Source: Acidobacteriota bacterium (GTDB lineage Bacteria; Acidobacteriota; Terriglobia; Versatilivoradales; Versatilivoraceae). From it: 64,000 nt of DNA. Positions 1 to 64,000 of this stretch are shown here, piece after piece (positions within the stretch are counted from its first letter, which is position 1; every line of letters begins with the position of its first letter). The stretch covers positions 1 to 64,000 of the forward strand of contig JAJDUG010000056.1 of the NCBI GenBank assembly GCA_022826755.1. Direction: 5' to 3'. The position numbers and the translations under genes are program-made. The notes under the pieces were generated by a model. It was not told the origin of the DNA and made no database searches. It saw only the letters and a list, made by a program, of their open reading frames with translations.

Positions 1-38
1 TTCCCGCTCGGGATGCAGTCAGAGAGATCATTCCAACT

Positions 39-279
39 CTACGGTATGTTGATGCCATCGCTCCGGGTGGTCAGATTCACCAAGGCTGTGTTGAAGCGGA
101 TATCGACCGCCTCTATCCGGCCATCAAGTCGAGATTCCATCTCCCTGGTCTCCAGACGCGACCCTTCGATACGTTCGGCGTAGAGCCTCGATGTCCTGGC
201 GCAGCCAGCGGAACAGAAGCACCAGGGTGCTGAGCAGGGCAACTCCGATGCCGATGATGGCGATGTTGTCGGGGGAAAA
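39..279 (-). pseudogene. Frameshifted remnant of a small membrane-anchored coiled-coil protein
   Basis: Read on the minus strand, one frame encodes a hydrophobic helix (DNIAIIGIGVALLSTLVLLF followed by RWLRQDIEALR). A stop codon lies directly before it and it has no start codon. The sequence then continues sensibly only in another frame (ERIEGSRLETREMESRLDGR, then IEAVDIRFNTALVNLTT) to a stop at 39. A membrane anchor followed by a charged coiled coil is common in small phage or island proteins, but I cannot name the family. The missing start and the frameshift suggest a dead gene. It lies just downstream of the channel gene on the same strand. Confidence 0.45.
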
Positions 280-321
280 CTAGGGGACACACTGAGGGTG
301 AACACCGTGAACGCGTTGCGG

Positions 322-1527
322 CTAATCCCATCGTTTCCTGATGTAGCTGACGAGCTCCGGACCGTGCAGTTCTCGCGTCGAGTTGCTGATCCGGACATAG
401 AATACCTTTCGTTTGCTTGACTTCTCTGCCTTCAACAGCCACACAGGATTGGGCGATGGATCTACCTCGACGACGCAGATTTCCAGACCCTTGACCGTCT
501 CGATGCTGATGTGAGTGGAGGTCGCCGCGGCCGAACCGAACTCCTCGCCGATCCGATCCGTGAGATGCCTTACGTATCGCTCTGTATCCCAGCTCTTCAT
601 GTCAAGGTCTGGCTGAATTCCGAGCGGCGTGGCGTTGTCGTCCACACCGATGAACAAGAAGCCTCCTCTCGCATTCAGAAACCCGGCGACCGGCTTGAGG
701 ACGGATGCCTCGAAGATAACCTTTTGCGGGATGTTGGGATCCGCGTAGCTGTAAAGGGCCGAGGACTTGAACTCGCGGCGCTCAGTCTCCTTACCGGCAA
801 GAAGCGCTTCGCGGGCCTTCTTTGCCGCGAGTACCTCCGACGCGATTACGCCGACCGGGATCGCCACGACCGCATAGCCCAGAATCACGAGAACGGACGT
901 CAGGAGTTGGCCAAGGACTGTCGCTGGGATCACGCTTCCATGCCCGACGGTTGTCATCGTGATGATTGCCCAGTAGGTACTTGCTGGAATGCTGGTGAAT
1001 CCGTTCTCGGGTCCCTCAACGAGATACATGAGCGAACCCGCGACTACTGAAATCAGAACCACACCGATCACAAAGGCCCCGATCTTGTAGCGAGTGGCCT
1101 CCAGCGCATTGCCGATCATCATCGCCGCTCGTGAGAAACGCCCCAACGACAGGATGCGAAAGATTCGAAGCATCCGCAGCACACGCAGTACCGCGAAGGT
1201 GTCCCAGCCCGGGAACACGAAGACAAGCCAAGTGGGCACAATCGAAACGAAGTCCACCAAGCCGAAGAATCCAAATGCGTAGCGGGACGGCCTCGGGTGG
1301 CAGAAGAGCCGCAGCAGGTACTCCACGCTGAAGATCACCGTGAAGGCAATCTCTGCGATCCGTAGCTGATCGAACCACGCGGACCTGATGGCGGCCACGG
1401 AATCCAGCACGACGACACTGACACTGACCAAAATGGCGGCAAGCAGCCACAGGTCAAGGCTCTTCGCAGCGCGACCGCCACCAAAGAAGACATCGAACAG
1501 TCGATTCCGAATGGTTCTCAACTCCAC
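322..1527 (-). CDS. Voltage-gated potassium channel fused to an AlbA_2/Schlafen-like domain
   Basis: A 401-residue protein in two parts. Residues 20-235 form a six-helix voltage-gated cation channel. S4 (about 113-130) carries arginines at every third position (LRVLRMLRIFRILSLGR), and the pore has the filter TVGHG (193-197), a variant of TVGYG, in the motif TMTTVGHGSVIP. Residues about 248-395 match the AlbA_2 (Schlafen-type) domain: EFKSS, then VAGFLNARGGFLFIGVDDNA, then a short C-terminal beta unit. Kv channels pass K+ across the inner membrane; AlbA_2 domains are linked with nucleic acid binding and occur in defence and regulatory proteins. The fusion suggests gating or effector output coupled to a cytoplasmic signal, which is inference. 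It is monocistronic in a low-GC accessory region. Confidence 0.85.
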   Translation of the reverse strand: MELRTIRNRLFDVFFGGGRAAKSLDLWLLAAILVSVSVVVLDSVAAIRSAWFDQLRIAEIAFTVIFSVEYLLRLFCHPRPSRYAFGFFGLVDFVSIVPTWLVFVFPGWDTFAVLRVLRMLRIFRILSLGRFSRAAMMIGNALEATRYKIGAFVIGVVLISVVAGSLMYLVEGPENGFTSIPASTYWAIITMTTVGHGSVIPATVLGQLLTSVLVILGYAVVAIPVGVIASEVLAAKKAREALLAGKETERREFKSSALYSYADPNIPQKVIFEASVLKPVAGFLNARGGFLFIGVDDNATPLGIQPDLDMKSWDTERYVRHLTDRIGEEFGSAAATSTHISIETVKGLEICVVEVDPSPNPVWLLKAEKSSKRKVFYVRISNSTRELHGPELVSYIRKRWD

Positions 1528-1579
1528 TACTCCACAGCGAGCGTCACTGCACCAACCGGTGATGGTCGCGACGCCTCGT

Positions 1580-1838
1580 AGGGGGCGTTGTTGAATTACT
1601 GGAAAAACGATCTCAGATTCTTTTTCCTGACCGACGGAAACGGCGCAGCGGATTCATTCCGAGCACTTTGGCACAGTCGCAGGCTCTGACACCTCAGTTT
1701 GCCCTCAAAACGCGTCCGAATCGTTGCAGCGAGCGTTCCCCTCCAGCACCCTGAATTTCCCCTCCGTTTTTTCCTGTCTCTGTAGGCGTCGACAGAATCG
1801 CTTGACAGAATAATTCCACGAATTCAACGACATCCCCA
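1580..1838. repeat. MITE-like interspersed repeat, copy 1
   Basis: A roughly 260 bp element. The left end reads GGGGGCGTTGTTGAATTACT; the reverse complement of the right end reads GGGGATGTCGTTGAATTCGT, so the ends are imperfect terminal inverted repeats. The interior shares the segment AAAACGCGTCCGAATCGTTG with copies at 5938 and 7128. There is no transposase inside. All full copies have the same orientation. Confidence 0.75.
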
Positions 1839-1996
1839 ATTGATTCTCTCTGACTTTTGAATAACAGGTCATAGGAAGCCCTGTGTTGGACTTCCTCAGG
1901 ATCGGACGTATCCAATACCCGGGAATTTCTCCCCTTCAGTCCTCGACGTGGACGCAGGCGCTGTTACGTAACATGGTTGGATTGGATTCGACCGTC

Positions 1997-2241
1997 CTAC
2001 CGAATCACCCAGTTGAGGAACCTGTTGAGCAGAACGGCACCTCCAGCAATGGAAGCGCCGATGCGCCATATGTCGGCTTTGAGAACGGCGAGATCCTGCT
2101 TGGTTGCTGACTCGGCATCCGAGCGGCCGATAGCGGCGACGATCGCTTCGGCTTGCCGGGGATCCATGCCGGGGTTTTCAAGCTGTGCAAGCTGCTTGAT
2201 CGTGGCGTGGGTGTCGGGGGTGTAGGTCGTCAGGATGTTCT
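1997..2241 (-). pseudogene. 5'-truncated small protein with C-terminal membrane helix
   Basis: The minus-strand frame ending at 1997 encodes TPDTHATIKQLAQLENPGMD, then RQAEAIVAAIGRSDAESATK, QDLAVLKADIW and a final hydrophobic helix GGAVLLNRFLNWVIR. The layout (short helix, coiled coil, C-terminal anchor) is that of small DUF1640/CCDC90-like proteins common next to accessory genes. No start codon is present upstream in frame: the 5' end runs into sequence related to the repeat at 2264-2373, so the insertion may have removed the start. A shorter product from an internal ATG cannot be excluded. Confidence 0.45.
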
Positions 2242-2263
2242 CCGTTGACGAGAGAGTAGCACA

Positions 2264-2373
2264 CTCTCGCAGAGACCGCGGGTCTTGCCGCCTGTGGGGA
2301 ATCTGGCGTGTCGGCTCGATCGGCGGGAAAAACGGAGTAATTCCACTAACTCAGCAACGGCCCCTAATAATTT
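2264..2373. repeat. Partial MITE-like repeat (right end only)
   Basis: The right end, reverse complement AGGGGCCGTTGCTGAGTTAG followed by TGGAATT, matches the terminal inverted repeat of the copies at 1580, 5938 and 7128. I find no matching left end. It sits immediately 3' of the 2378 gene, as the full copies also tend to sit at gene ends. Confidence 0.5.
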
Positions 2374-2377
2374 CTTT

Positions 2378-3340
2378 TCAACGCTTGGTGATCTTCGGAC
2401 CGGCATACACGACGTAAACCGGCTGGCCGGCATTGACAGGCCAGGAGAAGTGCAGGCGGAGTGTCATGTGCCGTACCTTGCCGTGCCATGAACAGAATAG
2501 TGAACTTCCCGGCTCGTTCGGATGAGGGAATTTCAACTCCGTGCGGAAATCGCGCTTCTCCGACGCCGACGAGTCGGAAAACAGCGCCGTATCGCCTGTG
2601 AAGTGGGCCTGGTAGATCCGGTGGCTTTCGGGTGTGCGCGCACCGGTTTCATCGAAGGCTCGTGCGAACTGATCAAGAATGTCGAGCAATACGATAAAGC
2701 GATGCGCAGCGCTCTTTGCGAATGGAACTCCTGCAAGCGGCGCGAAACACTGGTCTGAGAATGTCAACCACTCAAACCGGCTTCTCGAAGCCTCACGCAA
2801 ATCGCGCCAGGAAGAGATGGGTGGCGGCCTGTGCTGCAATGCCTCCTTGAACGGTTCCGCGTCCCACCAGTTTTCAAGCCTTGTGTTTTGATTATCCAAG
2901 CCCTCGGCCTCTCGAAGCCAAGCCACCTCGACGGGGGTATAATTCCAGGTCGACGGAGAAACGCTGACCAGCCCGCAGTCGACGCCGTGCAAGCTTCTGT
3001 ACGCGGCTTCCCCAACCGCCGTATCCGTAACCACCTCACCGTTACATTCAAGCCAGTCATCCCCGCCGTGCCGACGCACATCGTCCCAGAATGGACCGCC
3101 TCGGGTCATCCAGATCATCACAGCGCGACGCTCACTTTCCACCCCCAGCCTCGCGATCGCCTGCTGCATGGGTATGCCGGCCATCGGCTTCGCGTTCAGT
3201 AATGTCCCGTGGCAATGCACTTCACAGCCATAGAGTCTGGCTGCTCCGCGCATGGCCATCAGCCGTGCAAGTGCATCCCGAAAGCTGGCCATGTCGTGGA
3301 ACTGCTCATGGACCGACAGATCATTGAACAAGAGTTCCAT
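2378..3340 (-). CDS. Unknown third component of a DUF262/DUF3696 ATPase operon
   Basis: A 320-residue protein with no domain I can name. It starts one base after the stop of the ATPase gene, so it is almost certainly translated from the same message as the ATPase and the DUF262 protein. It is soluble with no signal peptide. Visible features are an acidic and aromatic middle region with many tryptophans and a conserved-looking C-terminus (LFCSWHGKV, then LRLHFSWPVN and YVVYAGPKITKR). The His/Cys-rich end could bind metal or nucleic acid, but I see no canonical nuclease motif. By position it is the likely effector or specificity component of an anti-phage operon; this is inference. Confidence 0.8.
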   Translation of the reverse strand: MELLFNDLSVHEQFHDMASFRDALARLMAMRGAARLYGCEVHCHGTLLNAKPMAGIPMQQAIARLGVESERRAVMIWMTRGGPFWDDVRRHGGDDWLECNGEVVTDTAVGEAAYRSLHGVDCGLVSVSPSTWNYTPVEVAWLREAEGLDNQNTRLENWWDAEPFKEALQHRPPPISSWRDLREASRSRFEWLTFSDQCFAPLAGVPFAKSAAHRFIVLLDILDQFARAFDETGARTPESHRIYQAHFTGDTALFSDSSASEKRDFRTELKFPHPNEPGSSLFCSWHGKVRHMTLRLHFSWPVNAGQPVYVVYAGPKITKR

Positions 3341-3341
3341 G

Positions 3342-4505
3342 TTAATTCCAGCCAGCGAAGTAATTCATGTCATTGTCGAACTGATCGAAGAAGCCATCGG
3401 GCCAACTGTCAATGTTGCCGTTGGTGTCGATTGCTGGGCTCTCAACCTGCGGTCCACATTCATCCTTCTCCTCCCTTCGTGCCCTGAAGAAATGAAGCGC
3501 AAGACTCTCATTGGACAGCACGCCCATCCTGACGGCTCGGCGAATGCTGTTCAACACATGGTCGCTATGGGTCTCGATCATTACCTGCACCCCTGCCGAC
3601 GCTACCTGCGCCAGGAAGTTTCCCATCTCCCCTTGAGCCGCCGGATGCAGATGAACTTCGGGATTTTCGATCAATAACAGATCTTCTTCCTTCGCCGATA
3701 ATGCGGCCACGACGATTGGAAGAACCTGAGTAAGCCCGAACCCAGTATGCACGGGACGGTGAAAATCAGTTCCCCTCGACACGCGGATACCCAGCGTAAT
3801 GGCGTTCGCACGGGGCACTTGTTCCACCGCCAATACGCAACCGGGGAAAAAGCGAGCCATCCGTGCTTCAACTTGCCGGAACCGCGTCGGCGGCACTCGA
3901 TCATTTACCAGCGCCGGCAATACCTGGCTGTCGCGGCCTGAATGGAGAACGCTGACTGAGTATTCCCCCCGTGGACCCACAACAGGTGTCAACTGGGGAT
4001 CGTCGTATTGGTAATACTCACGCGGCCCAAGTCTTTCGGCCGTCAAGTACGTAAGGCTACGCAGACGATCCGTAAGAGAATGGTCGCTTGCTGGTATCGG
4101 CAACAGGTGCTGAAGCGCTTCGGAGCCGTCCGTATCCCAGCCGCTGTTGGTTGCCGATTCCCCCCGTGCTCTTCGAACGGCCATGGACATCTCATCGCGC
4201 TCACCCTCGAATTCCCACACGAAACGCCCGCAATCGCCGTCGTACAGCGCGATTACACAACTGCGCCGTCCAAACACCTGGTCGATCACTTCCGCCGCGG
4301 TTCCCAGTCGAACCGTTGCGCCATTGAGCATTAGTCGCGAAGACCACTCGTGTTCGCGCATCGTCTGATGCAACAAGACTAGCGCCTGCATCACCGATGA
4401 CTTGCCGGAGGCATTGCCGCCCGACAGCAGTGTCAGTGGGCGCAGGGGCAATTTCAGCGTCTCGAAACACTTGAAATGCTGCAGATCAATCCGTGAGATC
4501 ATCAA
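3342..4505 (-). CDS. AAA/OLD-like ATPase, DUF3696 family
   Basis: A 387-residue SMC/RecN-type ATPase. Walker A is GGNASGKSSV (29-38) after the start ISRIDLQHFKCFETLKL, typical of AAA_15/AAA_21 proteins. The signature/Walker B region is LLLIENPEVHLHPAAQGEMG, followed by the H-loop VMIETHSDHVLNSIRRAV. The C-terminus (ALHFFRARR onward) fits DUF3696. Such ATPases sense or load on DNA and drive partner effectors in several defence systems. The gene overlaps the end of the DUF262 gene by 20 bases and is followed at once by the 2378-3340 gene, giving a translationally coupled trio. A second in-frame ATG at 4502 is an equally possible start. Confidence 0.9.
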   Translation of the reverse strand: MMISRIDLQHFKCFETLKLPLRPLTLLSGGNASGKSSVMQALVLLHQTMREHEWSSRLMLNGATVRLGTAAEVIDQVFGRRSCVIALYDGDCGRFVWEFEGERDEMSMAVRRARGESATNSGWDTDGSEALQHLLPIPASDHSLTDRLRSLTYLTAERLGPREYYQYDDPQLTPVVGPRGEYSVSVLHSGRDSQVLPALVNDRVPPTRFRQVEARMARFFPGCVLAVEQVPRANAITLGIRVSRGTDFHRPVHTGFGLTQVLPIVVAALSAKEEDLLLIENPEVHLHPAAQGEMGNFLAQVASAGVQVMIETHSDHVLNSIRRAVRMGVLSNESLALHFFRARREEKDECGPQVESPAIDTNGNIDSWPDGFFDQFDNDMNYFAGWN

Positions 4506-5619
4506 GTGCCTCCCGCAACGCTTGCCGGGCCATGTCGAACCGGGTTCTCACTTTCTTGGCACCGTTCGGTCCGTACGTAATCGCAGTATTGAATTCTTCG
4601 TCTGCTAGAAGACGGTAGACGGACTGCCGAATGTTTTCCGCACACGCCTTGACACACGGCTCCTCGTACCGGGATAACCCGGTGGACATCACATCCCAGA
4701 ACGACGCATTCAATACGCTACGCCACTCCTGAAACGCGCTGTGCTTTCGGAACGCATGGCGGCCGAACAGGAGAAAGTTGTTGCCGAGCCCACGACGGAA
4801 ATCGGCTGACAATTCCAAAAGGTCTTCCGGCCCCATGCCGTTCATTCTCCGGAGACTGCTGGCTAGGAAGTCGTCCATGTCACCGCGATATTCATCGATG
4901 CCAAGGAGTTGAAAAGCGCAGAAGCGATTTACGAACTCACGGTCCCGCATTGTCCGACGGTTCAGGCTGTTTCCTGTTGCCTTCAGGAAGATTTCGGACT
5001 GCGATTCACACTTCAGGAAGCGCGTGGCCTCGCCCATAAACAAACAATTCCGCATCTGCTGCCGGGTTAGAGGAACACCTCCGTTCACTCTTTCGAATAT
5101 GTCAAGGCGTGCTCGCTCGGGAACCTTCGAATCGATAATGTAGAAAATCAGGTTACAGTCCTCGACGCGGTTCTGAATCTTGGAAGACAAATCAGAGAAC
5201 CGATGGTAGTCAAGTTCACGTCTGTCGGGTAGCTTGAGCCGCAGTTCATCCTTCACAAAGCGCCTGAATGTTGACAGCCGCTGCAAGCCGTCCACCACTA
5301 CCATGCGCCCCTCGTCGTCCTCTGCCATGTAAAACACGGGCAGGGGAATACGCATGATCACCGATTCAATTAGCTTGCTTTGCTTGTCTTCCGGCCAGAT
5401 GAAATCGCGCTGGAAATCCGGGTCCATGATGTAGTTCGACTGATCGATGCGCCGAATGACGTCGTGAATCGTGCGGTTTTCTTGGCGGATAAGGAGATCG
5501 TCTAGAGGGTAGTCACCCCAAGATCCGCTCGCGGGATCCAGACCTTCGACATCATCGCCGTTGCCCAGACCACCATGATTTTCGCTCTTCAAAGTGTCAT
5601 TTTTCTGTGTTTCCGTCAT
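4486..5619 (-). CDS. DUF262 (ParB/GmrS-like) domain protein
   Basis: A 377-residue protein. The N-terminal DUF262 fold shows PDFQRDFIWPEDKQSKLIES (67-86) and VVDGLQRLSTFRRF, a variant of the DGQQR motif (D110, Q113, R114). DUF262 proteins, including the GmrS half of the type IV restriction enzyme GmrSD, bind and hydrolyse nucleotides through this motif and often partner with nucleases. The C-terminal half is helical without an obvious HNH (DUF1524) motif, so nuclease activity, if any, must come from another subunit. It is first gene of the minus-strand trio. The ~320 bp upstream region (5620-5937) is AT-rich and free of genes, so the operon promoter should lie there. Confidence 0.88.
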   Translation of the reverse strand: MTETQKNDTLKSENHGGLGNGDDVEGLDPASGSWGDYPLDDLLIRQENRTIHDVIRRIDQSNYIMDPDFQRDFIWPEDKQSKLIESVIMRIPLPVFYMAEDDEGRMVVVDGLQRLSTFRRFVKDELRLKLPDRRELDYHRFSDLSSKIQNRVEDCNLIFYIIDSKVPERARLDIFERVNGGVPLTRQQMRNCLFMGEATRFLKCESQSEIFLKATGNSLNRRTMRDREFVNRFCAFQLLGIDEYRGDMDDFLASSLRRMNGMGPEDLLELSADFRRGLGNNFLLFGRHAFRKHSAFQEWRSVLNASFWDVMSTGLSRYEEPCVKACAENIRQSVYRLLADEEFNTAITYGPNGAKKVRTRFDMARQALREALDDLTD

Positions 5620-5937
5620 GCTAGTCCGCCGTCTGTGAAGTGTGCGAGGCGATTCTGGTGCAGATTGGATTGTCGGAGCGATAAGACCACGAGTGTGCTC
5701 CGGCGATGCAAACTATATTTGGTGCAACCATTTGTGTGCAACCCCGTATTCGACCTTCTTAACCCATCATTATGTATTTCCTCTCTCACTGTTTCCCTCA
5801 AGGTTTTCAACAATACCTGGGAATAAGTCCGCTGATCATTGTCGCTCTTACTCACTAACGGCCAAGTCCCGTTTTCTTCTGGGGAAACCACAGCACCCGA
5901 CCCTTGCCGAACAGCTCCAGATCCCCACCAGGGCCAA
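5620..5937. other. Gene-free upstream region of the DUF262 operon
   Basis: An AT-rich stretch between the DUF262 start and repeat copy 2. Open frames on both strands lack plausible starts or composition. It should carry the promoter of the three-gene operon, but I cannot assign -35/-10 boxes with confidence. Confidence 0.4.
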
Positions 5938-6203
5938 AATAGGAAACGATGTTGAATTAATGGAACAACTTTCCCAGTTCCTTATTTCTGACTGACTAAA
6001 ACTGCGAAGCAGACGCCCTCCCAAGCGCTTCGGCACACTCGCACGCTCTGACACCGCGATTCGTCTTCAGAACGCATCCAAATCGTTGCACCAAGTAGTT
6101 TCCCCACGGTAATGTGGCTTTTCCCTCCGTTTTTCTTCCTCCCCAGGCGTCGACAGAATCTCCAGACAGAGTGATTCCACTAACCCAACAACGTCCCCTA
6201 TTG
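5938..6203. repeat. MITE-like interspersed repeat, copy 2
   Basis: The left end AATAGGAAACGATGTTGAAT and the reverse complement of the right end AATAGGGGACGTTGTTGGGT are matching imperfect inverted repeats. The interior shares CGATTCGTCTTCAGAACGCA and neighbouring sequence with the copies at 1580 and 7128. The right end supplies the stop codon (6198-6200) of the SSB-like gene, so insertion trimmed or re-terminated that gene. Confidence 0.75.
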
Positions 6204-6542
6204 ACCCTTGTGGCTTTCTCCTCTGAATTTCGCGATTTGTGAGGCAACGACCCGTGGCAGGGTCTCCTGGTAATTGTCTTTCCATCGTCGATACAGGTAC
6301 TGAAGCCGGCCTTGGATGACTACTTGGTCACCCCTTCTTAGTTGGCTTGCAGTCTTCTTGAGAGGTTTGTGTCGGCAGACAATCGTGTGAGATTCAACCA
6401 GTCGGGATCTTCGCCCAAATTCTGTCCTCACTCGGAACTTCACCTCTTGTCTGTTTCTCCACGAAGTAGCGCTGCAATCAGGGTCCTCCTCCACCGTTCC
6501 AATCAAATGGACTACATTGAGATAATTCTCAGCCCGTTCCAT
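6198..6542 (-). CDS. SSB-like OB-fold protein
   Basis: A 114-residue protein beginning MERAENYLNVVHLIGTVEED, the opening of a single-stranded DNA-binding OB fold, with later strands EVKFRVRTEFGRR, SHTIVCRHKP and LRRGDQVVIQGRLQYLYRRW. It lacks the acidic C-terminal tip (DDDIPF type) of housekeeping SSB, and ends instead with FRGESHKGQ. The start at 6542 is chosen because AGAGGAG lies at the right distance; an upstream extension would overlap the 6554-6892 gene. The stop lies inside repeat copy 2, so the natural C-terminus may have been lost. It is probably an accessory or phage-type SSB from the island. Confidence 0.75.
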   Translation of the reverse strand: MERAENYLNVVHLIGTVEEDPDCSATSWRNRQEVKFRVRTEFGRRSRLVESHTIVCRHKPLKKTASQLRRGDQVVIQGRLQYLYRRWKDNYQETLPRVVASQIAKFRGESHKGQ

Positions 6543-6553
6543 CGTCAACTCCT

Positions 6554-6892
6554 CTAGTTCCACCCTCTCCCCACTTTCCTCCAAGGTTTGTATTCTTTTT
6601 TCTGGAATCCAGCGTTGATAAACGTAGCGAGTTCGAGACACACCCTGTTGATTGTGGCAGAGGGCATCACTATCGAGCGGCAAAACTGCGTAATAGCAGC
6701 CTCAACAAGCTTGGGCAGGTTTTTCACTGGAGGGGCGGTAGAACCGGGGAAGCGTGGGTAGAAGTTCGCTCTCACAAAGTTTGAAACCGCATTCTCAATA
6801 CAATTCTGGTCCCCACCTGTTACTTCATCTGGCCTCACGCTATCCACAATCTCTCGAACCCTGTCTTCCAAGAGGTCTGCTGCAATTCTCAT
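6554..6892 (-). CDS. Small hypothetical protein upstream of the SSB-like gene
   Basis: A 112-residue protein starting MRIAADLLEDRVREIVDSVR; the ATG at 6892 is preferred over 6907 because AGGAG precedes it by seven bases. The rest (NAVSNFVRANFYPRF, LPKLVEAAITQFCRSIVMPS, LATFINAGFQKKEY) is helical and soluble with no recognised family. It lies 11 bases upstream of the SSB-like start, so the two form a short operon. A DNA-metabolism role is suggested only by this neighbour. Confidence 0.6.
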   Translation of the reverse strand: MRIAADLLEDRVREIVDSVRPDEVTGGDQNCIENAVSNFVRANFYPRFPGSTAPPVKNLPKLVEAAITQFCRSIVMPSATINRVCLELATFINAGFQKKEYKPWRKVGRGWN

Positions 6893-7007
6893 TGGCGCTC
6901 CTGTCATTTTTCGCGTTTTTTGCCTTTGTCATCCTTCCCGTTAATCACGAGATTCAATATCGTGATGAAGATCCGCCTAGCCCCTCTAGAAGGGTCCGTG
7001 CCATGGA

Positions 7008-7127
7008 CTAAAAACAATGACTGGTCATCTTCTCCTTGCCGATACCCATGCGCCTGAGGACAACAAGGACGGCATTGTCGCTCATCGGCCGGTCCTCTTT
7101 CGGATTGTGTCCACTTGGGGGGAAGAA
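7008..7127 (-). pseudogene. Remnant of a P4-type tyrosine integrase
   Basis: The minus-strand frame reads PSGHNPKEDRPMSDNAVLVV followed by LRRMGIGKEKMTSHCF and a TAG stop at 7008-7010. This matches the well-known integrase segment RPMS(D/E)N-LRRMG-GHGFRA just before the second catalytic histidine/arginine box in P4-family recombinases. The reading frame ends where HGFRA should follow, and the other side is cut by repeat copy 3, so only about 38 residues remain. It lies about 280 bp from the 3' end of ssrA, a classic target for this integrase family. Confidence 0.75.
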
Positions 7128-7386
7128 GGGGACGTTGGGGAATTACTGGTATAACTGTCTCAGTTTCTTATTCCTGACCGGATGAAAAAACGAAGCAGAT
7201 GCCTTCCAGAGAGCTTCAGCACGCTCACGAGCCCTGACACCGCGATTCGTCCTCAAAACGCGTCCGAATCGTTGCACCAAGCAGTTTCCCAGGGCATTCT
7301 GGATTCCCCCTCCCGTTTTCCTGCCTCTCTTTGCGTCGATAGAATCGCCAGACATTCCCCTACTTAAACAACGTCCCCCATTGATG
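7128..7386. repeat. MITE-like interspersed repeat, copy 3
   Basis: Left end GGGGACGTTGGGGAATTACT; reverse complement of the right end GGGGGACGTTGTTTAAGTAG. The interior contains CGATTCGTCCTCAAAACGCG, shared with copies 1 and 2. It separates the integrase remnant from ssrA. Each full copy can be read on the minus strand as QRFGRVLR-NRGVRA-like peptide, so it may derive from the tail of a transposase gene. Confidence 0.75.
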
Positions 7387-7406
7387 GACGGCTTTGGAAG
7401 TCTGTT

Positions 7407-7436
7407 TGGTGGAGGCGGCGGGAATCGAACCCGCGT
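7407..7436. other. Probable attachment site at the ssrA 3' end
   Basis: The T-arm and acceptor end of tmRNA (GTTCGATTC loop, 3' end CCTCCACCA) form the boundary between the conserved gene and the accessory region. P4-type integrases commonly recombine here, and an integrase remnant lies next to it. I found no second copy of this sequence between 1 and 7406, so the distal att site must lie outside the window. Confidence 0.5.
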
Positions 7437-7765
7437 CCGAAATTACTTGGCGAAAAGAATCTACGTGCGTATCCGGTTCCTGTTTGGTTTCGTCGCCCGA
7501 CATCGAGAACCGGCAAGAGTGCCTGGCGACTAGACCGGTGGGTTTCGCCGGCGGCTCCCGGACAACTGCCATCGGCTAGCCTGTTAGTCGACGCCCCACA
7601 TCCGCCGCACAGGCATCAGCGGAGGGAACGGCTGCTCAAGTTTGTTTAAGCAGCAAGTGCCAATGGTTCATCAGCAGTTACGTTTAGGTCCATCTTTTTA
7701 ACGAGGGGATGGTCCTCGGCACGCATCTTCAGCCTCGATAATCCCGTCGAAACCTTTTCGCCCCC
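7407..7765 (-). ncRNA. ssrA: tmRNA
   Basis: A 359-nt transfer-messenger RNA. The 5' end GGGGGCG pairs with CGCCTCC before the 3' ACCA to form the seven-base acceptor stem. The 5' region continues AAAAGGTTTCGACGGGATTA, the usual tmRNA opening, and the T-arm reads GCGGGTTCGATTCCCGC. The tag frame (7684 down to the TAA at 7646-7648) reads NVTADEPLALAA, ending in the LALAA proteolysis signal; the exact resume codon is uncertain. With SmpB it rescues stalled ribosomes and marks the peptide for degradation. CCA is encoded. Confidence 0.95.
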
Positions 7766-7915
7766 AGGGGATTGTGTTCCGCTCAAGAATCGACAGCGGA
7801 TGAGGTGGATTCATTATAGGCAGGCTTCCAAAAGGCTGTCAAGTCGCGCGGAGCAACCACAGTCCTTTTAGAATGAGTGGGATAGACGGCCTTTGCGACC
7901 GCAGCGGCGGCCGGG

Positions 7916-8698
7916 CTACCCGCGATCCGCCGGCGGGCTTCCCTCCCCTGCGTCCATCCCCGCGAACAGGTCGGTTTCGGGCCTCGACACCAGCGGTGGC
8001 CCCCAGGCCTGGCGGAAGGGTTCGCTCGACAGCCCCAGTTCCGGATCGGGGCGATCGAACCAGATTCGATTGATGGAGAGGTGCTGGGTGCGGTGGGCTC
8101 TCAAGGCCTCGGCCTTGCGCGCCGACCAGGCCCGGATGTCTATCAGGAAATCGACCCCAGGCCGGTCGCCAAGGGGTGGACCGGCACCGATCTCCTCCGG
8201 CCGTAGCGGAGGTGTCCAGAGCAGCCGGGTCACTCGATGGGGCTCGCCGGCCTCCGGCAGCCAGCGGGGGTCGGCAGCCGCCGCGATGGCGTCGGAGGTG
8301 AACCGGCTGATGGCGATGTGGTCGGGGTGTTGGTTGAACCCGTTGGGGTCGAAGGTGATGACCACGGCCGGCCGGTAGCGGCGCAGCAGCCGGACGAGCT
8401 GACCGCGGATCTGGGCCGGGTCGGCGCTGCACAATTCCTTGTCCCGGCACCCCAGCAGGTGGAGAGCATCGATGCCCAGCAGATCCACCGCCCGCCGCAG
8501 TTCGCTTTCTCTCACCCGGGGCAGCTCTTCCCTCGAACAGACAGGAGGATCCCCCACCTTGCCGGCATCGCCCAGGGTGGCGGTGGCCAGCACCAGCCGG
8601 ACTCCGCGGCCGCCGTACTTGCAGGACACGCCCGCCACCATGAAGCTCTCGTCGTCGGGATGGGCCAGGCTGAAGAGAATGGTGGGGCGATGTCCCAT
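7916..8698 (-). CDS. PIG-L family N-acetylglucosaminyl deacetylase
   Basis: A 260-residue zinc amidase. The metal motif AHPDDE is at residues 12-17 after the first strand TILFSL, and the second motif GFNQHPDHIAISR carries the third ligand. This is the LmbE/BshB/MshB fold, which removes acetyl groups from GlcNAc-type sugars (bacillithiol or mycothiol synthesis, glycan modification, or teicoplanin-type tailoring). The length is typical and there is no signal peptide, so it is cytoplasmic. The divergent neighbour at 8931 is unrelated. The substrate cannot be told from sequence; no BshA/BshC or MshA/MshC gene is nearby. Confidence 0.9.
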   Translation of the reverse strand: MGHRPTILFSLAHPDDESFMVAGVSCKYGGRGVRLVLATATLGDAGKVGDPPVCSREELPRVRESELRRAVDLLGIDALHLLGCRDKELCSADPAQIRGQLVRLLRRYRPAVVITFDPNGFNQHPDHIAISRFTSDAIAAAADPRWLPEAGEPHRVTRLLWTPPLRPEEIGAGPPLGDRPGVDFLIDIRAWSARKAEALRAHRTQHLSINRIWFDRPDPELGLSSEPFRQAWGPPLVSRPETDLFAGMDAGEGSPPADRG

Positions 8699-8930
8699 GG
8701 AACGCCTCGTAGTCTATCAAAGACGGAGGACAACCCGGCATGCCCGGCCCTCTCCCTTGATACTTCGCTATTGCTGGAGCCGGCACCCTCGGATAGAGTA
8801 GCGCTTCTTGACAGCGCGGTTGCAATCGGGCGATCAGGATATTGCCGCAAGCCGCGGCGCTCCCGGCCTGATTTCGCGCTTCCGGTGCATCCCTCTCGTT
8901 TCGTTGCCAGGCATAGGAGGCAAAATTCTC

Positions 8931-9734
8931 ATGCTTAGACCGGTTTCTCTCATCTCGAACACCCTGATGCTGGCGCTCTGGATCACCAGCCTGGCGGGCT
9001 CGGCCACACGGGCCGAAGCCGCCCCATCGGACGATGCCAAGGCTCAAGAGGTCGCAGCCAGACTGATGGAAGCCCTGGGGGAACAGGAAAACTGGGACCG
9101 GGCCCGCTATCTGCGTTTCGACTTTGTGGTGAAGCGCGAGGGAAAGATCGTCTCAACGGTCAAACACCTCTGGGATCGTTACACCGGGCGATATCGCGTG
9201 GAAGGCACGACCCGAGACGAGGGGGATTACGTAGTCTTGTTCGAGGACATCAATGCCAAGAAGGGCCGGGCCTTTCGCAACGGCAAGGCCGTCGAGGGGG
9301 AAGAGCACGAGAAGCTGATCGATATGGGCTATGGCCGCTTCATCAACGACACCTACTGGCTGCTGATGCCCTTCAAGTGGAACGATCCGGGGGTTCACCT
9401 GAAGTACGAAGGAACTGCCAGCGGGGACGGAGGCGCAGTGTGGGACAAGGTCCTTCTGACCTTTGACGACAACGTGGGTCTCACGCCCAAGGACCGCTAC
9501 TGGGCTTACATCAACCAGGAGACGGGGCTGATGGATCGCTGGGAATACATTCTGAAGGGCGGAAAGGGTCCGGCGACCGGGTCCGACTGGGTCCGGTGGG
9601 AGAAGTTCGGGGGCATCATGCTGTCTCAAGAAAAGATCGTCCGGGGACGCCCCGTGCGCATTCTTTTTCACAACCTGCAGGTATCGTCAACCACCGACGA
9701 AAGTCCCTTCACTTCGCCGAAAGCGAATCTGTAG
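8931..9734 (+). CDS. Secreted protein of unknown function
   Basis: A 267-residue protein with a Sec signal peptide (hydrophobic stretch LISNTLMLALWITSLAG, cleavage near ATRAEA-AP). The mature part is rich in beta strands and Trp/Tyr (FDFVVKREGKIVSTVKHLWD, YRVEGTTRDEGDYVVLFED, YWAYINQETGLMDRWEYIL), resembling the LolA/DUF6503-like periplasmic lipid-binding group, but I cannot place it firmly. The start is set by AGGAGG ten bases upstream. The next gene begins 20 bases downstream, so the two may be cotranscribed. Confidence 0.75.
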   Translation: MLRPVSLISNTLMLALWITSLAGSATRAEAAPSDDAKAQEVAARLMEALGEQENWDRARYLRFDFVVKREGKIVSTVKHLWDRYTGRYRVEGTTRDEGDYVVLFEDINAKKGRAFRNGKAVEGEEHEKLIDMGYGRFINDTYWLLMPFKWNDPGVHLKYEGTASGDGGAVWDKVLLTFDDNVGLTPKDRYWAYINQETGLMDRWEYILKGGKGPATGSDWVRWEKFGGIMLSQEKIVRGRPVRILFHNLQVSSTTDESPFTSPKANL

Positions 9735-9754
9735 AGGTTACCGGGAGCAGCACC

Positions 9755-10915
9755 ATGTCCGACAAACCCCAGCGGCTGGAAACCGACCTGGTTCATGCGG
9801 GGGAACCCAGGCCCCGCATCGAGGGGGCGGTGACCCTGCCGATTTTCCAGTCGTCCACCTTCGAGTTCGGGGGCGAATCCGAATACGACCATATCCGCTA
9901 CCTCCGACTCAGCAACACTCCCAACCACCAGGCCCTTCACCGGAAGCTGGCGGCGCTGGAAGGGGGCCAGGCGGCGCTGGTGAGCGCCAGCGGCATGGCG
10001 GCCATCGCCACCACCCTGCTGGCCTGCCTGGATGCCGGCGATCACCTGCTGGCCCAGGACTGCCTCTACGGAGGCACCCACGGGTTGATCACAGGGGAGA
10101 TGGTGCGGCTGGGGCTGAGCTACGACTTCATCCGGGGCGACGATCCCGACTCCTGGCGGCGGTGCCTGAAGCCCAACACCCGGGTCCTCTACGTGGAGTC
10201 CATCACCAACCCCCTGATGCAGGTGGCCGACCTGGAGGCCCTGGCCCGCTTCGCCCGGGAGCACGGCCTGATCTCGGTCATCGACAACACCTTCCCCACC
10301 CCGGTCAACTTCCGCCCCCTGGAATGGGGGTTCGACCTGTCGGTCCACAGCGGCACCAAGTATCTGAACGGCCATTCCGACATCGTGGCCGGCGCCGTGA
10401 TCGGCTCCCGCGGCCACATCCGGAAGATTCACCACACCGCCAACCACCTGGGCGGCTCGCTGGACTCCCACGCGGCCTTTCTGCTCCATCGAGGCATCAA
10501 GACCCTGGCGCTGAGGGTGGAGGCCCAGAACCGCGGCGCTCTCCGGCTGGCCGAGTTCCTGCAGGCCCACCCCGGGGTGGCCCGCGTCAACTATCCGGGC
10601 TTGAAGGACCACCCCGACCACCAGCGTGCCTGCCGCCTCTTCAGCGGCTTCGGGGGCATGCTGAGCTTCGAGCTGCACGGGGGAACCGAGGCGGCCGAGC
10701 GGTTCCTGAAGGCGCTGCGCCTGCCGGTCAACGCCCCTAGCCTGGGGGGCGTGGAGTCGCTGGTCACCCGGCCGGCCGCCACCTCTCACGTGGGGCTCTC
10801 CCGGGAAGAGAGACGGCGGGCCGGGATCTCCGAGAGCCTGATCCGCCTGTCGGTGGGCCTGGAGGCACCCGATGACCTGATCCGGGACCTGGAATCGGCC
10901 CTGGAAGCCGCTTGA
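9755..10915 (+). CDS. Cys/Met metabolism PLP enzyme (cystathionine gamma-synthase/lyase family)
   Basis: A 386-residue fold-type I PLP enzyme. The cofactor lysine is K202 in SVHSGTKYLNGHSDIVAG; the PLP phosphate and ring contacts are seen in SASGMAAIATTL and DNTFPTPV. The N-terminal LETDLVHAGEPRP and the C-terminal VTRPAATSHVGLS with RLSVGLE are family hallmarks. Members carry out cystathionine gamma-synthase, gamma-lyase, methionine gamma-lyase or homocysteine synthase reactions; which one applies cannot be decided here. A GGGAGCAG site precedes the ATG. The gene lies upstream of the B12-dependent dehydratase on the same strand, with about 157 bases between them. Confidence 0.93.
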   Translation: MSDKPQRLETDLVHAGEPRPRIEGAVTLPIFQSSTFEFGGESEYDHIRYLRLSNTPNHQALHRKLAALEGGQAALVSASGMAAIATTLLACLDAGDHLLAQDCLYGGTHGLITGEMVRLGLSYDFIRGDDPDSWRRCLKPNTRVLYVESITNPLMQVADLEALARFAREHGLISVIDNTFPTPVNFRPLEWGFDLSVHSGTKYLNGHSDIVAGAVIGSRGHIRKIHHTANHLGGSLDSHAAFLLHRGIKTLALRVEAQNRGALRLAEFLQAHPGVARVNYPGLKDHPDHQRACRLFSGFGGMLSFELHGGTEAAERFLKALRLPVNAPSLGGVESLVTRPAATSHVGLSREERRRAGISESLIRLSVGLEAPDDLIRDLESALEAA

Positions 10916-11072
10916 GGCAGCGGGGGCTATGGTAAGATCGGCGGGTTGTCGGGTCGTCCGCCTATCGGCCGGCCCTGACCCTATCGGTGATCGGCCCCGA
11001 AGGAACTTGCCCAGGCAGCGACGGAGCACCCGGACACGGTCGAGCAGCGACTTCCGGAGGGAATTGCCAACC

Positions 11073-13346
11073 ATGAAGTCCAAGCGTCTGGATCTCTCCA
11101 GCCGTCGCCCAATCAACCAGGACAGCTTCATCCAGGAATGGCCCGAGACCGGGTTGATCCTGTTCAACAGCCCCTTCGATCCCAAGCCCGGGATTCGGAT
11201 TTCCCGAGGCCGCCTCTGCGAGCTGGACGGCAAGCCTGAAGCCGAGTTCGATCTCATCGACCGGTTCATCGCCCGCTACGCCATCGATTTGACCCGGGCC
11301 GAAGCAGCCATGGCGCTGGATTCCACCGAGGTGGCCCGCCGGCTGATCGACATCGGCGTGCCCCGCCGGGAGCTGGTGGAGCTGTTCGGCGCCCTGACCC
11401 CCGCCAAGATCGTGGAGGTGGTCAACCGGCTCAACACCGTGGAAATGATGATGGCCCTGCAGAAGATGCGGGCCCGCCGGACCCCCTCCAACCAGGCCCA
11501 TGTGACCAACCGCAAGGAGAACCCGGCCCTGCTGGCCGCCGACGCGGCCGAGGCGGTGGAACGGGGCTTCTCCGAACTGGAGACCACGGTCGGCGTCTCC
11601 CGCTACGCCCCCTTCAACGCCCTGGCCCTGCTGATCGGTTCCCAGACCGGCCGGGGCACGGCCCTGACCCAGTGCGCCGTGGAGGAGGCGCTCAGCCTGA
11701 AGCTGGCCCTGGCAGGCCTGACCACCTACGCCGAGACCCTCTCCGTCTACGGCACCGAGAAGGCTTTTCATGACGGCGACGATACGCCCTGGTCGAAAGC
11801 CTTCCTGGCCTCGGCCTACGCCTCCCGCGGCATCAAGGTGCGCTTTACCTCCGGGACCGGATCGGAGGCCCTCATGGGCCACGCCGAGGCCAAGTCCATG
11901 CTCTACCTGGAAGCCCGCTGCCTGATGGCCATCAAGGGGGCCGGTTCCCAGGGCGTGCAGAACGGCTCCATCAGTTGCATCGCCCTGCCGGAGTCCCTGC
12001 CGGGCGGAGTCCGGGGAGTGCTGGCCGAAAACCTGATCGCGACCCTGATGGACCTGGAGCTGGCCTCGGGCAACGACGCCCTGGCCTCCCACTCCTCCAT
12101 CCGAAAGTCGGCCAAGCTGATGCTGCAGTTCCTGCCCGGAACCGACTACATCTTCTCCGGTTACAGCTCCATGCCCAAGGAGGACAACCTCTTCGGGGGC
12201 GGCAACTTCGACGCCCACGACCTGGACGACTACAACGTCCTGCAGCGCGACATGCAGGTGGACGGCGGGCTGCGGCCCGTCAGCGATGAAGCCGTGCTCA
12301 AGGTGCGCCGCAGAGCCGCCCAGGCCGTGCAGGCCGTCTTTCGCCATCTGGAGTTGCCGCCGGTGAGCGATGCCGAAGTGGAGGCCGCCACCCGGGCCGA
12401 AAGCAGCACCGACATGCCGGAACGGGACGTGGTGGGCGACCTGGAGGCTGCCGGTCGTTTCCTGGAGGAAGGCAGGAGCGGACTGGATGCGATTCGCGCC
12501 CTGGCCCGGGAGGGGTTTGACGACATCGCCCGCAAGATTCTGGCGCTCCAGAAGCTGAGGCTCTCCGGAGACCACCTGCAGACCTCGGCCATGGTGCTCC
12601 CTGGACCCAGGGTGGTCAGCGCCGTCAACGACCCCAACGACTATCGCGGTCCCGGGTCCGGTTATAGCCTCAGCCCCGACCGCCGGCAGGAGATCGCCTC
12701 GCTCAACCAGGCCCTGGATCCTCGGGAAATGGGACGAGAATCCTCCAGCGAACCGGGCGGCTTTCTCAGGGAAGCCGGAGAGGCCCGTGTCGGAACGGAT
12801 CCAGGGGAGATCGTGATTGCGATCGGCCCCGCCTTCGGCACCGAACTTCGATCCACCCTGTTGGGAATCCCCCACCAGGAGGTGCTGCAGGCAATGATCG
12901 ACGGCATCCGCGCCGAGGGCCTGCGGCCCAGAGTGGTGAAGATCTACGCCACCTCCGACTGCGGCTTCATCGGCCACCGGGGAGCGCAATTGAGCGGTTC
13001 CGGGATCGCCATCGGCATCCAGTCCAAGGGGACCACCATCATCCACCAGCGCGACCTGGAGCCCCTGAACAACCTGGAGCTGTTTCCCCAGGCCCCCAAT
13101 CTCGACCTGAGCTCCTATCGGACCATTGGACAAAACGCCGCCAAGTACGCCAAGGGAGAGCCGGTGGCGCCCGTCCCGACCCGGATCGACAACACCGCCC
13201 GGCTCAAGTACATCGTCCGCACCACGGTGCTCCACCTGCATGAAACCCGGCAAGTGGTGAAGGACCGCAAACCCCGGGAACTGGACTGGAGCCCGATGCA
13301 GGCCGCGGCCGGGTCGGGCGCGGTCGAGAAGGCGCTGCCGGCCTGA
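11073..13346 (+). CDS. B12-dependent diol/glycerol dehydratase, fused large and medium subunits
   Basis: A 757-residue protein. Residues 1 to about 560 are the TIM-barrel large subunit (PduC/DhaB1 type): ALLIGSQTGRGTALTQCAVE, YAETLSVYGTEKAFHDGDDT, FTSGTGSEALMGHAEAKSML, LPGTDYIFSGYSSMPKEDN. After a linker the medium subunit follows (EIVIAIGPAFGTEL, GAQLSGSGIAIGIQSKGTTI, NLELFPQAPNLDLSSYRTIG), normally a separate protein. The enzyme uses adenosylcobalamin to convert 1,2-diols or glycerol to aldehydes. The small subunit is encoded 59 bases downstream. No reactivating factor, microcompartment shell or aldehyde dehydrogenase gene is adjacent. The start at 11073 is fixed by GGAGG and by family alignment. 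Confidence 0.93.
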   Translation: MKSKRLDLSSRRPINQDSFIQEWPETGLILFNSPFDPKPGIRISRGRLCELDGKPEAEFDLIDRFIARYAIDLTRAEAAMALDSTEVARRLIDIGVPRRELVELFGALTPAKIVEVVNRLNTVEMMMALQKMRARRTPSNQAHVTNRKENPALLAADAAEAVERGFSELETTVGVSRYAPFNALALLIGSQTGRGTALTQCAVEEALSLKLALAGLTTYAETLSVYGTEKAFHDGDDTPWSKAFLASAYASRGIKVRFTSGTGSEALMGHAEAKSMLYLEARCLMAIKGAGSQGVQNGSISCIALPESLPGGVRGVLAENLIATLMDLELASGNDALASHSSIRKSAKLMLQFLPGTDYIFSGYSSMPKEDNLFGGGNFDAHDLDDYNVLQRDMQVDGGLRPVSDEAVLKVRRRAAQAVQAVFRHLELPPVSDAEVEAATRAESSTDMPERDVVGDLEAAGRFLEEGRSGLDAIRALAREGFDDIARKILALQKLRLSGDHLQTSAMVLPGPRVVSAVNDPNDYRGPGSGYSLSPDRRQEIASLNQALDPREMGRESSSEPGGFLREAGEARVGTDPGEIVIAIGPAFGTELRSTLLGIPHQEVLQAMIDGIRAEGLRPRVVKIYATSDCGFIGHRGAQLSGSGIAIGIQSKGTTIIHQRDLEPLNNLELFPQAPNLDLSSYRTIGQNAAKYAKGEPVAPVPTRIDNTARLKYIVRTTVLHLHETRQVVKDRKPRELDWSPMQAAAGSGAVEKALPA

Positions 13347-13405
13347 GCGGCCCCTCGTCGAGGCGCTCGACCGGTTGTGCCCGGATTCCACGCGGCAAGG
13401 CAACC

Positions 13406-13801
13406 ATGAGCAACATCACCGACAACTACCCGCTGTCCGAAAAGCGTCCCGACCGGTTGACCACTCCCACGGGCGCTTCCTGGAAAGACATCGACCTGCA
13501 GTCGGTCCTGGACGGCACCCTCAGCATGAGCGATCTGCGAATCGCCCCCGAAACCCTGGAGCTTCAGGCCCAGATCGCCGAGAGCGCCGGCAGGAGCCAA
13601 CTAGCGGACAACCTGAGACGGGCGGCCGAGCTGGTAAGGGTTCCGGAGAGCAAGATCCTGGAGGTCTACCAGGCCCTGAGACCCGGCCGCAGCACCCCCG
13701 GCGAGCTCGAGAGCCTGGCCGATGAGCTGGAATCGCAGTACCGGGCCGGCCGTTGCGCCCGCTTCCTGCGGGAGGCGGCCCAGGCTTACGATGTTCCCTA
13801 A
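13406..13801 (+). CDS. Diol/glycerol dehydratase small subunit
   Basis: A 131-residue homologue of PduE/DhaB3: DNYPLSEKRPDRLTTPTGAS is the conserved opening, followed by the helical stretch DGTLSMSDLRIAPETLELQA and the C-terminal bundle with YQALRPGRSTPGELESLADE. It completes the dehydratase with the fused large-medium chain upstream. PduE proteins are about 140-175 residues, so this is a compact form lacking the N-terminal extension used to target microcompartments, in keeping with the absence of shell genes. Confidence 0.9.
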   Translation: MSNITDNYPLSEKRPDRLTTPTGASWKDIDLQSVLDGTLSMSDLRIAPETLELQAQIAESAGRSQLADNLRRAAELVRVPESKILEVYQALRPGRSTPGELESLADELESQYRAGRCARFLREAAQAYDVP

Positions 13802-13944
13802 TGCAACAGACCGGTCCATCAAGACATCTGCCTACTCCCGAGAGGCCATGATGCTCCGTTGTCTCACTCTGGAATGATCGGCACGGCGGGATCGGGGCCG
13901 GCCTTGTCTCTACATTTTTTCCCACTCAACCCATCGAGAGAATC

Positions 13945-15132
13945 ATGACCCATTACACCCTGCGACGATCCCCACTGGCCCCGGCCGGAGGCTCCACCGC
14001 CGGCCTCTTGAGCCGACTGGACTCCGGCGAGCCGGTCCACCTGGACGAGCTTCCCACTCCGTCCCTGCTTCTGGACCTTGACCTGTTCGAAGCCAACCTC
14101 GACAAGATGAGCCGGAACGCCAGGCGCCACTCCATCGGGCTGCGGCCTCACGCCAAGACCCACAAGTGTCCTGAAATCGCCCGGCGGCAGGTGGAGGCGG
14201 GTGCGCTGGGCGCCTGCGCCGCCACCATCCACGAAGCCGAGGTGCTGGCGGCGGGTGGCATTCCCGGCCTGCTGATCACCTCCGAGATGGTGGGGCGCAA
14301 CAAGATGGAGCGGCTGGTGGCGCTGACCCGCAGGCAGCCCGACACCATGTCGGTGGTGGATGACCTCGCGCACGCCCGGCAGCTCAACCACGCCGCCGAG
14401 GCGGGCGACGTGCGGCTGAACGTGCTGGTCGACATCGACCCCATGGGACGCCGCACCGGAACCACGGCCGGGGATCGGGCCATGGCCCTGGCGGAGGGGA
14501 TCCTGAAGCTGTCGAGCCTGAACCTGCGCGGCGTGCACTCCTACTCGGGAGCCAGCTCCCACGTGGTCGGATTCGCCGAGCGCAAGGCCCACTCCGAGGA
14601 GGTGATGGCGCCTCCCATCGAAACCTACCAGAGGATGAAGAAGGCGGGAATGCCGGTCGAGATTCTCACGGGGGCCAGCACCGGCACTTACAACATCGAC
14701 CCCTTTCTGGAAGAGATCACCGAGATGCAGGTCGGGTCCTACGTCTTCATGGACGTCGACTACCAGATCATCGGCGGGGAAGGTGGAGTGGTCTACGACG
14801 ATTTCTCCCCCGCCCTGACGGTGCTGACCACCGTCATGAGCAAGCTCCACCGGGACCTGGCCACCCTGGACGCCGGCATGAAGTCCTTCGCCACCGACCG
14901 GGAGTCGGTGCCCGAAGTCAAGGGCATCAGCGGCACCCGGTACCAGTTCGGCGGCGACGAGCACGGGATGCTCCAACTGCCCAACCCCAGCCGGGAGATC
15001 AAGCTGGGGGACCGGCTGGAGTTCGTGGTTCCCCACTGCGATCCCACCGTCAATCTCTACAACTACCTCCTGTTGCGCCGGGGAGAGCAGGTCGAAGGCT
15101 ACTGGCCGGTGGCCGGCCGCGGGCACTCGTAG
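13945..15132 (+). CDS. D-threonine aldolase / DSD1-like PLP enzyme
   Basis: A 395-residue fold-type III (alanine-racemase N-terminal) PLP enzyme. The cofactor lysine lies in LRPHAKTHKCPEIARRQ, most likely K71. The C-terminal domain carries the metal-site signature EHGMLQLPNPSRE and VVPHCDPTVNLYNYLLLRR (His, Cys), as in D-threonine aldolase, D-serine dehydratase and hydroxyaspartate aldolase. Reactions in this family split or dehydrate D-beta-hydroxy-amino acids with Zn or Mn. It follows the dehydratase small subunit by 143 bases on the same strand; a shared pathway (amino acid to aldehyde interconversion) is possible but unproved. Confidence 0.9.
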   Translation: MTHYTLRRSPLAPAGGSTAGLLSRLDSGEPVHLDELPTPSLLLDLDLFEANLDKMSRNARRHSIGLRPHAKTHKCPEIARRQVEAGALGACAATIHEAEVLAAGGIPGLLITSEMVGRNKMERLVALTRRQPDTMSVVDDLAHARQLNHAAEAGDVRLNVLVDIDPMGRRTGTTAGDRAMALAEGILKLSSLNLRGVHSYSGASSHVVGFAERKAHSEEVMAPPIETYQRMKKAGMPVEILTGASTGTYNIDPFLEEITEMQVGSYVFMDVDYQIIGGEGGVVYDDFSPALTVLTTVMSKLHRDLATLDAGMKSFATDRESVPEVKGISGTRYQFGGDEHGMLQLPNPSREIKLGDRLEFVVPHCDPTVNLYNYLLLRRGEQVEGYWPVAGRGHS

Positions 15133-15153
15133 GGGTGGTGAGAATGATGCCCA

Positions 15154-15372
15154 CCCGGGAGCGCGGGCGTCCCGCCCGCACCATTGACCGGCACGGCCTC
15201 GCCCATCTCCGCCACTTGGACTGACCGGCAACGGCGCCGTGGGTCTCCCTGGGCCTTGCCGTTGCGCGTCACGCCGAAGGGCCGGCTGCCGGAATGCAGC
15301 GTTGCCCTGGCGCTCCGCAAACTCCTTCAAGGAAAGAAATTAGGTTGCGGGCGGGACGCCCGCGTTCCCGGG
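15154..15372. repeat. Palindrome-ended GC-rich repeat, copy A
   Basis: A 219 bp element whose ends are 27 bp inverted repeats with one mismatch (left CCCGGGAGCGCGGGCGTCCC and on; right ending GACGCCCGCGTTCCCGGG). Each end is itself nearly palindromic and could form a strong hairpin. The interior is similar, in inverted orientation, to the copy at 30602-30822. No gene is visible inside. It fills the gap between the convergent DSD1-like and bcp genes and may act as a terminator. Confidence 0.8.
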
Positions 15373-15388
15373 GGGACCCCTTTTTCCT

Positions 15389-15841
15389 TCATAGCGACTT
15401 CAGCAACGCATCCACGTGGCCCTTCACCTTGACCTTGCCGTGGACTTCGGCGAGGTTGCCTTCTTCGTCTATCACGAAGGTGGAGCGGACGATGCCCATG
15501 TACTTTCTGCCGTACATGGACTTCTCCTGCCAGGCCCCGTAGGCCTCGGCGATGGCGTGGTCTCCGTCGCTGAGCAACCCGAAAGGCAGAGAGAACTTGG
15601 CCTTGAACTTCTGGTGGGATGAAACCGAGTCGGGACTGACGCCCAGCACCACCACGCCTTTTTGACTGAGATCGGCCATCGAATCCCGAAAGTCGCAGGC
15701 CTCCCTGGTGCATCCGGGAGTGTTGTCCTTGGGATAGAAGTAGAGCACCACCTTCTTGCCACGAAAATCCTTGAGGGCCACGGTCCGACCCTGATCGTCG
15801 GTGCCGGTGAAATCCGGAGCCTTGTCCCCTGCCTTGAGCAT
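15389..15841 (-). CDS. bcp: Thioredoxin-dependent thiol peroxidase (Bcp/PrxQ)
   Basis: A 150-residue peroxiredoxin of the Bcp subfamily. The peroxidatic cysteine is C44 in [18 protein letters not shown] and the resolving cysteine is C49, the usual spacing for atypical 2-Cys PrxQ. The opening [20 protein letters not shown] and the conserved arginine segment ([15 protein letters not shown]) agree. It reduces H2O2 and organic hydroperoxides with thioredoxin in the cytoplasm. Length is typical. It is transcribed away from the DUF1553 gene; the shared upstream region holds inverted repeats that could be regulatory. Confidence 0.95.
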
Positions 15842-15924
15842 GCCATCCTCCTTATGTCGGTCGATTCGGTTGATAACGTCGGATCAAAACGGAATCCCGG
15901 GGCGAAGCCCGAGGTTGAGCCGGT

Positions 15925-16010
15925 GGGGGAGCGCCTCCCCCTCGCCTCGTAATTTACAAGGAAAATCAACATCGATGTAATTAATCGATGTTAACCACGC
16001 GGTGGCGTGG
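15925..16010. promoter_or_regulatory. Inverted repeats in the bcp / DUF1553 divergent region
   Basis: Three inverted repeats lie in the 260 bp between divergent genes. (1) 15925-15941: GGGGGAG-CGC-CTCCCCC. (2) 15968-15992: AACATCGAT-gtaatta-ATCGATGTT, a 9 bp dyad in a small AT-rich island, the best candidate for a dimeric repressor site. (3) 15995-16010: CCACGC-GGTG-GCGTGG. No T-tract follows, so these are not simple terminators. The regulator is unknown. Confidence 0.45.
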
Positions 16011-16102
16011 CTCAACACGCGCCCGGCCTCAGGGCCTCTTGACTCCACTGTCCCGCTTCACTAATCTAAACCCACTGAGGATGACCCCACGAGGCCAACC
16101 CC

Positions 16103-19096
16103 ATGGCTGCGCTGCTGTCCCGAGCGTCTCTGATCCGCCTTTCGCTGCTGGCCGTTTCCCTGGCAGCCTTGACCGGCGCCATTTCCGCAACCGCTGAAAC
16201 CGACCCTCCGCCGGGCTTCGATAGCCGGATTCTGCCTATCCTGCAGGCCAAGTGCGTTGCTTGTCACGGACCGCAGATCCAGCAGGGTGAGCTGGACCTG
16301 GGCTCTCTGGAGAGTCTTCTCGAGGGCGGGGCCGCGGGGCCTTCCGTGGTTCCCGGGTCGGCCGAGCAGAGCCTGTTGTTCCAGAAGGTAGAATCGGGGG
16401 AGATGCCGTTGGGTCAGGATCCGCTGGCACCCGGCGAGCTGGAGAGCATCCGGCGCTGGATCGACCGGGGCGCCCTGGCCGACGGCCAGGATCCCGGGGA
16501 GTTCCAGGCCCGAAACGATCTGAAACCCGCCGTCACCAGCCACGACGTGCTGGCGCCCATTCTGCACGTGCGCTGCCTGATCTGCCACGGCCGCCGAACA
16601 CGGGAAGCCGGCCTGGACCTGCGGACCCGGGCCAGCATCCTGAAGGGGGGAAAGTCGGGGCCCGCCATGGTACCGGGCAAGCCCGCAGAGAGCCTGCTGC
16701 TGCAGCGCATCCAGGCCGAAGAGATGCCGCCCCCCAAGGACTTTTCCCGGTACTGCGTTCGCCCCGTCACCTCGCCCGAGCTGGAGAAACTGCGCCGCTG
16801 GATTGCCGACGGAGCACCGGAAGCCCCGCCGAACGGAGCCTCGAGAGTCTCCAAGGGGTCCACCCACAAGCAGGAAACCCCGGAGCTCTGGTCCCTTCAG
16901 CCACCCGGCAGGCCTGCTGTCCCCCGGGTCGCCCACGGCGACCGGGTCCGGAACCCGATCGACGCCTTTCTATTGGAAAAGCTGGAGGATCGCGGGCTCG
17001 GCTTCGCTCCCCCGGCCGACCGCCTGGCCCTGATGCGCCGGGCCTACCTGGGCCTGGTGGGCCTGCCCCCCACGCCCGACGAAGTCAGGGCCTACCACCA
17101 GGACTCCGACCCTCGAGCCTACGAACGGCTGGTCGACCGGCTGCTGGATTCCGCGCACTACGGCGAACGCTGGGGCCGATACTGGCTGGACGCCGCCGGC
17201 TATGCCGACTCCGAGGGCAAGGTCCATGCCGACAATCTGCGGCCCCACGCCTACCGCTACCGGGACTACGTCATCCGGTCCTTCAACGACGACAAGCCCT
17301 ACGACCGCTTCCTGTTGGAGCAGATCGCGGGCGACGAGCTGGTGGACTACCGAAAGCTCGATTCCCTGGCTCCGGATGAGGTGGAGCCTCTGATCGCCAC
17401 CGGTTTCCTGCGCATGGCGCCCGACGGCACTTGGTCCGGGGCCCAGAACTTCGTGCCCGAGCGGCTGGACGTGGTGGCCGACCAGGTGGAGGTGCTGAGC
17501 TCTACGGTGATGGGCCTGACCCTGGCCTGCGCCCGCTGCCACGACCACAAGTACGACCCGCTCCCCCAGCGCGACTTCTATCGCTTCAGCGCCATTCTGC
17601 GCTCGGCCTACGACCCCTACGACTGGCTGATTCCCCAGGAGCCCCTGCTGGCGCCGGCGGGCGGCCCCTTCCCCAAGCGGCTGCTCCGCTACGGGTCGGA
17701 GGAAGAACTTCGGGAGGTCAAGCGGAACAACGGCCCCCTGGAGCAGGAGATCAAGCGCCTGAAGCGTACCCTGGAAGAGAAGGCGGCCCCCTTCAGGAAG
17801 CGGCTGCTGCGGGAAAAGCGGGAAAAGATTCCGGAAGCATTGCGGGCCGACGTGGAAGCCGCCCTGAAGGTCGCCGAGGACAGCCGCAGCCAGTTGCAGA
17901 AATACCTGGTGGAGGCCTTCCAGGAGTATCTGACGGTGAAGCCCGAGGAGTTGGAGAAGCGCTTCGAGGAGTACCGGGAAGCGTCGGCCAAGGTCAATGA
18001 AGCGGTCACGAAGGCCGAAAAGAAGCTGCAGCGCCGTCCCTCCATCCGGGCGCTGTTCGACATGCCGGGGGAGCCCACCCCCAACTACCTGCTGATTCGG
18101 GGGGAGCACACCCGCCCCGGCGATGCCGTCGAACCCGGAGTCCCCTCGGCGCTGCAGGCACAGACCCGGCCTTTCCGCATCCGCAAGCCCGAATGGAGCA
18201 GCGGGCGGCGGCTGGCTCTGGCCCGGTGGCTGGGACAGCCCGATCACCCCTTGACGGCCCGGGTGATGGTGAATCGAATCTGGCAGCACCATTTCGGCAG
18301 AGGGCTGGTGGCCACGCCCGGCAACTTCGGCAAGCTGGGGGCCGCCCCTTCCCATCCGCAACTGCTGGACTGGCTGGCCACCGAGTTCGTCCGCCAGGGC
18401 TGGAGCGTGAAAGCCATGCACCGGCTGATCATGACCTCCGGCGCCTACCGGCAGGCCTCCGGCAGCCACGGCGCCGAGGCGGCCAACGGCCATTCGGACA
18501 ACTCCCTGCTCTCCGGCTTTCCCCTGCAGCGGCTGGATGCCGAGGCCTTGCGGGACTCGATACTGAAGATCTCCGGCCGGCTGGACCCCACCCCCTTCGG
18601 ACCGGCTGACAAGGTCGAGATCCAGGAGGACGGCGAGGTCACCAGCCAGTGCACTACGGCCGGCTGCCGGCGCAGCGTTTACATGCTGCAGAGACGCACC
18701 ACTCCCCTGACCATGCTGGACACCTTCGACGCCCCCCAGCTCAACCCCAACTGCGTCAAGCGCTCCCAGTCGATGGTCACCTCGCAGGCGCTGCAGCTCT
18801 GGAACAGCCAGTTGGCCCGCAAGAGCGCCCGCCACTTCGCGGGCCGGGTCATCGACGCCGCGGGCAGCGACCTGGAGAGCCAGGTGGAGCAGGTCTACCT
18901 GGCCGCCCTGTCCCGCTGGCCCACCGCCAGCGAGCGGCAGGCCGCCGTTGGGGAAATGGGGGAGCTGGACCGGTACTGGTCGGAGCACCTGGATGGCCAC
19001 ACGCCGGCCGAGCCCAAGCGGTCGCGGGCCCGCTGGCTGGCCCTCTCCACCTTTTGCCACGCCATGCTGAACTCGGCGGAATTTATCTTCTATTGA
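16103..19096 (+). CDS. PSCyt1-DUF1549-DUF1553 secreted protein
   Basis: A 997-residue protein with a Sec signal peptide ([17 protein letters not shown]). Two planctomycete-type cytochrome c modules carry heme motifs CVACH (near residue 50) and CLICH (near 160), each followed by [13 protein letters not shown] or [16 protein letters not shown]1549 ([20 protein letters not shown] and on, with [13 protein letters not shown]) and a central coiled-coil insert lead to DUF1553 ([34 protein letters not shown]). Such proteins pair with DUF1501 proteins in Planctomycetes and Acidobacteria and are thought to take part in extracellular or periplasmic polymer degradation. The DUF1501 gene follows after 11 bases. 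Confidence 0.93.
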
Positions 19097-19107
19097 GCGA
19101 GGACACC

Positions 19108-20604
19108 ATGAGATCCGGGAACCAAGCCCGTTTGGGTTCCACCCTTCCGAGCCGGGAGTCCGCGGAATCGGGGGCGCCCCTGCCTTCCCGCAGGGAGCTG
19201 TTTTCCAGCCTGGGCAACGGGTTTATGGGGGGAGCCCTGGCCTACCTGCTGGGCAGGGACCTCCTGTCCGCCCAGCCCTTGCCGGCCGACAGCGGGCAGG
19301 CGCCCGACCTGAAACCCCGCAGACCCCACTTCGAGCCGCGGGCCAAGTCGGTGATCCATCTCTTCATGAACGGCGGCCACAGCCAGATCGACCTGTTCGA
19401 CCCCAAGCCCACGCTGAAGAAGTACGAGGGACAGCCGCCCGGCCGCGACCTGACCAACGACGTGGAACAGATCGCCTCTGTCGGCACCCTGATGCCCTCC
19501 CCCTTCGAATTCCAAAAGCGGGGCCGGTGCGGCATGGAGATTTCGGAGATGCTTCCCTTCCTGTCGCGCAAGGTGGACGACATCGCCCTGGTTCGCTCCA
19601 TGTTCACCAAGCACTTCAACCACGAGCCCGCCATCTTCCTGATGCAGTCGGGGCGGACCATCGTGGGGCGTCCCAGCCTGGGATCCTGGGTGGTTTACGG
19701 GCTGGGCAGCGAGAACCAGAATCTTCCCGCCTACGTGGTGCTGGACGACCCCAAGATGCTCCCGGTGAACGGCCTCCAGAACTGGCAGGCGGGATGGCTG
19801 CCGCCCGTCTATCAGGGAACCCGTCTGAAGTCGGAAGGCTCGCCGCTGCTCAACCTGCAGCCCAAGGAGGAATTTCCCACTCCGGTGTTGAACATGGCCC
19901 GGTCCATCCTCTCCCGGCTGGACCGGGGTCACCTGCACCGCCACCCCGGCCGGCCGGAACTGCAGGCCCGCATCACCAACTACGAGTTGGCCGCCCGCAT
20001 GCAGATCGCCGCCAGCGATGCCCTGGACCTCTCCCAGGAAAGTCCGGCCACTCACGAGATGTACGGCCTGAACGACGAGGCCACGGCTTCCTACGGGAGG
20101 CGCTGCCTGATGGCCCGCCGGCTGGTGGAACGAGGAGTCCGCATGGTCCAGCTCTACATCGAGGAGCAGATCTGGGACCAGCACAGCGACCTGGCGGGGG
20201 GCCTGCGCTACGCCTGCGGCAAGACCGACAAGCCCGTTCACGCCCTCTTGACCGACCTGAAGCAGCGAGGCCTTTGGGACAGTACCCTGGTGGTGTGGGG
20301 CGGCGAGTTCGGCCGGCTGCCGCTATCCCAGCACCCTGACAAGAAGGCGGGGCGGGACCACGGGCCACCCGGATTCAGCGTCTGGCTGGCCGGAGCCGGG
20401 ATCAAGGGGGGAACGGTCTACGGCGCCACCGACGAGTTGGGGCACCGGGCCGTCGAGAACCCGGTCAGCGTGCACGACCTGCACGCCACCATACTGCACC
20501 TGCTGGGAATGAACCACCGCGACCTGGTCTACCGGCGCGAGGGCCGCAGCGAGCGCCTCACCGACGAATTCCCCGCCCGGGTGGTGAAGGGGATACTGGC
20601 CTGA
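19108..20604 (+). CDS. DUF1501 (sulfatase-like) protein, Tat-exported
   Basis: A 498-residue protein. The N-terminus has twin arginines before a hydrophobic stretch (SRRELFSSLGNGFMGGALAY), indicating Tat export. The alkaline-phosphatase-like fold is marked by VIHLFMNGGHSQIDLFDPKP, by HFNHEPAIFLMQSGRTIVGR and by the metal-site segments VVWGGEFGRLPLSQ and GRDHGPPGFSVW. The substrate is unknown; the family is always found with DUF1549/DUF1553 proteins, and the partner lies 11 bases upstream in an operon. Confidence 0.92.
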   Translation: MRSGNQARLGSTLPSRESAESGAPLPSRRELFSSLGNGFMGGALAYLLGRDLLSAQPLPADSGQAPDLKPRRPHFEPRAKSVIHLFMNGGHSQIDLFDPKPTLKKYEGQPPGRDLTNDVEQIASVGTLMPSPFEFQKRGRCGMEISEMLPFLSRKVDDIALVRSMFTKHFNHEPAIFLMQSGRTIVGRPSLGSWVVYGLGSENQNLPAYVVLDDPKMLPVNGLQNWQAGWLPPVYQGTRLKSEGSPLLNLQPKEEFPTPVLNMARSILSRLDRGHLHRHPGRPELQARITNYELAARMQIAASDALDLSQESPATHEMYGLNDEATASYGRRCLMARRLVERGVRMVQLYIEEQIWDQHSDLAGGLRYACGKTDKPVHALLTDLKQRGLWDSTLVVWGGEFGRLPLSQHPDKKAGRDHGPPGFSVWLAGAGIKGGTVYGATDELGHRAVENPVSVHDLHATILHLLGMNHRDLVYRREGRSERLTDEFPARVVKGILA

Positions 20605-20606
20605 AA

Positions 20607-20766
20607 CGACAGTGAATAGTGGATAGTGATTAGTGGATAGTGATTAGACCCAAACGTTAAGCAACTTGTCGGTCTCGGCGCAGTCGTTCAAAAAACGCAA
20701 CCAAGTCGTCAGGCACGTACCGGTTCCGGAAATCCTCCGTTGACCACTCTCCACTCTTCTGAAGCA
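20607..20766. repeat. Heptamer array plus shared core element, copy 1
   Basis: The left part has alternating heptamers GTGGATA and GTGATTA (20617-20645). It is followed by a core of about 100 bp (CTTGTCGGTCTCGGCGCAGT ... CCACTCTCCACTCTTC) that matches, with scattered changes, the core at 44260-44350. On the minus strand the cores encode related peptides (GEWSTEDFRNRYVPDDLVAF here, EEWSAEGFGNRQTSDDLTEL there). No full gene is present. Confidence 0.7.
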
Positions 20767-20813
20767 CCTCTGTTTCACTCTGTATGATCCGCCCCGAAGG
20801 CCTGGGAAAACTG

Positions 20814-22016
20814 ATGAACCCGCACACGCTCCTTCTCCGGCTTCTGCCTCTGCTCCTGCTCTTGTCAATCGTCCCGGCGGCCGGGGCCGGGGCTGAGGAT
20901 TCGGCCGGGGCGGCCTCCGCCATCGACATTTCCAAGGTCAGCTTCCTGATCCACCCCGTCTGCTGGGACCTGGCCCTGGCGGAAGGGGGCCGGGTGCGGC
21001 CCGATTTCCGCTACCAGTCCTTCACCTACCGGGGCGGCGCCTGGTACGACGAGCAGGAATTCTACGAGATCCTGGAGTGGGAGCGGCGGGTCAACCGGAA
21101 GCAGAAGGAATACATCCGGGGCATGGGTCCCGACGAGGCGCTGATCATTTATCCCATTGGAAACCGGCCGGCCATGCAGGCCCTGGAGAAGGTGGGACAG
21201 GAGCAGCTCGGGCGCCGCTGCCTGATCATCCGCTCGGAGAGCCCCTCGGCCAACCACAAGGTGGATTACCGGCAACTGCTTCCCGACGCGGTGAAAATCG
21301 AGCTGCTGGACGACCTGCTGGAGGCCGTCCGCCACAACAGCGACACCTGGAACGCCCAGGCGCTGGAAGTCATCTTCTACAACCGCATGATCGCGCTGGA
21401 AATCGAGCGGGGGTTCCGGGAGCGGCAGCTTCGGGTCGATCCCAGGACTGTCGAGGCCGTAGCCTTCGGCGAGGGCTTCGAACAGTGCGCCACCACCTGG
21501 AAGGCCATGGTGGGCGGCTATCTCGGATGGTCCCGGCCCATCGAAATCGACTACAACCTGTCTGTGAGCGGCATGCCCCTGCTGCGCGGGGCGAGGCTGA
21601 AGGAGAGGGTGGCGGTGGGGGAGGAGGTCCGCATGTTCCTGTGGGAACTGGAGGACGGACGTCCCATGGCCTGGTTCGTGCGGACCCGGGGCAGCCTGGC
21701 CCAGGCTCAACTCTTCGTCAGCCTGCCCTTCGACCTGAAGAAATTCAAGCTCTTCGACGAGTTCGGCACCCAGCTCTGGCCCGATCCCGTGCGCGAGACC
21801 CAGCACCTGGGGGGCGTCCACTGGTGGTGGATGGGGTCAGCCAACGACTCCCCGCTCCGAATGGACTTCACGGGGCCGATGAAGGTGCCGGTCTCGGTCG
21901 GCCTGCGCCAGTTGCCCACCGACCGCAACATCTTCATCGTCTCCGGCGGCATCCCCTTCGACGAATTTCGCCGGGCCCTGCTGAAAAGCCCCATCGGCCC
22001 GGCGCCCTCAAGGTAA
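20814..22016 (+). CDS. Secreted protein of unknown function
   Basis: A 400-residue protein with a clear Sec signal peptide (LLLRLLPLLLLLSIVPAAGA) and no other membrane segment. The mature part contains segments such as SFLIHPVCWDLALAEG, EALIIYPIGNRPAMQALEKV, NAQALEVIFYNRMIALEIER and GGVHWWWMGSANDSPLRMDF; I recognise no domain. It follows the DUF1553/DUF1501 pair on the same strand after the repeat element, so it could belong to the same secreted degradation set. The start at 20814 gives the signal peptide its usual short n-region; 20784 is an alternative. Confidence 0.75.
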   Translation: MNPHTLLLRLLPLLLLLSIVPAAGAGAEDSAGAASAIDISKVSFLIHPVCWDLALAEGGRVRPDFRYQSFTYRGGAWYDEQEFYEILEWERRVNRKQKEYIRGMGPDEALIIYPIGNRPAMQALEKVGQEQLGRRCLIIRSESPSANHKVDYRQLLPDAVKIELLDDLLEAVRHNSDTWNAQALEVIFYNRMIALEIERGFRERQLRVDPRTVEAVAFGEGFEQCATTWKAMVGGYLGWSRPIEIDYNLSVSGMPLLRGARLKERVAVGEEVRMFLWELEDGRPMAWFVRTRGSLAQAQLFVSLPFDLKKFKLFDEFGTQLWPDPVRETQHLGGVHWWWMGSANDSPLRMDFTGPMKVPVSVGLRQLPTDRNIFIVSGGIPFDEFRRALLKSPIGPAPSR

Positions 22017-22150
22017 GTCCACCTGGGGCGCAATTCCCGGCAGATCAACGGTCAGGGCGAGCAACCGCCATACGCGGTCTTGCTTCGCGCCCCTTCGTCG
22101 TCCTTCGTGGATATCTTTATTGCTGCTTGTCGGTCTGAGGCGCGGCCTCG

Positions 22151-25100
22151 CTAAAACTCGTAGCGCAAACCGAACTGGATCACCCTCGGCGGAATCATCA
22201 CCCGGGAGTAGTTGCCGAAGCTCCCGGGGAAGGTGAACGAGAGCGTTTCCCAGACGTCGGCGTTGAACCGAACGCTGTTGGTCAAGTTGAAGGCTTCCGC
22301 CCGGAACTGGAGGCTGTGGTTCTCGAACGGCAATGCAAAGCGCTTCCCGATGGCCATGTCGATCGAGAAGATCCCGTCGCCGCGCAGATTGTTGCGCTGT
22401 CCGACTTCGCCGGGCAGGACCTGCCTGAAGGAGGCCAGCGCCGCCTCAGGATCGCTGAAGACGTTGGGTCCGGTTCCTCCTCCGATGAGCCTGGCGTTCT
22501 TGGCGTTGGTCTGCTGCGGCACCGTCCCGTCGGTTTCGGCAAAGTGCTGGTAGCAGTAGCAGGTCGGCCAGGCCAGGCCGTTCAACACACTGAGGGGAAG
22601 CCCCGAGGTCAGGCGCATCAGGCCGCTGAGCTGCCAGCCGCCGAGCACCGCCTGGCCCCCGCGCCCCATATTGGGAAGGATCGCCTTCCCGGTTCCGATC
22701 GGCAACTCGACCACCCAGTTGGCGTTCCACTGGTGGCGCATGTCGAAATCGGAAACGGACCGCTGCGCTTCCCGGTCCCAGGAGTTGATGACGCTGAACG
22801 CCGACCAATAGGTGTCGCCCGGAATCTGGCCGAACCGTTCTCCCTGGGTGCGCCGTGCGGCGACCGACACCAGGTCGGTGGACTTGGAAAGGGTATAGTT
22901 CAGGTCGAACTGGTACCCCTGGGAGAAGGCCTTGCGCAGTGACACCTGCATCGAGTGGTAGGTCGAGGTCCCGAAAGACCGGAGCGCATCGAAGGCCCAG
23001 AACTGCGGATTCATGGACACCCCCGGCCCCATGTCGCTGCAGAACGGGATGCAGGCGTAGTCGATGTAGTAGAGAGCGGTGCCCGTATCGGGACTGCTGG
23101 ACCGGACGACGTCGTAGACCCGTTGCGTCGCGGTCAGGTCCGAGGTGGCCGCTCCGGAATAGAGGCTTTCCCAGAACGGGATCGGCCCCACGGCTTCGGG
23201 CGACAGCCCGCGCCGCACCATGAGCTCGAGCTGCTGAAGCGCATCCAGCATCGTTTGGCCGGAGGCCGGGTCCCTGAAGTCGGTGTACTGGGCCGAGGCG
23301 GTGTCGTTGACCAGCAGCCTGCGGCCGAGTCGGCCCACATAGCCGATGTCCACCAGGAATCCCCCGCCGAACTCGCGGGCCAGAGAAAAGGTGGGGTTGA
23401 TGCTGTAGGGCGGCTTCAGGCTGGAGTCGACTCCCTGGCTCCATCCCAGTCCGGTCGGGTTGGGCGTGCCGGGCCCCCCGGGCGGAGGAGGCAGAATCCC
23501 TGCCTCGGGCGGGGTCGAGAGCCCGGTGAATCGAGGAGCATCGGCGACTCTGGGGATCTGGTTGGTCACCTTGCTGGTGAGCCCGAAGGCATTGCGGTCC
23601 AGCATCTGCATCATTCCCATCCCGAAGCTGTTGTAGAAGAGGCCCGCCCCTGCCCGGATCGAGGTCCTTCCCGGGCCGCCGAACAGCTTCCCCAGAGCTC
23701 CCTCGGTGGCCCCCGGCGAGAAGGCGATGGCCAGCCGGGGCGAGAAATTCTTGGCATGGGTCGACCACAGGGGACCTCCCGCGGGGTCGTCCACGCCCAC
23801 GAAGCCGATTGATCCCGCTTCGCGGGTGGGCCGGCCGTTTGCCGCCAGGTCCAGACGGTTTGCGATGTACTGGTCGAGACCCGGGGTGATGCTGACCTGG
23901 ATCCCGTTCACCTCCCTGACCGGCGGCATCACCGACCAGCGCAGGCCGGCCGTGAGGGACAGGCCCGGCCGGACGCGCCAGGTGTCCTGGAGGTAGAGCT
24001 CCAGTTGTTCCACGCCGAAAGTCCGTCTGACGGGGTCACCCAGGGCCAGGGCATTGCCGTCCAGGTCGTAGTTGTAGTTGGCGTCGAAGAAGTTGAGGAC
24101 CCCCAGGGCGGTCGCCATGGTCTCCCGGTAGACTCCGGGGTTGGCGGGCGCCGCCGCCAGTGGCGTGTCGAAAACCGCCGGGCCGTCGGCAAGCGCCCAG
24201 GCGGCCTGCTTGGCGAAGTGAAAGCTGTTGTCGTAGCTCAGACGGCGATTCCGATTGGAGAAGAATGCCCCTCCGAACTGCACCGAGTGGGTGCCCCTGA
24301 TCACCGAGAAATCGGCCGCCAGGGTCTGGGTCGGCAGGTAGACCTCCCGGGGCGTGGTGGCGCCCTCGATGTCGTCAATGATGCTATCCCCGATACTGGC
24401 CCTGGATGCCGTCTGCACACCCGAAACGTCCACCCTTTGGCCGGTAAATCCGTAGCGGAAGGTGCCGACGAGGCTGCCTGCAAACAGGCCGTTGTACCCC
24501 AACGCCATGCCGCGGCTGGTGTCGGTAGTCTCCGTGTTGGGCGTCTGGCCCGGAAACTGGGGCAGGCCCGTGATGCGGTCGTTCTGGAAGTTGAGGCGCA
24601 GAAACATGTTGTGCGAACCGTTCTCATCCAGGTTCCAATCGGTCTTCGAGATGAAGGTGTTCCAGGTCAGGGGTGTCGGAGCCGTGAACCGGTATCCGGC
24701 CGTATTGAGACCGTCTCCCACAGTGGAGTCGTTGGGTTCCGGAAAGGATCTGAAGTATTCGAGCGTGGCGGGACTGGGACCGGTGCCGAGCGGATCGATC
24801 CTGGTGCGGATGAAGGCCGGATCAAGGGTCTGCACCACCCCGTCGGCGCTCCGGTAGCGAACGAACCCGTCGCGCATGGAGGCCGTCGGAACCCGGCGCA
24901 CCGCGCTGCCGTCGCTGGCGTCCCGGCGCCCCTCGTAGTTGAGATAGTAGAAGAGGCGGTCCTTCACCACGGGTCCCCCGACCGAACCCCCGAACACGTT
25001 TCGGATGAGCTTGGGGCGATCCACGCCGGCCCGGTTGTTGAAGAAATCATTGGCGGCGGTGATGGTGTTGCGGTGGAATTCGTAAAGCGATCCATGGACT

Positions 25101-25864
25101 TCGTTGGTCCCGCTCTTGGTCACCAGCGACACCTGCGCGCCCGATGATCGGCCCTGGTTGGCGTTGGCCGTGGTGGTCACCACCCGGAATTCCTGTATCG
25201 AGTCCAGCGTGTTGCGAAGGACACTGGTGAAGGGCAGGCGTCCGTTCTGGTCGTTCACGTCGACCCCGTCGAGGGTCACGTTCGACTGGTCGCTCTGAGC
25301 TCCGTTCACGGTGCCGTTGCGGATGTCGCCCGACAACTTGGAGTCCAGCGGATCGGCGGTCAGAAAGGTGACGCCCGCCTGCAGCGAGAGCAGACCGGCC
25401 GGGTTTCGCGCATTCAGCGGCAGTTGTCTGATCGGCTTGGTTCCGAAAGCGTTCCCGACAGAGGCGTCGGTGGTGTTCAGTTGTGGAGCCGTAGCCGACA
25501 CCGTGATGGACCTGGTGAGGGTAGCCACGGTGTCGAACACCACCGGGAGCTCGAGGTTGGTGTTGACCAGCAAGGTGAGACCCTCAATGGTCACCGAATT
25601 GAAGCCCGGTTGCGACGCCGTCAGCGTGTAGGAACCGGGAGGAAGCTGGGCGAAGACGAACAGGCCTTCTGCGTTGGAGAGCACGGTCCGCTGGATGTTG
25701 TTGTCCTGGTTGATCACCGTGATCTCGGCATCGGGCAGGATACCGCCGGTCTCATCGGTGACCACTCCACTCAGACTGCTCGATTGAGCCTGCGCATCGG
25801 GAGCGACCAGGGCGATTGCTGCCAGCAAAGCCAGAAGCGACGTACAGGTGTACAGTGATTTCAT
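22151..25864 (-). CDS. Oar-like TonB-dependent outer-membrane receptor
   Basis: A 1237-residue protein with signal peptide (TSLLALLAAIALVAPDAQAQ), an N-terminal carboxypeptidase-regulatory domain (SGVVTDETGGILPDAEITVI, then GSYTLTASQPGFNSVTIEG), a plug with IRQLPLNARNPAGLLSLQAG and VNGAQSDQSNVTLDGVDVND, and a long beta barrel ending in the aromatic C-terminus VIQFGLRYEF. This architecture is strongly expanded in Acidobacteriota. It probably imports oligosaccharides or peptides with TonB-ExbBD energy; the substrate is unknown. It is a single minus-strand gene with a large gene-free upstream region (25865-26442) that should hold its promoter. The start at 25864 gives the proper signal peptide. 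Confidence 0.93.
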   Translation of the reverse strand: MKSLYTCTSLLALLAAIALVAPDAQAQSSSLSGVVTDETGGILPDAEITVINQDNNIQRTVLSNAEGLFVFAQLPPGSYTLTASQPGFNSVTIEGLTLLVNTNLELPVVFDTVATLTRSITVSATAPQLNTTDASVGNAFGTKPIRQLPLNARNPAGLLSLQAGVTFLTADPLDSKLSGDIRNGTVNGAQSDQSNVTLDGVDVNDQNGRLPFTSVLRNTLDSIQEFRVVTTTANANQGRSSGAQVSLVTKSGTNEVHGSLYEFHRNTITAANDFFNNRAGVDRPKLIRNVFGGSVGGPVVKDRLFYYLNYEGRRDASDGSAVRRVPTASMRDGFVRYRSADGVVQTLDPAFIRTRIDPLGTGPSPATLEYFRSFPEPNDSTVGDGLNTAGYRFTAPTPLTWNTFISKTDWNLDENGSHNMFLRLNFQNDRITGLPQFPGQTPNTETTDTSRGMALGYNGLFAGSLVGTFRYGFTGQRVDVSGVQTASRASIGDSIIDDIEGATTPREVYLPTQTLAADFSVIRGTHSVQFGGAFFSNRNRRLSYDNSFHFAKQAAWALADGPAVFDTPLAAAPANPGVYRETMATALGVLNFFDANYNYDLDGNALALGDPVRRTFGVEQLELYLQDTWRVRPGLSLTAGLRWSVMPPVREVNGIQVSITPGLDQYIANRLDLAANGRPTREAGSIGFVGVDDPAGGPLWSTHAKNFSPRLAIAFSPGATEGALGKLFGGPGRTSIRAGAGLFYNSFGMGMMQMLDRNAFGLTSKVTNQIPRVADAPRFTGLSTPPEAGILPPPPGGPGTPNPTGLGWSQGVDSSLKPPYSINPTFSLAREFGGGFLVDIGYVGRLGRRLLVNDTASAQYTDFRDPASGQTMLDALQQLELMVRRGLSPEAVGPIPFWESLYSGAATSDLTATQRVYDVVRSSSPDTGTALYYIDYACIPFCSDMGPGVSMNPQFWAFDALRSFGTSTYHSMQVSLRKAFSQGYQFDLNYTLSKSTDLVSVAARRTQGERFGQIPGDTYWSAFSVINSWDREAQRSVSDFDMRHQWNANWVVELPIGTGKAILPNMGRGGQAVLGGWQLSGLMRLTSGLPLSVLNGLAWPTCYCYQHFAETDGTVPQQTNAKNARLIGGGTGPNVFSDPEAALASFRQVLPGEVGQRNNLRGDGIFSIDMAIGKRFALPFENHSLQFRAEAFNLTNSVRFNADVWETLSFTFPGSFGNYSRVMIPPRVIQFGLRYEF

Positions 25865-26442
25865 CGATTGAATTCTCCTCACCAGGCTCAACGCCGGTAT
25901 AGTCCCGTCTCCAACCGCCACCATGAATGCACCTGCGCTTCAGGGTCAACTGGCGGAGGCCAGACAAGGACGGAGAGGCTCGACCAAAGGCCGGTCAGCC
26001 TGCGGTATAAAACCCGAAGATGTAACGATTTTACTCGCAAGCTGCCGGGGTATCAACTCCTGTTAGTCACAATCCGTGTGAATTCTGCCTTAATTCCAGA
26101 GAGAATTCACTGAACCACTCCGAACTCCACTATTCTTCGAACCACAAATGGCAATGGAGCCGCAAAGCAGCGCACCCAATCGAATTGCGGGACACGATGG
26201 TTCCGTAGCCAGGCCGGTGATAGAATATCGGCATTCGTGTTCTGTTTCAGGAATCCTCCGATGTGCCGGCCGGCACTTCCTGCAAATACGGGACGCGACC
26301 TCCCTCCAAGGAGAGCCCGGAGTTCGCTATCGCCTGCTGACGACGAGATCGGCGCGCCCGTGGAAGGGCTGATCTGACCGGTCGCCGGTTGAACCGCGAC
26401 TCACGAACATCGACCATAGGCAACAGCGAAAGGAGACCGATC

Positions 26443-26877
26443 ATGAATTCCCTCAAGCAGATCGTGGGTGTCGTTCTCATCCTCATCGGGGCCCTGGTGG
26501 CGATCCATACCGTCGTCGAGCCCCTGTATCACGCCTCCAGTCAGGCCAGCCCCTACAGCCCCAACTGGAGCACCATCAACCCGCTGATGGCGCTGGCCAT
26601 CGTGTTGGGCCTGATCTTCGCCTGCATGCGCAAGCAGGAGGTTGACGGAGAAGGCGGCGGCGCAGCGGTGACCCGCGATTTCCTGGCCGCCAATACGATC
26701 TTCTACGGGCTGCTTTTCATCGGCATCCTCTTTTTCTTCAACTGGTTCAACCTGCAGAGCCCTGCCTACAACGCCGTGGGGCCGGACGCCGTTTCGGTAA
26801 TCTGGGCAGTGATTGACGCCGCCCTGCCGCTGCTCCTGGGGGCTCAGGGAATGACTCTGCTGAAGAGCGGCAGGTAA
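26443..26877 (+). CDS. Small membrane protein, three to four helices
   Basis: A 144-residue protein with hydrophobic segments at residues 5-22 (IVGVVLILIGALVAIHTV), about 47-65 (NPLMALAIVLGLIFACM), about 85-105 (ANTIFYGLLFIGILFFFNWF) and about 120-140 (VSVIWAVIDAALPLLLGAQG). An AAAGGAG site precedes the ATG. No family is recognised; its function is unknown. It stands alone between the TonB receptor and the second DUF1553 operon. Confidence 0.75.
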   Translation: MNSLKQIVGVVLILIGALVAIHTVVEPLYHASSQASPYSPNWSTINPLMALAIVLGLIFACMRKQEVDGEGGGAAVTRDFLAANTIFYGLLFIGILFFFNWFNLQSPAYNAVGPDAVSVIWAVIDAALPLLLGAQGMTLLKSGR

Positions 26878-27087
26878 GTCCACCGCACCATGGGGTGTGT
26901 TGCGGCAGTGGATTGACTTCTTGCGTATATACAAACAGTCATACGATTTTTTTGCCTGGCGCTTTGCCCATTGCCCGCACACAAGACCGTTTCAAACTTT
27001 GGACGAATCCTGATAAAATTTCCGGAAACTGTCTGCCGGACCTCTTTGCGCCAAGGCTGATCGGCCTCCGGACCAAGGGCGTAAGCC

Positions 27088-28917
27088 ATGAAGCTACCTC
27101 CGCTGCTGCTGCCGCTGCTCATCGCCGCCCTGGCGGTCTTGGGCCAGCCCGAGGACAAGGCAGGCAAGAAGCCGCATCCGCCCAAACCCGGGTCCGGCAG
27201 CCGGTCGGAGCTGGATGAGGTCACCAGCCGGGTGACAGCCGGCCTGGCCGTTCCGGAACACTCGCTGCCGGTCCGCAGAAACAACTACATCGACGACTTC
27301 ATCTTCGACAGGCTGGAGCGGGACGAGATCCCCCACGCTCCTCTGTCGTCGGACGCCGAATTCCTGCGCAGGGCCCACCTGGACCTGACCGGCCGCCTGC
27401 CGGAAGTGGACAAGGTGCGGAGCTTCCTCGAGGACACCGGCCCCGACAAGCGGGCGCGGCTCATCGACGAGTTGACCGGGGCCAGGGTGGACCCCGCCGC
27501 CGCGGACCACCCGTCCCACCCCTACCTGGACCGCTGGACCTATTTTCTGTGCGATCTCTTTCGCGCTACCCAGGGCGAGATCGGCCCCAAGGGACGGAAT
27601 CTCTTCTGGGACTATCTCAACACGGCCCTGCTGCTGGACGTGCCCTACGACCGGTTGGTCACCGAGATGCTGACGGCCACGGCCCGCTCCAACTGGGAGT
27701 CGGCCCCTGCCAACTACCTGGCCAGGAACCACGCCGACGACGCCGATGGGCTGGCGGTCAACCACGAGGACAGCATCGAGGACATCGCCATCAGCAGCAC
27801 CAGGAACTTTCTGGGGATCAACCTGGAGTGCATCGCCTGCCACGACGGCGCCTACCACCTGGAAAAGATCAACCTCTGGCTCAGCCAGAAAAAGCGGGAG
27901 GAGTTCTGGCGCCAGGCCTCCTTTTTCGGGGGCATTCGGATGTTCCGCGGCTTCGGGATCGGCCAGGAGTTTCCCGTGCAGGAAGCCTCCCACCGCTACG
28001 ACCTCAAGTACCCCAGCGTCAAGCGAATGAAGCGCTATTCGGCGGACACCACTCCCACCTTCCTGCTCGACGGCGAGCGGGCCAGGCCGGGCGAGGACTT
28101 TCGAGGGGCCTACGCCCGAATGCTCACCTCCCATCCCCAGTTTGCACGGGCCACCGCCAACCTCATCTGGACCGAGCTGATGGGGGTGGGCATCGTCGAT
28201 CCTCCCTTCGAGTTCGACCTGGCCCGGCAGGACCCCGACAATCCCCCACCGGCTCCCTGGACCATCCAGCCCACCCATCCGGAACTGCTCGATGCCCTGG
28301 GGAGAGACTTCGCCGAGAGCGGCTTCAGCCTGCGGGCCATTATCCGGCGGATCGCCAAATCGAGCGCCTATCAGCTTTCCAGCCGGTTTCCCGGCCAGTG
28401 GCGCCCCCGGTACGCCCGCTATTTCGCCCGGCGCAATGCCCGGCGCCTCTCGGCGGCCCAGCTCCATGACAGCCTCAGTCAGGCCACCGGGGTCTTTCCC
28501 GAGATCCCCATCATGGGCACCGATCTCAAGGTCAGGTACGTGATGCAGACCCGGGGGCCCTATGACCTGCAGGGCGAGCTGAAAGTCTTTCTGGCCGCCT
28601 TTGGCCGGAGCAACCGCGACGTGGCCGACAAGAGCCTGGCCGGCTCGACCGTGCAGGCCTCGCTTTTGCTGAACAGCGATCTGATCAAGGAGAAGGTCGG
28701 GGCGGACAAGGGACGGCTTCAGGCGCTGCTCAAGCAGGAACCCCTCAAGAGCAACCGGGAAATCGTGGAAGAGCTCTTTCTGGCAACCCTGGGCCGCTTC
28801 CCGAGCGAAGAGGAACAAGGGCTTGGGGTCGCCCAGATTGAACGCTACCGCGAGTCCGGTGCCGAGGACCTGCTCTGGAGCCTCCTCAACACCAAGGAGT
28901 TTCTGTTCAACCTTTAG
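27088..28917 (+). CDS. DUF1549/DUF1553 secreted protein
   Basis: A 609-residue protein with a short signal peptide (LLLPLLIAALAVLG). DUF1549 begins at NYIDDFIFDRLERDEIPHAP and contains FLRRAHLDLTGRLPEVDKVR and LNTALLLDVPYDRLVTEML. One CIACH motif (LGINLECIACHDGAYHL) stands where DUF1549 proteins have [11 protein letters not shown]1553 includes ATANLIWTELMGVGIVDPPF and SLRAIIRRIAKSSAYQLS. There is no PSCyt1 module, unlike the paralogue at 16103. The following DUF1501 gene starts 16 bases downstream, giving a second such pair in the window. Confidence 0.92.
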   Translation: MKLPPLLLPLLIAALAVLGQPEDKAGKKPHPPKPGSGSRSELDEVTSRVTAGLAVPEHSLPVRRNNYIDDFIFDRLERDEIPHAPLSSDAEFLRRAHLDLTGRLPEVDKVRSFLEDTGPDKRARLIDELTGARVDPAAADHPSHPYLDRWTYFLCDLFRATQGEIGPKGRNLFWDYLNTALLLDVPYDRLVTEMLTATARSNWESAPANYLARNHADDADGLAVNHEDSIEDIAISSTRNFLGINLECIACHDGAYHLEKINLWLSQKKREEFWRQASFFGGIRMFRGFGIGQEFPVQEASHRYDLKYPSVKRMKRYSADTTPTFLLDGERARPGEDFRGAYARMLTSHPQFARATANLIWTELMGVGIVDPPFEFDLARQDPDNPPPAPWTIQPTHPELLDALGRDFAESGFSLRAIIRRIAKSSAYQLSSRFPGQWRPRYARYFARRNARRLSAAQLHDSLSQATGVFPEIPIMGTDLKVRYVMQTRGPYDLQGELKVFLAAFGRSNRDVADKSLAGSTVQASLLLNSDLIKEKVGADKGRLQALLKQEPLKSNREIVEELFLATLGRFPSEEEQGLGVAQIERYRESGAEDLLWSLLNTKEFLFNL

Positions 28918-28933
28918 GAGGAGAACCGGTACC

Positions 28934-30331
28934 ATGGAAGAAGCCATGACCCGCATCCCCCAATTGACCCGGCGAGGCTTCATTCGCGCCGGGGCCGCCA
29001 CCGCCACCGGTTTCTGCCTTGCGCCCATGATGGACCCGCTCAACCTGCGAGCGGCCCGGAAGGTGAATCCTCGGGGCAGCGCCGACTACTGCATTTTTCT
29101 CTTTCTGGACGGCGGGCCCAGCCAGATCGACACCTTCGACTTCAAGGAGGGGCATTACACGCCGGCGGACTTCGACGTGCGGACCGTCAAGGGCGGGACG
29201 ATGAAGCTGCCCTACGCCCTGTTTCCCCGGCTGTCGGAAAAGCTGGACGACCTGGCCATCGTGCGGTCGGTGGAGGCCTGGGAAGCCGGCCACTCCCGAG
29301 CCCAGTACGTCCTGCAGGTGGCCCACCCCGTCAGCCCGGCCCGCCGCGCCGAAATGCCCTCCCTGGGGGCCGTCATCGCCTACGAAATGGAGGCCCGCCG
29401 CAAGCCCGGCGACTTCCTGCCTCCCTTCGTGGCCATGAACTACAACATCACCAGCGGAGCCGGCCTCGTCGGTTCCGGCTGTCTGGACCCCAAGTATGGT
29501 CCCCTGGCCTTCAATACCCGGGAGAGCCGGCACTTCCTGCTGGAGGACGCCGAACGGGAACGCTTTCTGAGGCGCTGGGACCTGCTGGGCCGATTGGAGC
29601 GGGGACACCCGGTCTCGTCGACGGGGAGCTCGCGCCCCATTGAAGAGTTCCGATCCTACTACGGGGAAGCCCACTCCATCATGATGGCGCCCGAGGTCCG
29701 GGACGTCTTCAAGCTGGAGACGGAGGAACGCAAGCGCTACGGGTCCTCGGCCCTGGGGGACGCCTGCATCCTGGGGCGCAACCTGATTGCGGCCGAGGCC
29801 GGAACCCGGCACGTGTTCATCACCCACGACGGCTGGGACCTTCACGCCAAGGCCTACGACAAGACCAGCACTCCCAACCAGTACACGCTGGGCCGCGAGC
29901 TGGATGCGGCGTTCGCCAGCCTGCTGACCGACCTGAGTCGGCTCAGAACCAAAGACGGACAGGTGCTCCTGGACCGGACCCTGATCGTGTGCATGGGCGA
30001 ATTCGGGCGCACCGTGGGAGACCTGACCGTCAACAAGGGCCGCGATCACCACCGATTCGCCTCCACCAGCCTGTTTGCAGGCGGCGGAGTCCGGGGCGGC
30101 CGCATCCTCGGCGCCACCGATCCCACCGGCGGCCGCGTGGTCGATTCCGGCTGGAGCCAGAAACGCTCCATCTACATCGAAGACATCGCCGCCACCATGT
30201 ACTCCGCCCTGGGCATCGACTGGTCCAAGAAGATCACCAACACCCCTTCGGGTCGGGCCTTCGAGTACCTGGAGCCGGTCTCGGGAACCACCTTCCTGAA
30301 GGTGGACGAGATCGCGCCGCTCTTCACCTGA
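28934..30331 (+). CDS. DUF1501 protein, Tat-exported
   Basis: A 465-residue paralogue of the protein at 19108. The Tat signal is LTRRGFIRAGAATATGFCLA. The core reads CIFLFLDGGPSQIDTFDFKE at the first metal-site strand and VCMGEFGRTVGDLTVNKGRD-HHRF near the end. The start at 28934 has AGGAGG at good spacing; ATG at 28946 would leave a shorter n-region but is possible. With the 27088 gene it forms a second DUF1549/DUF1553-DUF1501 operon, presumably acting on another substrate. Confidence 0.92.
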   Translation: MEEAMTRIPQLTRRGFIRAGAATATGFCLAPMMDPLNLRAARKVNPRGSADYCIFLFLDGGPSQIDTFDFKEGHYTPADFDVRTVKGGTMKLPYALFPRLSEKLDDLAIVRSVEAWEAGHSRAQYVLQVAHPVSPARRAEMPSLGAVIAYEMEARRKPGDFLPPFVAMNYNITSGAGLVGSGCLDPKYGPLAFNTRESRHFLLEDAERERFLRRWDLLGRLERGHPVSSTGSSRPIEEFRSYYGEAHSIMMAPEVRDVFKLETEERKRYGSSALGDACILGRNLIAAEAGTRHVFITHDGWDLHAKAYDKTSTPNQYTLGRELDAAFASLLTDLSRLRTKDGQVLLDRTLIVCMGEFGRTVGDLTVNKGRDHHRFASTSLFAGGGVRGGRILGATDPTGGRVVDSGWSQKRSIYIEDIAATMYSALGIDWSKKITNTPSGRAFEYLEPVSGTTFLKVDEIAPLFT

Positions 30332-31121
30332 CACCCCGGCTCGCAACACCCTGATACGCCGGCGTCCACCCCCCACCGCATCAGCCTTCGCCTGTAGCTT
30401 GGCTCGTGCGAACCCGCGACGGCGCACAAGATCTCGCCTTGGCTCGCCTTGTGCGAACCCCCCTCCGCAGAGGGCGGAGCCCGTCTTCGAGCCGGTGGGG
30501 GCCCAACGCAGCGTCCCAGGAGTGACGATCAGCAGCGCTGGTAGAGCCGCGAAACGGTATGGAGCTGTTTCACCGGCACGAGGCACCCCAAAGGGACACC
30601 CCCCGGGAACGCGGGCGTCCCGCCCGCAACCTTATTCCCGATTCCCGGCTGGAGTTTGCGTAGCGTCAGCGTGAGGTTGCAGGCAGTCAGCGGGCCTGTC
30701 GGCGTGAACCGCAATGGCAAGGCCCGAGGAGACCCACGGCGCAGATGCGGGTCGAACCAGGGGGAGGAGATGTCTGAGGCCGTACCGGGGTATGGTGCGG
30801 GCGGGACGCCCGCGTTCCCGGGTGGGCATCCTCTCCACAATAAACCGCAATCATGGAATACAACCCGCCCAGGAATCGGGCAAGGAGCCGCGTTCACCGC
30901 CCGATTATCACTCCCCCTTGAGGGGGAGTCGGCGAGACAAGGGCGCATGCCCGCCGTCGAGCCGGTGGGGGCCCAACGCGGCGGCCCCTAAGTGCACATC
31001 AGCGTCGCATTGGGGACGGGGGCGTTGCAAATGACTGACCACTGGCCACGGGCCCCCACTGCCTTTTGCCACTTTCAATCCTCCTCGGGATAGGCGATCA
31101 TGGAACCTGAGGGAGGTCGAA
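30332..31121. other. Long intergenic region with repeats
   Basis: About 790 bases with no convincing gene. It holds repeat copy B (30602-30822), a direct repeat CTTGGCTCG...GTGCGAACCC near 30400 and 30450, and a 21 bp direct repeat GAGCCGGTGGGGGCCCAACG(C) at about 30490 and 30959 that brackets copy B. The promoter of the 31122 gene should lie in its last 100 bases. Confidence 0.6.
30602..30822. repeat. Palindrome-ended GC-rich repeat, copy B
   Basis: A 221 bp element with perfect 27 bp terminal inverted repeats (left CCCGGGAACGCGGGCGTCCC and on; right ending GACGCCCGCGTTCCCGGG). The interior aligns in inverted orientation with copy A at 15154-15372 (for example GGCAAGGCCC-GAGACCCACGG). It is non-coding and has the form of a MITE. 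Confidence 0.82.
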
Positions 31122-33590
31122 TTGCCGAGAATTCCTGCAGTGGCGGCGATGGGACTGGGTCTGGCCCTGGCCCTGTGCCGGCCGGCAGCGGCGGCTGAAG
31201 CGCCGGTCTGCGCCGGCGGCCAATCCATCGGTCAATTCCGCTTCCTGGTTCAACCGGCGCCCAGGGTGAGGGCGCGCCCGCTGGCCTCGGTCAATCGACT
31301 GGAGAAGGGCAGGAAGCTGCTCTACATCCCGGTCCGCCTGCAGTCCGACCGGAAGAGCCAAGCCAGCATTGCGCTGGTGCTGATCGCCGCCGGGAGCAGC
31401 CCGGAAAAGGAATGGGTGGTTCTGGACCCCAGGCCGGCCGCGGCTGCCACCCAGTGGGAGGTTCCCTTCGACGTGGAGGTGGTGGCGGCCGTCTACGGCC
31501 CCAGGGGGCTGAACATCAAGAAGGTCGAGGCCCTGGTCAAGAACAACGAGGAAGTCATCACCCGGCTTGCCGACTACGCCCAGCAGACGGCCCGGGTGGG
31601 AGCCCTGGTGGAAACGCTGGCGTCCTGGGAACGCTCCTCCGCCGATTCCCAACCCCTGGACGCCGTACTGCAGGGATTCTCCGCTCAGCATAACGTCAGC
31701 CTGCCCCGCATCGACCCCAATGCGCCGGCCGATCAACAGGCAGCCCTGCTGCTGAGAACCCTGCTGCCGTCGCTGTCGACCTACGACCCGCTCAACCCCC
31801 AGCCCGCTCACGGAATACGACAATCGGCCGGTCTGGCGGCGTCACTGGCCACCCTGTTCCTGGGAAACTCGGCCCTGCTGGCCACCGGAGGGGTGGCCCT
31901 GTTTCAGAACCTGAGGACGTTGATCTCGCCCGGGACCGACTTCCGATCGGCCTTCGCCCAGAATGTCCGTCCCCACGACGTTCAGCTCTGTTCCCAGCGG
32001 CGGCCCGCCAAGGCCCGGGCCAGGATCGCCTACCTGTGGGCTCTGCGCATCCCCTCACTGCAACCTCCCCAGGTCACGGTGGCTTCCGGCGTTCATCTTC
32101 CCATCGGCCGGGACGCCCTGCTCGGGATCCACGCGGAGGACGCTTCGGAACTGAGGCGGTTGCCGCGAGCACACGACTGGAAGCTGGTGCAGGCTGGAGG
32201 CGACCGGCATTTTGACGTTGAAGTTTCGACACAGCCTTCGCTGCGCTCCCTGAAATTGCACACCGGCGAAGAAGTCCCGCCCCCGGGGGAGTACACCCTT
32301 GCCGCTTCCTGGGATTGGGAAGCCTTCGAACTGTCCGGACGGTTTCGCCTGCACCGGTTGGGGGACCTGAACCTGGCCCGGTTGACGCCCCAATCCCGGC
32401 ACAGGCTGGTGACAGGAAGCGGACGTGTCCGCGTCGAGCTGATGGGGACCGACTTCCAGTTCGTCAAGAAGCTGGAACTGGTGGAGTCCGACCCTTTGGG
32501 GCAGTCCACCAAGCCGCTGGCCTTCCTGTCGTCTCCAAGGGCGCCCGACGGAAGCCAGCAGCAACTGGCCTTCGCACTGGATACCGACGGGCTTGGCCCC
32601 GGCCTCTACGGACTGAAAATCTCCCAGGCTGACGCTGAACCGCAGGTCCTTCCCCTGAAGGTTCATGCCCCGCTGCCTCGGCTCTCCAATCTCCCTCTCA
32701 GACTCAATCTCGGTGAAGAAAGCCAGGGGCTCCTGCTGAAAGGAACCGGCCTGGGGCGCATCGGTGGGCTGGAGAGCGCCAAGGCCCGATGGGAACTGGG
32801 GCCGGCGGCGCCCGAAACAGGGGAGCTTGAACAGCGGAGGGTCACGGCCTACCTGGAGGAACCGGCCCAAGCGGGCGATCTGCTCCCCATCGCCATGAGG
32901 GTCTCCGGACTGGACACCCCGGTCGTCCTGAAGGAGGGGATGCGGATCGTGGGGCCCCGGCCGGCGATTGCACACGCCAGCACCTCCTTCCCGCCCAAGG
33001 CCGCGCTGGGACTGCGGGAGGGTGAGCTCCCGGCCGGCCGGCCGGTCAGCTTCGCCATCGGAGTGGAGAACCTTCATCCGTTGGCCTCGCTGCAACTGGG
33101 ATGCGGGAGCGGCGGGCAATTCCAATCGAGGTTGACGCTTGTCCCCAACCGACCCCAAGGCGCCACCCGGCTGGACGTCACCGGGAAAGACACCCTGTTT
33201 GTCTCGCTGGACCCGGGCAGCCTCAGCGCCACCGACTGCTCCCTGGCGGTGGTGGTCCGCAACGAGACCGCCGGATCGTCCGACCCGCACGCCTTGGGCC
33301 GGGTCGTCCGCTTGCCCAGGATCGAGCGATTTGTCCTGACCGGCAAGAAGCTGGGGGAATCGCTCTACGAAGGGCTCCTGACCGGAGAGGAACTGCACCA
33401 TATCGCCAAGGCGGGTTGGGACGAAAGCCAGGGTCGCCCCGTGGTGGGCATCCCGGTCTCCTTCCCGGACGACCCCAAGAAACAGACCCTGCGGATCGCC
33501 TTGCCCTGGCCCTCGCCCGAACCCCACGCCCCGGTTTTCATCTGGCTGCGCGGCGAGGACAGGGGACGGCCCACCCGGGTGCGGTATTGA
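31122..33590 (+). CDS. Large secreted protein of unknown function
   Basis: An 822-residue protein starting with TTG, which has GGGAGG six bases upstream; the next codons give a signal peptide (AVAAMGLGLALALCRPAAAA). The N-terminal third is helical (NRLEKGRKLLYIPVRLQSDR, then VEALVKNNEEVITRLADYAQ) with a hydrophobic segment LAASLATLFLGNSALLATGG. The rest is a series of beta-rich, probably Ig-like, modules (PLPRLSNLPLRLNLGEESQG, ATRLDVTGKDTLFVSLDPGS). I recognise no family. The length and export suggest a surface or periplasmic structural or binding protein. It is followed by a PQQ-like protein. Confidence 0.75.
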   Translation: MPRIPAVAAMGLGLALALCRPAAAAEAPVCAGGQSIGQFRFLVQPAPRVRARPLASVNRLEKGRKLLYIPVRLQSDRKSQASIALVLIAAGSSPEKEWVVLDPRPAAAATQWEVPFDVEVVAAVYGPRGLNIKKVEALVKNNEEVITRLADYAQQTARVGALVETLASWERSSADSQPLDAVLQGFSAQHNVSLPRIDPNAPADQQAALLLRTLLPSLSTYDPLNPQPAHGIRQSAGLAASLATLFLGNSALLATGGVALFQNLRTLISPGTDFRSAFAQNVRPHDVQLCSQRRPAKARARIAYLWALRIPSLQPPQVTVASGVHLPIGRDALLGIHAEDASELRRLPRAHDWKLVQAGGDRHFDVEVSTQPSLRSLKLHTGEEVPPPGEYTLAASWDWEAFELSGRFRLHRLGDLNLARLTPQSRHRLVTGSGRVRVELMGTDFQFVKKLELVESDPLGQSTKPLAFLSSPRAPDGSQQQLAFALDTDGLGPGLYGLKISQADAEPQVLPLKVHAPLPRLSNLPLRLNLGEESQGLLLKGTGLGRIGGLESAKARWELGPAAPETGELEQRRVTAYLEEPAQAGDLLPIAMRVSGLDTPVVLKEGMRIVGPRPAIAHASTSFPPKAALGLREGELPAGRPVSFAIGVENLHPLASLQLGCGSGGQFQSRLTLVPNRPQGATRLDVTGKDTLFVSLDPGSLSATDCSLAVVVRNETAGSSDPHALGRVVRLPRIERFVLTGKKLGESLYEGLLTGEELHHIAKAGWDESQGRPVVGIPVSFPDDPKKQTLRIALPWPSPEPHAPVFIWLRGEDRGRPTRVRY

Positions 33591-33594
33591 CGAA

Positions 33595-33656
33595 GTTTGA
33601 AGGGGGAAGTTTGAAGTTTGAAGTTTGAAGGGGGAAGTTTGAAGTTCGAAGGGGAT
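33595..33656. repeat. Heptamer tandem array GAAGTTT/GAAGGGG
   Basis: About nine heptamers in tandem (GAAGTTT, GAAGGGG, GAAGTTC) directly after the stop of the 31122 gene. It matches the arrays at 44166 and 44350 in unit length and sequence, but no core element follows here. Confidence 0.8.
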
Positions 33657-33737
33657 GGCCCGCCCAGTTGCGGTATTGACCCGCCGATCTCGCCGGCGGG
33701 CTGCATTCTTGACAAGAAGAATTATTCCAGGTCGGGG

Positions 33738-35270
33738 ATGGCCGCCGGATTGGAGAAGGACGTGACGAGACGGCGGTTGCTGGGACTCGTGCTCGCCGGA
33801 ATCTGGCTCGGCCAGAGTGCCTGTCAGACGGGTGACCGGTCTGCGCCGGCCCATGGGTTGACGGCCGGAGCGGCCCGGCTGCTGGCGTCCGCGGAAAGCA
33901 ACGCTCCATTACCCAACCCCCACCCCGGCGTTCGCTTTCACACCAAGCCCAAGCCCTTGCCCCCGGGGGCCGTCACCCACGATTGGACCTCGTTTCTGGG
34001 ACCCACACACAACGGGGTTTCCACCGAGACCCGCCTGCTCAAGGATTGGCCGGAGGGGGGACCGCCCCTGGTCTGGGAACTGGCCAAAGGGACCGGCTAC
34101 ACCTCACCGGCCGTTCGGGGCTCCCGGCTGGTCTACTTCTACCGCCAGGGGCAGGAGGAAATCGCCGACTGCCTTCACCCCGAAACCGGACAGCGCTACT
34201 GGACCTTCCGTTACCCGACAGGCTACAGCGACCGTTACGGCTACAACGACGGGCCCCGCTGCAGCCCGGTGATCGACGGCGGCAGGGTCTACACCTACGG
34301 CGCCGAAGGCAAGCTCCATTGCCTCGATCTGGAGTCCGGTGCAGTCCACTGGAAACGCCACCTGTCGCGTGAATTCCGGGTGCCCCAGGATTTCTTCGGG
34401 GTGGCCGCGACACCCCTGGTCGAAGGGAACCTGCTGATTGTCAACGTGGGCGCCCCTGGAGGGCCTTCGGTGATCGCTCTGGACAAACTCACCGGCAAAC
34501 TCGTCTGGAAGACCGGGGATCGATGGGGTCCCAGCTATGCATCCCCGGTTCCGGCCACGGTGAGCGGCAAGAGACGCATTCTCGTCTTCGCCGGAGGTGA
34601 AAGCCGCCCGCCCACCGGGGGGCTGTTGAGTATCGATCCCGCCAACGGAAAAATCGACTTCCGCTTTCCCTGGAGAAGCCGCAGCTACGAGTCGGTCAAT
34701 GCTTCCAACCCGGTGGTGATCGGCAACCAGGTGCTGATCTCGGCCAGCTACAAGACAGGAGCGGCGCTGCTCGACCTTCTCCCGGACGGCACCCACCGAT
34801 TGGCCTGGACCGCGCCCCATTTCGGCCTGCACTGGAACACGCCCATACACCGGGACGGCTACCTGTACGGATTCGACGGCCGCAATGAACCCGATGCGGC
34901 CCTGGTGTGCATCGATCTGAAGACGGGAAAAGAGATGTGGCGCGCCGTTCCGGAATGGGAAGAGACCGTCGAGTTCAGCGGCCGGCGGATGACCCGAACC
35001 TTCACCACCCATCGGGGCTCGCTGCTCTGGGCCGACGGGCATTTCCTCTGCCTGGGAGAGCTGGGCCACCTTCTGTGGCTCGACCTCTCTCCCCGGGGCT
35101 ACCGGATCCTCTCCCGCGCTTGGCTGTTCGCCGCCCGAGAGTCCTGGTCTGCTCCGGTCCTGAGCCGGGGCCTGCTCTACGTCTCCCAGAACCGCCGGGA
35201 CTTCGTCCGGGGAGGAAGCCCCCGGCTGCTGTGCTACGACCTGCGGGCGCCGGACTCGAGCACCCCCTGA
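33738..35270 (+). CDS. PQQ-like beta-propeller lipoprotein
   Basis: A 510-residue protein. Residues 12-30 (RRRLLGLVLAGIWLGQSAC) look like a lipoprotein or Tat signal with a lipobox-like QSAC. The mature part is an outer-membrane-assembly/PQQ-like eight-blade propeller with repeated units: ADCLHPETGQRYWTFRYPTG, KLHCLDLESGAVHWKRHL, VIALDKLTGKLVWKTGDRWG, GLLSIDPANGKIDFRFPWRS. True PQQ-binding residues cannot be confirmed. It is paralogous to the protein at 36726-38003 (FLGPxxNGV, DYPTxYRDxxGxxDGPR). The AGCS symporter gene starts nine bases after it. Confidence 0.88.
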   Translation: MAAGLEKDVTRRRLLGLVLAGIWLGQSACQTGDRSAPAHGLTAGAARLLASAESNAPLPNPHPGVRFHTKPKPLPPGAVTHDWTSFLGPTHNGVSTETRLLKDWPEGGPPLVWELAKGTGYTSPAVRGSRLVYFYRQGQEEIADCLHPETGQRYWTFRYPTGYSDRYGYNDGPRCSPVIDGGRVYTYGAEGKLHCLDLESGAVHWKRHLSREFRVPQDFFGVAATPLVEGNLLIVNVGAPGGPSVIALDKLTGKLVWKTGDRWGPSYASPVPATVSGKRRILVFAGGESRPPTGGLLSIDPANGKIDFRFPWRSRSYESVNASNPVVIGNQVLISASYKTGAALLDLLPDGTHRLAWTAPHFGLHWNTPIHRDGYLYGFDGRNEPDAALVCIDLKTGKEMWRAVPEWEETVEFSGRRMTRTFTTHRGSLLWADGHFLCLGELGHLLWLDLSPRGYRILSRAWLFAARESWSAPVLSRGLLYVSQNRRDFVRGGSPRLLCYDLRAPDSSTP

Positions 35271-35279
35271 TTCCGCGAA

Positions 35280-36668
35280 ATGAGGAACTGGATGGAAGAG
35301 ATCAATGCCTTCATCGATAGAGTCAATGCCTTCGCCTGGGGGCCGCCGATGCTCGGCATGCTGGGCGTCACCGGCGTTCTGCTGACGCTCGGCCTGGTTT
35401 TCATGCCGTGGCGCAAGGTGGGCTATGGCTTCAGGCTCCTGTTCGAAAAGAGCGATACCGGCGGCAAGGGAGAGGTCAAGCCCTTCAATGCACTGATGAC
35501 GGCGCTATCGGCAACGATCGGCACCGGGAACATCGCCGGGGTCGCTACCGCCATTGCGCTCGGCGGGCCAGGAGCGATGTTCTACATGTGGCTCATCGCC
35601 CTGTTCGGTATGGCCACCAAGTTTGCCGAGGCCGTATGCGCGGTCACCTATCGAGAGGTGGACGATACAGGTACGCACGTCGGGGGGCCCATGTACTACC
35701 TCCGCAACGGCGTGGGCGCCTTCGCGCCCGAGCTGGGCAAGTGGCTGGGGCTCGCCTTTGCCCTCTTCGGCGCCGCGGCCGCCTTTGGCATCGGTAACGC
35801 CGTGCAGGTCAACTCGATGGCGGCCGCCCTGGGAACGAGCTTCGCCGTTCCGACCTACCTGACCGGAATCGTGGTGGCAGCGCTGGTGGGAATCGTCATA
35901 GTAGGCGGCATTCGACGGATCGGAGAAGTTGCCGGCAAGCTGGTTCCGGCCATGATCGTGCTTTACATCGGAGCTGCCCTGCTGATCCTCATCGTCAATA
36001 TCGCCGGCGTTCCGGCGGCCCTCGGCCTGATCTTTACGCATGCGTTCACGCCGGCGGCGGCCACGGGGGGCTTTGCCGGGGCTGCGGTCGCGGCGGCCGT
36101 TCGTTTCGGCGTGGCCCGCGGCGTGTTCTCCAATGAATCCGGCCTGGGGTCCGCCGCCATTGCCCACGCCGCCGCCAGGACCGACAATCCGGTGCGTCAG
36201 GGCATCATCGCCATGCTGGGAACCTTCATCGATACCCTCATCGTCTGCACCATGACGGCATTGGTGATCATCACCTCGGGCGCCTGGACGGCTACGGGTG
36301 CGGGCGGCGGCGGTCTCACCGGCGCGGTGCTCACGTCCACCGCGTTCCAGGCTTCCATACCGGGGGGGCAATACGTCGTCACCATCGCGCTGGTGGTCTT
36401 CGCCTTTACCACGATCCTGGGATGGTCCTATTACGGCGAGCGATGCTGGCAGTACATGCTTGGCGAAAAAAGCCTGATCGTCTACCGCGTGGTGTGGATC
36501 GCGGCGGCATTGAGTTTCGCCAATGTGAAGGTGGATTTTGTCTGGAACCTGTCCGACACCCTCAATGGCCTGATGGCGGTGCCCAACCTTGTGGGCCTGC
36601 TGTTGCTGGCTCCAATGGTCTTCAAAGTCACCCGGGAGTACTTTGCCGCACAGAAGCGTGCAGCCTGA
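35280..36668 (+). CDS. AGCS-family sodium:alanine/glycine symporter
   Basis: A 462-residue integral membrane protein with 10-11 helices. Family motifs are visible: MTALSATIGTGNIAGVATAI, GGPGAMFYMWLIALFGMATK with FAEA, VGGPMYYLRNGVG, and FSNESGLGSAAIAHAAARTD. AGCS carriers import small neutral amino acids with Na+. The gene lies directly after the PQQ-like protein gene; cotranscription is likely from the nine-base spacing. ATG at 35280 is kept, although 35292 is also in frame. Confidence 0.95.
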   Translation: MRNWMEEINAFIDRVNAFAWGPPMLGMLGVTGVLLTLGLVFMPWRKVGYGFRLLFEKSDTGGKGEVKPFNALMTALSATIGTGNIAGVATAIALGGPGAMFYMWLIALFGMATKFAEAVCAVTYREVDDTGTHVGGPMYYLRNGVGAFAPELGKWLGLAFALFGAAAAFGIGNAVQVNSMAAALGTSFAVPTYLTGIVVAALVGIVIVGGIRRIGEVAGKLVPAMIVLYIGAALLILIVNIAGVPAALGLIFTHAFTPAAATGGFAGAAVAAAVRFGVARGVFSNESGLGSAAIAHAAARTDNPVRQGIIAMLGTFIDTLIVCTMTALVIITSGAWTATGAGGGGLTGAVLTSTAFQASIPGGQYVVTIALVVFAFTTILGWSYYGERCWQYMLGEKSLIVYRVVWIAAALSFANVKVDFVWNLSDTLNGLMAVPNLVGLLLLAPMVFKVTREYFAAQKRAA

Positions 36669-36725
36669 GGGACGGGAACGCCGGGTGCACTCTTCCCCTG
36701 AGTGAAACAGGGTCAGAAACGCCGG

Positions 36726-38003
36726 CTATCGGCCGGGCTGAAGGTCAACGGCCACCAACTCCTTCCGATTGCGTACAAACAGGCGGCCATCGGCCAGGGC
36801 GGGGTAGGCTCGTACGGTCGGCGCCAGGATTCTGGCTTTGGCGATGAGGCGAAAGGCCTGAGGCGCAGCCCCGACCAGAAGCAGTTCCCCGTTTTCCTTC
36901 AGCACTACCAGCCGGTCCCCCGCCAGGCTCAAGGTGCCGGCTCCAAACCCATCCCGGCTCCACAGGACCCGGCCCGTCTGCAGCGCCACGCAGCGAAGGG
37001 ACTGCCCATATTCCTGCCGACCGTGAAATCCGAAGAGGTGGTCCCCTCGGATGACGCTGGTTGAATAGTGGTTTGAAAGGGACTCGTCCGAGGTCCAGAC
37101 CGTTTCCAGCTCGGAGCCCGTGACCTTGAGCTGAACCGCTCCGGTCCGATAGCTGGCCGAGAGGAAAACGAAGGGTCCTGCCGCCAGCGGGGTGGCGGCG
37201 TTCACCGAAGCACGGCTCCGAGCTCTCCAGCGAAAGCGGAACAGAACTTTTCCACTCTCGGGATCGACCGAAACCAGTCCGGCGCGGGTGAAAAACAGCA
37301 CCTGGCGGCGTCCGCCCAGGGTGGCCATGGCGGGAGAGGAGTAGCTGGCCTCGTCATCGGTCACTGTCCACAAGACTCGCCCGGTTCGAGCGTCGAAGGC
37401 CACCAACCCCGCCCGATCTCGTCCGCCGACGTTGAGGAAGAGCCGGCCGTCTTCGACCAGGGGAGAGCAAGCGGCCCCGAAAAAGCCCTTGCGAACGCCG
37501 AACTTCTGGTGGGTCTTCAGGCTCCAGATTTTCCTGCCGCTATCCAGCTCCAGGCAATGCAGCACTCCCTGGGCGCCAAAGGTGTAGACCTTGCCCTCCC
37601 AGACCGAGGGAGTGGCTCGCGGTCCGCCGTCGAAACCGAAATCGTCCCGGTAATCGGTGGGATAGTCGTATCGCCACAACGGCCGGCCGGTTTCAGCCGC
37701 GAGGCACTCCACCCGTTCCCTGCTCTCGAGCCGATGGAACAGGACCAGGCGACCGGCCTGCACCACCGCTCCGCTGAATCCCTCCCCCACCGGCTTCCGC
37801 CAGAGGACGGGAGGCCCCGAGGCGGGCCAGGAACCGGAAATCGCCGGTCCCTCATAGACCCCGTTCCGCTTGGGACCGAGGAACTGGGGCCAGTCCGACT
37901 CTCCGGCCGCCACCCTGCCCACCCCATGCGGTTGTGCCCCCAGCCACAGAAGCAGCCCGGAAAGCAGCAAAATCCGGCGGGAAGGAATCGGGAATCCAGC
38001 CAT
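36726..38003 (-). CDS. Secreted PQQ-like beta-propeller protein
   Basis: A 425-residue protein with a Sec signal peptide (RRILLLSGLLLWLGAQPHG). PQQ-like repeats: VECLAAETGRPLWRYDYPTD, VLHCLELDSGRKIWSLKTHQ, LVAFDARTGRVLWTVTDDEA, LVSVDPESGKVLFRFRWRAR. It shares the order of motifs (WPQFLGPKRNGV, then DGGPRATPSV, then KGFFGAACSPLVEDG) with the 33738 protein, so the two arose by duplication and now flank the AGCS gene in convergent orientation. The ligand is unknown. Confidence 0.9.
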   Translation of the reverse strand: MAGFPIPSRRILLLSGLLLWLGAQPHGVGRVAAGESDWPQFLGPKRNGVYEGPAISGSWPASGPPVLWRKPVGEGFSGAVVQAGRLVLFHRLESRERVECLAAETGRPLWRYDYPTDYRDDFGFDGGPRATPSVWEGKVYTFGAQGVLHCLELDSGRKIWSLKTHQKFGVRKGFFGAACSPLVEDGRLFLNVGGRDRAGLVAFDARTGRVLWTVTDDEASYSSPAMATLGGRRQVLFFTRAGLVSVDPESGKVLFRFRWRARSRASVNAATPLAAGPFVFLSASYRTGAVQLKVTGSELETVWTSDESLSNHYSTSVIRGDHLFGFHGRQEYGQSLRCVALQTGRVLWSRDGFGAGTLSLAGDRLVVLKENGELLLVGAAPQAFRLIAKARILAPTVRAYPALADGRLFVRNRKELVAVDLQPGR

Positions 38004-38203
38004 CGTTACCTATGGTAGCGGTTGGGGGTCTGCATCGACCGGCAGAAAGTAAACCAGTATTGCAAGTCGGGAGGACTTTGTCTTTCTTTTTCCCGGAGAC
38101 TCCCGCCACCTTCGGGAATCGTTGCCTTGGCTCGGAGGGATGGGTTATGTTTAGGCTCGCCTTCCGGCCGAGCGCCGGCACCATCCTCACGCAACCAGGT
38201 CCC

Positions 38204-39190
38204 ATGAAACGCATTCACCTTGCCTTCGCATTCATCCCCCTCTGCCTGCTGGCCATGAGGCCGAGTGAGCCGATGCAGTGGTACAAGGGGAACACCCACA
38301 CCCACACCATCAACTCGGACGGCGACAGCACCCCGGACGAGGTGGTGCGCTGGTACAAGGAGCACCACTACCACTTCCTGGTGCTGACGGACCATAACTT
38401 TCTGACCGAGGTCGAGGGTCTCAACAGCATTTTCGCAGCCCGGGAAAAGTTCCTGGTCATCAACGGGGAAGAAGTCACCGACAGCTTCGAAGGAAGTCCC
38501 ATTCACATCAACGGACTGGACCTGCGGGAGGTCGTCCCGCCTCAAGGCGGCTCCGACCCGGTGGAAACCGTTCAGCGCAACGTGGACGCCATCCGCGGGA
38601 TGGGCGGAGTGCCCCACATCAACCATCCCAACTTCTTCTGGGCTCTGACCGCCGATCAAATGCGCCAGGTTCGCAACAACAAGCTCGTCGAGATCTACAA
38701 CGGCGCGCCCGCGGTCCACAACCACGGAGGCGGCGGCTCGCCCGGCCTGGAGGCCATGTGGGACGAGATCCTCAGCAGCGGCAAGCTCATTTACGGCATC
38801 GCCGTGGATGACGCCCACCACTTCAAGGGGGAGTTCGCCCCCGACCGCCTCAACCCGGGGCGCGGCTGGGTGGTGGTCCGGGCTCCCCGACTCTCGACCG
38901 CGGCCATCATGGAGGGGCTGGAGGCGGGCCGTTTCTACGCCTCCACCGGCGTTTCGCTGTCGGACCTGCGAACGGACGACCAAGGGATCGAGATCGACAT
39001 CCAGGAGAAATCCACCTTCAAGTACACCACCCATTTCATCGGTGACGGGGGCCGCCTGCTCAGCAAGGCCCACGGGTTGAAGGCCCGCTATCGATTCCAG
39101 GGGGGCGAGCGCTATGTGCGGGCCCGGGTGGTGGACTCCATGGGATACACGGCCTGGACTCAGCCGGTCTTTGTGGACCAGGTCCGCTGA
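38204..39190 (+). CDS. Exported PHP-domain metallophosphoesterase-like protein
   Basis: A 328-residue protein with a signal peptide (IHLAFAFIPLCLLAMR). The PHP metal motifs follow at once: WYKGNTHTHTINSDGDSTPD (HTHT), then HFLVLTDHNFLTEVEG, VINGEEVTDS and MGGVPHINHPNFFW, with a late YGIAVDDAHHFKGE. The set of His/Asp ligands supports a trinuclear metal site for phosphoester or related hydrolysis in the periplasm. The C-terminal ~90 residues are beta-rich. The gene is divergent from the PQQ-like gene at 38003. Confidence 0.87.
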   Translation: MKRIHLAFAFIPLCLLAMRPSEPMQWYKGNTHTHTINSDGDSTPDEVVRWYKEHHYHFLVLTDHNFLTEVEGLNSIFAAREKFLVINGEEVTDSFEGSPIHINGLDLREVVPPQGGSDPVETVQRNVDAIRGMGGVPHINHPNFFWALTADQMRQVRNNKLVEIYNGAPAVHNHGGGGSPGLEAMWDEILSSGKLIYGIAVDDAHHFKGEFAPDRLNPGRGWVVVRAPRLSTAAIMEGLEAGRFYASTGVSLSDLRTDDQGIEIDIQEKSTFKYTTHFIGDGGRLLSKAHGLKARYRFQGGERYVRARVVDSMGYTAWTQPVFVDQVR

Positions 39191-39320
39191 ACGAACCGGG
39201 CGCGTCCGGGATGAAGCCAACTGCCGTTCGGGAATGCCCGCCCGCTAACGCAGCGGTCCCCCAAGGAAGCCCGATCCGGCCCATGGACGTCCATCGGCCT
39301 TCCATCCACCGGAGGAACCC

Positions 39321-40505
39321 ATGATGAGAAGCTTTCGAGCATTCGCGCCGACCCTGACGGCCGTGAGCCTTCTGGCCGGGGCTTTCGGTTGCGGCCCACC
39401 CGAATCCAGCCGGTCGGGTGACGAGGCACAGCCGCCGCGACTGCAAAAGGTGGAGTGGGGACAGGTAGGGGAATCCCCCGTGTTTCTCTACACCCTGACC
39501 AACCGGCAGGGCCTGAAAGCCAGGATCACCAATTACGGAACGATTCTCACCGAGATGCACGTTCCGGACCGGGAAGGCCGGATGGCGGACATCACCCTGG
39601 GTTTCGACAAGCTGGCGGACTACCTGCCGCGCCATCCCTACTTCGGCAGCATCTGCGGGCGGGTGGTGAACCGGATTTCCAACGCCAGGTTCACGCTCGA
39701 CGGCCTTGAGCACACCCTGACCAAGAACTACGGGGAACACCACCTTCACGGAGGAGACCAGGGCTTCGATCGAAAGGTGTGGACAGTGGCCGCCGAATCC
39801 GAATCCGACAACGGGGCTTCGGTGAAGATGACCTATACCAGCCCTGACGGCGAAGAGGGCTACCCCGGGAATCTGACCACATCGGTCACCTATACCCTGG
39901 CAGACGACAACTCGCTGAGGTTCGATATGGAGGCCGAGACCGACGCTCCCACCATCGTCAACCTGGCCCATCACGCCTACTGGAACCTGGCGGGGCACGA
40001 CGCGGCCGACGTGCTGGGACACGAGCTGCAGTTGGAGGCGCCCAGCTACACGGTATCGGATGGGCTGGGCGTTCCCACCGGCGAGATCCGACCGGTCGAG
40101 GGCACGCGCTTCGACTTCACCAGGCCCAAGACGCTCGGCGCCGACATCGGAAATATCCCGAAAGACGCCAAGGATCAGCGTGAAGGCTACGACGTCAACT
40201 TTGTTCTGGGGGGATCCCCCGGCCAGTCGAGGCGGGCCGCTCGCGTGCGGGAACCCGTTTCCGGCAGGACCCTGGAAGTAGACACCACCGCGCCGGGAGT
40301 CCAGCTCTACACCGGCAACTACCTGGACGGGTCGTTCCAGGGCAAGGGTGGCGTCGCCTACCAAAAACAGACCGGATTCTGCCTGGAGACCCAGCATTTC
40401 CCCGATTCCATCACCAAGGAAGGCCAGCCGGGGTGGCATTCCATCATCCTGCGGCCGGGTCAGACCTATAGCCATACCGTGGTGTTCACATTCGGAACGG
40501 AATGA
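39321..40505 (+). CDS. galM: Aldose 1-epimerase, exported lipoprotein form
   Basis: A 394-residue galactose mutarotase homologue. The N-terminus is a lipoprotein signal with lipobox LLAGAFGC, so it acts in the periplasm or at the outer membrane. Core motifs: ARITNYGTILTEMHVPDREG, YFGSICGRVVNRI, EHHLHGGDQGFDRKVW, VNLAHHAYWNLAGHDAADVL (catalytic and binding histidines) and the late YTGNYLDGSFQGKGGVAYQK with CLETQHFPDS holding the catalytic glutamate. It interconverts alpha and beta anomers of sugars released outside the cell. Confidence 0.93.
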   Translation: MMRSFRAFAPTLTAVSLLAGAFGCGPPESSRSGDEAQPPRLQKVEWGQVGESPVFLYTLTNRQGLKARITNYGTILTEMHVPDREGRMADITLGFDKLADYLPRHPYFGSICGRVVNRISNARFTLDGLEHTLTKNYGEHHLHGGDQGFDRKVWTVAAESESDNGASVKMTYTSPDGEEGYPGNLTTSVTYTLADDNSLRFDMEAETDAPTIVNLAHHAYWNLAGHDAADVLGHELQLEAPSYTVSDGLGVPTGEIRPVEGTRFDFTRPKTLGADIGNIPKDAKDQREGYDVNFVLGGSPGQSRRAARVREPVSGRTLEVDTTAPGVQLYTGNYLDGSFQGKGGVAYQKQTGFCLETQHFPDSITKEGQPGWHSIILRPGQTYSHTVVFTFGTE

Positions 40506-40603
40506 GCGCCCTGAACTTCGGGCACCTGTCCGGCTGCGGGGACCGGTCGGGTTGACTCGCGCCAAGCAAGCTTGCGGACCTCCGGGACAGACCCCTTGAC
40601 GAT

Positions 40604-41302
40604 ATGAGAGTTCACTACTTGAAACACGTGCCCTTCGAGGGACTGGGATCGATGCTTCCCTGGTTCCGGGAACGCGGATGGCAGGTCAGCCTGACCGAGC
40701 TCTATCGGGACGAACCGCTGCCACCGGTGGATGAGATCGATTGGCTGGTGGTGATGGGCGGCCCCATGAGCGCCAACGACGAGTCCGAGCATTCCTGGCT
40801 GACGGCGGAAAAGGACTTCATCGGCCAGGCCCTCCAGGCCGACAAGGCCATTCTGGGCGTCTGCCTGGGCAGTCAGCTCATCGCCGATGTTCTCGGCTCC
40901 AGGGTATACAGGAACAGCCAGCCCGAGATCGGCTGGTTTCCCATTCAACGCTCCCCGGAGGCGGCGGCCCACAACCTGGGGAAACTGTTTCCCCCACGGG
41001 CCGAAGTCTTTCACTGGCACGGAGAGACCTTCGACCTGCCCCGGGGGGCTCTGCACCTGGCCCGCAGCCAGGCCTGTGAGAACCAGGCCTTCGCCTACGG
41101 CGACCGGGTCCTGGGGCTTCAATTCCATCTCGAAACCACCCGAAGAGCCCTTGAGGACCTGGCTCACGGCTGTGCCGACGAACTCGTCGACAGCCCGTTC
41201 ATTCAGAGCGCCCAGCAGATGTTGTCCGATCCGGATCGCTTCACCCGGTTGAACCGACTGCTGGACCCGATTCTCGAAGGTTTGGCAGCCCGGATGAAAT
41301 GA
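40604..41302 (+). CDS. Class I glutamine amidotransferase-like protein
   Basis: A 232-residue GATase1 domain protein. The nucleophile is C87 in AILGVCLGSQLIADVLG; the His/Glu pair is H175 and E177 in VLGLQFHLETTRRAL. It resembles stand-alone amidotransferases annotated as GMP-synthase-like, several of which cleave gamma-glutamyl bonds (amines, glucosinolate or peptide derivatives). No synthase partner is fused or adjacent. The nitrilase gene follows after 100 bases on the same strand; both act on C-N bonds, which may reflect nitrogen scavenging. Confidence 0.9.
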   Translation: MRVHYLKHVPFEGLGSMLPWFRERGWQVSLTELYRDEPLPPVDEIDWLVVMGGPMSANDESEHSWLTAEKDFIGQALQADKAILGVCLGSQLIADVLGSRVYRNSQPEIGWFPIQRSPEAAAHNLGKLFPPRAEVFHWHGETFDLPRGALHLARSQACENQAFAYGDRVLGLQFHLETTRRALEDLAHGCADELVDSPFIQSAQQMLSDPDRFTRLNRLLDPILEGLAARMK

Positions 41303-41402
41303 GCGGGAAGGACGGTTGGTTCCTTTCGACCGGGCGCAACCATTCCCCGGCGGATCCGCCCGCGCCTGCGATGGCCGCCGCCCGGAGAGGCCCCCACTCA
41401 CC

Positions 41403-42431
41403 ATGCAACCTCCAACCTACAAGGTGGCCGCCGCGCACGTGGCCCCGGTGTTCCTCGATCGGGAAGCCACCCTGGACAAGACCTGCGCCCTGATCCGGGA
41501 AGCCGCTCGCAACGGGGCTCAGCTCATCGTCTTCCCCGAGACCTACATTCCCGCCTTTCCGCTCTGGTGCGCCCTGCAAGCCCCCATTGAGAACCATGCC
41601 CTCTTCTGCCAACTCGCCGCCGGCAGTCTGCGGGTGGACGGGCCCGAAATCGGCACGGTCGCCGACGCCGCCCGCCGTAGCGGCATTTTCGTCTCCCTGG
41701 GCTTCAACGAGGTCTCGCCCGTCAGCGACGGTTGCCTCTGGAACGCCAACCTGCTCCTGAGCGATGGGGGGGACATCCTCTGCCACCATCGCAAGCTGGT
41801 TCCGACCTTTTACGAGAAACTGGTCTGGGCGCCCGGGGATGCAAGCGGACTGCAGGTGTGCGAGACCCGTCTGGGTCGAGTCGGGATGCTGATCTGCGGT
41901 GAGAACACCAACCCCCTGGCCCGTTTCTCCCTGCTGGCCCAGGGCGAGCAGGTCCATCTATCCACCTACCCGCCCCTGTGGCCCACCCGCGACCCCGCCA
42001 CCGGCGGCAACTACGATCTCAAGCAGGCGATACTGATCCGGGCCGGCAACCACTCCTTCGAAGGCAAGGTCTTCAACGTGGTGGCCTCCGGCTTCCTGGA
42101 TGCCCCAGCCCGAGACCGACTGGGCCAACTGAACCCGGATGCCGGTCGCATCCTGGACGGGAGCCCCAGAGGCATCTCGGTGGTCATGGGTCCGGAAGGA
42201 ACCCCCGTCAGCCCGATACTCCAGGACGAGGAAGGCCTCCTCTACGCCGAGATCGACCTCACCCGGACGGTGGCTCCCAAGCAAATCCACGACGTCGTGG
42301 GCGGGTACAACCGGTTCGACATCTTCAAGCTCAGCGTGGACCGGTCCCGCCGGCCTCCCCTGAACTTCGAAGCCGATGATCCTCGTCTCGAATCGACGGA
42401 TACCGAGCCGAATGATGAGGATCGCTCGTGA
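41403..42431 (+). CDS. Nitrilase family carbon-nitrogen hydrolase
   Basis: A 342-residue nitrilase with an intact Glu-Lys-Cys triad: E46 in IVFPETYIPAFP, K131 in HHRKLVPTFYEKLVW and C165 in MLICGENTNPLARF. The C-E-N sequence after the nucleophile (CGENTNPLAR) is typical of true nitrilases (branch 1) rather than amidases. It hydrolyses nitriles to carboxylate and ammonia. The start at 41403 fits the family's N-terminus (YKVAAAHVAPVFLDREA). Neighbours are a glutamine amidotransferase and a methyltransferase-like gene. Confidence 0.93.
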   Translation: MQPPTYKVAAAHVAPVFLDREATLDKTCALIREAARNGAQLIVFPETYIPAFPLWCALQAPIENHALFCQLAAGSLRVDGPEIGTVADAARRSGIFVSLGFNEVSPVSDGCLWNANLLLSDGGDILCHHRKLVPTFYEKLVWAPGDASGLQVCETRLGRVGMLICGENTNPLARFSLLAQGEQVHLSTYPPLWPTRDPATGGNYDLKQAILIRAGNHSFEGKVFNVVASGFLDAPARDRLGQLNPDAGRILDGSPRGISVVMGPEGTPVSPILQDEEGLLYAEIDLTRTVAPKQIHDVVGGYNRFDIFKLSVDRSRRPPLNFEADDPRLESTDTEPNDEDRS

Positions 42432-42467
42432 AGACTTCCGGTCACAGGAACCGACAAGAGAAAGAGC

Positions 42468-43355
42468 TTGAGTGACTTGCGTCTATGGACCAACCCCCTG
42501 GTGGCGCGCCAACTGCGGCTCAACCGGGAGACCCTCGACAACTGGCGCCTCTACCGTTCTCACCGGGAAGCGGTGGCCGACCTGATCTGCCGGCCACCTC
42601 AGCCGGCCTCGGCCAGGCTCTGCATCCTGGGCGCCGGCAACTGCAACGACCTGGACCTGGCCCGATTCACCGGGCGCTTCGCACGGGTCGACCTGGTGGA
42701 TCTCGACCGGGAGGCCATGGCCGGCGGCATCCAACGGCAGTCTCCGCCCGCCCCCGGCAGAATCAATCTCCACGGGGGGATCGACCTCACCGGCATCCTG
42801 AAGACCCTGGACACCTGGGAACGTCACCGGCCCGGCAGAGAGAGCATCGATCACTGCGTCCGCGAAGCCCGGGCCCTTGCCGGTCTTCCCTTCCCGGGCC
42901 GATTCGAAGTGGCGGCTTCGATGTGCCTGTTGACCCAGATCATCGAGTCGGTGGTCTCGGTCACCGGACCCAAGGCTCTACCTATGGACCTGCTGGGAGC
43001 TCTGCGGCAGCGGCATCTGAGGCTCTTGGCGGAGTTGCTGGCGCCGGGAGGTGCCGGCTACCTGGTCACCGACTTTGCCCTGGAGCGGGGCGTCGCAAGC
43101 CCACCTCAGGATGCTTCTCCGACTTCGGAATGCGCCTCAGCGCCTCCCGATGCAGCTTTCCTGGGTGTACACCCCCAGGAGATTTGTAGACTGGTGACGA
43201 ATGACGCCATCCTCCGCACCCAGGTCCGACAGGCCCGGGTGAGTCCGTCATGGCTGTGGCGGCAAAACCCGCGACGCACCCTCCGGGTCTGCGCCATTCA
43301 GTTCCGGAGAAATCGGGAGGCGACGGAACCTGAGCTCGCATGGTTCGCTCGGTGA
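42468..43355 (+). CDS. Class I SAM-methyltransferase-like protein
   Basis: A 295-residue protein with a probable TTG start preceded by AAGAGAAAG. It contains a nucleotide-binding motif of the SAM-methyltransferase type (ARLCILGAGNCNDLDLARF followed by VDLVDLDREAM). The C-terminal part (LAGLPFPGRFEVAASMCLLT, LLAPGGAGYLVTDFALERG) follows a Rossmann layout. No substrate can be inferred. It starts 36 bases after the nitrilase gene. Confidence 0.72.
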   Translation: MSDLRLWTNPLVARQLRLNRETLDNWRLYRSHREAVADLICRPPQPASARLCILGAGNCNDLDLARFTGRFARVDLVDLDREAMAGGIQRQSPPAPGRINLHGGIDLTGILKTLDTWERHRPGRESIDHCVREARALAGLPFPGRFEVAASMCLLTQIIESVVSVTGPKALPMDLLGALRQRHLRLLAELLAPGGAGYLVTDFALERGVASPPQDASPTSECASAPPDAAFLGVHPQEICRLVTNDAILRTQVRQARVSPSWLWRQNPRRTLRVCAIQFRRNREATEPELAWFAR

Positions 43356-43442
43356 ATCGGGTGGCAAAGTGCTTTTCTTCCGAAATTTGCAAAAGGCATT
43401 TGTAATTTCTTCCTGCCCTCTGGCCGGGCCGTACCTGAACCC

Positions 43443-44183
43443 ATGCCTCGACTGACCGACTTCAGTGCCCTCACCTTCGACTGCTACGGCACCCTGATCG
43501 ACTGGGAAACCGGGATCTGGGACGCCTTGCAACCGTTGATCCTGCACAACCCCGGGTCGGACCTCGCTCGCGGTCCCGCCTTGGGAGCTTTCGCCCGGTG
43601 GGAGAGCCGACAGCAGCAGTCCACGCCCGATCTGCCCTACCCGGAACTGCTGTCTCGCGTGCACCGCGGCATCGCCGAAGCGTTCGGTCTTGAATCCAAC
43701 CGGAACCTCGATGCAGCCTTCGGAGACTCCGTGCCGCACTGGCCGGCATTTCCGGACAGCGCCGGCGGGCTGCGTCTCCTCGGCCGCCACTACAAGCTCG
43801 TGATCCTGTCCAACGTGCATCGCGGCGGGATCGCCGCTTCTACACGGAAGCTCGGGGTTGAATTCGACGCGGTCTACACGGCCCAGGACATCGTCTCCTA
43901 CAATCCGGCCGACGCCAACTTCGCCTATCTGCTGGCTCACCTCAAGTCGGATCTGGGCCTGAACCGGTCCGAGATCCTGCACGTGGCCCAGAGCCTCTAC
44001 CACGACCACGCGCCGGCCAACCGTTTCGGGATCGCCAACGCCTGGATCGACCGGCAGCGGCTGTCGGACGGCGGGAGTTGGGGAGCGACCGAGCGGATGG
44101 AAACCGTCCCCTCTGCCGATTTTGTCTATTTCTCCATCGGGGAGATGGCCGAGGCGGTGGGGGGGACGAAGTTTGAAGTTTGA
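43443..44183 (+). CDS. HAD-family (S)-2-haloacid dehalogenase-like hydrolase
   Basis: A 246-residue type II haloacid dehalogenase-like protein. Nucleophile D13 lies in ALTFDCYGTLIDWE; motif II is VILSNVHRGG; the lysine/aspartate region is HVAQSLYHDHAPANRFGIAN. Dehalogenases of this group attack 2-haloacids through an ester on Asp; many homologues act on other substrates. The last residues (GGTKFEV) and the stop codon are read from the heptamer repeat beginning at 44166, so the true C-terminus has been changed by that element. Confidence 0.88.
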   Translation: MPRLTDFSALTFDCYGTLIDWETGIWDALQPLILHNPGSDLARGPALGAFARWESRQQQSTPDLPYPELLSRVHRGIAEAFGLESNRNLDAAFGDSVPHWPAFPDSAGGLRLLGRHYKLVILSNVHRGGIAASTRKLGVEFDAVYTAQDIVSYNPADANFAYLLAHLKSDLGLNRSEILHVAQSLYHDHAPANRFGIANAWIDRQRLSDGGSWGATERMETVPSADFVYFSIGEMAEAVGGTKFEV

Positions 44184-44395
44184 AGTGTGAAGTTTGAAGT
44201 GTGAAGTTTGAAGTGTGAAGTTTGAAGTGTGGAGAGCTATTTGATCGACACGCGAAGCGTCTTGTCGGCATCGGCGCAGTCCGTCGAAAAAGCTCAGTCA
44301 GATCATCAGAAGTTTGCCTGTTCCCGAAACCCTCGGCCGACCACTCTTCACACTTCACCCTTCAAACTTCACACTTCAAACTTCTCACTTCTTCC
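44166..44395. repeat. Composite repeat: inverted heptamer arrays around a core
   Basis: The left array has alternating heptamers GAAGTTT and GAAGTGT (about eight units, to 44230). The right array (44343-44395) has the same units in reverse complement (CTTCACA, CTTCAAA). The ~100 bp core between them matches the core at 20660-20762. The element lies between two convergent genes and supplies the stop codons of both (44181-44183 and 44385-44387). Confidence 0.82.
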
Positions 44396-45413
44396 TGCCC
44401 TTCCCGCGAACGAACTGCCAGCCGAAGCGGCCCTTGATGCAGAGATGTCCGCGGGTGACCTCCTGGTCGAGGGGTGAGGTGACCTTGACGATCTGGTTTT
44501 CCTGCACGTGCAGGGTGAGGGTACAGCCGACCCCGCAGTAGGGGCAGATGGTGTCGGTGCGCTCCTGATCGGACTCCTTCCAGGTGCCCGCTTCGCGCAT
44601 GTCGTATTCCGACTTGAACATCAGGGCTCCGGTCGGACAAACCCCGATGCAGTTCCCGCAGTAGACGCAGGCGGAATCGGGCAGGGGAACCGAATACTCG
44701 GTGGAGATGCGGCTGTCGAATCCGCGGCCGGCCACGGCGATGGCAAAGGTGTTCTGAGCCTCCTCACCGCAGGCCTGCACGCACTTGTAGCAGAGGATGC
44801 ACTTGCTGTAGTCCCGTATATAGAGGTCGTTGTCGATCTTGACCGGCTGCGCCACGGTTGCCGCCGTCCGGCCGTCCGTCGGGCAGTCGACTGCGGGCCG
44901 CTCCGTTCCCGGTTCTTCGGCTGCCTCCGGCGGGGCCGCGGGCCCGAATCGCTCGGGTTGCCCGCCGTATTGCTCCAGATAGGCCTGCAGTTCGGGAGCG
45001 GTGGAAACATTGACCGAGGAAGCCAGAAACTCCAGCACCATTCGACGGCTCAGACGGACGCGCTCACTGTCGGTACGGATCACCATCCCGTTTTCCACCC
45101 GGCGGGAACATGCCGGAACCAGGGTGCGTGACCCTTCCAGCTCGACCACGCAGACGCGGCAGACATTGACGGGGTTCAGATTTTCCAGGTAGCAGAGGGT
45201 GGGGGTGTCGATTCCCAGGGTCCTGCAAGCCTCCAGAAGCGTGGATCCTTCGGGAACCCGAACCGTCTTGTCGTCGACGGTCAGGGTGACTTGGTCCCTG
45301 GGGGCCGCGGGCGGTGGCGCCGGAATCGGACCGGGGGGCACGGGGACGGTTGGGCAAGGAGCCGGTTCGTTGAAGGGAAGACGTTCCTGGATTGCCGGTT
45401 TTTTCTTTTCCAT
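44385..45413 (-). CDS. Formate dehydrogenase iron-sulfur subunit carrying the Mo-domain Fe4S4 module
   Basis: A 342-residue protein. After a Pro-rich tail comes a 2Fe-2S ferredoxin domain (PTLCYLENLNPVNVCRVCVV with VPACSRR). Two 4Fe-4S clusters follow (CILCYKCVQAC and CVYCGNCIGVCPTGAL), then a Molybdopterin_Fe4S4 module (TICPYCGVGCTLTLHVQENQ ... RGHLCIKGRFGWQFV). It ends where the catalytic domain of a normal FdhA would begin. The His-Cys3 cluster motif usual between the 2Fe-2S and 4Fe-4S parts is absent (LASSVNVSTAPELQAYLEQY). It carries electrons from the molybdenum/tungsten site to the NuoF-like subunit. It is the last gene of the minus-strand operon, with its stop in the repeat at 44395. 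Confidence 0.9.
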   Translation of the reverse strand: MEKKKPAIQERLPFNEPAPCPTVPVPPGPIPAPPPAAPRDQVTLTVDDKTVRVPEGSTLLEACRTLGIDTPTLCYLENLNPVNVCRVCVVELEGSRTLVPACSRRVENGMVIRTDSERVRLSRRMVLEFLASSVNVSTAPELQAYLEQYGGQPERFGPAAPPEAAEEPGTERPAVDCPTDGRTAATVAQPVKIDNDLYIRDYSKCILCYKCVQACGEEAQNTFAIAVAGRGFDSRISTEYSVPLPDSACVYCGNCIGVCPTGALMFKSEYDMREAGTWKESDQERTDTICPYCGVGCTLTLHVQENQIVKVTSPLDQEVTRGHLCIKGRFGWQFVRGKGRKK

Positions 45414-45488
45414 GGTATCGACTGCGGACGTCCCGAGTCCGTGCGCCCGGCAAGGATTCTCGCCAACAACAGGGGCCTGGCCGGACGG

Positions 45489-47360
45489 CTAATGGTCCGG
45501 ATTCAATCCTTGGCGAAGACCCGAAAACTCGTCCCAGCGCGCCAGCGCGGACTGGATGGCGCTGGAGGCCGTGTGTCCGAGCCCGCAAATGGACGCGTCG
45601 CTCATGACCTGGCCGATCTCGGCCAACTGCAAAGGCGCCTGTCCGATTCCCTGAACATCCCCGCCGAACAGGCGAAACAAGGCTTCCTCCTGTCTCACCG
45701 TGCCGACCCGGCAAGGAACGCATTGGCCGCAGGACTCGTCACGGAAGAAGGCCGCGATCCTCAGCAGGATTCTACTCAGATCCACGCTGTCGTCAAAGGG
45801 CATGACCACGGCCGATCCGAGGGCGGCGCCGATCGCACGGGTGCCCTCGAAGGTCATGGGGGTATCCAGCTCCCTGGGAGAAAGGAAGGTGCCGGCCGCC
45901 CCCCCGATCAGGACACCCTGCAGCCGACCGCTGCCCCCCACTCCTCCCGCCAGCTCCAACAGGCTTGCCAGGCTGGCGCCGAAGGGGACCTCATAGACTC
46001 CCGGCCGGCCGACATGGCCGGAGAGACAGAACAGCTTGGTTCCCGTCGAGCCGGGAGTCCCGACGGCGGCGAAAGACCGGCCTCCCCACAGGACGATTCC
46101 CGGAACGTTGACCAGTGTCTCGACATTGTTGACCAGGGTGGGGCGACCGAACAGGCCCACCTCGGTAGGGAAGGGTGGCTTGTTCCGGGGCTCTCCCCGG
46201 TAGCCCTCGATCGAGTTGAACAGCGCCGTCTCCTCGCCGCAGATGTAGGCGCCGGCTCCTCGACGGACCTCGATATCGAAGGAGAGGTCCAGGTTCAGGA
46301 TCCTTTTCCCCAGAAAACCGTGGCGTCTGGCCTGCCGGATGGCGTGACTCAAGCGCTCGAAGGCCAGGGGGTATTCTCCGCGGACGTAGAGGAAGCCCCG
46401 CTCGCAGCCGGTGGCCACTCCGGCAATGGTCATGGATTCGATGAGGAGATAGGGATCTTCCTCCATGATCACCCGATCCTTGAAGGTGCCAGGCTCCGAC
46501 TCGTCCGCGTTGCACACCAGGTAGCGGACCGGCTGGGAGGAACGGGCACGGTAGACCGCCTCCCATTTCCGCCCCGCGGGAAAGGCCGCCCCGCCCCTTC
46601 CCACCAGTTTGGAATCCATGACTTCGCGAATGACCCGCTCGGGACCGAGTTCGACCGCCCGCCGCAGGGCCTCGTACCCCCCCTGGGCCAGGTGGTCCTT
46701 CAGACTTTCCGGCTGCAGGCGGCCGACCCGGCGCAACAGGCGCAATCCCGGTTGACCCTGTTGCGGAACGCTCCGGGAGGTCGGGACGGGCGGGGCCTCC
46801 GGACGGTGTTCCGGCTGGTCCGCCGCGGCCAGGAGGGCATCTGCCCTGGCCGGAGCCAGAGCACATTCCCAAGGCTTGGGGCCGGCCGCCGAGACCAGCG
46901 CAGCCGGGGCGCGTTCACATAGGCCGAGACAGGGACTTCTGAGCCAGGTGAGCCCGGAGGAGGGTTCGGCCGCTCCGGGGGGGCCCAGGCGGCCGGCCAG
47001 TTGCTCGCAGATCGCAGGCGCTCCCCGGATCAGGCAGGCAATGTCGTCACACACGTGAATGACGGCCCGCGGCCGCGGCTTCATCGAGAAGAGCCCGTAG
47101 AAATCGGCGACGCCAAAGGCTTCGGCGGGAGGAAGGTTCAATCGGCTGCAGGCGTAGTTCAGGGCTCCGGGGCTGATCCAGCCGACGCGGCTGTTGATGG
47201 CGTGGAGGACCGGAAGCAGCAGGTGTCTCTTCGACCGGTCGGGCCGTTCCTGCTGGAGATGATAGCTTTCCACCTTCCCGGCCTGGAGGGGGCCCAGGAC
47301 GCTATCGACGGCGGACCGCTCGTCCCGATCCGGAGATTGACCCGCAATGTGAAGATCCAA
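45489..47360 (-). CDS. NuoE-NuoF fusion: NAD-linked formate dehydrogenase flavoprotein subunit
   Basis: A 623-residue fusion. Residues 40-170 are NuoE-like with a 2Fe-2S site (HVCDDIACLIRG and SPCLGLCERAPA). Residues 220-620 are NuoF-like with NAD/FMN motifs (GRGGAAFPAGRKWEAVYRA, NADESEPGTFKDR, RGAGAYICGEETALFNSIEG) and a 4Fe-4S site (ESCGQCVPCRVGT plus a later cysteine). It corresponds to FdsB/HoxF-type subunits that pass electrons between formate oxidation and NAD+. No HydB-type C-terminal ferredoxin domains are present, so electron bifurcation is less likely. The iron-sulfur subunit gene follows after 75 bases. Confidence 0.92.
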   Translation of the reverse strand: MDLHIAGQSPDRDERSAVDSVLGPLQAGKVESYHLQQERPDRSKRHLLLPVLHAINSRVGWISPGALNYACSRLNLPPAEAFGVADFYGLFSMKPRPRAVIHVCDDIACLIRGAPAICEQLAGRLGPPGAAEPSSGLTWLRSPCLGLCERAPAALVSAAGPKPWECALAPARADALLAAADQPEHRPEAPPVPTSRSVPQQGQPGLRLLRRVGRLQPESLKDHLAQGGYEALRRAVELGPERVIREVMDSKLVGRGGAAFPAGRKWEAVYRARSSQPVRYLVCNADESEPGTFKDRVIMEEDPYLLIESMTIAGVATGCERGFLYVRGEYPLAFERLSHAIRQARRHGFLGKRILNLDLSFDIEVRRGAGAYICGEETALFNSIEGYRGEPRNKPPFPTEVGLFGRPTLVNNVETLVNVPGIVLWGGRSFAAVGTPGSTGTKLFCLSGHVGRPGVYEVPFGASLASLLELAGGVGGSGRLQGVLIGGAAGTFLSPRELDTPMTFEGTRAIGAALGSAVVMPFDDSVDLSRILLRIAAFFRDESCGQCVPCRVGTVRQEEALFRLFGGDVQGIGQAPLQLAEIGQVMSDASICGLGHTASSAIQSALARWDEFSGLRQGLNPDH

Positions 47361-47435
47361 CGGTCGTCTCCTCGGCTATCCCGGCCGGGCCTGGCCCGCA
47401 TTTCTCACCGGGGGGCGTGATCATGGCGCCGGCAT

Positions 47436-47516
47436 TTTCCCCTCAGCGCGTGCTCGCGACCGAAGAGCGTAGCGGTTTCTACGGTCGAGGGAGCATGTGC
47501 GCGCTGAGGGGAAAAG
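47436..47516. other. Long structured hairpin inside the formate dehydrogenase operon
   Basis: A 16 bp perfect stem (TTTTCCCCTCAGCGCG at 47436-47451 pairing with 47501-47516) continues, after a four-base bulge, as TGCTC/GAGCA and CGACCG/CGGTCG with a 19-base terminal loop. It lies in the 276-base gap between the selenoprotein gene and the NuoE-NuoF gene. It could be a processing or attenuation element that sets relative expression, or a small mobile palindrome. Confidence 0.75.
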
Positions 47517-47636
47517 GGCAAGCCAGGGCGCGCCCAGCACCGTGTGTAAGGGTACGCCGTCCCTGCAGGACCAGTAACTTGTTGAGGGTAAACTCTTTTT
47601 CATGATGTACACAGCGTCCCGGTGACAAATGCGGGC

Positions 47637-49547
47637 CTAGCCTGGCTGAGAAGCCGCGAGCTTGACAATGCGAACGGCGGAGGCCTTGAACTCCGCGGTG
47701 CCGGACTTGGGATCGACGGCGTCGATGGTGAGCTGGTTGGTCTGAACCTCGTCCGGGAAATGCAGGGTCATAAAGGCCAGACCGGGGCGGAGACCGGTAT
47801 CGAAACGGACCGGCGCAATGACCGAGCCCCGGCGTGAGACCACCTTGACCCGCTCCCCCTCCAGCACCCCGTAGCGCTCACCGTCTTCGGGAGACAGATC
47901 CAACGATTCCCCCCGGCGCAGGGGAGAGGAATACGATGAGGTCTGGGCACCCGTATTGTAGGAATCCAGACGCCTGCCGGTGGTGAGCCTGAGAGGAAAG
48001 CGCTCGTTCAGCTCGTCCACGGGGGGTTCGAACTCCACCGGGCTGAAGGGCGCCCTTGGTCCCAACAGGGGTTCTTGCCACAATCGGCTGTGCAGGAAGA
48101 GTTCGCCCGGATGCGACTCGTCATAACAGGGCCAGCGGATGCCTTCGAGGGCTTCCAGCCGCTCGTAGCTCATGCCTCTATGCATGGGACTGAGCTCGCG
48201 GAGCTCGTCCCAGATCCGCTTCGGGTCGGGGCGGCCCCAGTCGCTTCCCAGGCGGCGAGCCAATTCGTACAGGATGTCCAGGTCGTCCCGCACTCCGGGG
48301 GGCGGGGACAGCGCCCGGCGAACGCGTTGCACCATGCGTTCGCTGCTGGTGACGGTGCCGTCCGACTCGCACCAGCCGGCCGCGGCCGGCAAGACGACGT
48401 CGGCCATGGCCGCGGTGTCCGTCATCAGCAGATCCTGCACGACCAGGCATTCCAGCCCGCCAAGGAGACGCTGAGCCCGCCCCTGGTCGGCTTCCGATAC
48501 CGCTGGATTCTCTCCCAGAATATAGAGCGCCGTCAGCTTGCCTTCCTCCATGGCATCGAACATTCCGCTGAGATGCAGGCCCCGCTTGGGTGGAATCTCT
48601 ACCCCCCAGGCCCGTTCGAACCGGGCCCGCAGCTCGTCGCTCTCCACGTGCTGAAACCCGGGAAGCCGGTCGGGGATGGCGCCCATGTCGCCGCCGCCCT
48701 GGACGTTGTTCTGTCCCCTGAGTGGATTCAGCCCGCTCCCGTATTTGCCCACGTGACCCGTCAACAGAGCCAGGTTGATCAGGGCCAGGACGTTGTCGAC
48801 GGCGTTATGGTGCTCGGTAATCCCGAGCGTCCAGCAGAGTTCGGCTCTATCCGCCCGGGCGTATTCATGAGCCAGCTTCCGAATGCTTTCGGCCGGAACC
48901 CCGGTTTCCCGCTCGCCCCGTTCCAGGGTGTAGGACTCCACCGAGCGGCAGTATTCGTCGAACCCGCTGGTGGCATGCTCGATGAAGGACCGATTCTCCA
49001 GCCCGGCATCCAGGATTTCCCGGGCCATGGCGTTGGACAGGGCAATGTCGCTGCCCACCTCCAGGCCCAGCCAACCGTCAGCCCACTGGGCCGAGCTGGT
49101 TCTGCGGGGGTCGATGACGAAGAGCCGGGCTCCGCGATTCACTCCCTTCAACACGTGATGAAAGAAGATCGGGTGCGTTTCGCGGGCGTTGGACCCCCAC
49201 AGGAGGATGAGATCGCTATCCTCGATCTCCTGGTAGGAACTGGTGCCGCCACCCATCCCGAAAACCGTCGCCAGACCGACGACGCTGGGAGCGTGTCAAG
49301 TGCGGTTGCAACTGTCGATGTTGTTGCAGCCAATGACCGTGCGAACGAACTTTTGAGCGGCGAAGTTGAGCTCGTTGGTCGTCTTGGAACAACTGAACAT
49401 CCCGAAAGCCTGCGGCCCCTTGTTCCCGGCAACCCTGCCAAAGCCCTGGGCGGCCCGGTCCAGCGCCTCGTCCCAACCTGCCGGGCGAAGACCGGCGCCG
49501 TTCCTCACCAGAGGCTCGGTCAACCGTTCGCCTCGTTTCCACTCCAT
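47637..49547 (-). CDS. Selenocysteine-containing formate dehydrogenase catalytic subunit
   Basis: A 636-residue molybdopterin oxidoreductase with TGA read through as selenocysteine at codon 84 (49296-49298). The context NNIDSCNRT-U-HAPSVVGLATVFG is the active-site signature of Sec formate dehydrogenases. Later motifs include ILLWGSNARETHPIFFHHVL, TGHVGKYGSGLNPLRGQNNV-QGGGDMG, and the dinucleotide-binding C-terminal domain (LRLTTGRRLDSYNTGAQT, LTIDAVDPKSGTAEFKASAV). The N-terminal Fe4S4 module is missing and is found on the 44385 gene product. ATG at 49547 is chosen for its GAAAGGAAG site; GTG at 49577 is possible. Automated annotation would call two genes or a truncated one. Confidence 0.93.
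49266..49298 (-). promoter_or_regulatory. Bacterial SECIS element
   Basis: After TGA (49298-49296) and 11 bases comes CGTCGTC-GGTCT-GGCGACG: a seven-pair stem (one G-U, at the place of the bulged U of the classic element) closed by a GGUCU loop at 49277-49273. E. coli fdhF has the same loop, the same stem length and the same 18-base distance from UGA. SelB should bind it to deliver Sec-tRNA. selA, selB, selC and selD are not in this window. Confidence 0.92.
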
Positions 49548-49725
49548 GAATGTCTTCCTTTCACCCCTGATTTCCACGGGCTCAAAAGTCTACCGTCACA
49601 ACCGGAACCGATGCAAGCGCAAGTGCTTGACCCATCGACCGGATTGACAACGGCCGCATGACGCCGGATAATGCCCGCAATCGGAAACAGTTTCTCCCAC
49701 AGCCTCCCGAAGAGTGAACGGCGCC

Positions 49726-51159
49726 ATGGAATTTGCCGGTTACGACCTTGACGACGGGATCTACGACGAGATGCTGCAGCCGAACGGCGAGCCCCGGGAG
49801 CATTCCCGACTGCTTTACGAGACCCTGTGCCAACTCTCCAGTGACGAGATCAACAGCATCCAGGAGCGGGTCACCCGCTCCTTTTCCAATGAGGGCATCT
49901 CCTTCACGGTCTACGGGGACGCCGAGGCCAACGAGCGGATCATCCCGGTCGACTGTCTGCCTCGGATCCTGCCGCCCTCCGAGTGGAGGCATCTCGAGAT
50001 CGGCCTGACGCAGCGCCTCGCGGCCCTGAACCGATTTCTGAACGATGTCTATGGGGAGGCCCGCATCATCGACGACGGCGTGATTCCGGCGGACGTCGTG
50101 CGCGGCTGCCCCCAGTACCGCAGCGAAATGTGCGGCGTCGCCGTCCCTCACGGCACCTGGGTCGCCATCTGCGGCACCGACCTGGTGCGCACCAACCAGG
50201 GCTTCCAGGTGCTGGAAGACAACCTGAGGGTCCCTTCCGGCGTTTCCTACATGATCGCGAACCGCAAGGTGGTCAAGAGCAGCCTGCGCCGTCTGTACCG
50301 AAGTTCCCGGGTGCGGGGGGTCGAGCACTACGGGCGCCTGTTGCAGAAGACCCTGCGTGAGCTCTCGCCGAGCGGCCGCAACGACCCCTGCATTGCCCTG
50401 CTGACGCCCGGAGTATACAACTCCGCCTTCTACGAACACATGTTCCTGGCCAGGGAGATCGGCGCGGAACTGGTGGAAGGCCGCGACCTGCTTGTAAACG
50501 GCGGTTTCGTTTACATGCGCACCACCACGGGACTGCGGCGGGTGGACGTGGTCTACCGGCGGGTGGACGACGATTTCCTCGATCCCCTGGTCTTCCGCGA
50601 AGACTCCCTGCTGGGCGTCCCCGGGTTGATCCACGCTTACAAGCTCGGCAACGTGGCCGTCGTCAACGCCCCCGGAACGGGCATCGCGGACGACAAGAGC
50701 GTCTATGCCTACGTCCCTGACATGATTCGCTACTACCTGGGAGAGGAACCCATCCTGCTCAACGTCGAGACCCATCTCTGCCGGCGGCCGGAGGAACTCG
50801 AGTACACCCTGGACAACCTGGAGAACCTGGTGGTGAAGCGGGTGGGGGAGTCGGGGGGGTACGGCATGCTGGTCGGTCCCCACTCAACCCTCGAAGAGCG
50901 AGATGCCTATGCCGAGCAGGTGCGCGCCGACCCGGCCGACTTCATCTCGCAGCCGGTGCTGCCCCTGTCACGAGCGCCTTGCCTGATCGAAGGCCGCCCC
51001 GAGCCCCGGCACGTGGACCTGCGCCCCTTCGTGCTCCACGGGACCGAGACGCGCCTCGTGCCGGGGGCCTTCTGCCGGGTGGCCTTGCGGCGCGGCAGCC
51101 TGGTGGTGAACTCCAGCCAGGGAGGCGGGGGCAAGGATCTTTGGGTGTTGGAAGATTGA
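49726..51159 (+). CDS. Circularly permuted ATP-grasp type 2 protein
   Basis: A 477-residue protein of the DUF404/DUF407 (CP_ATPgrasp_2) group. Motifs: NEGISFTVYGDAEANERIIP, DNLRVPSGVSYMIANRKVVK, YEHMFLAREIGAELVEGRDL, NAPGTGIADDKSVYAYVPDM and VKRVGESGGYGMLVG (ATP-binding loop). These enzymes are predicted to ligate amines or amino acids to peptides together with alpha-E and transglutaminase partners. Here both partners lie downstream with an ammonium transporter between. The start at 49726 is chosen over the GTG at 49714 on codon usage; the evidence is weak. Confidence 0.9.
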   Translation: MEFAGYDLDDGIYDEMLQPNGEPREHSRLLYETLCQLSSDEINSIQERVTRSFSNEGISFTVYGDAEANERIIPVDCLPRILPPSEWRHLEIGLTQRLAALNRFLNDVYGEARIIDDGVIPADVVRGCPQYRSEMCGVAVPHGTWVAICGTDLVRTNQGFQVLEDNLRVPSGVSYMIANRKVVKSSLRRLYRSSRVRGVEHYGRLLQKTLRELSPSGRNDPCIALLTPGVYNSAFYEHMFLAREIGAELVEGRDLLVNGGFVYMRTTTGLRRVDVVYRRVDDDFLDPLVFREDSLLGVPGLIHAYKLGNVAVVNAPGTGIADDKSVYAYVPDMIRYYLGEEPILLNVETHLCRRPEELEYTLDNLENLVVKRVGESGGYGMLVGPHSTLEERDAYAEQVRADPADFISQPVLPLSRAPCLIEGRPEPRHVDLRPFVLHGTETRLVPGAFCRVALRRGSLVVNSSQGGGGKDLWVLED

Positions 51160-51327
51160 ATGAGGCTGGAGCGGTACGACTGCCAGCCCGGAACAAGCGC
51201 CTCCGCCGCCAAGCCGACAAGGGAATTCGATCCCGTCCGAATCGTCTCTTGCGGCAGTAGTCGGAGGTGGATGCAGTTTACTGTTAATCGTCTTAACCGT
51301 TAACGCTCGACAGGTCAGGAGGTATCC

Positions 51328-52722
51328 ATGCCAAAAACAGTGATGAACGGATTCTTGAACCATAGGCGCGCCGGCCCCCTGGCGGGAAAGACGCTCCTCC
51401 TGGTTGGCTGCCTGCTGCTTGGAACCACGGCGGCGCAGGCGGCGGTCGAAAGCGAAGTCGTGTTCGTCTTCAACACCTTTTCCTTTCTCATCTGGGGCGC
51501 CCTGGTGATGTGGATGTGCGCCGGATTCACCATGCTGGAATCCGGTTCGGTGCGCACCAAGAACGCCTCCATGATCTGCCTGAAGAACATCGGCCTCTAC
51601 TCCATCGCGGGACTGGCCTACTACTTCATCGGCTACAACCTCATGTATGTCGATGTGGGGAGCGTGATCGGCTCATTCAAGCTCCTCTATGGGCCGTCGG
51701 AGACCGAGGTCGCTCTGCTGGCCGCATCGGAGGCCGCTGCACCGTCCGCCGAACTGCTCAAGAAGGGCTACTCCACCATGTCGGACTGGTTCTTCCAGAT
51801 GGTTTTCGTGGCTACCGCTGCCTCCATCGTGTCGGGCACCCTGGCGGAACGGGTCAAGATGTGGCCGTTTTTCGTCTTCACGCTGCTGCTGACCGGCATC
51901 ATCTATCCCGTCGTGGGAGCCTGGACCTGGGGCGGGGGCTGGCTGAACGCCATGGGCTTCACCGACTTTGCCGGGTCGACCATCGTGCACAGCACCGGGG
52001 GATGGGCGGCGCTTGCGGGGGCCATGGTGGTCGGACCGAGGTACGGCAAATTCCGCAAGGACGGCACCACCAAGCCCACCCCGCCTTCCAACATCCTGGT
52101 AGTGACCCTGGGTGTCTTCATCCTGTGGTTCGGATGGTTCGGATTCAACGGGGGCTCGCAACTGGCTCTGGGGAGTGCGGCTGACGTCATCGCCATGAGC
52201 CATGTGCTGGTCAACACCAACCTGGCGGCAGCCGCCGGAGTCATGACGGCTCTGGCTTTTTCCCGGACCATACTGGGGCGCATGGATCTGTTTGCCGGAT
52301 TGAACGGGGCCATCGCCGGCCTCGTCTCAATCACCGCTGCACCCGACATCACCGAGCACTACTGGGCGGTAATCATCGGCGCCATCGGAGGCATTTTGTG
52401 CACTGCCGGGCTGAGGCTCCTGGAGAGGATCAAGCTGGACGACGTGGTGGGAGCCATTCCGGCCCACCTGTTCGCCGGCATCTGGGGAACCCTGGCTGCC
52501 TGCATCGCAGGAGGAGGCAAGATCGGTGTGCAACTGATCGGCATCCTGGCTATCGGCACCTTCGTGTTCGCAAGCTCCTGGCTGGTGTGGCGCCTGCTGG
52601 ATCTGACCATGACCGCTCGTGTGACGCGCCAGGTCGAGCAACTGGGACAGGACGTCGGCGAGTTGGGTATCGAAGCCTATCCCGAGTTCGTGCTGATGCC
52701 GGAAGAGGAAGATCGTGACTGA
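51328..52722 (+). CDS. Ammonium transporter (Amt family)
   Basis: A 464-residue protein with an N-terminal signal-like segment (LLLVGCLLLGTTAAQAAVES) and eleven membrane helices. Family motifs: GALVMWMCAGFTMLESGSVR-TKNA, GWAALAGAMVVGPRYGKF, ILWFGWFGFNGGSQLALG, NTNLAAAAGVMTAL and DDVVGAIPAHLFAGIWGTLA. The C-terminal tail (VEQLGQDVGELGIEAYPEF) is the conserved regulatory helix. It conducts NH3/NH4+. It lies inside the ATP-grasp/alpha-E/transglutaminase group and no GlnK gene accompanies it. An AGGAGG site precedes the start. Confidence 0.93.
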   Translation: MPKTVMNGFLNHRRAGPLAGKTLLLVGCLLLGTTAAQAAVESEVVFVFNTFSFLIWGALVMWMCAGFTMLESGSVRTKNASMICLKNIGLYSIAGLAYYFIGYNLMYVDVGSVIGSFKLLYGPSETEVALLAASEAAAPSAELLKKGYSTMSDWFFQMVFVATAASIVSGTLAERVKMWPFFVFTLLLTGIIYPVVGAWTWGGGWLNAMGFTDFAGSTIVHSTGGWAALAGAMVVGPRYGKFRKDGTTKPTPPSNILVVTLGVFILWFGWFGFNGGSQLALGSAADVIAMSHVLVNTNLAAAAGVMTALAFSRTILGRMDLFAGLNGAIAGLVSITAAPDITEHYWAVIIGAIGGILCTAGLRLLERIKLDDVVGAIPAHLFAGIWGTLAACIAGGGKIGVQLIGILAIGTFVFASSWLVWRLLDLTMTARVTRQVEQLGQDVGELGIEAYPEFVLMPEEEDRD

Positions 52723-52781
52723 AGCCCGCGGACCGGGCCTGCCCTGCCCCGTTCGGGAACTCGGTTGACTGGAGAGGGATC

Positions 52782-53750
52782 ATGCTTTCGCGCAGCGCGC
52801 AGGGCCTCTACTGGATGGGCCGCTACCTGGAGCGTGCGCAGCACCTCTGCCGCCTGCTGCAATTGCAGGTGGAAGCGTTGGTGGACAGGCCGGTTCGGGA
52901 GATCCATCTCGGCTGGAGCAGAATTTACGGCGCCTTGAACCGGCAGCCTCCTTTCGGAGGCATCCAGTTCGACAGGAGAGACAACTATACCCTGGCCGAT
53001 TCCTACACGCTGGCCGGAGATCTCACTTTCGAGCGCTCCAATCCCGACTCGGTCTGGAACTGCTTCTCCCTGGGGCGCGAGAACGCGCGGCAGATGCGTC
53101 ACCGCATCAGCGCCGAGATGTGGATCTGCCTGAACCTGGCCTATCTGAGGATCCAGAAGTTGGACATCGAGGACATTTGGAAAACCTCCCCGGAGAATTT
53201 CTACGCCGAGACCGTGGAAGAGATCCATACCTTCTCGGGGGTAGCCGCGACCACCATGTACCGCGACGAAGGCTGGCACTTCATGCAGTTGGGCCACTGC
53301 ATCGAGCGGGCCCAGATCTCGGTGGCGCTCTTCCTGTCTCAGATCGCCACTGCCAAGCTTTACCAGGATTCTCCCGACGGGGACTGCACGACCCTGCTGC
53401 GCCTTTACCATGCATTCGATGCTTATGATCGCAAGCACAGCGTCGAGATCCAGCCCCACCAGGTGCTGGACCTGCTGGCCGCCGACCCCCTGCTGCCCAA
53501 CTCGCTCTGCCGGTCGCTCGACTCCGCCGCCGCGGAATTGGCTGCCATCGCTCACGGACCGAGCGCGGCCAGCAGCGCCGCCGCCAGTCGACTGGCAGGC
53601 CGGGTGCAAGCGCTGATCCGGCATGAGTGGCCGGATCGGAAAGACCGGGAGGCCATGCTCCGTCAGATCGGTGAGCACTGCCGTGGCCTACACGATCAAA
53701 TAATGACCGCATACATTGACTACAGCGTCGAGGACGCCCCCGTCCACTGA
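52782..53750 (+). CDS. Alpha-E domain (DUF403) protein
   Basis: A 322-residue all-helical protein of the alpha-E family. It starts LSRSAQGLYWMGRYLERAQH and has conserved helices such as VAATTMYRDEGWHFMQLGHC-IERAQ and LDLLAADPLLPNSLCRSLD, with the family's conserved E/R pairs. It is known only through its constant linkage with circularly permuted ATP-grasp and transglutaminase-like proteins in a predicted peptide-modification system. The transglutaminase gene starts four bases after its stop. Confidence 0.92.
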   Translation: MLSRSAQGLYWMGRYLERAQHLCRLLQLQVEALVDRPVREIHLGWSRIYGALNRQPPFGGIQFDRRDNYTLADSYTLAGDLTFERSNPDSVWNCFSLGRENARQMRHRISAEMWICLNLAYLRIQKLDIEDIWKTSPENFYAETVEEIHTFSGVAATTMYRDEGWHFMQLGHCIERAQISVALFLSQIATAKLYQDSPDGDCTTLLRLYHAFDAYDRKHSVEIQPHQVLDLLAADPLLPNSLCRSLDSAAAELAAIAHGPSAASSAAASRLAGRVQALIRHEWPDRKDREAMLRQIGEHCRGLHDQIMTAYIDYSVEDAPVH

Positions 53751-53754
53751 TTCC

Positions 53755-54747
53755 ATGGCCGAAGCCGTCCACTACGACATCGAGCACCTCTCCCGCTACC
53801 ACTACTCTCGCAGTCCGCAGCAGTGCGTGATGATGCTTTGTCTGAAACCGCAAAACGACCGGGGGCAGCGAGTTCTGAACTTTGGAATCGAAACCGACCC
53901 GGCCGCTCTCCTGACCTCCGAGCAGGATTGTTTCGGCAATACTCGACACGTCTTCAATCTCAATGGCGAGCATCGGTTTCTGGAGATCATCGCCCGTTCC
54001 ACCGTCTCGCCGACTCCCTTCAGTCCCCTGCCGCACCGCCTGGGCGCAGGCGCCTGGAATGAGATCCGATCGTGGAAGGACTCCTTCGCTCTCTGGGACT
54101 TCGTTCACCCGAGCGCCCTGACCCGACCGTCGTCCCTGCTCGCCGAATTCGTCGACCGTCACCGCATCGAGCGCGGGGAGGATCCTCTGGAAGGTCTGGT
54201 GCGGCTCTCCGACACGCTCCACCGCTGCTTCCGGTACGTTCCCGGAAGCACCTCGGTCATGTCCTCCATCGATCAGATCCTCCAATCCGGTGGCGGCGTC
54301 TGTCAGGACTACGCCCATACCATGATCGCGGTCGCACGCTCCTGGAGCATTCCCGCCCGCTATGTGTCGGGCTATCTGCACCTGGCCGGCCTCTATGGCG
54401 AACAGGCGCCGGAAAACGCCACCCACGCCTGGGTGGAGTGCCTGCTCCCGGAACTGGGCTGGGTGGGGTTCGACCCCACCAACCGGTGCCTGGCCGACGA
54501 GCGGCATGTGCGCATTGCGGTGGGACGCGACTACAGGGATGTGTCCCCCACGCGAGGTGTCCTGCGAGGAGGCGAGAGCGCCGGTATTGAGGTAGCCGTC
54601 AAGGTGAGTGCGCGTAGAGTTTCGCCAGGCTCACGGGAGGAGGCTCCTTCGGAAAGGACCGGTGTTCTGTCTCCGAAACAGAGTCGCCATGCGCTGGAGC
54701 GTAGCAGCGCCGGATTGATAGATTTTTCGTGCGAGTATTCCGATTAG
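53755..54747 (+). CDS. Transglutaminase-like cysteine protease/amidase
   Basis: A 330-residue protein with the bacterial transglutaminase N-terminal beta domain (YDIEHLSRYHYSRSPQQCVM) and a transglutaminase core with catalytic C183 (SGGGVCQDYAHTMIAVAR), H224 (NATHAWVECLLPELGW) and D240 (GFDPTNRC). It probably cleaves or exchanges amide bonds in peptides. It is coupled to the alpha-E gene by four-base spacing. The C-terminal ~50 residues are Ser/Arg-rich and may be unstructured. Confidence 0.92.
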   Translation: MAEAVHYDIEHLSRYHYSRSPQQCVMMLCLKPQNDRGQRVLNFGIETDPAALLTSEQDCFGNTRHVFNLNGEHRFLEIIARSTVSPTPFSPLPHRLGAGAWNEIRSWKDSFALWDFVHPSALTRPSSLLAEFVDRHRIERGEDPLEGLVRLSDTLHRCFRYVPGSTSVMSSIDQILQSGGGVCQDYAHTMIAVARSWSIPARYVSGYLHLAGLYGEQAPENATHAWVECLLPELGWVGFDPTNRCLADERHVRIAVGRDYRDVSPTRGVLRGGESAGIEVAVKVSARRVSPGSREEAPSERTGVLSPKQSRHALERSSAGLIDFSCEYSD

Positions 54748-54845
54748 ACCATTTTTGCTACACTATGGCACTTGTGCGCAGATAATCATCATACGGGTGT
54801 CATTGTCGACCGGAGGTTGAACCTTACATAAAGGAGACGGAGCCG

Positions 54846-55181
54846 ATGGAGATCAATACGGAGCGGGAAGGCACGCTCCTGGTTGCAAGAGCGGGAGGTC
54901 GCCTCGACAGCATCAATGCAAGAGAGTTCGACGATGCCTTGAAATCCGCGATCAGCGATAGCGACCAGGTTTTGATTATGGATCTGGAGAAGGTTTCATA
55001 CGTCAGCAGCGCGGGCCTTCGGGTGATTCTGCTGACTGCCAAAACCCTCCAGCAAAGAAGCGCCAAGCTGTTGATTTGCTCGCTGGCGGAGCCAATTCGC
55101 GAGGTCTTCGAGATCAGTGGTTTCGACAAGATCATCCCGATTCATGCAAATCTGGGCGAGGCAAAAGCCTCTATCGGCTAG
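54846..55181 (+). CDS. STAS-domain anti-sigma factor antagonist
   Basis: A 111-residue STAS protein with strands LLVARAGGRLDSINAREFDD and VLIMDLEKVSYVSSAGLRV; Ser54/Ser55 in VSSAGLR is the expected phosphorylation site. It follows AAGGAG at good spacing. In partner switching, the RsbW-like kinase phosphorylates and inactivates it, and the PP2C phosphatase reverses this; both are encoded directly downstream (55360 and 56538). Confidence 0.93.
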   Translation: MEINTEREGTLLVARAGGRLDSINAREFDDALKSAISDSDQVLIMDLEKVSYVSSAGLRVILLTAKTLQQRSAKLLICSLAEPIREVFEISGFDKIIPIHANLGEAKASIG

Positions 55182-55359
55182 CGGCACTCAGGTGTCCGGC
55201 GGTCTGGCGGGGGCGGCTTCCGTTTGCCCCCTGGCGAGCCCGACCCGTCCAAGGGGCTCGAGTCAAGCGTTTCTCCCGATGGAGGGATGCCGGCATTTGC
55301 AAGCAAGGGGAATTTCCAGCAGTAGCGATGGTCTCCCCGGAAGCAGGATAGGCTGATAG

Positions 55360-56532
55360 ATGAGGGCAAGCTGGAAGTACAAGATACTGGTTGTGGACGA
55401 TGAGCCTGACCTGGAACGGCTCATGCTTCAGCGAATGCGTCGTGACATTCGCGCCGGCCTCTACAAGTTCGTCTTTGCCCACAATGGCCTGGAAGCCCTC
55501 GACCGGCTCAAGGAGCAGCCGGACATAGACCTGGTGCTCTCCGACATCAACATGCCCAAGATGGACGGGCTCACGCTGATCGAGCAGATCCCCAAGGTCC
55601 AACCCGATATCCGCTCGGTGATCATCTCGGCCTACGGCGACATGAAGAACATACGCACGGCCATGAACCGGGGCGCCTTCGACTTCGTCACCAAGCCCAT
55701 TGACTTCGACGACCTGAAACTCACCATCTCGCGCACCCTTCAGCACCTGGTGGAATGGCGCGAGGCTCTGGAATCGCGGGACAAGCTGGTGGCGCTGCAA
55801 AACGAGCTCGGAGTCGCCAGCAAGATACAGCAATCCATCCTGCCCACCCGCTTCCCCGACAGGCCCGGCTGCCGCATCTTCGCCAACATGAAGCCCGCCC
55901 GCAACGTGGGAGGGGACTTCTTCGACGTCATCCACCTCGCGGACGGCCGCATCGGCATCGCCATCGCCGACGTATCGGACAAGGGGGTTCCCGCCGCGCT
56001 CTTCATGATGTCCTGCCGCACGTTGATCAAGGGTGCGGCCATCGGCAAGACCGACCCCGGAGAAGTGCTGCACGAGGTGAACCAGTTGCTGCAGGAGGAC
56101 AACGACGCCGCCATGTTCGTCACCGTCTTCTATGGCGTCTACGACCCCGAGAGCCGTCAATTCCACTATGCCAACGGAGGGCACAATTCTCCTCTGGTCG
56201 TACATACGGACGGAAGCTCCGCCGAGTTGCCCTTGACCGGAGGCATTGCCCTGGGGTTGATGCCCGATCTCGACTACGACAACAACACCGTGACCCTTTC
56301 TCCCGGAGACTTGATCGTTCTCTACACCGACGGTGTCACCGAGGCCTTCGACGAACAGGGGAACCAGTTCGGCACCCGGCGCCTGCAAGAGGTCTTTGCG
56401 GGTGTTGAGCCAACAGATGTCCGGGAAGCCAACCGTTCCGTTTTCGAAGCCGTAGAGAAATTCGCCGGCGAAACCCCGCAGTCCGACGACATCACTTGCG
56501 TGACACTCCTGCACAGTGCCGACGGCGGCTGA
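55360..56532 (+). CDS. Receiver-PP2C (SpoIIE-type) response regulator phosphatase
   Basis: A 390-residue protein. The receiver domain has the acidic pocket VVDDEPDLERLM and phosphoacceptor D62 (LVLSDINMPKMDG). A linker helix leads to a PP2C/SpoIIE phosphatase domain (NVGGDFFDVIHLADGRIGIA-IADVSDKGVPAALFMM, FHYANGGHNSPLVVHTD, LIVLYTDGVTEAFDEQG, DDITCVTLLH) with conserved metal-binding Asp residues. Phosphorylation by the kinase at 58132 would activate dephosphorylation of the STAS protein. The RsbW-like gene begins five bases downstream. Confidence 0.93.
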   Translation: MRASWKYKILVVDDEPDLERLMLQRMRRDIRAGLYKFVFAHNGLEALDRLKEQPDIDLVLSDINMPKMDGLTLIEQIPKVQPDIRSVIISAYGDMKNIRTAMNRGAFDFVTKPIDFDDLKLTISRTLQHLVEWREALESRDKLVALQNELGVASKIQQSILPTRFPDRPGCRIFANMKPARNVGGDFFDVIHLADGRIGIAIADVSDKGVPAALFMMSCRTLIKGAAIGKTDPGEVLHEVNQLLQEDNDAAMFVTVFYGVYDPESRQFHYANGGHNSPLVVHTDGSSAELPLTGGIALGLMPDLDYDNNTVTLSPGDLIVLYTDGVTEAFDEQGNQFGTRRLQEVFAGVEPTDVREANRSVFEAVEKFAGETPQSDDITCVTLLHSADGG

Positions 56533-56537
56533 TTCCG

Positions 56538-56951
56538 ATGCTCTCTTTGTGTCTCGAATCCCGGCTCGACGAATTGCAACGACTCGAAGCGGCCGTTGAG
56601 AATCTTGGGGAGCAGGAGCAATGGCCCCCAAACCTCCTCTACCAGGCCAAGCTCGTTCTGGAGGAGGTGATCGTCAATATCGTCAACTACGGCTACGAGC
56701 AGAGGGAGGGATACAAGATCGATGTCGACCTGATCTCGGAACCGGACACCCTCACCATCAAGATTGCCGACGACGGCCGCGCCTTCGATCCATTGAGCCA
56801 AGCCCCGACGCCCGATGTGGACGCCAATCTCGAAGACCGTCCCATCGGCGGGCTGGGCGTCTACCTGGTGCAAACCCTGATGGACGAAGCCCATTACCGT
56901 CGGGAACAGGACAGAAATCATCTGACTCTGATCAAGCGGAGGGACGGATGA
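56538..56951 (+). CDS. RsbW-like anti-sigma / serine kinase (HATPase_c)
   Basis: A 137-residue GHKL ATPase. The N box is AKLVLEEVIVNIVNYGY, the G1 box KIADDGRAFDPLS and the G2 region DRPIGGLGVYLVQTLMDE. Such proteins bind a sigma factor or another target and phosphorylate the STAS antagonist. No sigma factor gene lies in the operon, so the target may be another protein. Its stop overlaps the start of the next gene by four bases (ATGA). Confidence 0.92.
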   Translation: MLSLCLESRLDELQRLEAAVENLGEQEQWPPNLLYQAKLVLEEVIVNIVNYGYEQREGYKIDVDLISEPDTLTIKIADDGRAFDPLSQAPTPDVDANLEDRPIGGLGVYLVQTLMDEAHYRREQDRNHLTLIKRRDG

Positions 56952-58135
56952 GTCCGGCGTGCCGGATAGCGGCAGCGCTGCTGCTCGCTTCCGGCTCTCT
57001 ATTCAGCGGGCAAACCGAGGGCTTATCGCAAGAGGTTGGCGTCTCGGAGAATCGTATCCTCTTTGGACAATCGGCCGCCTTCACCGGACCCGCCCGAGAG
57101 CTGGGGCGGAACATGCGTCTGGGAATCGAGGTGGCCTTTCACGAGGCCAATGCGCGAGGCGGCGTCCACGAACGGCAGTTGGAGCTGGAGAGCCTCGACG
57201 ATGCCTACGAGCCCGAAGCCGCCATCGCCAACACCCACCGGCTGATCCACGAGCGCAAGGTCTTCGCCCTCATCGGGGCCGTGGGTACACCGACCTCGCG
57301 CGCGTCCACCCCCGTGGCCGCCAGCGCCGGAGTTCCCTACATCGCGCCCTTTACCGGAGCCGCCTTCCTGCGGGACGAAGAGTGGCAAAACGTTATCAAC
57401 CTGCGGGCCTCCTACAAGCAGGAAATCGATACCATGGTCTCCCACCTGACCGACAGGCTGGGCATCGATCGAATCGGCGTCATGTACCAGGACGATTCGT
57501 TCGGCCGCGACACCTTCCGCAGCCTGAGACGCTCCCTGGGGCGGCGTCAGCTCAAGCCGGTATCGGTGGGGGTGTATCAGCGAAACACCACCGCCGTGAA
57601 GACGCCTCTTCTCGACCTGCTTGACAAGAACCCCGGTGGGGTGATTCTGATCGGCGCCTACAAGCCGGTCGCATCGCTGATCGCCTGGGCGCGGCACACC
57701 GGTATGAGAGCCAAATTCATGGCGCTCTCTTTCGTGGGCAGCAACGCCCTGTCCGAAGAACTGGGTCCGGCCGGCGTCGGGGTATTCGTTACCCAGGTGG
57801 TTCCCCCGCCAACCGACACCACCTACCCCATCACCGCCAACTACAACCGGGCCCTGTGGGCCTTCGATCCGGACGCGACTCCCGGATTTGTCTCCTTCGA
57901 AGGCTATCTGGCCGGTCGCCTGGCCATCGCGGCCCTGGAACGTTGCGGCCGAGAGGTGGACCGAGGCAGCTTCCTCGACAGCCTGCGTCTCTCCGATCCC
58001 ATCGATCTGGACGGATTCGAGCTCCGCTTCGGCGACACGGACAACCAGGGCTCGGACTCCGTTTTCCTGACGGAGATCGGCAGCGACGGTTACTATCACC
58101 CGGTCGAGACGCGCCGGAACGGGGTTCAACCGTGA
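56948..58135 (+). CDS. Periplasmic ABC-type ligand-binding protein (Peripla_BP_6)
   Basis: A 395-residue protein with a signal peptide (RIAAALLLASGSLFSGQTEG). The two-lobed branched-chain amino acid/amide-binding fold shows ILFGQSAAFTGPARELGRNM, DDAYEPEAAIANTHRLIHER, FALIGAVGTPTSRASTPVAA and IGVMYQDDSFGRDTFRSLRR. No permease or ATPase is encoded nearby. It is translationally coupled to the RsbW-like gene and to the histidine kinase (GTGA overlap), so it probably serves as a ligand sensor for that kinase. Ligand unknown; amino acid or amide types are usual. Confidence 0.9.
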   Translation: MSPACRIAAALLLASGSLFSGQTEGLSQEVGVSENRILFGQSAAFTGPARELGRNMRLGIEVAFHEANARGGVHERQLELESLDDAYEPEAAIANTHRLIHERKVFALIGAVGTPTSRASTPVAASAGVPYIAPFTGAAFLRDEEWQNVINLRASYKQEIDTMVSHLTDRLGIDRIGVMYQDDSFGRDTFRSLRRSLGRRQLKPVSVGVYQRNTTAVKTPLLDLLDKNPGGVILIGAYKPVASLIAWARHTGMRAKFMALSFVGSNALSEELGPAGVGVFVTQVVPPPTDTTYPITANYNRALWAFDPDATPGFVSFEGYLAGRLAIAALERCGREVDRGSFLDSLRLSDPIDLDGFELRFGDTDNQGSDSVFLTEIGSDGYYHPVETRRNGVQP

Positions 58136-60594
58136 TCGACCGGCTGCGACGCCTGCTGAAGACCCGATTCCTCTCCGGGAAATCGGAGCCTGATTCCGAC
58201 CCTGCCAGAACCAACCCCCTGGAAACGCTTGGGATCGCCGGCGCCGGATTGCTGCAACGGCTGCTCGAGAGCCGATTTCTTGTTGCCCTCCTGAGTCGTT
58301 TGTCCCGCCTGATCGGAACCGACATTCTGCAACGCGAGCGCGAACTGTCGGTGGATCGGCTGCAAAGGCTGCGCGAAGGACGAATCGGGCTCGGAATGCA
58401 GCTCTATATCGGCATTGGCGGGGCTGTGGCCATCACCCTGTCGGCGAGCCTGGTGGCCTGGTTCTCCTTCAACCAGGTGGGAGGCGCCCAGAACCGAGTC
58501 AACGAGGAGAGCATCCCGGAAATGACGGCCGCCTTCGGAGTGGCGCGCCAATCCGGCACCCTGGTGGCGGCCGCCCCGCGCCTGGTCACCGCCGCCACGG
58601 TGGCGGATTTCACCGATGTCGCCGCCACGGTTTCCAAGGAGCAAACGGACTTCGAGACCCGGCTTCAAGCGCTGACCCCCCGGCAGGGAGAGGAAGAAAC
58701 AGTCTCACGCATTCTTGCCCACGGGAGTGAAATCATCTCGAACATCGGGGCCATCCGGGATTCGGTTTCCCGGTCGTTCCGGCTGAACGACCGCAGCACG
58801 GAACTGCTGGCGAAACTTGAAACCCTGCAGGACGCACTGACCGGCATCCTGGTGCCGGCCATCGACGACCATTACTTCTATGCGCTGACCGGCTACCGGA
58901 ACCTTGGCGAGCGGCCCGCCTCCCCGGCGCGACACTTCTCGAAAAGGGAGTTCAACCGCTACCGCCACATGGTTGAATTGCAGGCGCATGCGACCAATGC
59001 GACCCAGCTTCTGGCGGGCGTCACCAATTTGACGGAAATCCCCCTGATCGAGCCGGTAAGGGAGCGCTTCGAGTCGGCCCGCGACGGTATCGGGCGAAGC
59101 CTCGTGGCTCTCGGCAGTGCTCCGTTGAGGGACAGGATCACCCCGGTCTTCGACCGCCTGTTGGAATTGGGTCTGGGGGAGCAGAATGGATTCGATCTGC
59201 GGGCCCAGGAGCTCGGTCTCGCCAATAGACAGCGCGAACTGCTGGAGCGCAATCGCAGACTCTCCGTCGATCTCGTGGCTGAAGTCGAAGGAATGGTGAG
59301 TTCGGCCAGTGCGCGGGCCCAGGATGCGACTCTCTCGTCCACTCAAGCCATCCTCACCGGACGCAGCCTGCTCCTGATCCTGAACCTGGTCAGTATCACC
59401 GGCGCCGTGCTGATCGGTTGGCTGTTCGTCGGACGATTCCTGTTGCGCCGTCTCCAGAAGCTGTCCGATCGCATGCGTGGCATGGCCGGAGGCGACCTGG
59501 AGGCCCAGGTCGAGATCAGCGGGCGCGACGAGGTGGCCGAGATGGCGGCGGCCCTGGAGGTGTTTCGACGTCACGCCCTGGAGGTTCAGCGCTTGAACCT
59601 TGTCGAGAAACTGGCCGAAGAGCTGAAGGGGAAGAACGCCCAGCTCGAGAAAGCCATGGACGATCTGCGCAAGGCTCAGGATCAAATCGTCATGCGCGAC
59701 AAGCTGGCGGAACTCGGCCAGCTCACCGCCGGCGTAGCCCACGAGATCAAGAATCCACTCAACTTCGTCAAGAATTTCTCGGAGGTCTCCGAGGAGCTGC
59801 TGGAGGAACTGGGGGAGATCCTCACCGACAACCAGGACAAGCTGAGCAAGGACGACCGGGAGCTGCTCGAGGAGATTTCGGGAGATCTGACCGGCAACCT
59901 CAAGAGTATTCGCCAACACGGGGACCGCGCCAATCGGGTGATTCACGACATGCTGTCGATGGGACGAGGTTCGGGGGAACGGCAACCGACCGACATCAAC
60001 GGCCTGCTCGACCAAAGCGCTCGACTGGCCTACCACAGCGCCCGAGCCACCGACAAGTCGTTCAACCTGGACATCAAGCAGGATCTGGATCCGGAGATGG
60101 GATCCATTGACGTCGTCTCGCAGGAGATGGGACGCGTCTTTCTGAACCTGGTCAGCAACGCCTGCTATGCCACCGATCAGAAACGGCGTTCCCTGGAGAC
60201 GGACGGTGGAGCACAGGCCGACGGGGAGGGTCAATACAGCCCGACGCTGTGGCTCGGCACCAGGCGCCTGGAGGATCGGGTCGAAATCCGTGTAAGGGAC
60301 AACGGGAGCGGCATTCCCGCCGAGGTCGTCGACAAGATCTTCAACCCCTTCTTCACCACCAAGCCCACCAACGAGGGAACCGGGCTGGGGCTGGCCCTGT
60401 CCAACGATATCGTGCGAGAGCATGGTGGAGCCATCAAGGTGGAGACCGAACCGGGCAGCTTCACCGAGATGCTGGTTGCATTGCCCCTGGAATTGCCTCC
60501 CATTGTTGAAGTGGCTGGACCGGCGGATGAAGAGGAAGATGAGCCGGTGCTCTCAGCCGGTGAATCGGACAGGCCCGAGGCCAGGAGCTCCTGA
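58132..60594 (+). CDS. Membrane sensor histidine kinase with HAMP domain
   Basis: An 820-residue kinase starting with GTG in a GTGA overlap. It has a first membrane helix near residue 100 (GIGGAVAITLSASLVAWFSF), a large helical periplasmic region, a second helix near 410 (LLLILNLVSITGAVLIGWLF) and HAMP (RRLQKLSDRMRGMAGGDLEA). The phosphoacceptor is H537 in TAGVAHEIKNPLNFVKNFSE. The ATPase domain has IRVRDNGSGIPAEVV, FNPFFTTKPTNEGTGLGLAL. The binding protein upstream is the likely input and the receiver-PP2C protein the likely output partner. The C-terminal ~30 residues are acidic. Confidence 0.92.
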   Translation: MIDRLRRLLKTRFLSGKSEPDSDPARTNPLETLGIAGAGLLQRLLESRFLVALLSRLSRLIGTDILQRERELSVDRLQRLREGRIGLGMQLYIGIGGAVAITLSASLVAWFSFNQVGGAQNRVNEESIPEMTAAFGVARQSGTLVAAAPRLVTAATVADFTDVAATVSKEQTDFETRLQALTPRQGEEETVSRILAHGSEIISNIGAIRDSVSRSFRLNDRSTELLAKLETLQDALTGILVPAIDDHYFYALTGYRNLGERPASPARHFSKREFNRYRHMVELQAHATNATQLLAGVTNLTEIPLIEPVRERFESARDGIGRSLVALGSAPLRDRITPVFDRLLELGLGEQNGFDLRAQELGLANRQRELLERNRRLSVDLVAEVEGMVSSASARAQDATLSSTQAILTGRSLLLILNLVSITGAVLIGWLFVGRFLLRRLQKLSDRMRGMAGGDLEAQVEISGRDEVAEMAAALEVFRRHALEVQRLNLVEKLAEELKGKNAQLEKAMDDLRKAQDQIVMRDKLAELGQLTAGVAHEIKNPLNFVKNFSEVSEELLEELGEILTDNQDKLSKDDRELLEEISGDLTGNLKSIRQHGDRANRVIHDMLSMGRGSGERQPTDINGLLDQSARLAYHSARATDKSFNLDIKQDLDPEMGSIDVVSQEMGRVFLNLVSNACYATDQKRRSLETDGGAQADGEGQYSPTLWLGTRRLEDRVEIRVRDNGSGIPAEVVDKIFNPFFTTKPTNEGTGLGLALSNDIVREHGGAIKVETEPGSFTEMLVALPLELPPIVEVAGPADEEEDEPVLSAGESDRPEARSS

Positions 60595-60727
60595 CCTGAC
60601 GACAGTTGACCCAAAGCCGCATCGACCAGAGGCAGGGGCCGCGGGTTTTCTCCAAAGCGCAGATCGCCTGCCCCCGGAGGCGGGCGCTCCGGGAGCCTCC
60701 GAAAGAGAGATAGGATTCGCCAAGTTG

Positions 60728-62137
60728 ATGGCTCCACAGCAACCATCCTGTCAGGTCTCGACCGTCGCTCCCCGACAGCCTGTTCCGAGGACTTGTCGTG
60801 CCCGACTGAAACGGGTGGCCCTGGCAGGTCTGGTCCTGATCCTGTCAGCGGTCTCCGCTCTCGGCCAGGCCGGCGCCCCAAAGCAGGCCGAGACTCCGGG
60901 CACGCTGCAGAGCGGTCTGGGGAAGGATCTGCCGGGCTGGCTCTCCTTGTCCGGCGAGTTCCGTTACCGCTTTGAAAACCTGCAGGGACTGGGCTACAGC
61001 GGGGACAGCGACGACGGCTACGGACTGACCCGGACCCGCCTGGAGGTGGGCATCCGGCCTGTCCCCTGGCTGAACTTCGGGATTCAGGCCCAGGACTCCA
61101 GGGCGCCGGGGATCCGGCCGGCGCTGTCCAGTTCCGGAGCCGTCCGAGATCCCTTCGACCTGCGCCAGGCCTATGCCGAGATCGGCGCCAGCCAGGCCCC
61201 GGCATCGCTGAAAGTGGGCAGGCAGGCGCTGATCTACGGCGACTCGCGCCTGATTGGGGCTCCAAACTGGTCCAACACCTCCCGCGTCTTCGACGCCGCA
61301 AGGCTGCAGGTGCGGGGATCGGGCGCCAAGCTCGACCTTTTCTCGGCCTCGGTGGTGCGAAACGACCCCAACCGCCGCTTGAACCGATCGGTCGAGGGAG
61401 AATACCTGCACGGCCTCTACGGCTCCCTGGAGAACGTCATCCCGGGATCCACGCTCGAACCCTACCTGCTCTGGCAGACCAAGTCCTCGGTCGTCAACGA
61501 GCTGAACGCACTCGGAGACCTGGACCGTTATACCCTGGGACTGCGGGCCTGGGGCAAAGGGCTCGGGCCCTGGGACTACAACGCCGCCCTGGTCCGCCAG
61601 TGGGGGCAGGCGGCAGGCGCTGAAATCCAGGCCTGGGCCGGCTACGGAGAACTGGGCTATTCCATCGACGCCAGGCTGAACCCGCGCCTCCATGTGCAGT
61701 ACAACTTCGGATCGGGCGACAAGGATCCCGACGACGGCCGAATCGAGGGCTTCGTGGACCTCTATCCCACCACCGCCTTTGTGTACGGCCGCGCCAACCG
61801 GCTCGGCTGGCGCAACCACAAGAGCCTGCGCCTGGGGAGCGAGCTCAAGCCGCACTCCAAGCTGACGCTACTTTTGGAGTTCAACGCCTTCTGGCTGGCC
61901 TCCCGCACCGACGCCCTCTACAACCCGGGCGGGCGAGTCGCGGTGGCCCGGCCCCCCGGGGGCGCCCGCGACACAAAGGTCGGCAACGAAGTCGACGCCG
62001 TCTTCACCGTGCCGGTAACAGCCAACTTCAGCCTGGGAGGCGGCCTGGCACACCTGCTTCCCGGCCCCTTCCTCAAGGCCAATTCCCCCGGCCACTCATT
62101 CACCTACTCCTACCTGTTCACCAGCTACAAGTTCTGA
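60728..62137 (+). CDS. Alginate-export-like outer-membrane porin
   Basis: A 469-residue protein with signal peptide (RVALAGLVLILSAVSALGQA) and a beta-barrel domain like AlgE/alginate_exp: LSLSGEFRYRFENLQGLGYS, GYGLTRTRLEVGIRPVPWLN, LKVGRQALIYGDSRLIGAPN-WSNTSR, FTYSYLFTSYKF with C-terminal Phe. It may pass anionic solutes or sugars. It follows the kinase gene by 133 bases on the same strand and could be part of, or a target of, the signalling operon. ATG at 60728 is uncertain; TTG at 60725 is adjacent. Confidence 0.85.
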   Translation: MAPQQPSCQVSTVAPRQPVPRTCRARLKRVALAGLVLILSAVSALGQAGAPKQAETPGTLQSGLGKDLPGWLSLSGEFRYRFENLQGLGYSGDSDDGYGLTRTRLEVGIRPVPWLNFGIQAQDSRAPGIRPALSSSGAVRDPFDLRQAYAEIGASQAPASLKVGRQALIYGDSRLIGAPNWSNTSRVFDAARLQVRGSGAKLDLFSASVVRNDPNRRLNRSVEGEYLHGLYGSLENVIPGSTLEPYLLWQTKSSVVNELNALGDLDRYTLGLRAWGKGLGPWDYNAALVRQWGQAAGAEIQAWAGYGELGYSIDARLNPRLHVQYNFGSGDKDPDDGRIEGFVDLYPTTAFVYGRANRLGWRNHKSLRLGSELKPHSKLTLLLEFNAFWLASRTDALYNPGGRVAVARPPGGARDTKVGNEVDAVFTVPVTANFSLGGGLAHLLPGPFLKANSPGHSFTYSYLFTSYKF

Positions 62138-62211
62138 GCGGCAGCGCGCCCGCGGCGTATCTTGTGGAAGTTGCTCAGCCCGTGGCAGACCCGGCAAGCC
62201 CCTCGGAACGC

Positions 62212-62301
62212 CGATTCATCCCCGCGATTGCAGGGAACAGCCAGCCCTGTTTCTATGCGACGAGTACCAGGCCGGTTCATCTCCGCGCAGGCGGGGAACA
62301 G
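62212..62301. CRISPR. Remnant type I-E CRISPR array: two repeats, one spacer
   Basis: Two 29 bp repeats (62212-62240 CGATTCATCCCCGCGATTGC... and 62273-62301 CGGTTCATCTCCGCGCAGGC...) both end GGGAACAG and flank a 32 bp spacer (62241-62272). The repeat and spacer lengths and the sequence are those of type I-E. Both repeats have point changes from the family consensus. The canonical repeat orientation is on the minus strand. No cas gene is present in the window. Confidence 0.8.
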
Positions 62302-62334
62302 ATTTGCAGCCCGGAACGGACATTGCCCTCTCTC

Positions 62335-62360
62335 CCTGTGGATTCCAGGCTTTCCACAGG
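62335..62360. other. Small hairpin after the CRISPR remnant
   Basis: CCTGTGGA (62335-62342) pairs with TCCACAGG (62353-62360) around a ten-base loop. There is no T-tract, so it is not a standard terminator. It falls between the array remnant and the first DUF29 gene. Confidence 0.45.
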
Positions 62361-62448
62361 CAGTCTATGCAGCTATGCACGACTTGACTTTAGAGCCGAA
62401 TAGCGGCATAACCAACCACAGAAACTCATACAAGCCGGAGTACGTCGG

Positions 62449-63063
62449 ATGGAAACAGTTACCGGAATCCCGGACTCCCAGCAAACCCGTGAGCGGGAGA
62501 TGGATGATCTCTACCGGCGAGATCCCTATTCCTGGGCAAGGAAGCAGGCCGATGCTCTGCGGCGCCGCAAATTCGATGCCGTCGATTGGAACAATGTTAT
62601 CGGGGAGATTGAAGACGTGGCTCGACGCTATTCGGACCGTATTGCAAGTCAGTACGCCAGGATCATGGAGCATTTTCTCAAGTTGCAATACCGGCGCCCC
62701 AAAGAAAATGAGCCTGTCGCCGGCTGGGTGAGAACCGTGCACAATGCTCGCGCCCAGATTGACGTTGTTCTCCATCATAATCCCGGACTCAAGGCCCACT
62801 GCGATCAACTATTCGAACAGGCGTGGCCGCGCGCCAGAAACAGCGCCATAAGTGCCTTCGTCCATCATGCCACCGAAGCGATCCAGAACCAGGCGGCCTT
62901 GCTCCGTGAACAAAAGCGCCTGATGCGAGAATGGGATCGCGTATTGCCTCAGCAGAATCCCTATGCCCGCAACCTGGTCGAGACTCCATTGGAGTTTCCA
63001 GACAGGGTCCACTTGCCGCAGCGCCCACAAAGCCACCACCTGCCTGCCCCGCGTCCTGACTGA
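62449..63063 (+). CDS. DUF29 family protein, copy 1
   Basis: A 204-residue DUF29 protein. Typical motifs are DLYRRDPYSWARKQADALRR, FDAVDWNNVIGEIEDVARR and RIMEHFLKLQYRRPKENEPV-AGW. The function of DUF29 is unknown; it is common in cyanobacteria and appears in multiple divergent copies per genome. The copy at 63376 shares the same motifs but is clearly diverged. It sits between CRISPR-repeat remnants at 62273 and 63126. Confidence 0.85.
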   Translation: METVTGIPDSQQTREREMDDLYRRDPYSWARKQADALRRRKFDAVDWNNVIGEIEDVARRYSDRIASQYARIMEHFLKLQYRRPKENEPVAGWVRTVHNARAQIDVVLHHNPGLKAHCDQLFEQAWPRARNSAISAFVHHATEAIQNQAALLREQKRLMREWDRVLPQQNPYARNLVETPLEFPDRVHLPQRPQSHHLPAPRPD

Positions 63064-63125
63064 AACCGCTGAAACCCACTTCCTGAGCCATTCCACAAAA
63101 AGCTCAGTGCTTTTTGAGTAGATGG

Positions 63126-63154
63126 CGGTTCATCCCCGCGCCTGCGGGGAACAG
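63126..63154. CRISPR. Isolated type I-E CRISPR repeat
   Basis: A single 29 bp repeat CGGTTCATCCCCGCGCCTGC followed by GGGGAACAG, the closest of the three to the I-E consensus. No second repeat lies 32 bp away on either side. Downstream is the tail of another gene (63155-63239). Confidence 0.75.
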
Positions 63155-63239
63155 CTTGCTCCTGGCCAAGGTCGGCGACCTCGCCCACAGGCGGATCCAC
63201 GAGCTCCAGCGCGAAGAGGCCAAGTCCCAAGACAACTGA
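63155..63239 (+). pseudogene. Orphan 3' gene end fused to a CRISPR repeat
   Basis: Reading directly out of the repeat, a frame encodes LLLAKVGDLAHRRIHELQRE followed by EAKSQDN and a TGA at 63237-63239, eight bases before a strong terminator. It looks like the end of a helical protein whose 5' part has been lost at the repeat. The family is unknown. Confidence 0.4.
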
Positions 63240-63246
63240 TTTTCTT

Positions 63247-63278
63247 GAGGCGGCGGCTTCGGCCGTCGCCTCTTTTTT
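63247..63278 (+). terminator. Rho-independent terminator
   Basis: GAGGCGGCGGC-TTCG-GCCGTCGCCTC followed by six T: an 11-base stem with one mismatch and a stable TTCG loop. It would stop transcripts from the orphan gene end and from DUF29 copy 1, before DUF29 copy 2. Confidence 0.9.
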
Positions 63279-63375
63279 GCTCGCGCCCGGCCCGCTTCCT
63301 TACCGGCGCTTGACTTCCCCCCCCAGCCGGTGCATAAACGCACCTATACCCTTTCGCCCGCTTTGGAGGTGACCG

Positions 63376-63993
63376 ATGGCCCGCGCCGCCAAAATCCCTG
63401 ACGCCCAACCGCTTACCGAGCCCGATACGCACGAGCACTACCTGAAAGATTCCTACGCTTGGGCGCTATCGCAGGCTGCAGCCATGCGCCGGCGCGATTT
63501 TGGCGCTGTTGACTGGGAAAATGTAATAGAGGAGATTGAAGACTTGGCCCGACGCGACGCTCACAGCCTTAGGAGTCAATACGCGCGAACCATCCAGCAC
63601 CTATTGAAACTCCAATACCGTCACCCCGGCGAAAGCGAACCCGTCGCCGGCTGGAAAGCCTTGATCGACCATGCGCGCACTGAAATTCAGGAGATTCTTG
63701 ACGACAGCCAAAGCCTGAAAGCCACCCGTCACGACTTGTTGGCCAAAGCCTGGCTTCTCGGCCGCAAGGACGCGATCAACGCCTTTGTTGCGCAGGCCAT
63801 CCGCAATATCAAATCTGATTCCACCCATGACCGAAAGAAAAAACAACTTCGGCGGGAATGGGACCGGCTCTTGCCTACAAATATTCCTTACACCCTCAAC
63901 CAGCTTGAGGCTACCGACTGGTATCCCACTCCCAAGACTATCTCCCGAAGGCCCCATGCTGACCGTCCTTCCGACCCTGAATGGTCTCGCTAA
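63376..63993 (+). CDS. DUF29 family protein, copy 2
   Basis: A 205-residue DUF29 protein: HEHYLKDSYAWALSQAAAMR, FGAVDWENVIEEIEDLARRD, RTIQHLLKLQYRHPGESEPV-AGW, LRREWDRLLPTNIPYTLNQL. GGAGGTGACCG precedes the ATG. It is a diverged paralogue of the 62449 gene, about the same length, and follows a terminator, so it is a separate transcription unit. Function unknown. Confidence 0.87.
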   Translation: MARAAKIPDAQPLTEPDTHEHYLKDSYAWALSQAAAMRRRDFGAVDWENVIEEIEDLARRDAHSLRSQYARTIQHLLKLQYRHPGESEPVAGWKALIDHARTEIQEILDDSQSLKATRHDLLAKAWLLGRKDAINAFVAQAIRNIKSDSTHDRKKKQLRREWDRLLPTNIPYTLNQLEATDWYPTPKTISRRPHADRPSDPEWSR

Positions 63994-64000
63994 GTTCCGC

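Follow-up and report, generated by a model that had tools for sequence, protein, structure and literature searches.

The intergenic site between a porin gene and yraN in an Acidobacteriota bacterium carries a series of type I-E-like CRISPR repeats that have foreign genes between them. We consider it probable that foreign DNA was captured at the repeats of a dying I-E array, and that the DUF29 genes now found there came along as passengers. The decay of an array is in itself ordinary, and the unusual feature of this locus is that foreign pieces end right at the repeats. The window, which is the whole stretch of 64,000 nt that was analyzed, belongs to a contig (C77) that runs on to position 66392 in a draft genome, probably a MAG, and the locus is known from this one genome. 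An initial annotation of the window had proposed that gene insertions or recombination between repeats broke up a decayed I-E array. The presence of such an array is confirmed here, and its break-up by foreign DNA is supported. The coordinates of the features are collected in the table.

Features of the porin-yraN site (positions are those of C77 unless another contig is named)
Feature	Position	Strand	Description
Alginate-export-type porin (PF13372)	60767..62137	+	Left chromosomal flank of the island
R1	62212-62240	+	I-E-like repeat, 29-nt form; left island edge, probable trailer end of the old array
Spacer R1-R2	62241..62272	+	Only spacer of normal length, 32 nt
R2	62273-62301	+	I-E-like repeat, 3 mismatches
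Interval R2-R3	62302..63126	+	DUF29 gene 1 with its own hairpin/T-run
DUF29 gene 1	62449..63063	+	204 aa, PF01724, 98.4 bits
R3	63126-63154	+	I-E-like repeat; over 28 nt identical to R5
Interval R3-R4, part in the window	63155..64000	+	ORF end, terminator-like hairpin, DUF29 gene 2
Terminator-like hairpin and T-run	63246..63279 (about)	+	ggcggcggcttcggccgtcgcctctttttt, read directly
DUF29 gene 2	63376..63993	+	205 aa, PF01724, 95.5 bits
R4	starts 64485		Outside the window; same orientation as R1-R3
R5	starts 65091		Outside the window; same orientation as R1-R3
R6	C26:9433		Degenerate I-E-like repeat, a few bases from the yraN stop

The three repeats reported in the window are real, since shuffling the window 100 times gives a chance expectation of 0.00, all three share one orientation, and the 61-bp spacing of R1 and R2 is the canonical I-E unit of 29+32. 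The repeats are palindromic, of I-E type, and 28-29 nt long. A C precedes each of the 28-nt cores of R1 (GATTCATCCCCGCGATTGCAGGGAACAG, 62213-62240), R2 (GGTTCATCTCCGCGCAGGCGGGGAACAG, 62274-62301), and R3 (GGTTCATCCCCGCGCCTGCGGGGAACAG, 63127-63154), which gives the 29-nt form. The trailer-end repeats R1 and R2 are degenerate, with 4 mismatches between R1 and R3 over 28 nt, and R3, R4, and R5 are almost identical. R6 was spotted post hoc and has 5 mismatches, compared with 13 for the next-best site in the same stretch. The same 29-nt repeat type builds ordinary arrays with 61-bp spacing in four other genomes (G080, G128, G188, and G237). A search for the repeat in viral contigs found none, and the R1-R2 spacer, a single query that the initial annotation had suggested comparing with phage genomes, had no match in phage records or IMG/VR.

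As a separate observation, a dispersed element of the congeners has, in a constant position by pieces of a tyrosine-integrase 3' end, a palindrome that resembles the I-E repeat (GATTCATCCCCGCGTCTGCGGGGAACGG). The element was seen at loci L019, L020, L027, L028, L029, L030, L032, L034, L035, and L037 (genomes G001, G002, G003, and G005). Its near flanks are conserved to about the same degree as the palindrome itself, which may be a solitary repeat unit or an att-related site.

Within 2.4 kb beyond the window, C77 contains two further repeats (R4 and R5), a phage-like segment, and an unrelated array. The latter extends from C77:65161 to the contig end and comprises 17 repeats of 37 nt (GTTTCAATCCGCTCCCCTGACCGAAGCCAGGGGAGAT) separated by spacers of 34-37 nt. 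A second contig, C26, begins in the same I-C repeat and continues with cas2, cas1, cas4, cas7, cas8c, cas5, and cas3 of type I-C, after which come yraN (UPF0102) and cysS. We infer from synteny and array orientation that C26 lies next to C77, with which it has no sequence overlap. Rightward extension, which the initial annotation had recommended for locating the main array and its cas genes, leads through R4 and R5 to an I-C array and a complete I-C operon (cas3-5-8c-7-4-1-2), not to an I-E system. Comparison of the I-C spacers with the island and the window gave no 16-nt match. Two spacers of the I-C array (also L008:3161-4392) are present twice, and the spacer closest to R5 reads in one frame TSPPYWGLRGY, which we take to recall a phage DNA methylase motif.

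In the congeners G003 and G005, porin, yraN, and cysS follow one another directly and the whole island is missing. The homology of G001 to the window reaches ~62200, ending 12 bp before R1. Because of this empty site and this boundary, the block from R1 to R6 is, as judged by genome comparison, an island bounded on both sides by I-E-like repeats, and the intergenic site that it occupies is variable. The site is a hotspot, holding different inserts in G001 and G006. The G006 site (L156, on G006:C53) has a MITE-like element of ~240 bp, with 22-bp terminal inverted repeats (CCAGCCCGCATTTCTCACCAGG), beside a DUF29 remnant.

The I-E array at this locus is, to judge from gene content, a relic, because neither I-E cas genes nor a leader were found. 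No Cas7 of type I-E and no second Cas1 were detected in the genome, the sole Cas1 being of I-C type; a search for Cse1 was also negative, with a model insensitive enough to miss Cse1 of E. coli. Canonical arrays with this repeat type have the leader at their right end, and the island lacks the motifs common to the leaders of G188 and G080. Elsewhere in the genus, an I-E system survives in G001, where a 42-repeat array (L157, G001:C1 ~4.936-4.942 Mb) with every repeat 61 bp apart lies near a Cas7-type I-E gene; its repeat, GGTCCATCCCCGCGCCTGCGGGGGAAAC, is slightly different from that of the window. A remnant consisting of an I-E repeat, a spacer, and a repeat 60 bp apart occurs at a different locus of another congener (L023:4836-4924, G006:C59).

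Regular spacers of ~32 nt are not found, the R1-R2 spacer alone being normal. The spacings from R1 to R5 are 61, 853, 1358, and 606 bp, which leave intervals of 825 bp (R2-R3), 1330 bp (R3-R4), and 578 bp (R4-R5). By comparison, five other arrays of the phylum have 169 intervals in total, every one of which is 49-70 bp long. In the I-E array L186 (G128:C95), where the regular unit is 61 bp, two odd intervals measure 70 and 49 bp and have partial-indel spacers.

The contents of the long intervals are varied. The order given by the initial annotation (repeat, spacer, repeat, DUF29, repeat, orphan gene end, terminator, DUF29) was recovered in full. What did not carry over is the truncation implied by “orphan gene end,” which is not proven because the ORF after R3, whose end reads LLAKVGDLAHRRIHELQREEAKSQDN before the stop, has a possible TTG start just past the repeat and no detected homologue. 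The hairpin/T-run of DUF29 gene 1 stops ~11 bp before R3. Interval R3-R4 extends to contig position 64484, and its part outside the window encodes on the minus strand an RHH antitoxin-like pseudogene, interrupted by an in-frame stop, and 57 aa from the C-terminus of a ParA protein. This ParA homology (57 of 217 aa) stops exactly at the edge of R4, and the 160 missing N-terminal residues include the P-loop. Genes for ParA, RHH, and three DUF29 proteins occur together in another Bryobacterales MAG (L076). Interval R4-R5 holds overlapping minus-strand ORFs in phage-like style, and a search for relatives of its genes in phages, plasmids, viral contigs, and 396 genomes gave nothing credible. A 13-codon ORF cut at R4 (MIDPPPYHLIQGD) recalls the start of a DNA methylase, a tentative lead for which a degenerate scan gave no match. 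No transposase was seen in these repeat-bounded intervals, no repeat is split, and the outer limits of the island fall within a few bases of repeats.

By our reading, the porin-yraN site was formerly occupied by a type I-E array transcribed from right to left. This array is dead in the present genome, in which no I-E cas genes were detected, and the island has no leader. If foreign DNA was captured at the repeats, plasmid- and phage-like pieces entered there, the R2-R3 segment perhaps first and the R4-R5 segment last. Between the intact repeats R2-R5 there are today foreign segments on the kilobase scale in place of 32-nt spacers, and a complete I-C system would sit between R5 and the degenerate R6 at the yraN end. 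The DUF29 genes would have traveled with the foreign DNA, one of them beside the parA/RHH partition-type genes, and would not have caused the arrangement.

The base that completes the 29-nt repeat bears on the mode of entry. Of 64 repeats in canonical arrays of this type, 62 have the same base here. G is kept in R1, R2, R3, and R6, and is replaced by C and T at R4 and R5, and it follows that the foreign DNA begins exactly at the 28-nt edge of the latter two. Under the 2/64 background, the lack of G in two of three intervals has P ~0.003. Entry at repeat ends, by an integrase or by a repeat-carrying element, would fit these two junctions, compared post hoc, better than recombination within spacers or a spacer-based assembly jump, because both of the latter would keep the G. 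What weighs against capture at repeats is that one junction alone, that of ParA at R4, is fixed by homology, the search with the R4-R5 genes having given nothing credible, and that the evidence comes from a single locus of a draft genome.

Repeat-independent insertions and deletions could also have happened to leave five repeats amid foreign DNA. This ordinary decay is a serious rival, if on balance an unlikely one, and is favored by the hotspot character of the site, with its other inserts in G001 and G006, and by gene remnants such as the interrupted RHH gene. It accounts poorly for the intact state of every repeat, for the ParA homology and island limits that end within a few bases of repeats, and for intervals in which no transposase was seen.

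Homologous recombination is a distinctly unlikely explanation. Under it, the array would have taken up mobile elements either through a lone I-E-like repeat that they carried or through a spacer sequence present in both, and deletions would later have trimmed them. A review discusses both routes into arrays (PMC8616872). Repeat-mediated entry permits any base at position 29, and the congeners hold many solitary I-E-like palindromes in the dispersed elements near integrase 3' ends. However, those elements have no flanks in common with the window repeats and were rejected as their source. The version that relies on spacer and protospacer predicts the G that two of the three intervals lack. In addition, the ends of the intervals are not direct repeats of one another, and an extra step is needed for the ParA gene to be cut exactly at a repeat.

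We regard as quite improbable a third explanation, that a failing I-E Cas1-Cas2 placed kilobase fragments rather than 33-nt prespacers at the leader-end repeat, with the 28-nt repeat duplicated at each insertion (R3 to R4 to R5). Several observations agree with such giant spacers. The inserts are flanked by the near-identical intact R3, R4, and R5, the abnormal intervals are the three closest to the former leader, and the positions of the segment ends seem to bear no relation to genes, as where ParA is cut at R4. In E. coli type I-E, the 29th repeat base derives from the incoming spacer, and the R4 and R5 junctions lie on the 28-nt edge. Yet Cas1-Cas2 measures length, and we know of no natural kilobase spacer. 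Moreover, the I-E cas genes are gone from this genome, and the argument from the 29th base concerns two junctions. It is still less probable that the R2-R5 segments are, specifically, random linear plasmid or phage fragments inserted by Cas1-Cas2 without length control, the repeat being duplicated each time. If the giant-spacer reading were true, CRISPR arrays could serve as gene-capture sites.

An assembly chimera is very improbable; here, assembly on short k-mers would have used repeats or spacers to link fragments of the array with contigs of plasmids or phages. The concern applies to intervals R3-R4 and R4-R5, and arises because in this draft genome a contig breaks off within a CRISPR array. 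Against it, the porin on one side and the I-C array and yraN on the other fit chromosomal synteny, the G006 remnant at the same site is 72% identical in nucleotides to DUF29 gene 1, and 28-nt repeats fall below the usual final k. A jump based on spacers would again predict G at position 29.

Both DUF29 genes called by the initial annotation stand, scoring above the PF01724 gathering cut-off of 22.5 bits, and gene 2 is ~45% identical to gene 1. Given the G006 remnant, no fewer than two species have had a DUF29 gene at this location. That DUF29 cassettes land specifically on CRISPR-like repeats, the alternative proposed initially, is scarcely credible: it draws on two DUF29 genes between repeats at this locus alone, whereas no I-E repeat and no CRISPR array of any kind turned up at 73 DUF29 loci of other genomes (1.25 Mb, flanks of ≤10 kb), only the present genome among 297 of the phylum has both DUF29 (found in 4) and the I-E repeat (found in 5), no repeat occurs in the 10 kb inspected for its third DUF29 gene (C24), the G006 remnant has no repeat, and other intervals hold phage-like genes (R4-R5) or the I-C system (R5-R6) in place of DUF29. 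By the initial annotation's own criterion, this lack of enrichment, together with an intact array of unrelated repeats (I-C), refutes in these samples the landing-site proposal, and that proposal only. Plasmids of many hosts carry DUF29, with RelE/ParE-type genes and further small genes nearby, and DUF29 is best read as cargo of foreign DNA whose link to the repeats is incidental. The statement that its function is unknown also stands, the only clear structural relative of the predicted DUF29 structure being 3fcn (Z 10.5), itself a DUF29 structure of unknown function. The other VIA-align rows all had Z < 6, which is uninformative for a helical bundle. A mention of DUF29 in a HEPN paper proved to concern DUF294.

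The locus resembles several known systems in part. Like orphan or degenerate I-E arrays, it has 29-nt palindromic repeats, one 61-bp unit, degenerate trailer repeats, and no detected cas genes of the same type, but its long intervals hold foreign genes and not 32-33-nt spacers. Arrays interrupted by insertion sequences have been reported, for example in Shigella (among the cases cited in PMC8616872). These are likewise broken by mobile DNA, whereas here no transposase was found, no repeat is split, and the edges coincide with repeat ends. Solitary repeat units and RNA anti-CRISPRs in mobile elements have been proposed to let such elements recombine into arrays (PMC8616872, PMC10651486). They share with this locus the tie between single CRISPR-like repeats and mobile DNA, but the present repeats, known from sequence alone, stand several in a row on a chromosome with one normal spacer. 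Integron cassette arrays also place genes in a row between recurrent palindromic sites. However, the repeat's GTTCATC and GGGGAAC do not fit the attC core GTTRRRY/RYYYAAC (judged on the repeat sequence only), and the contents here are partly truncated fragments. Our literature search on long or gene-filled CRISPR intervals found nothing on point.

If the sharp junctions at repeat edges are not real and recurrent, the locus would be one decayed array in a variable site, and mainly a record of I-E loss beside a complete I-C system. If they are, repeats would gather kilobase foreign DNA through a loose integrase or through recombination. Array decay would then be one way in which genes are gained, and would provide an intermediate, open to testing, between spacer acquisition and transposition.
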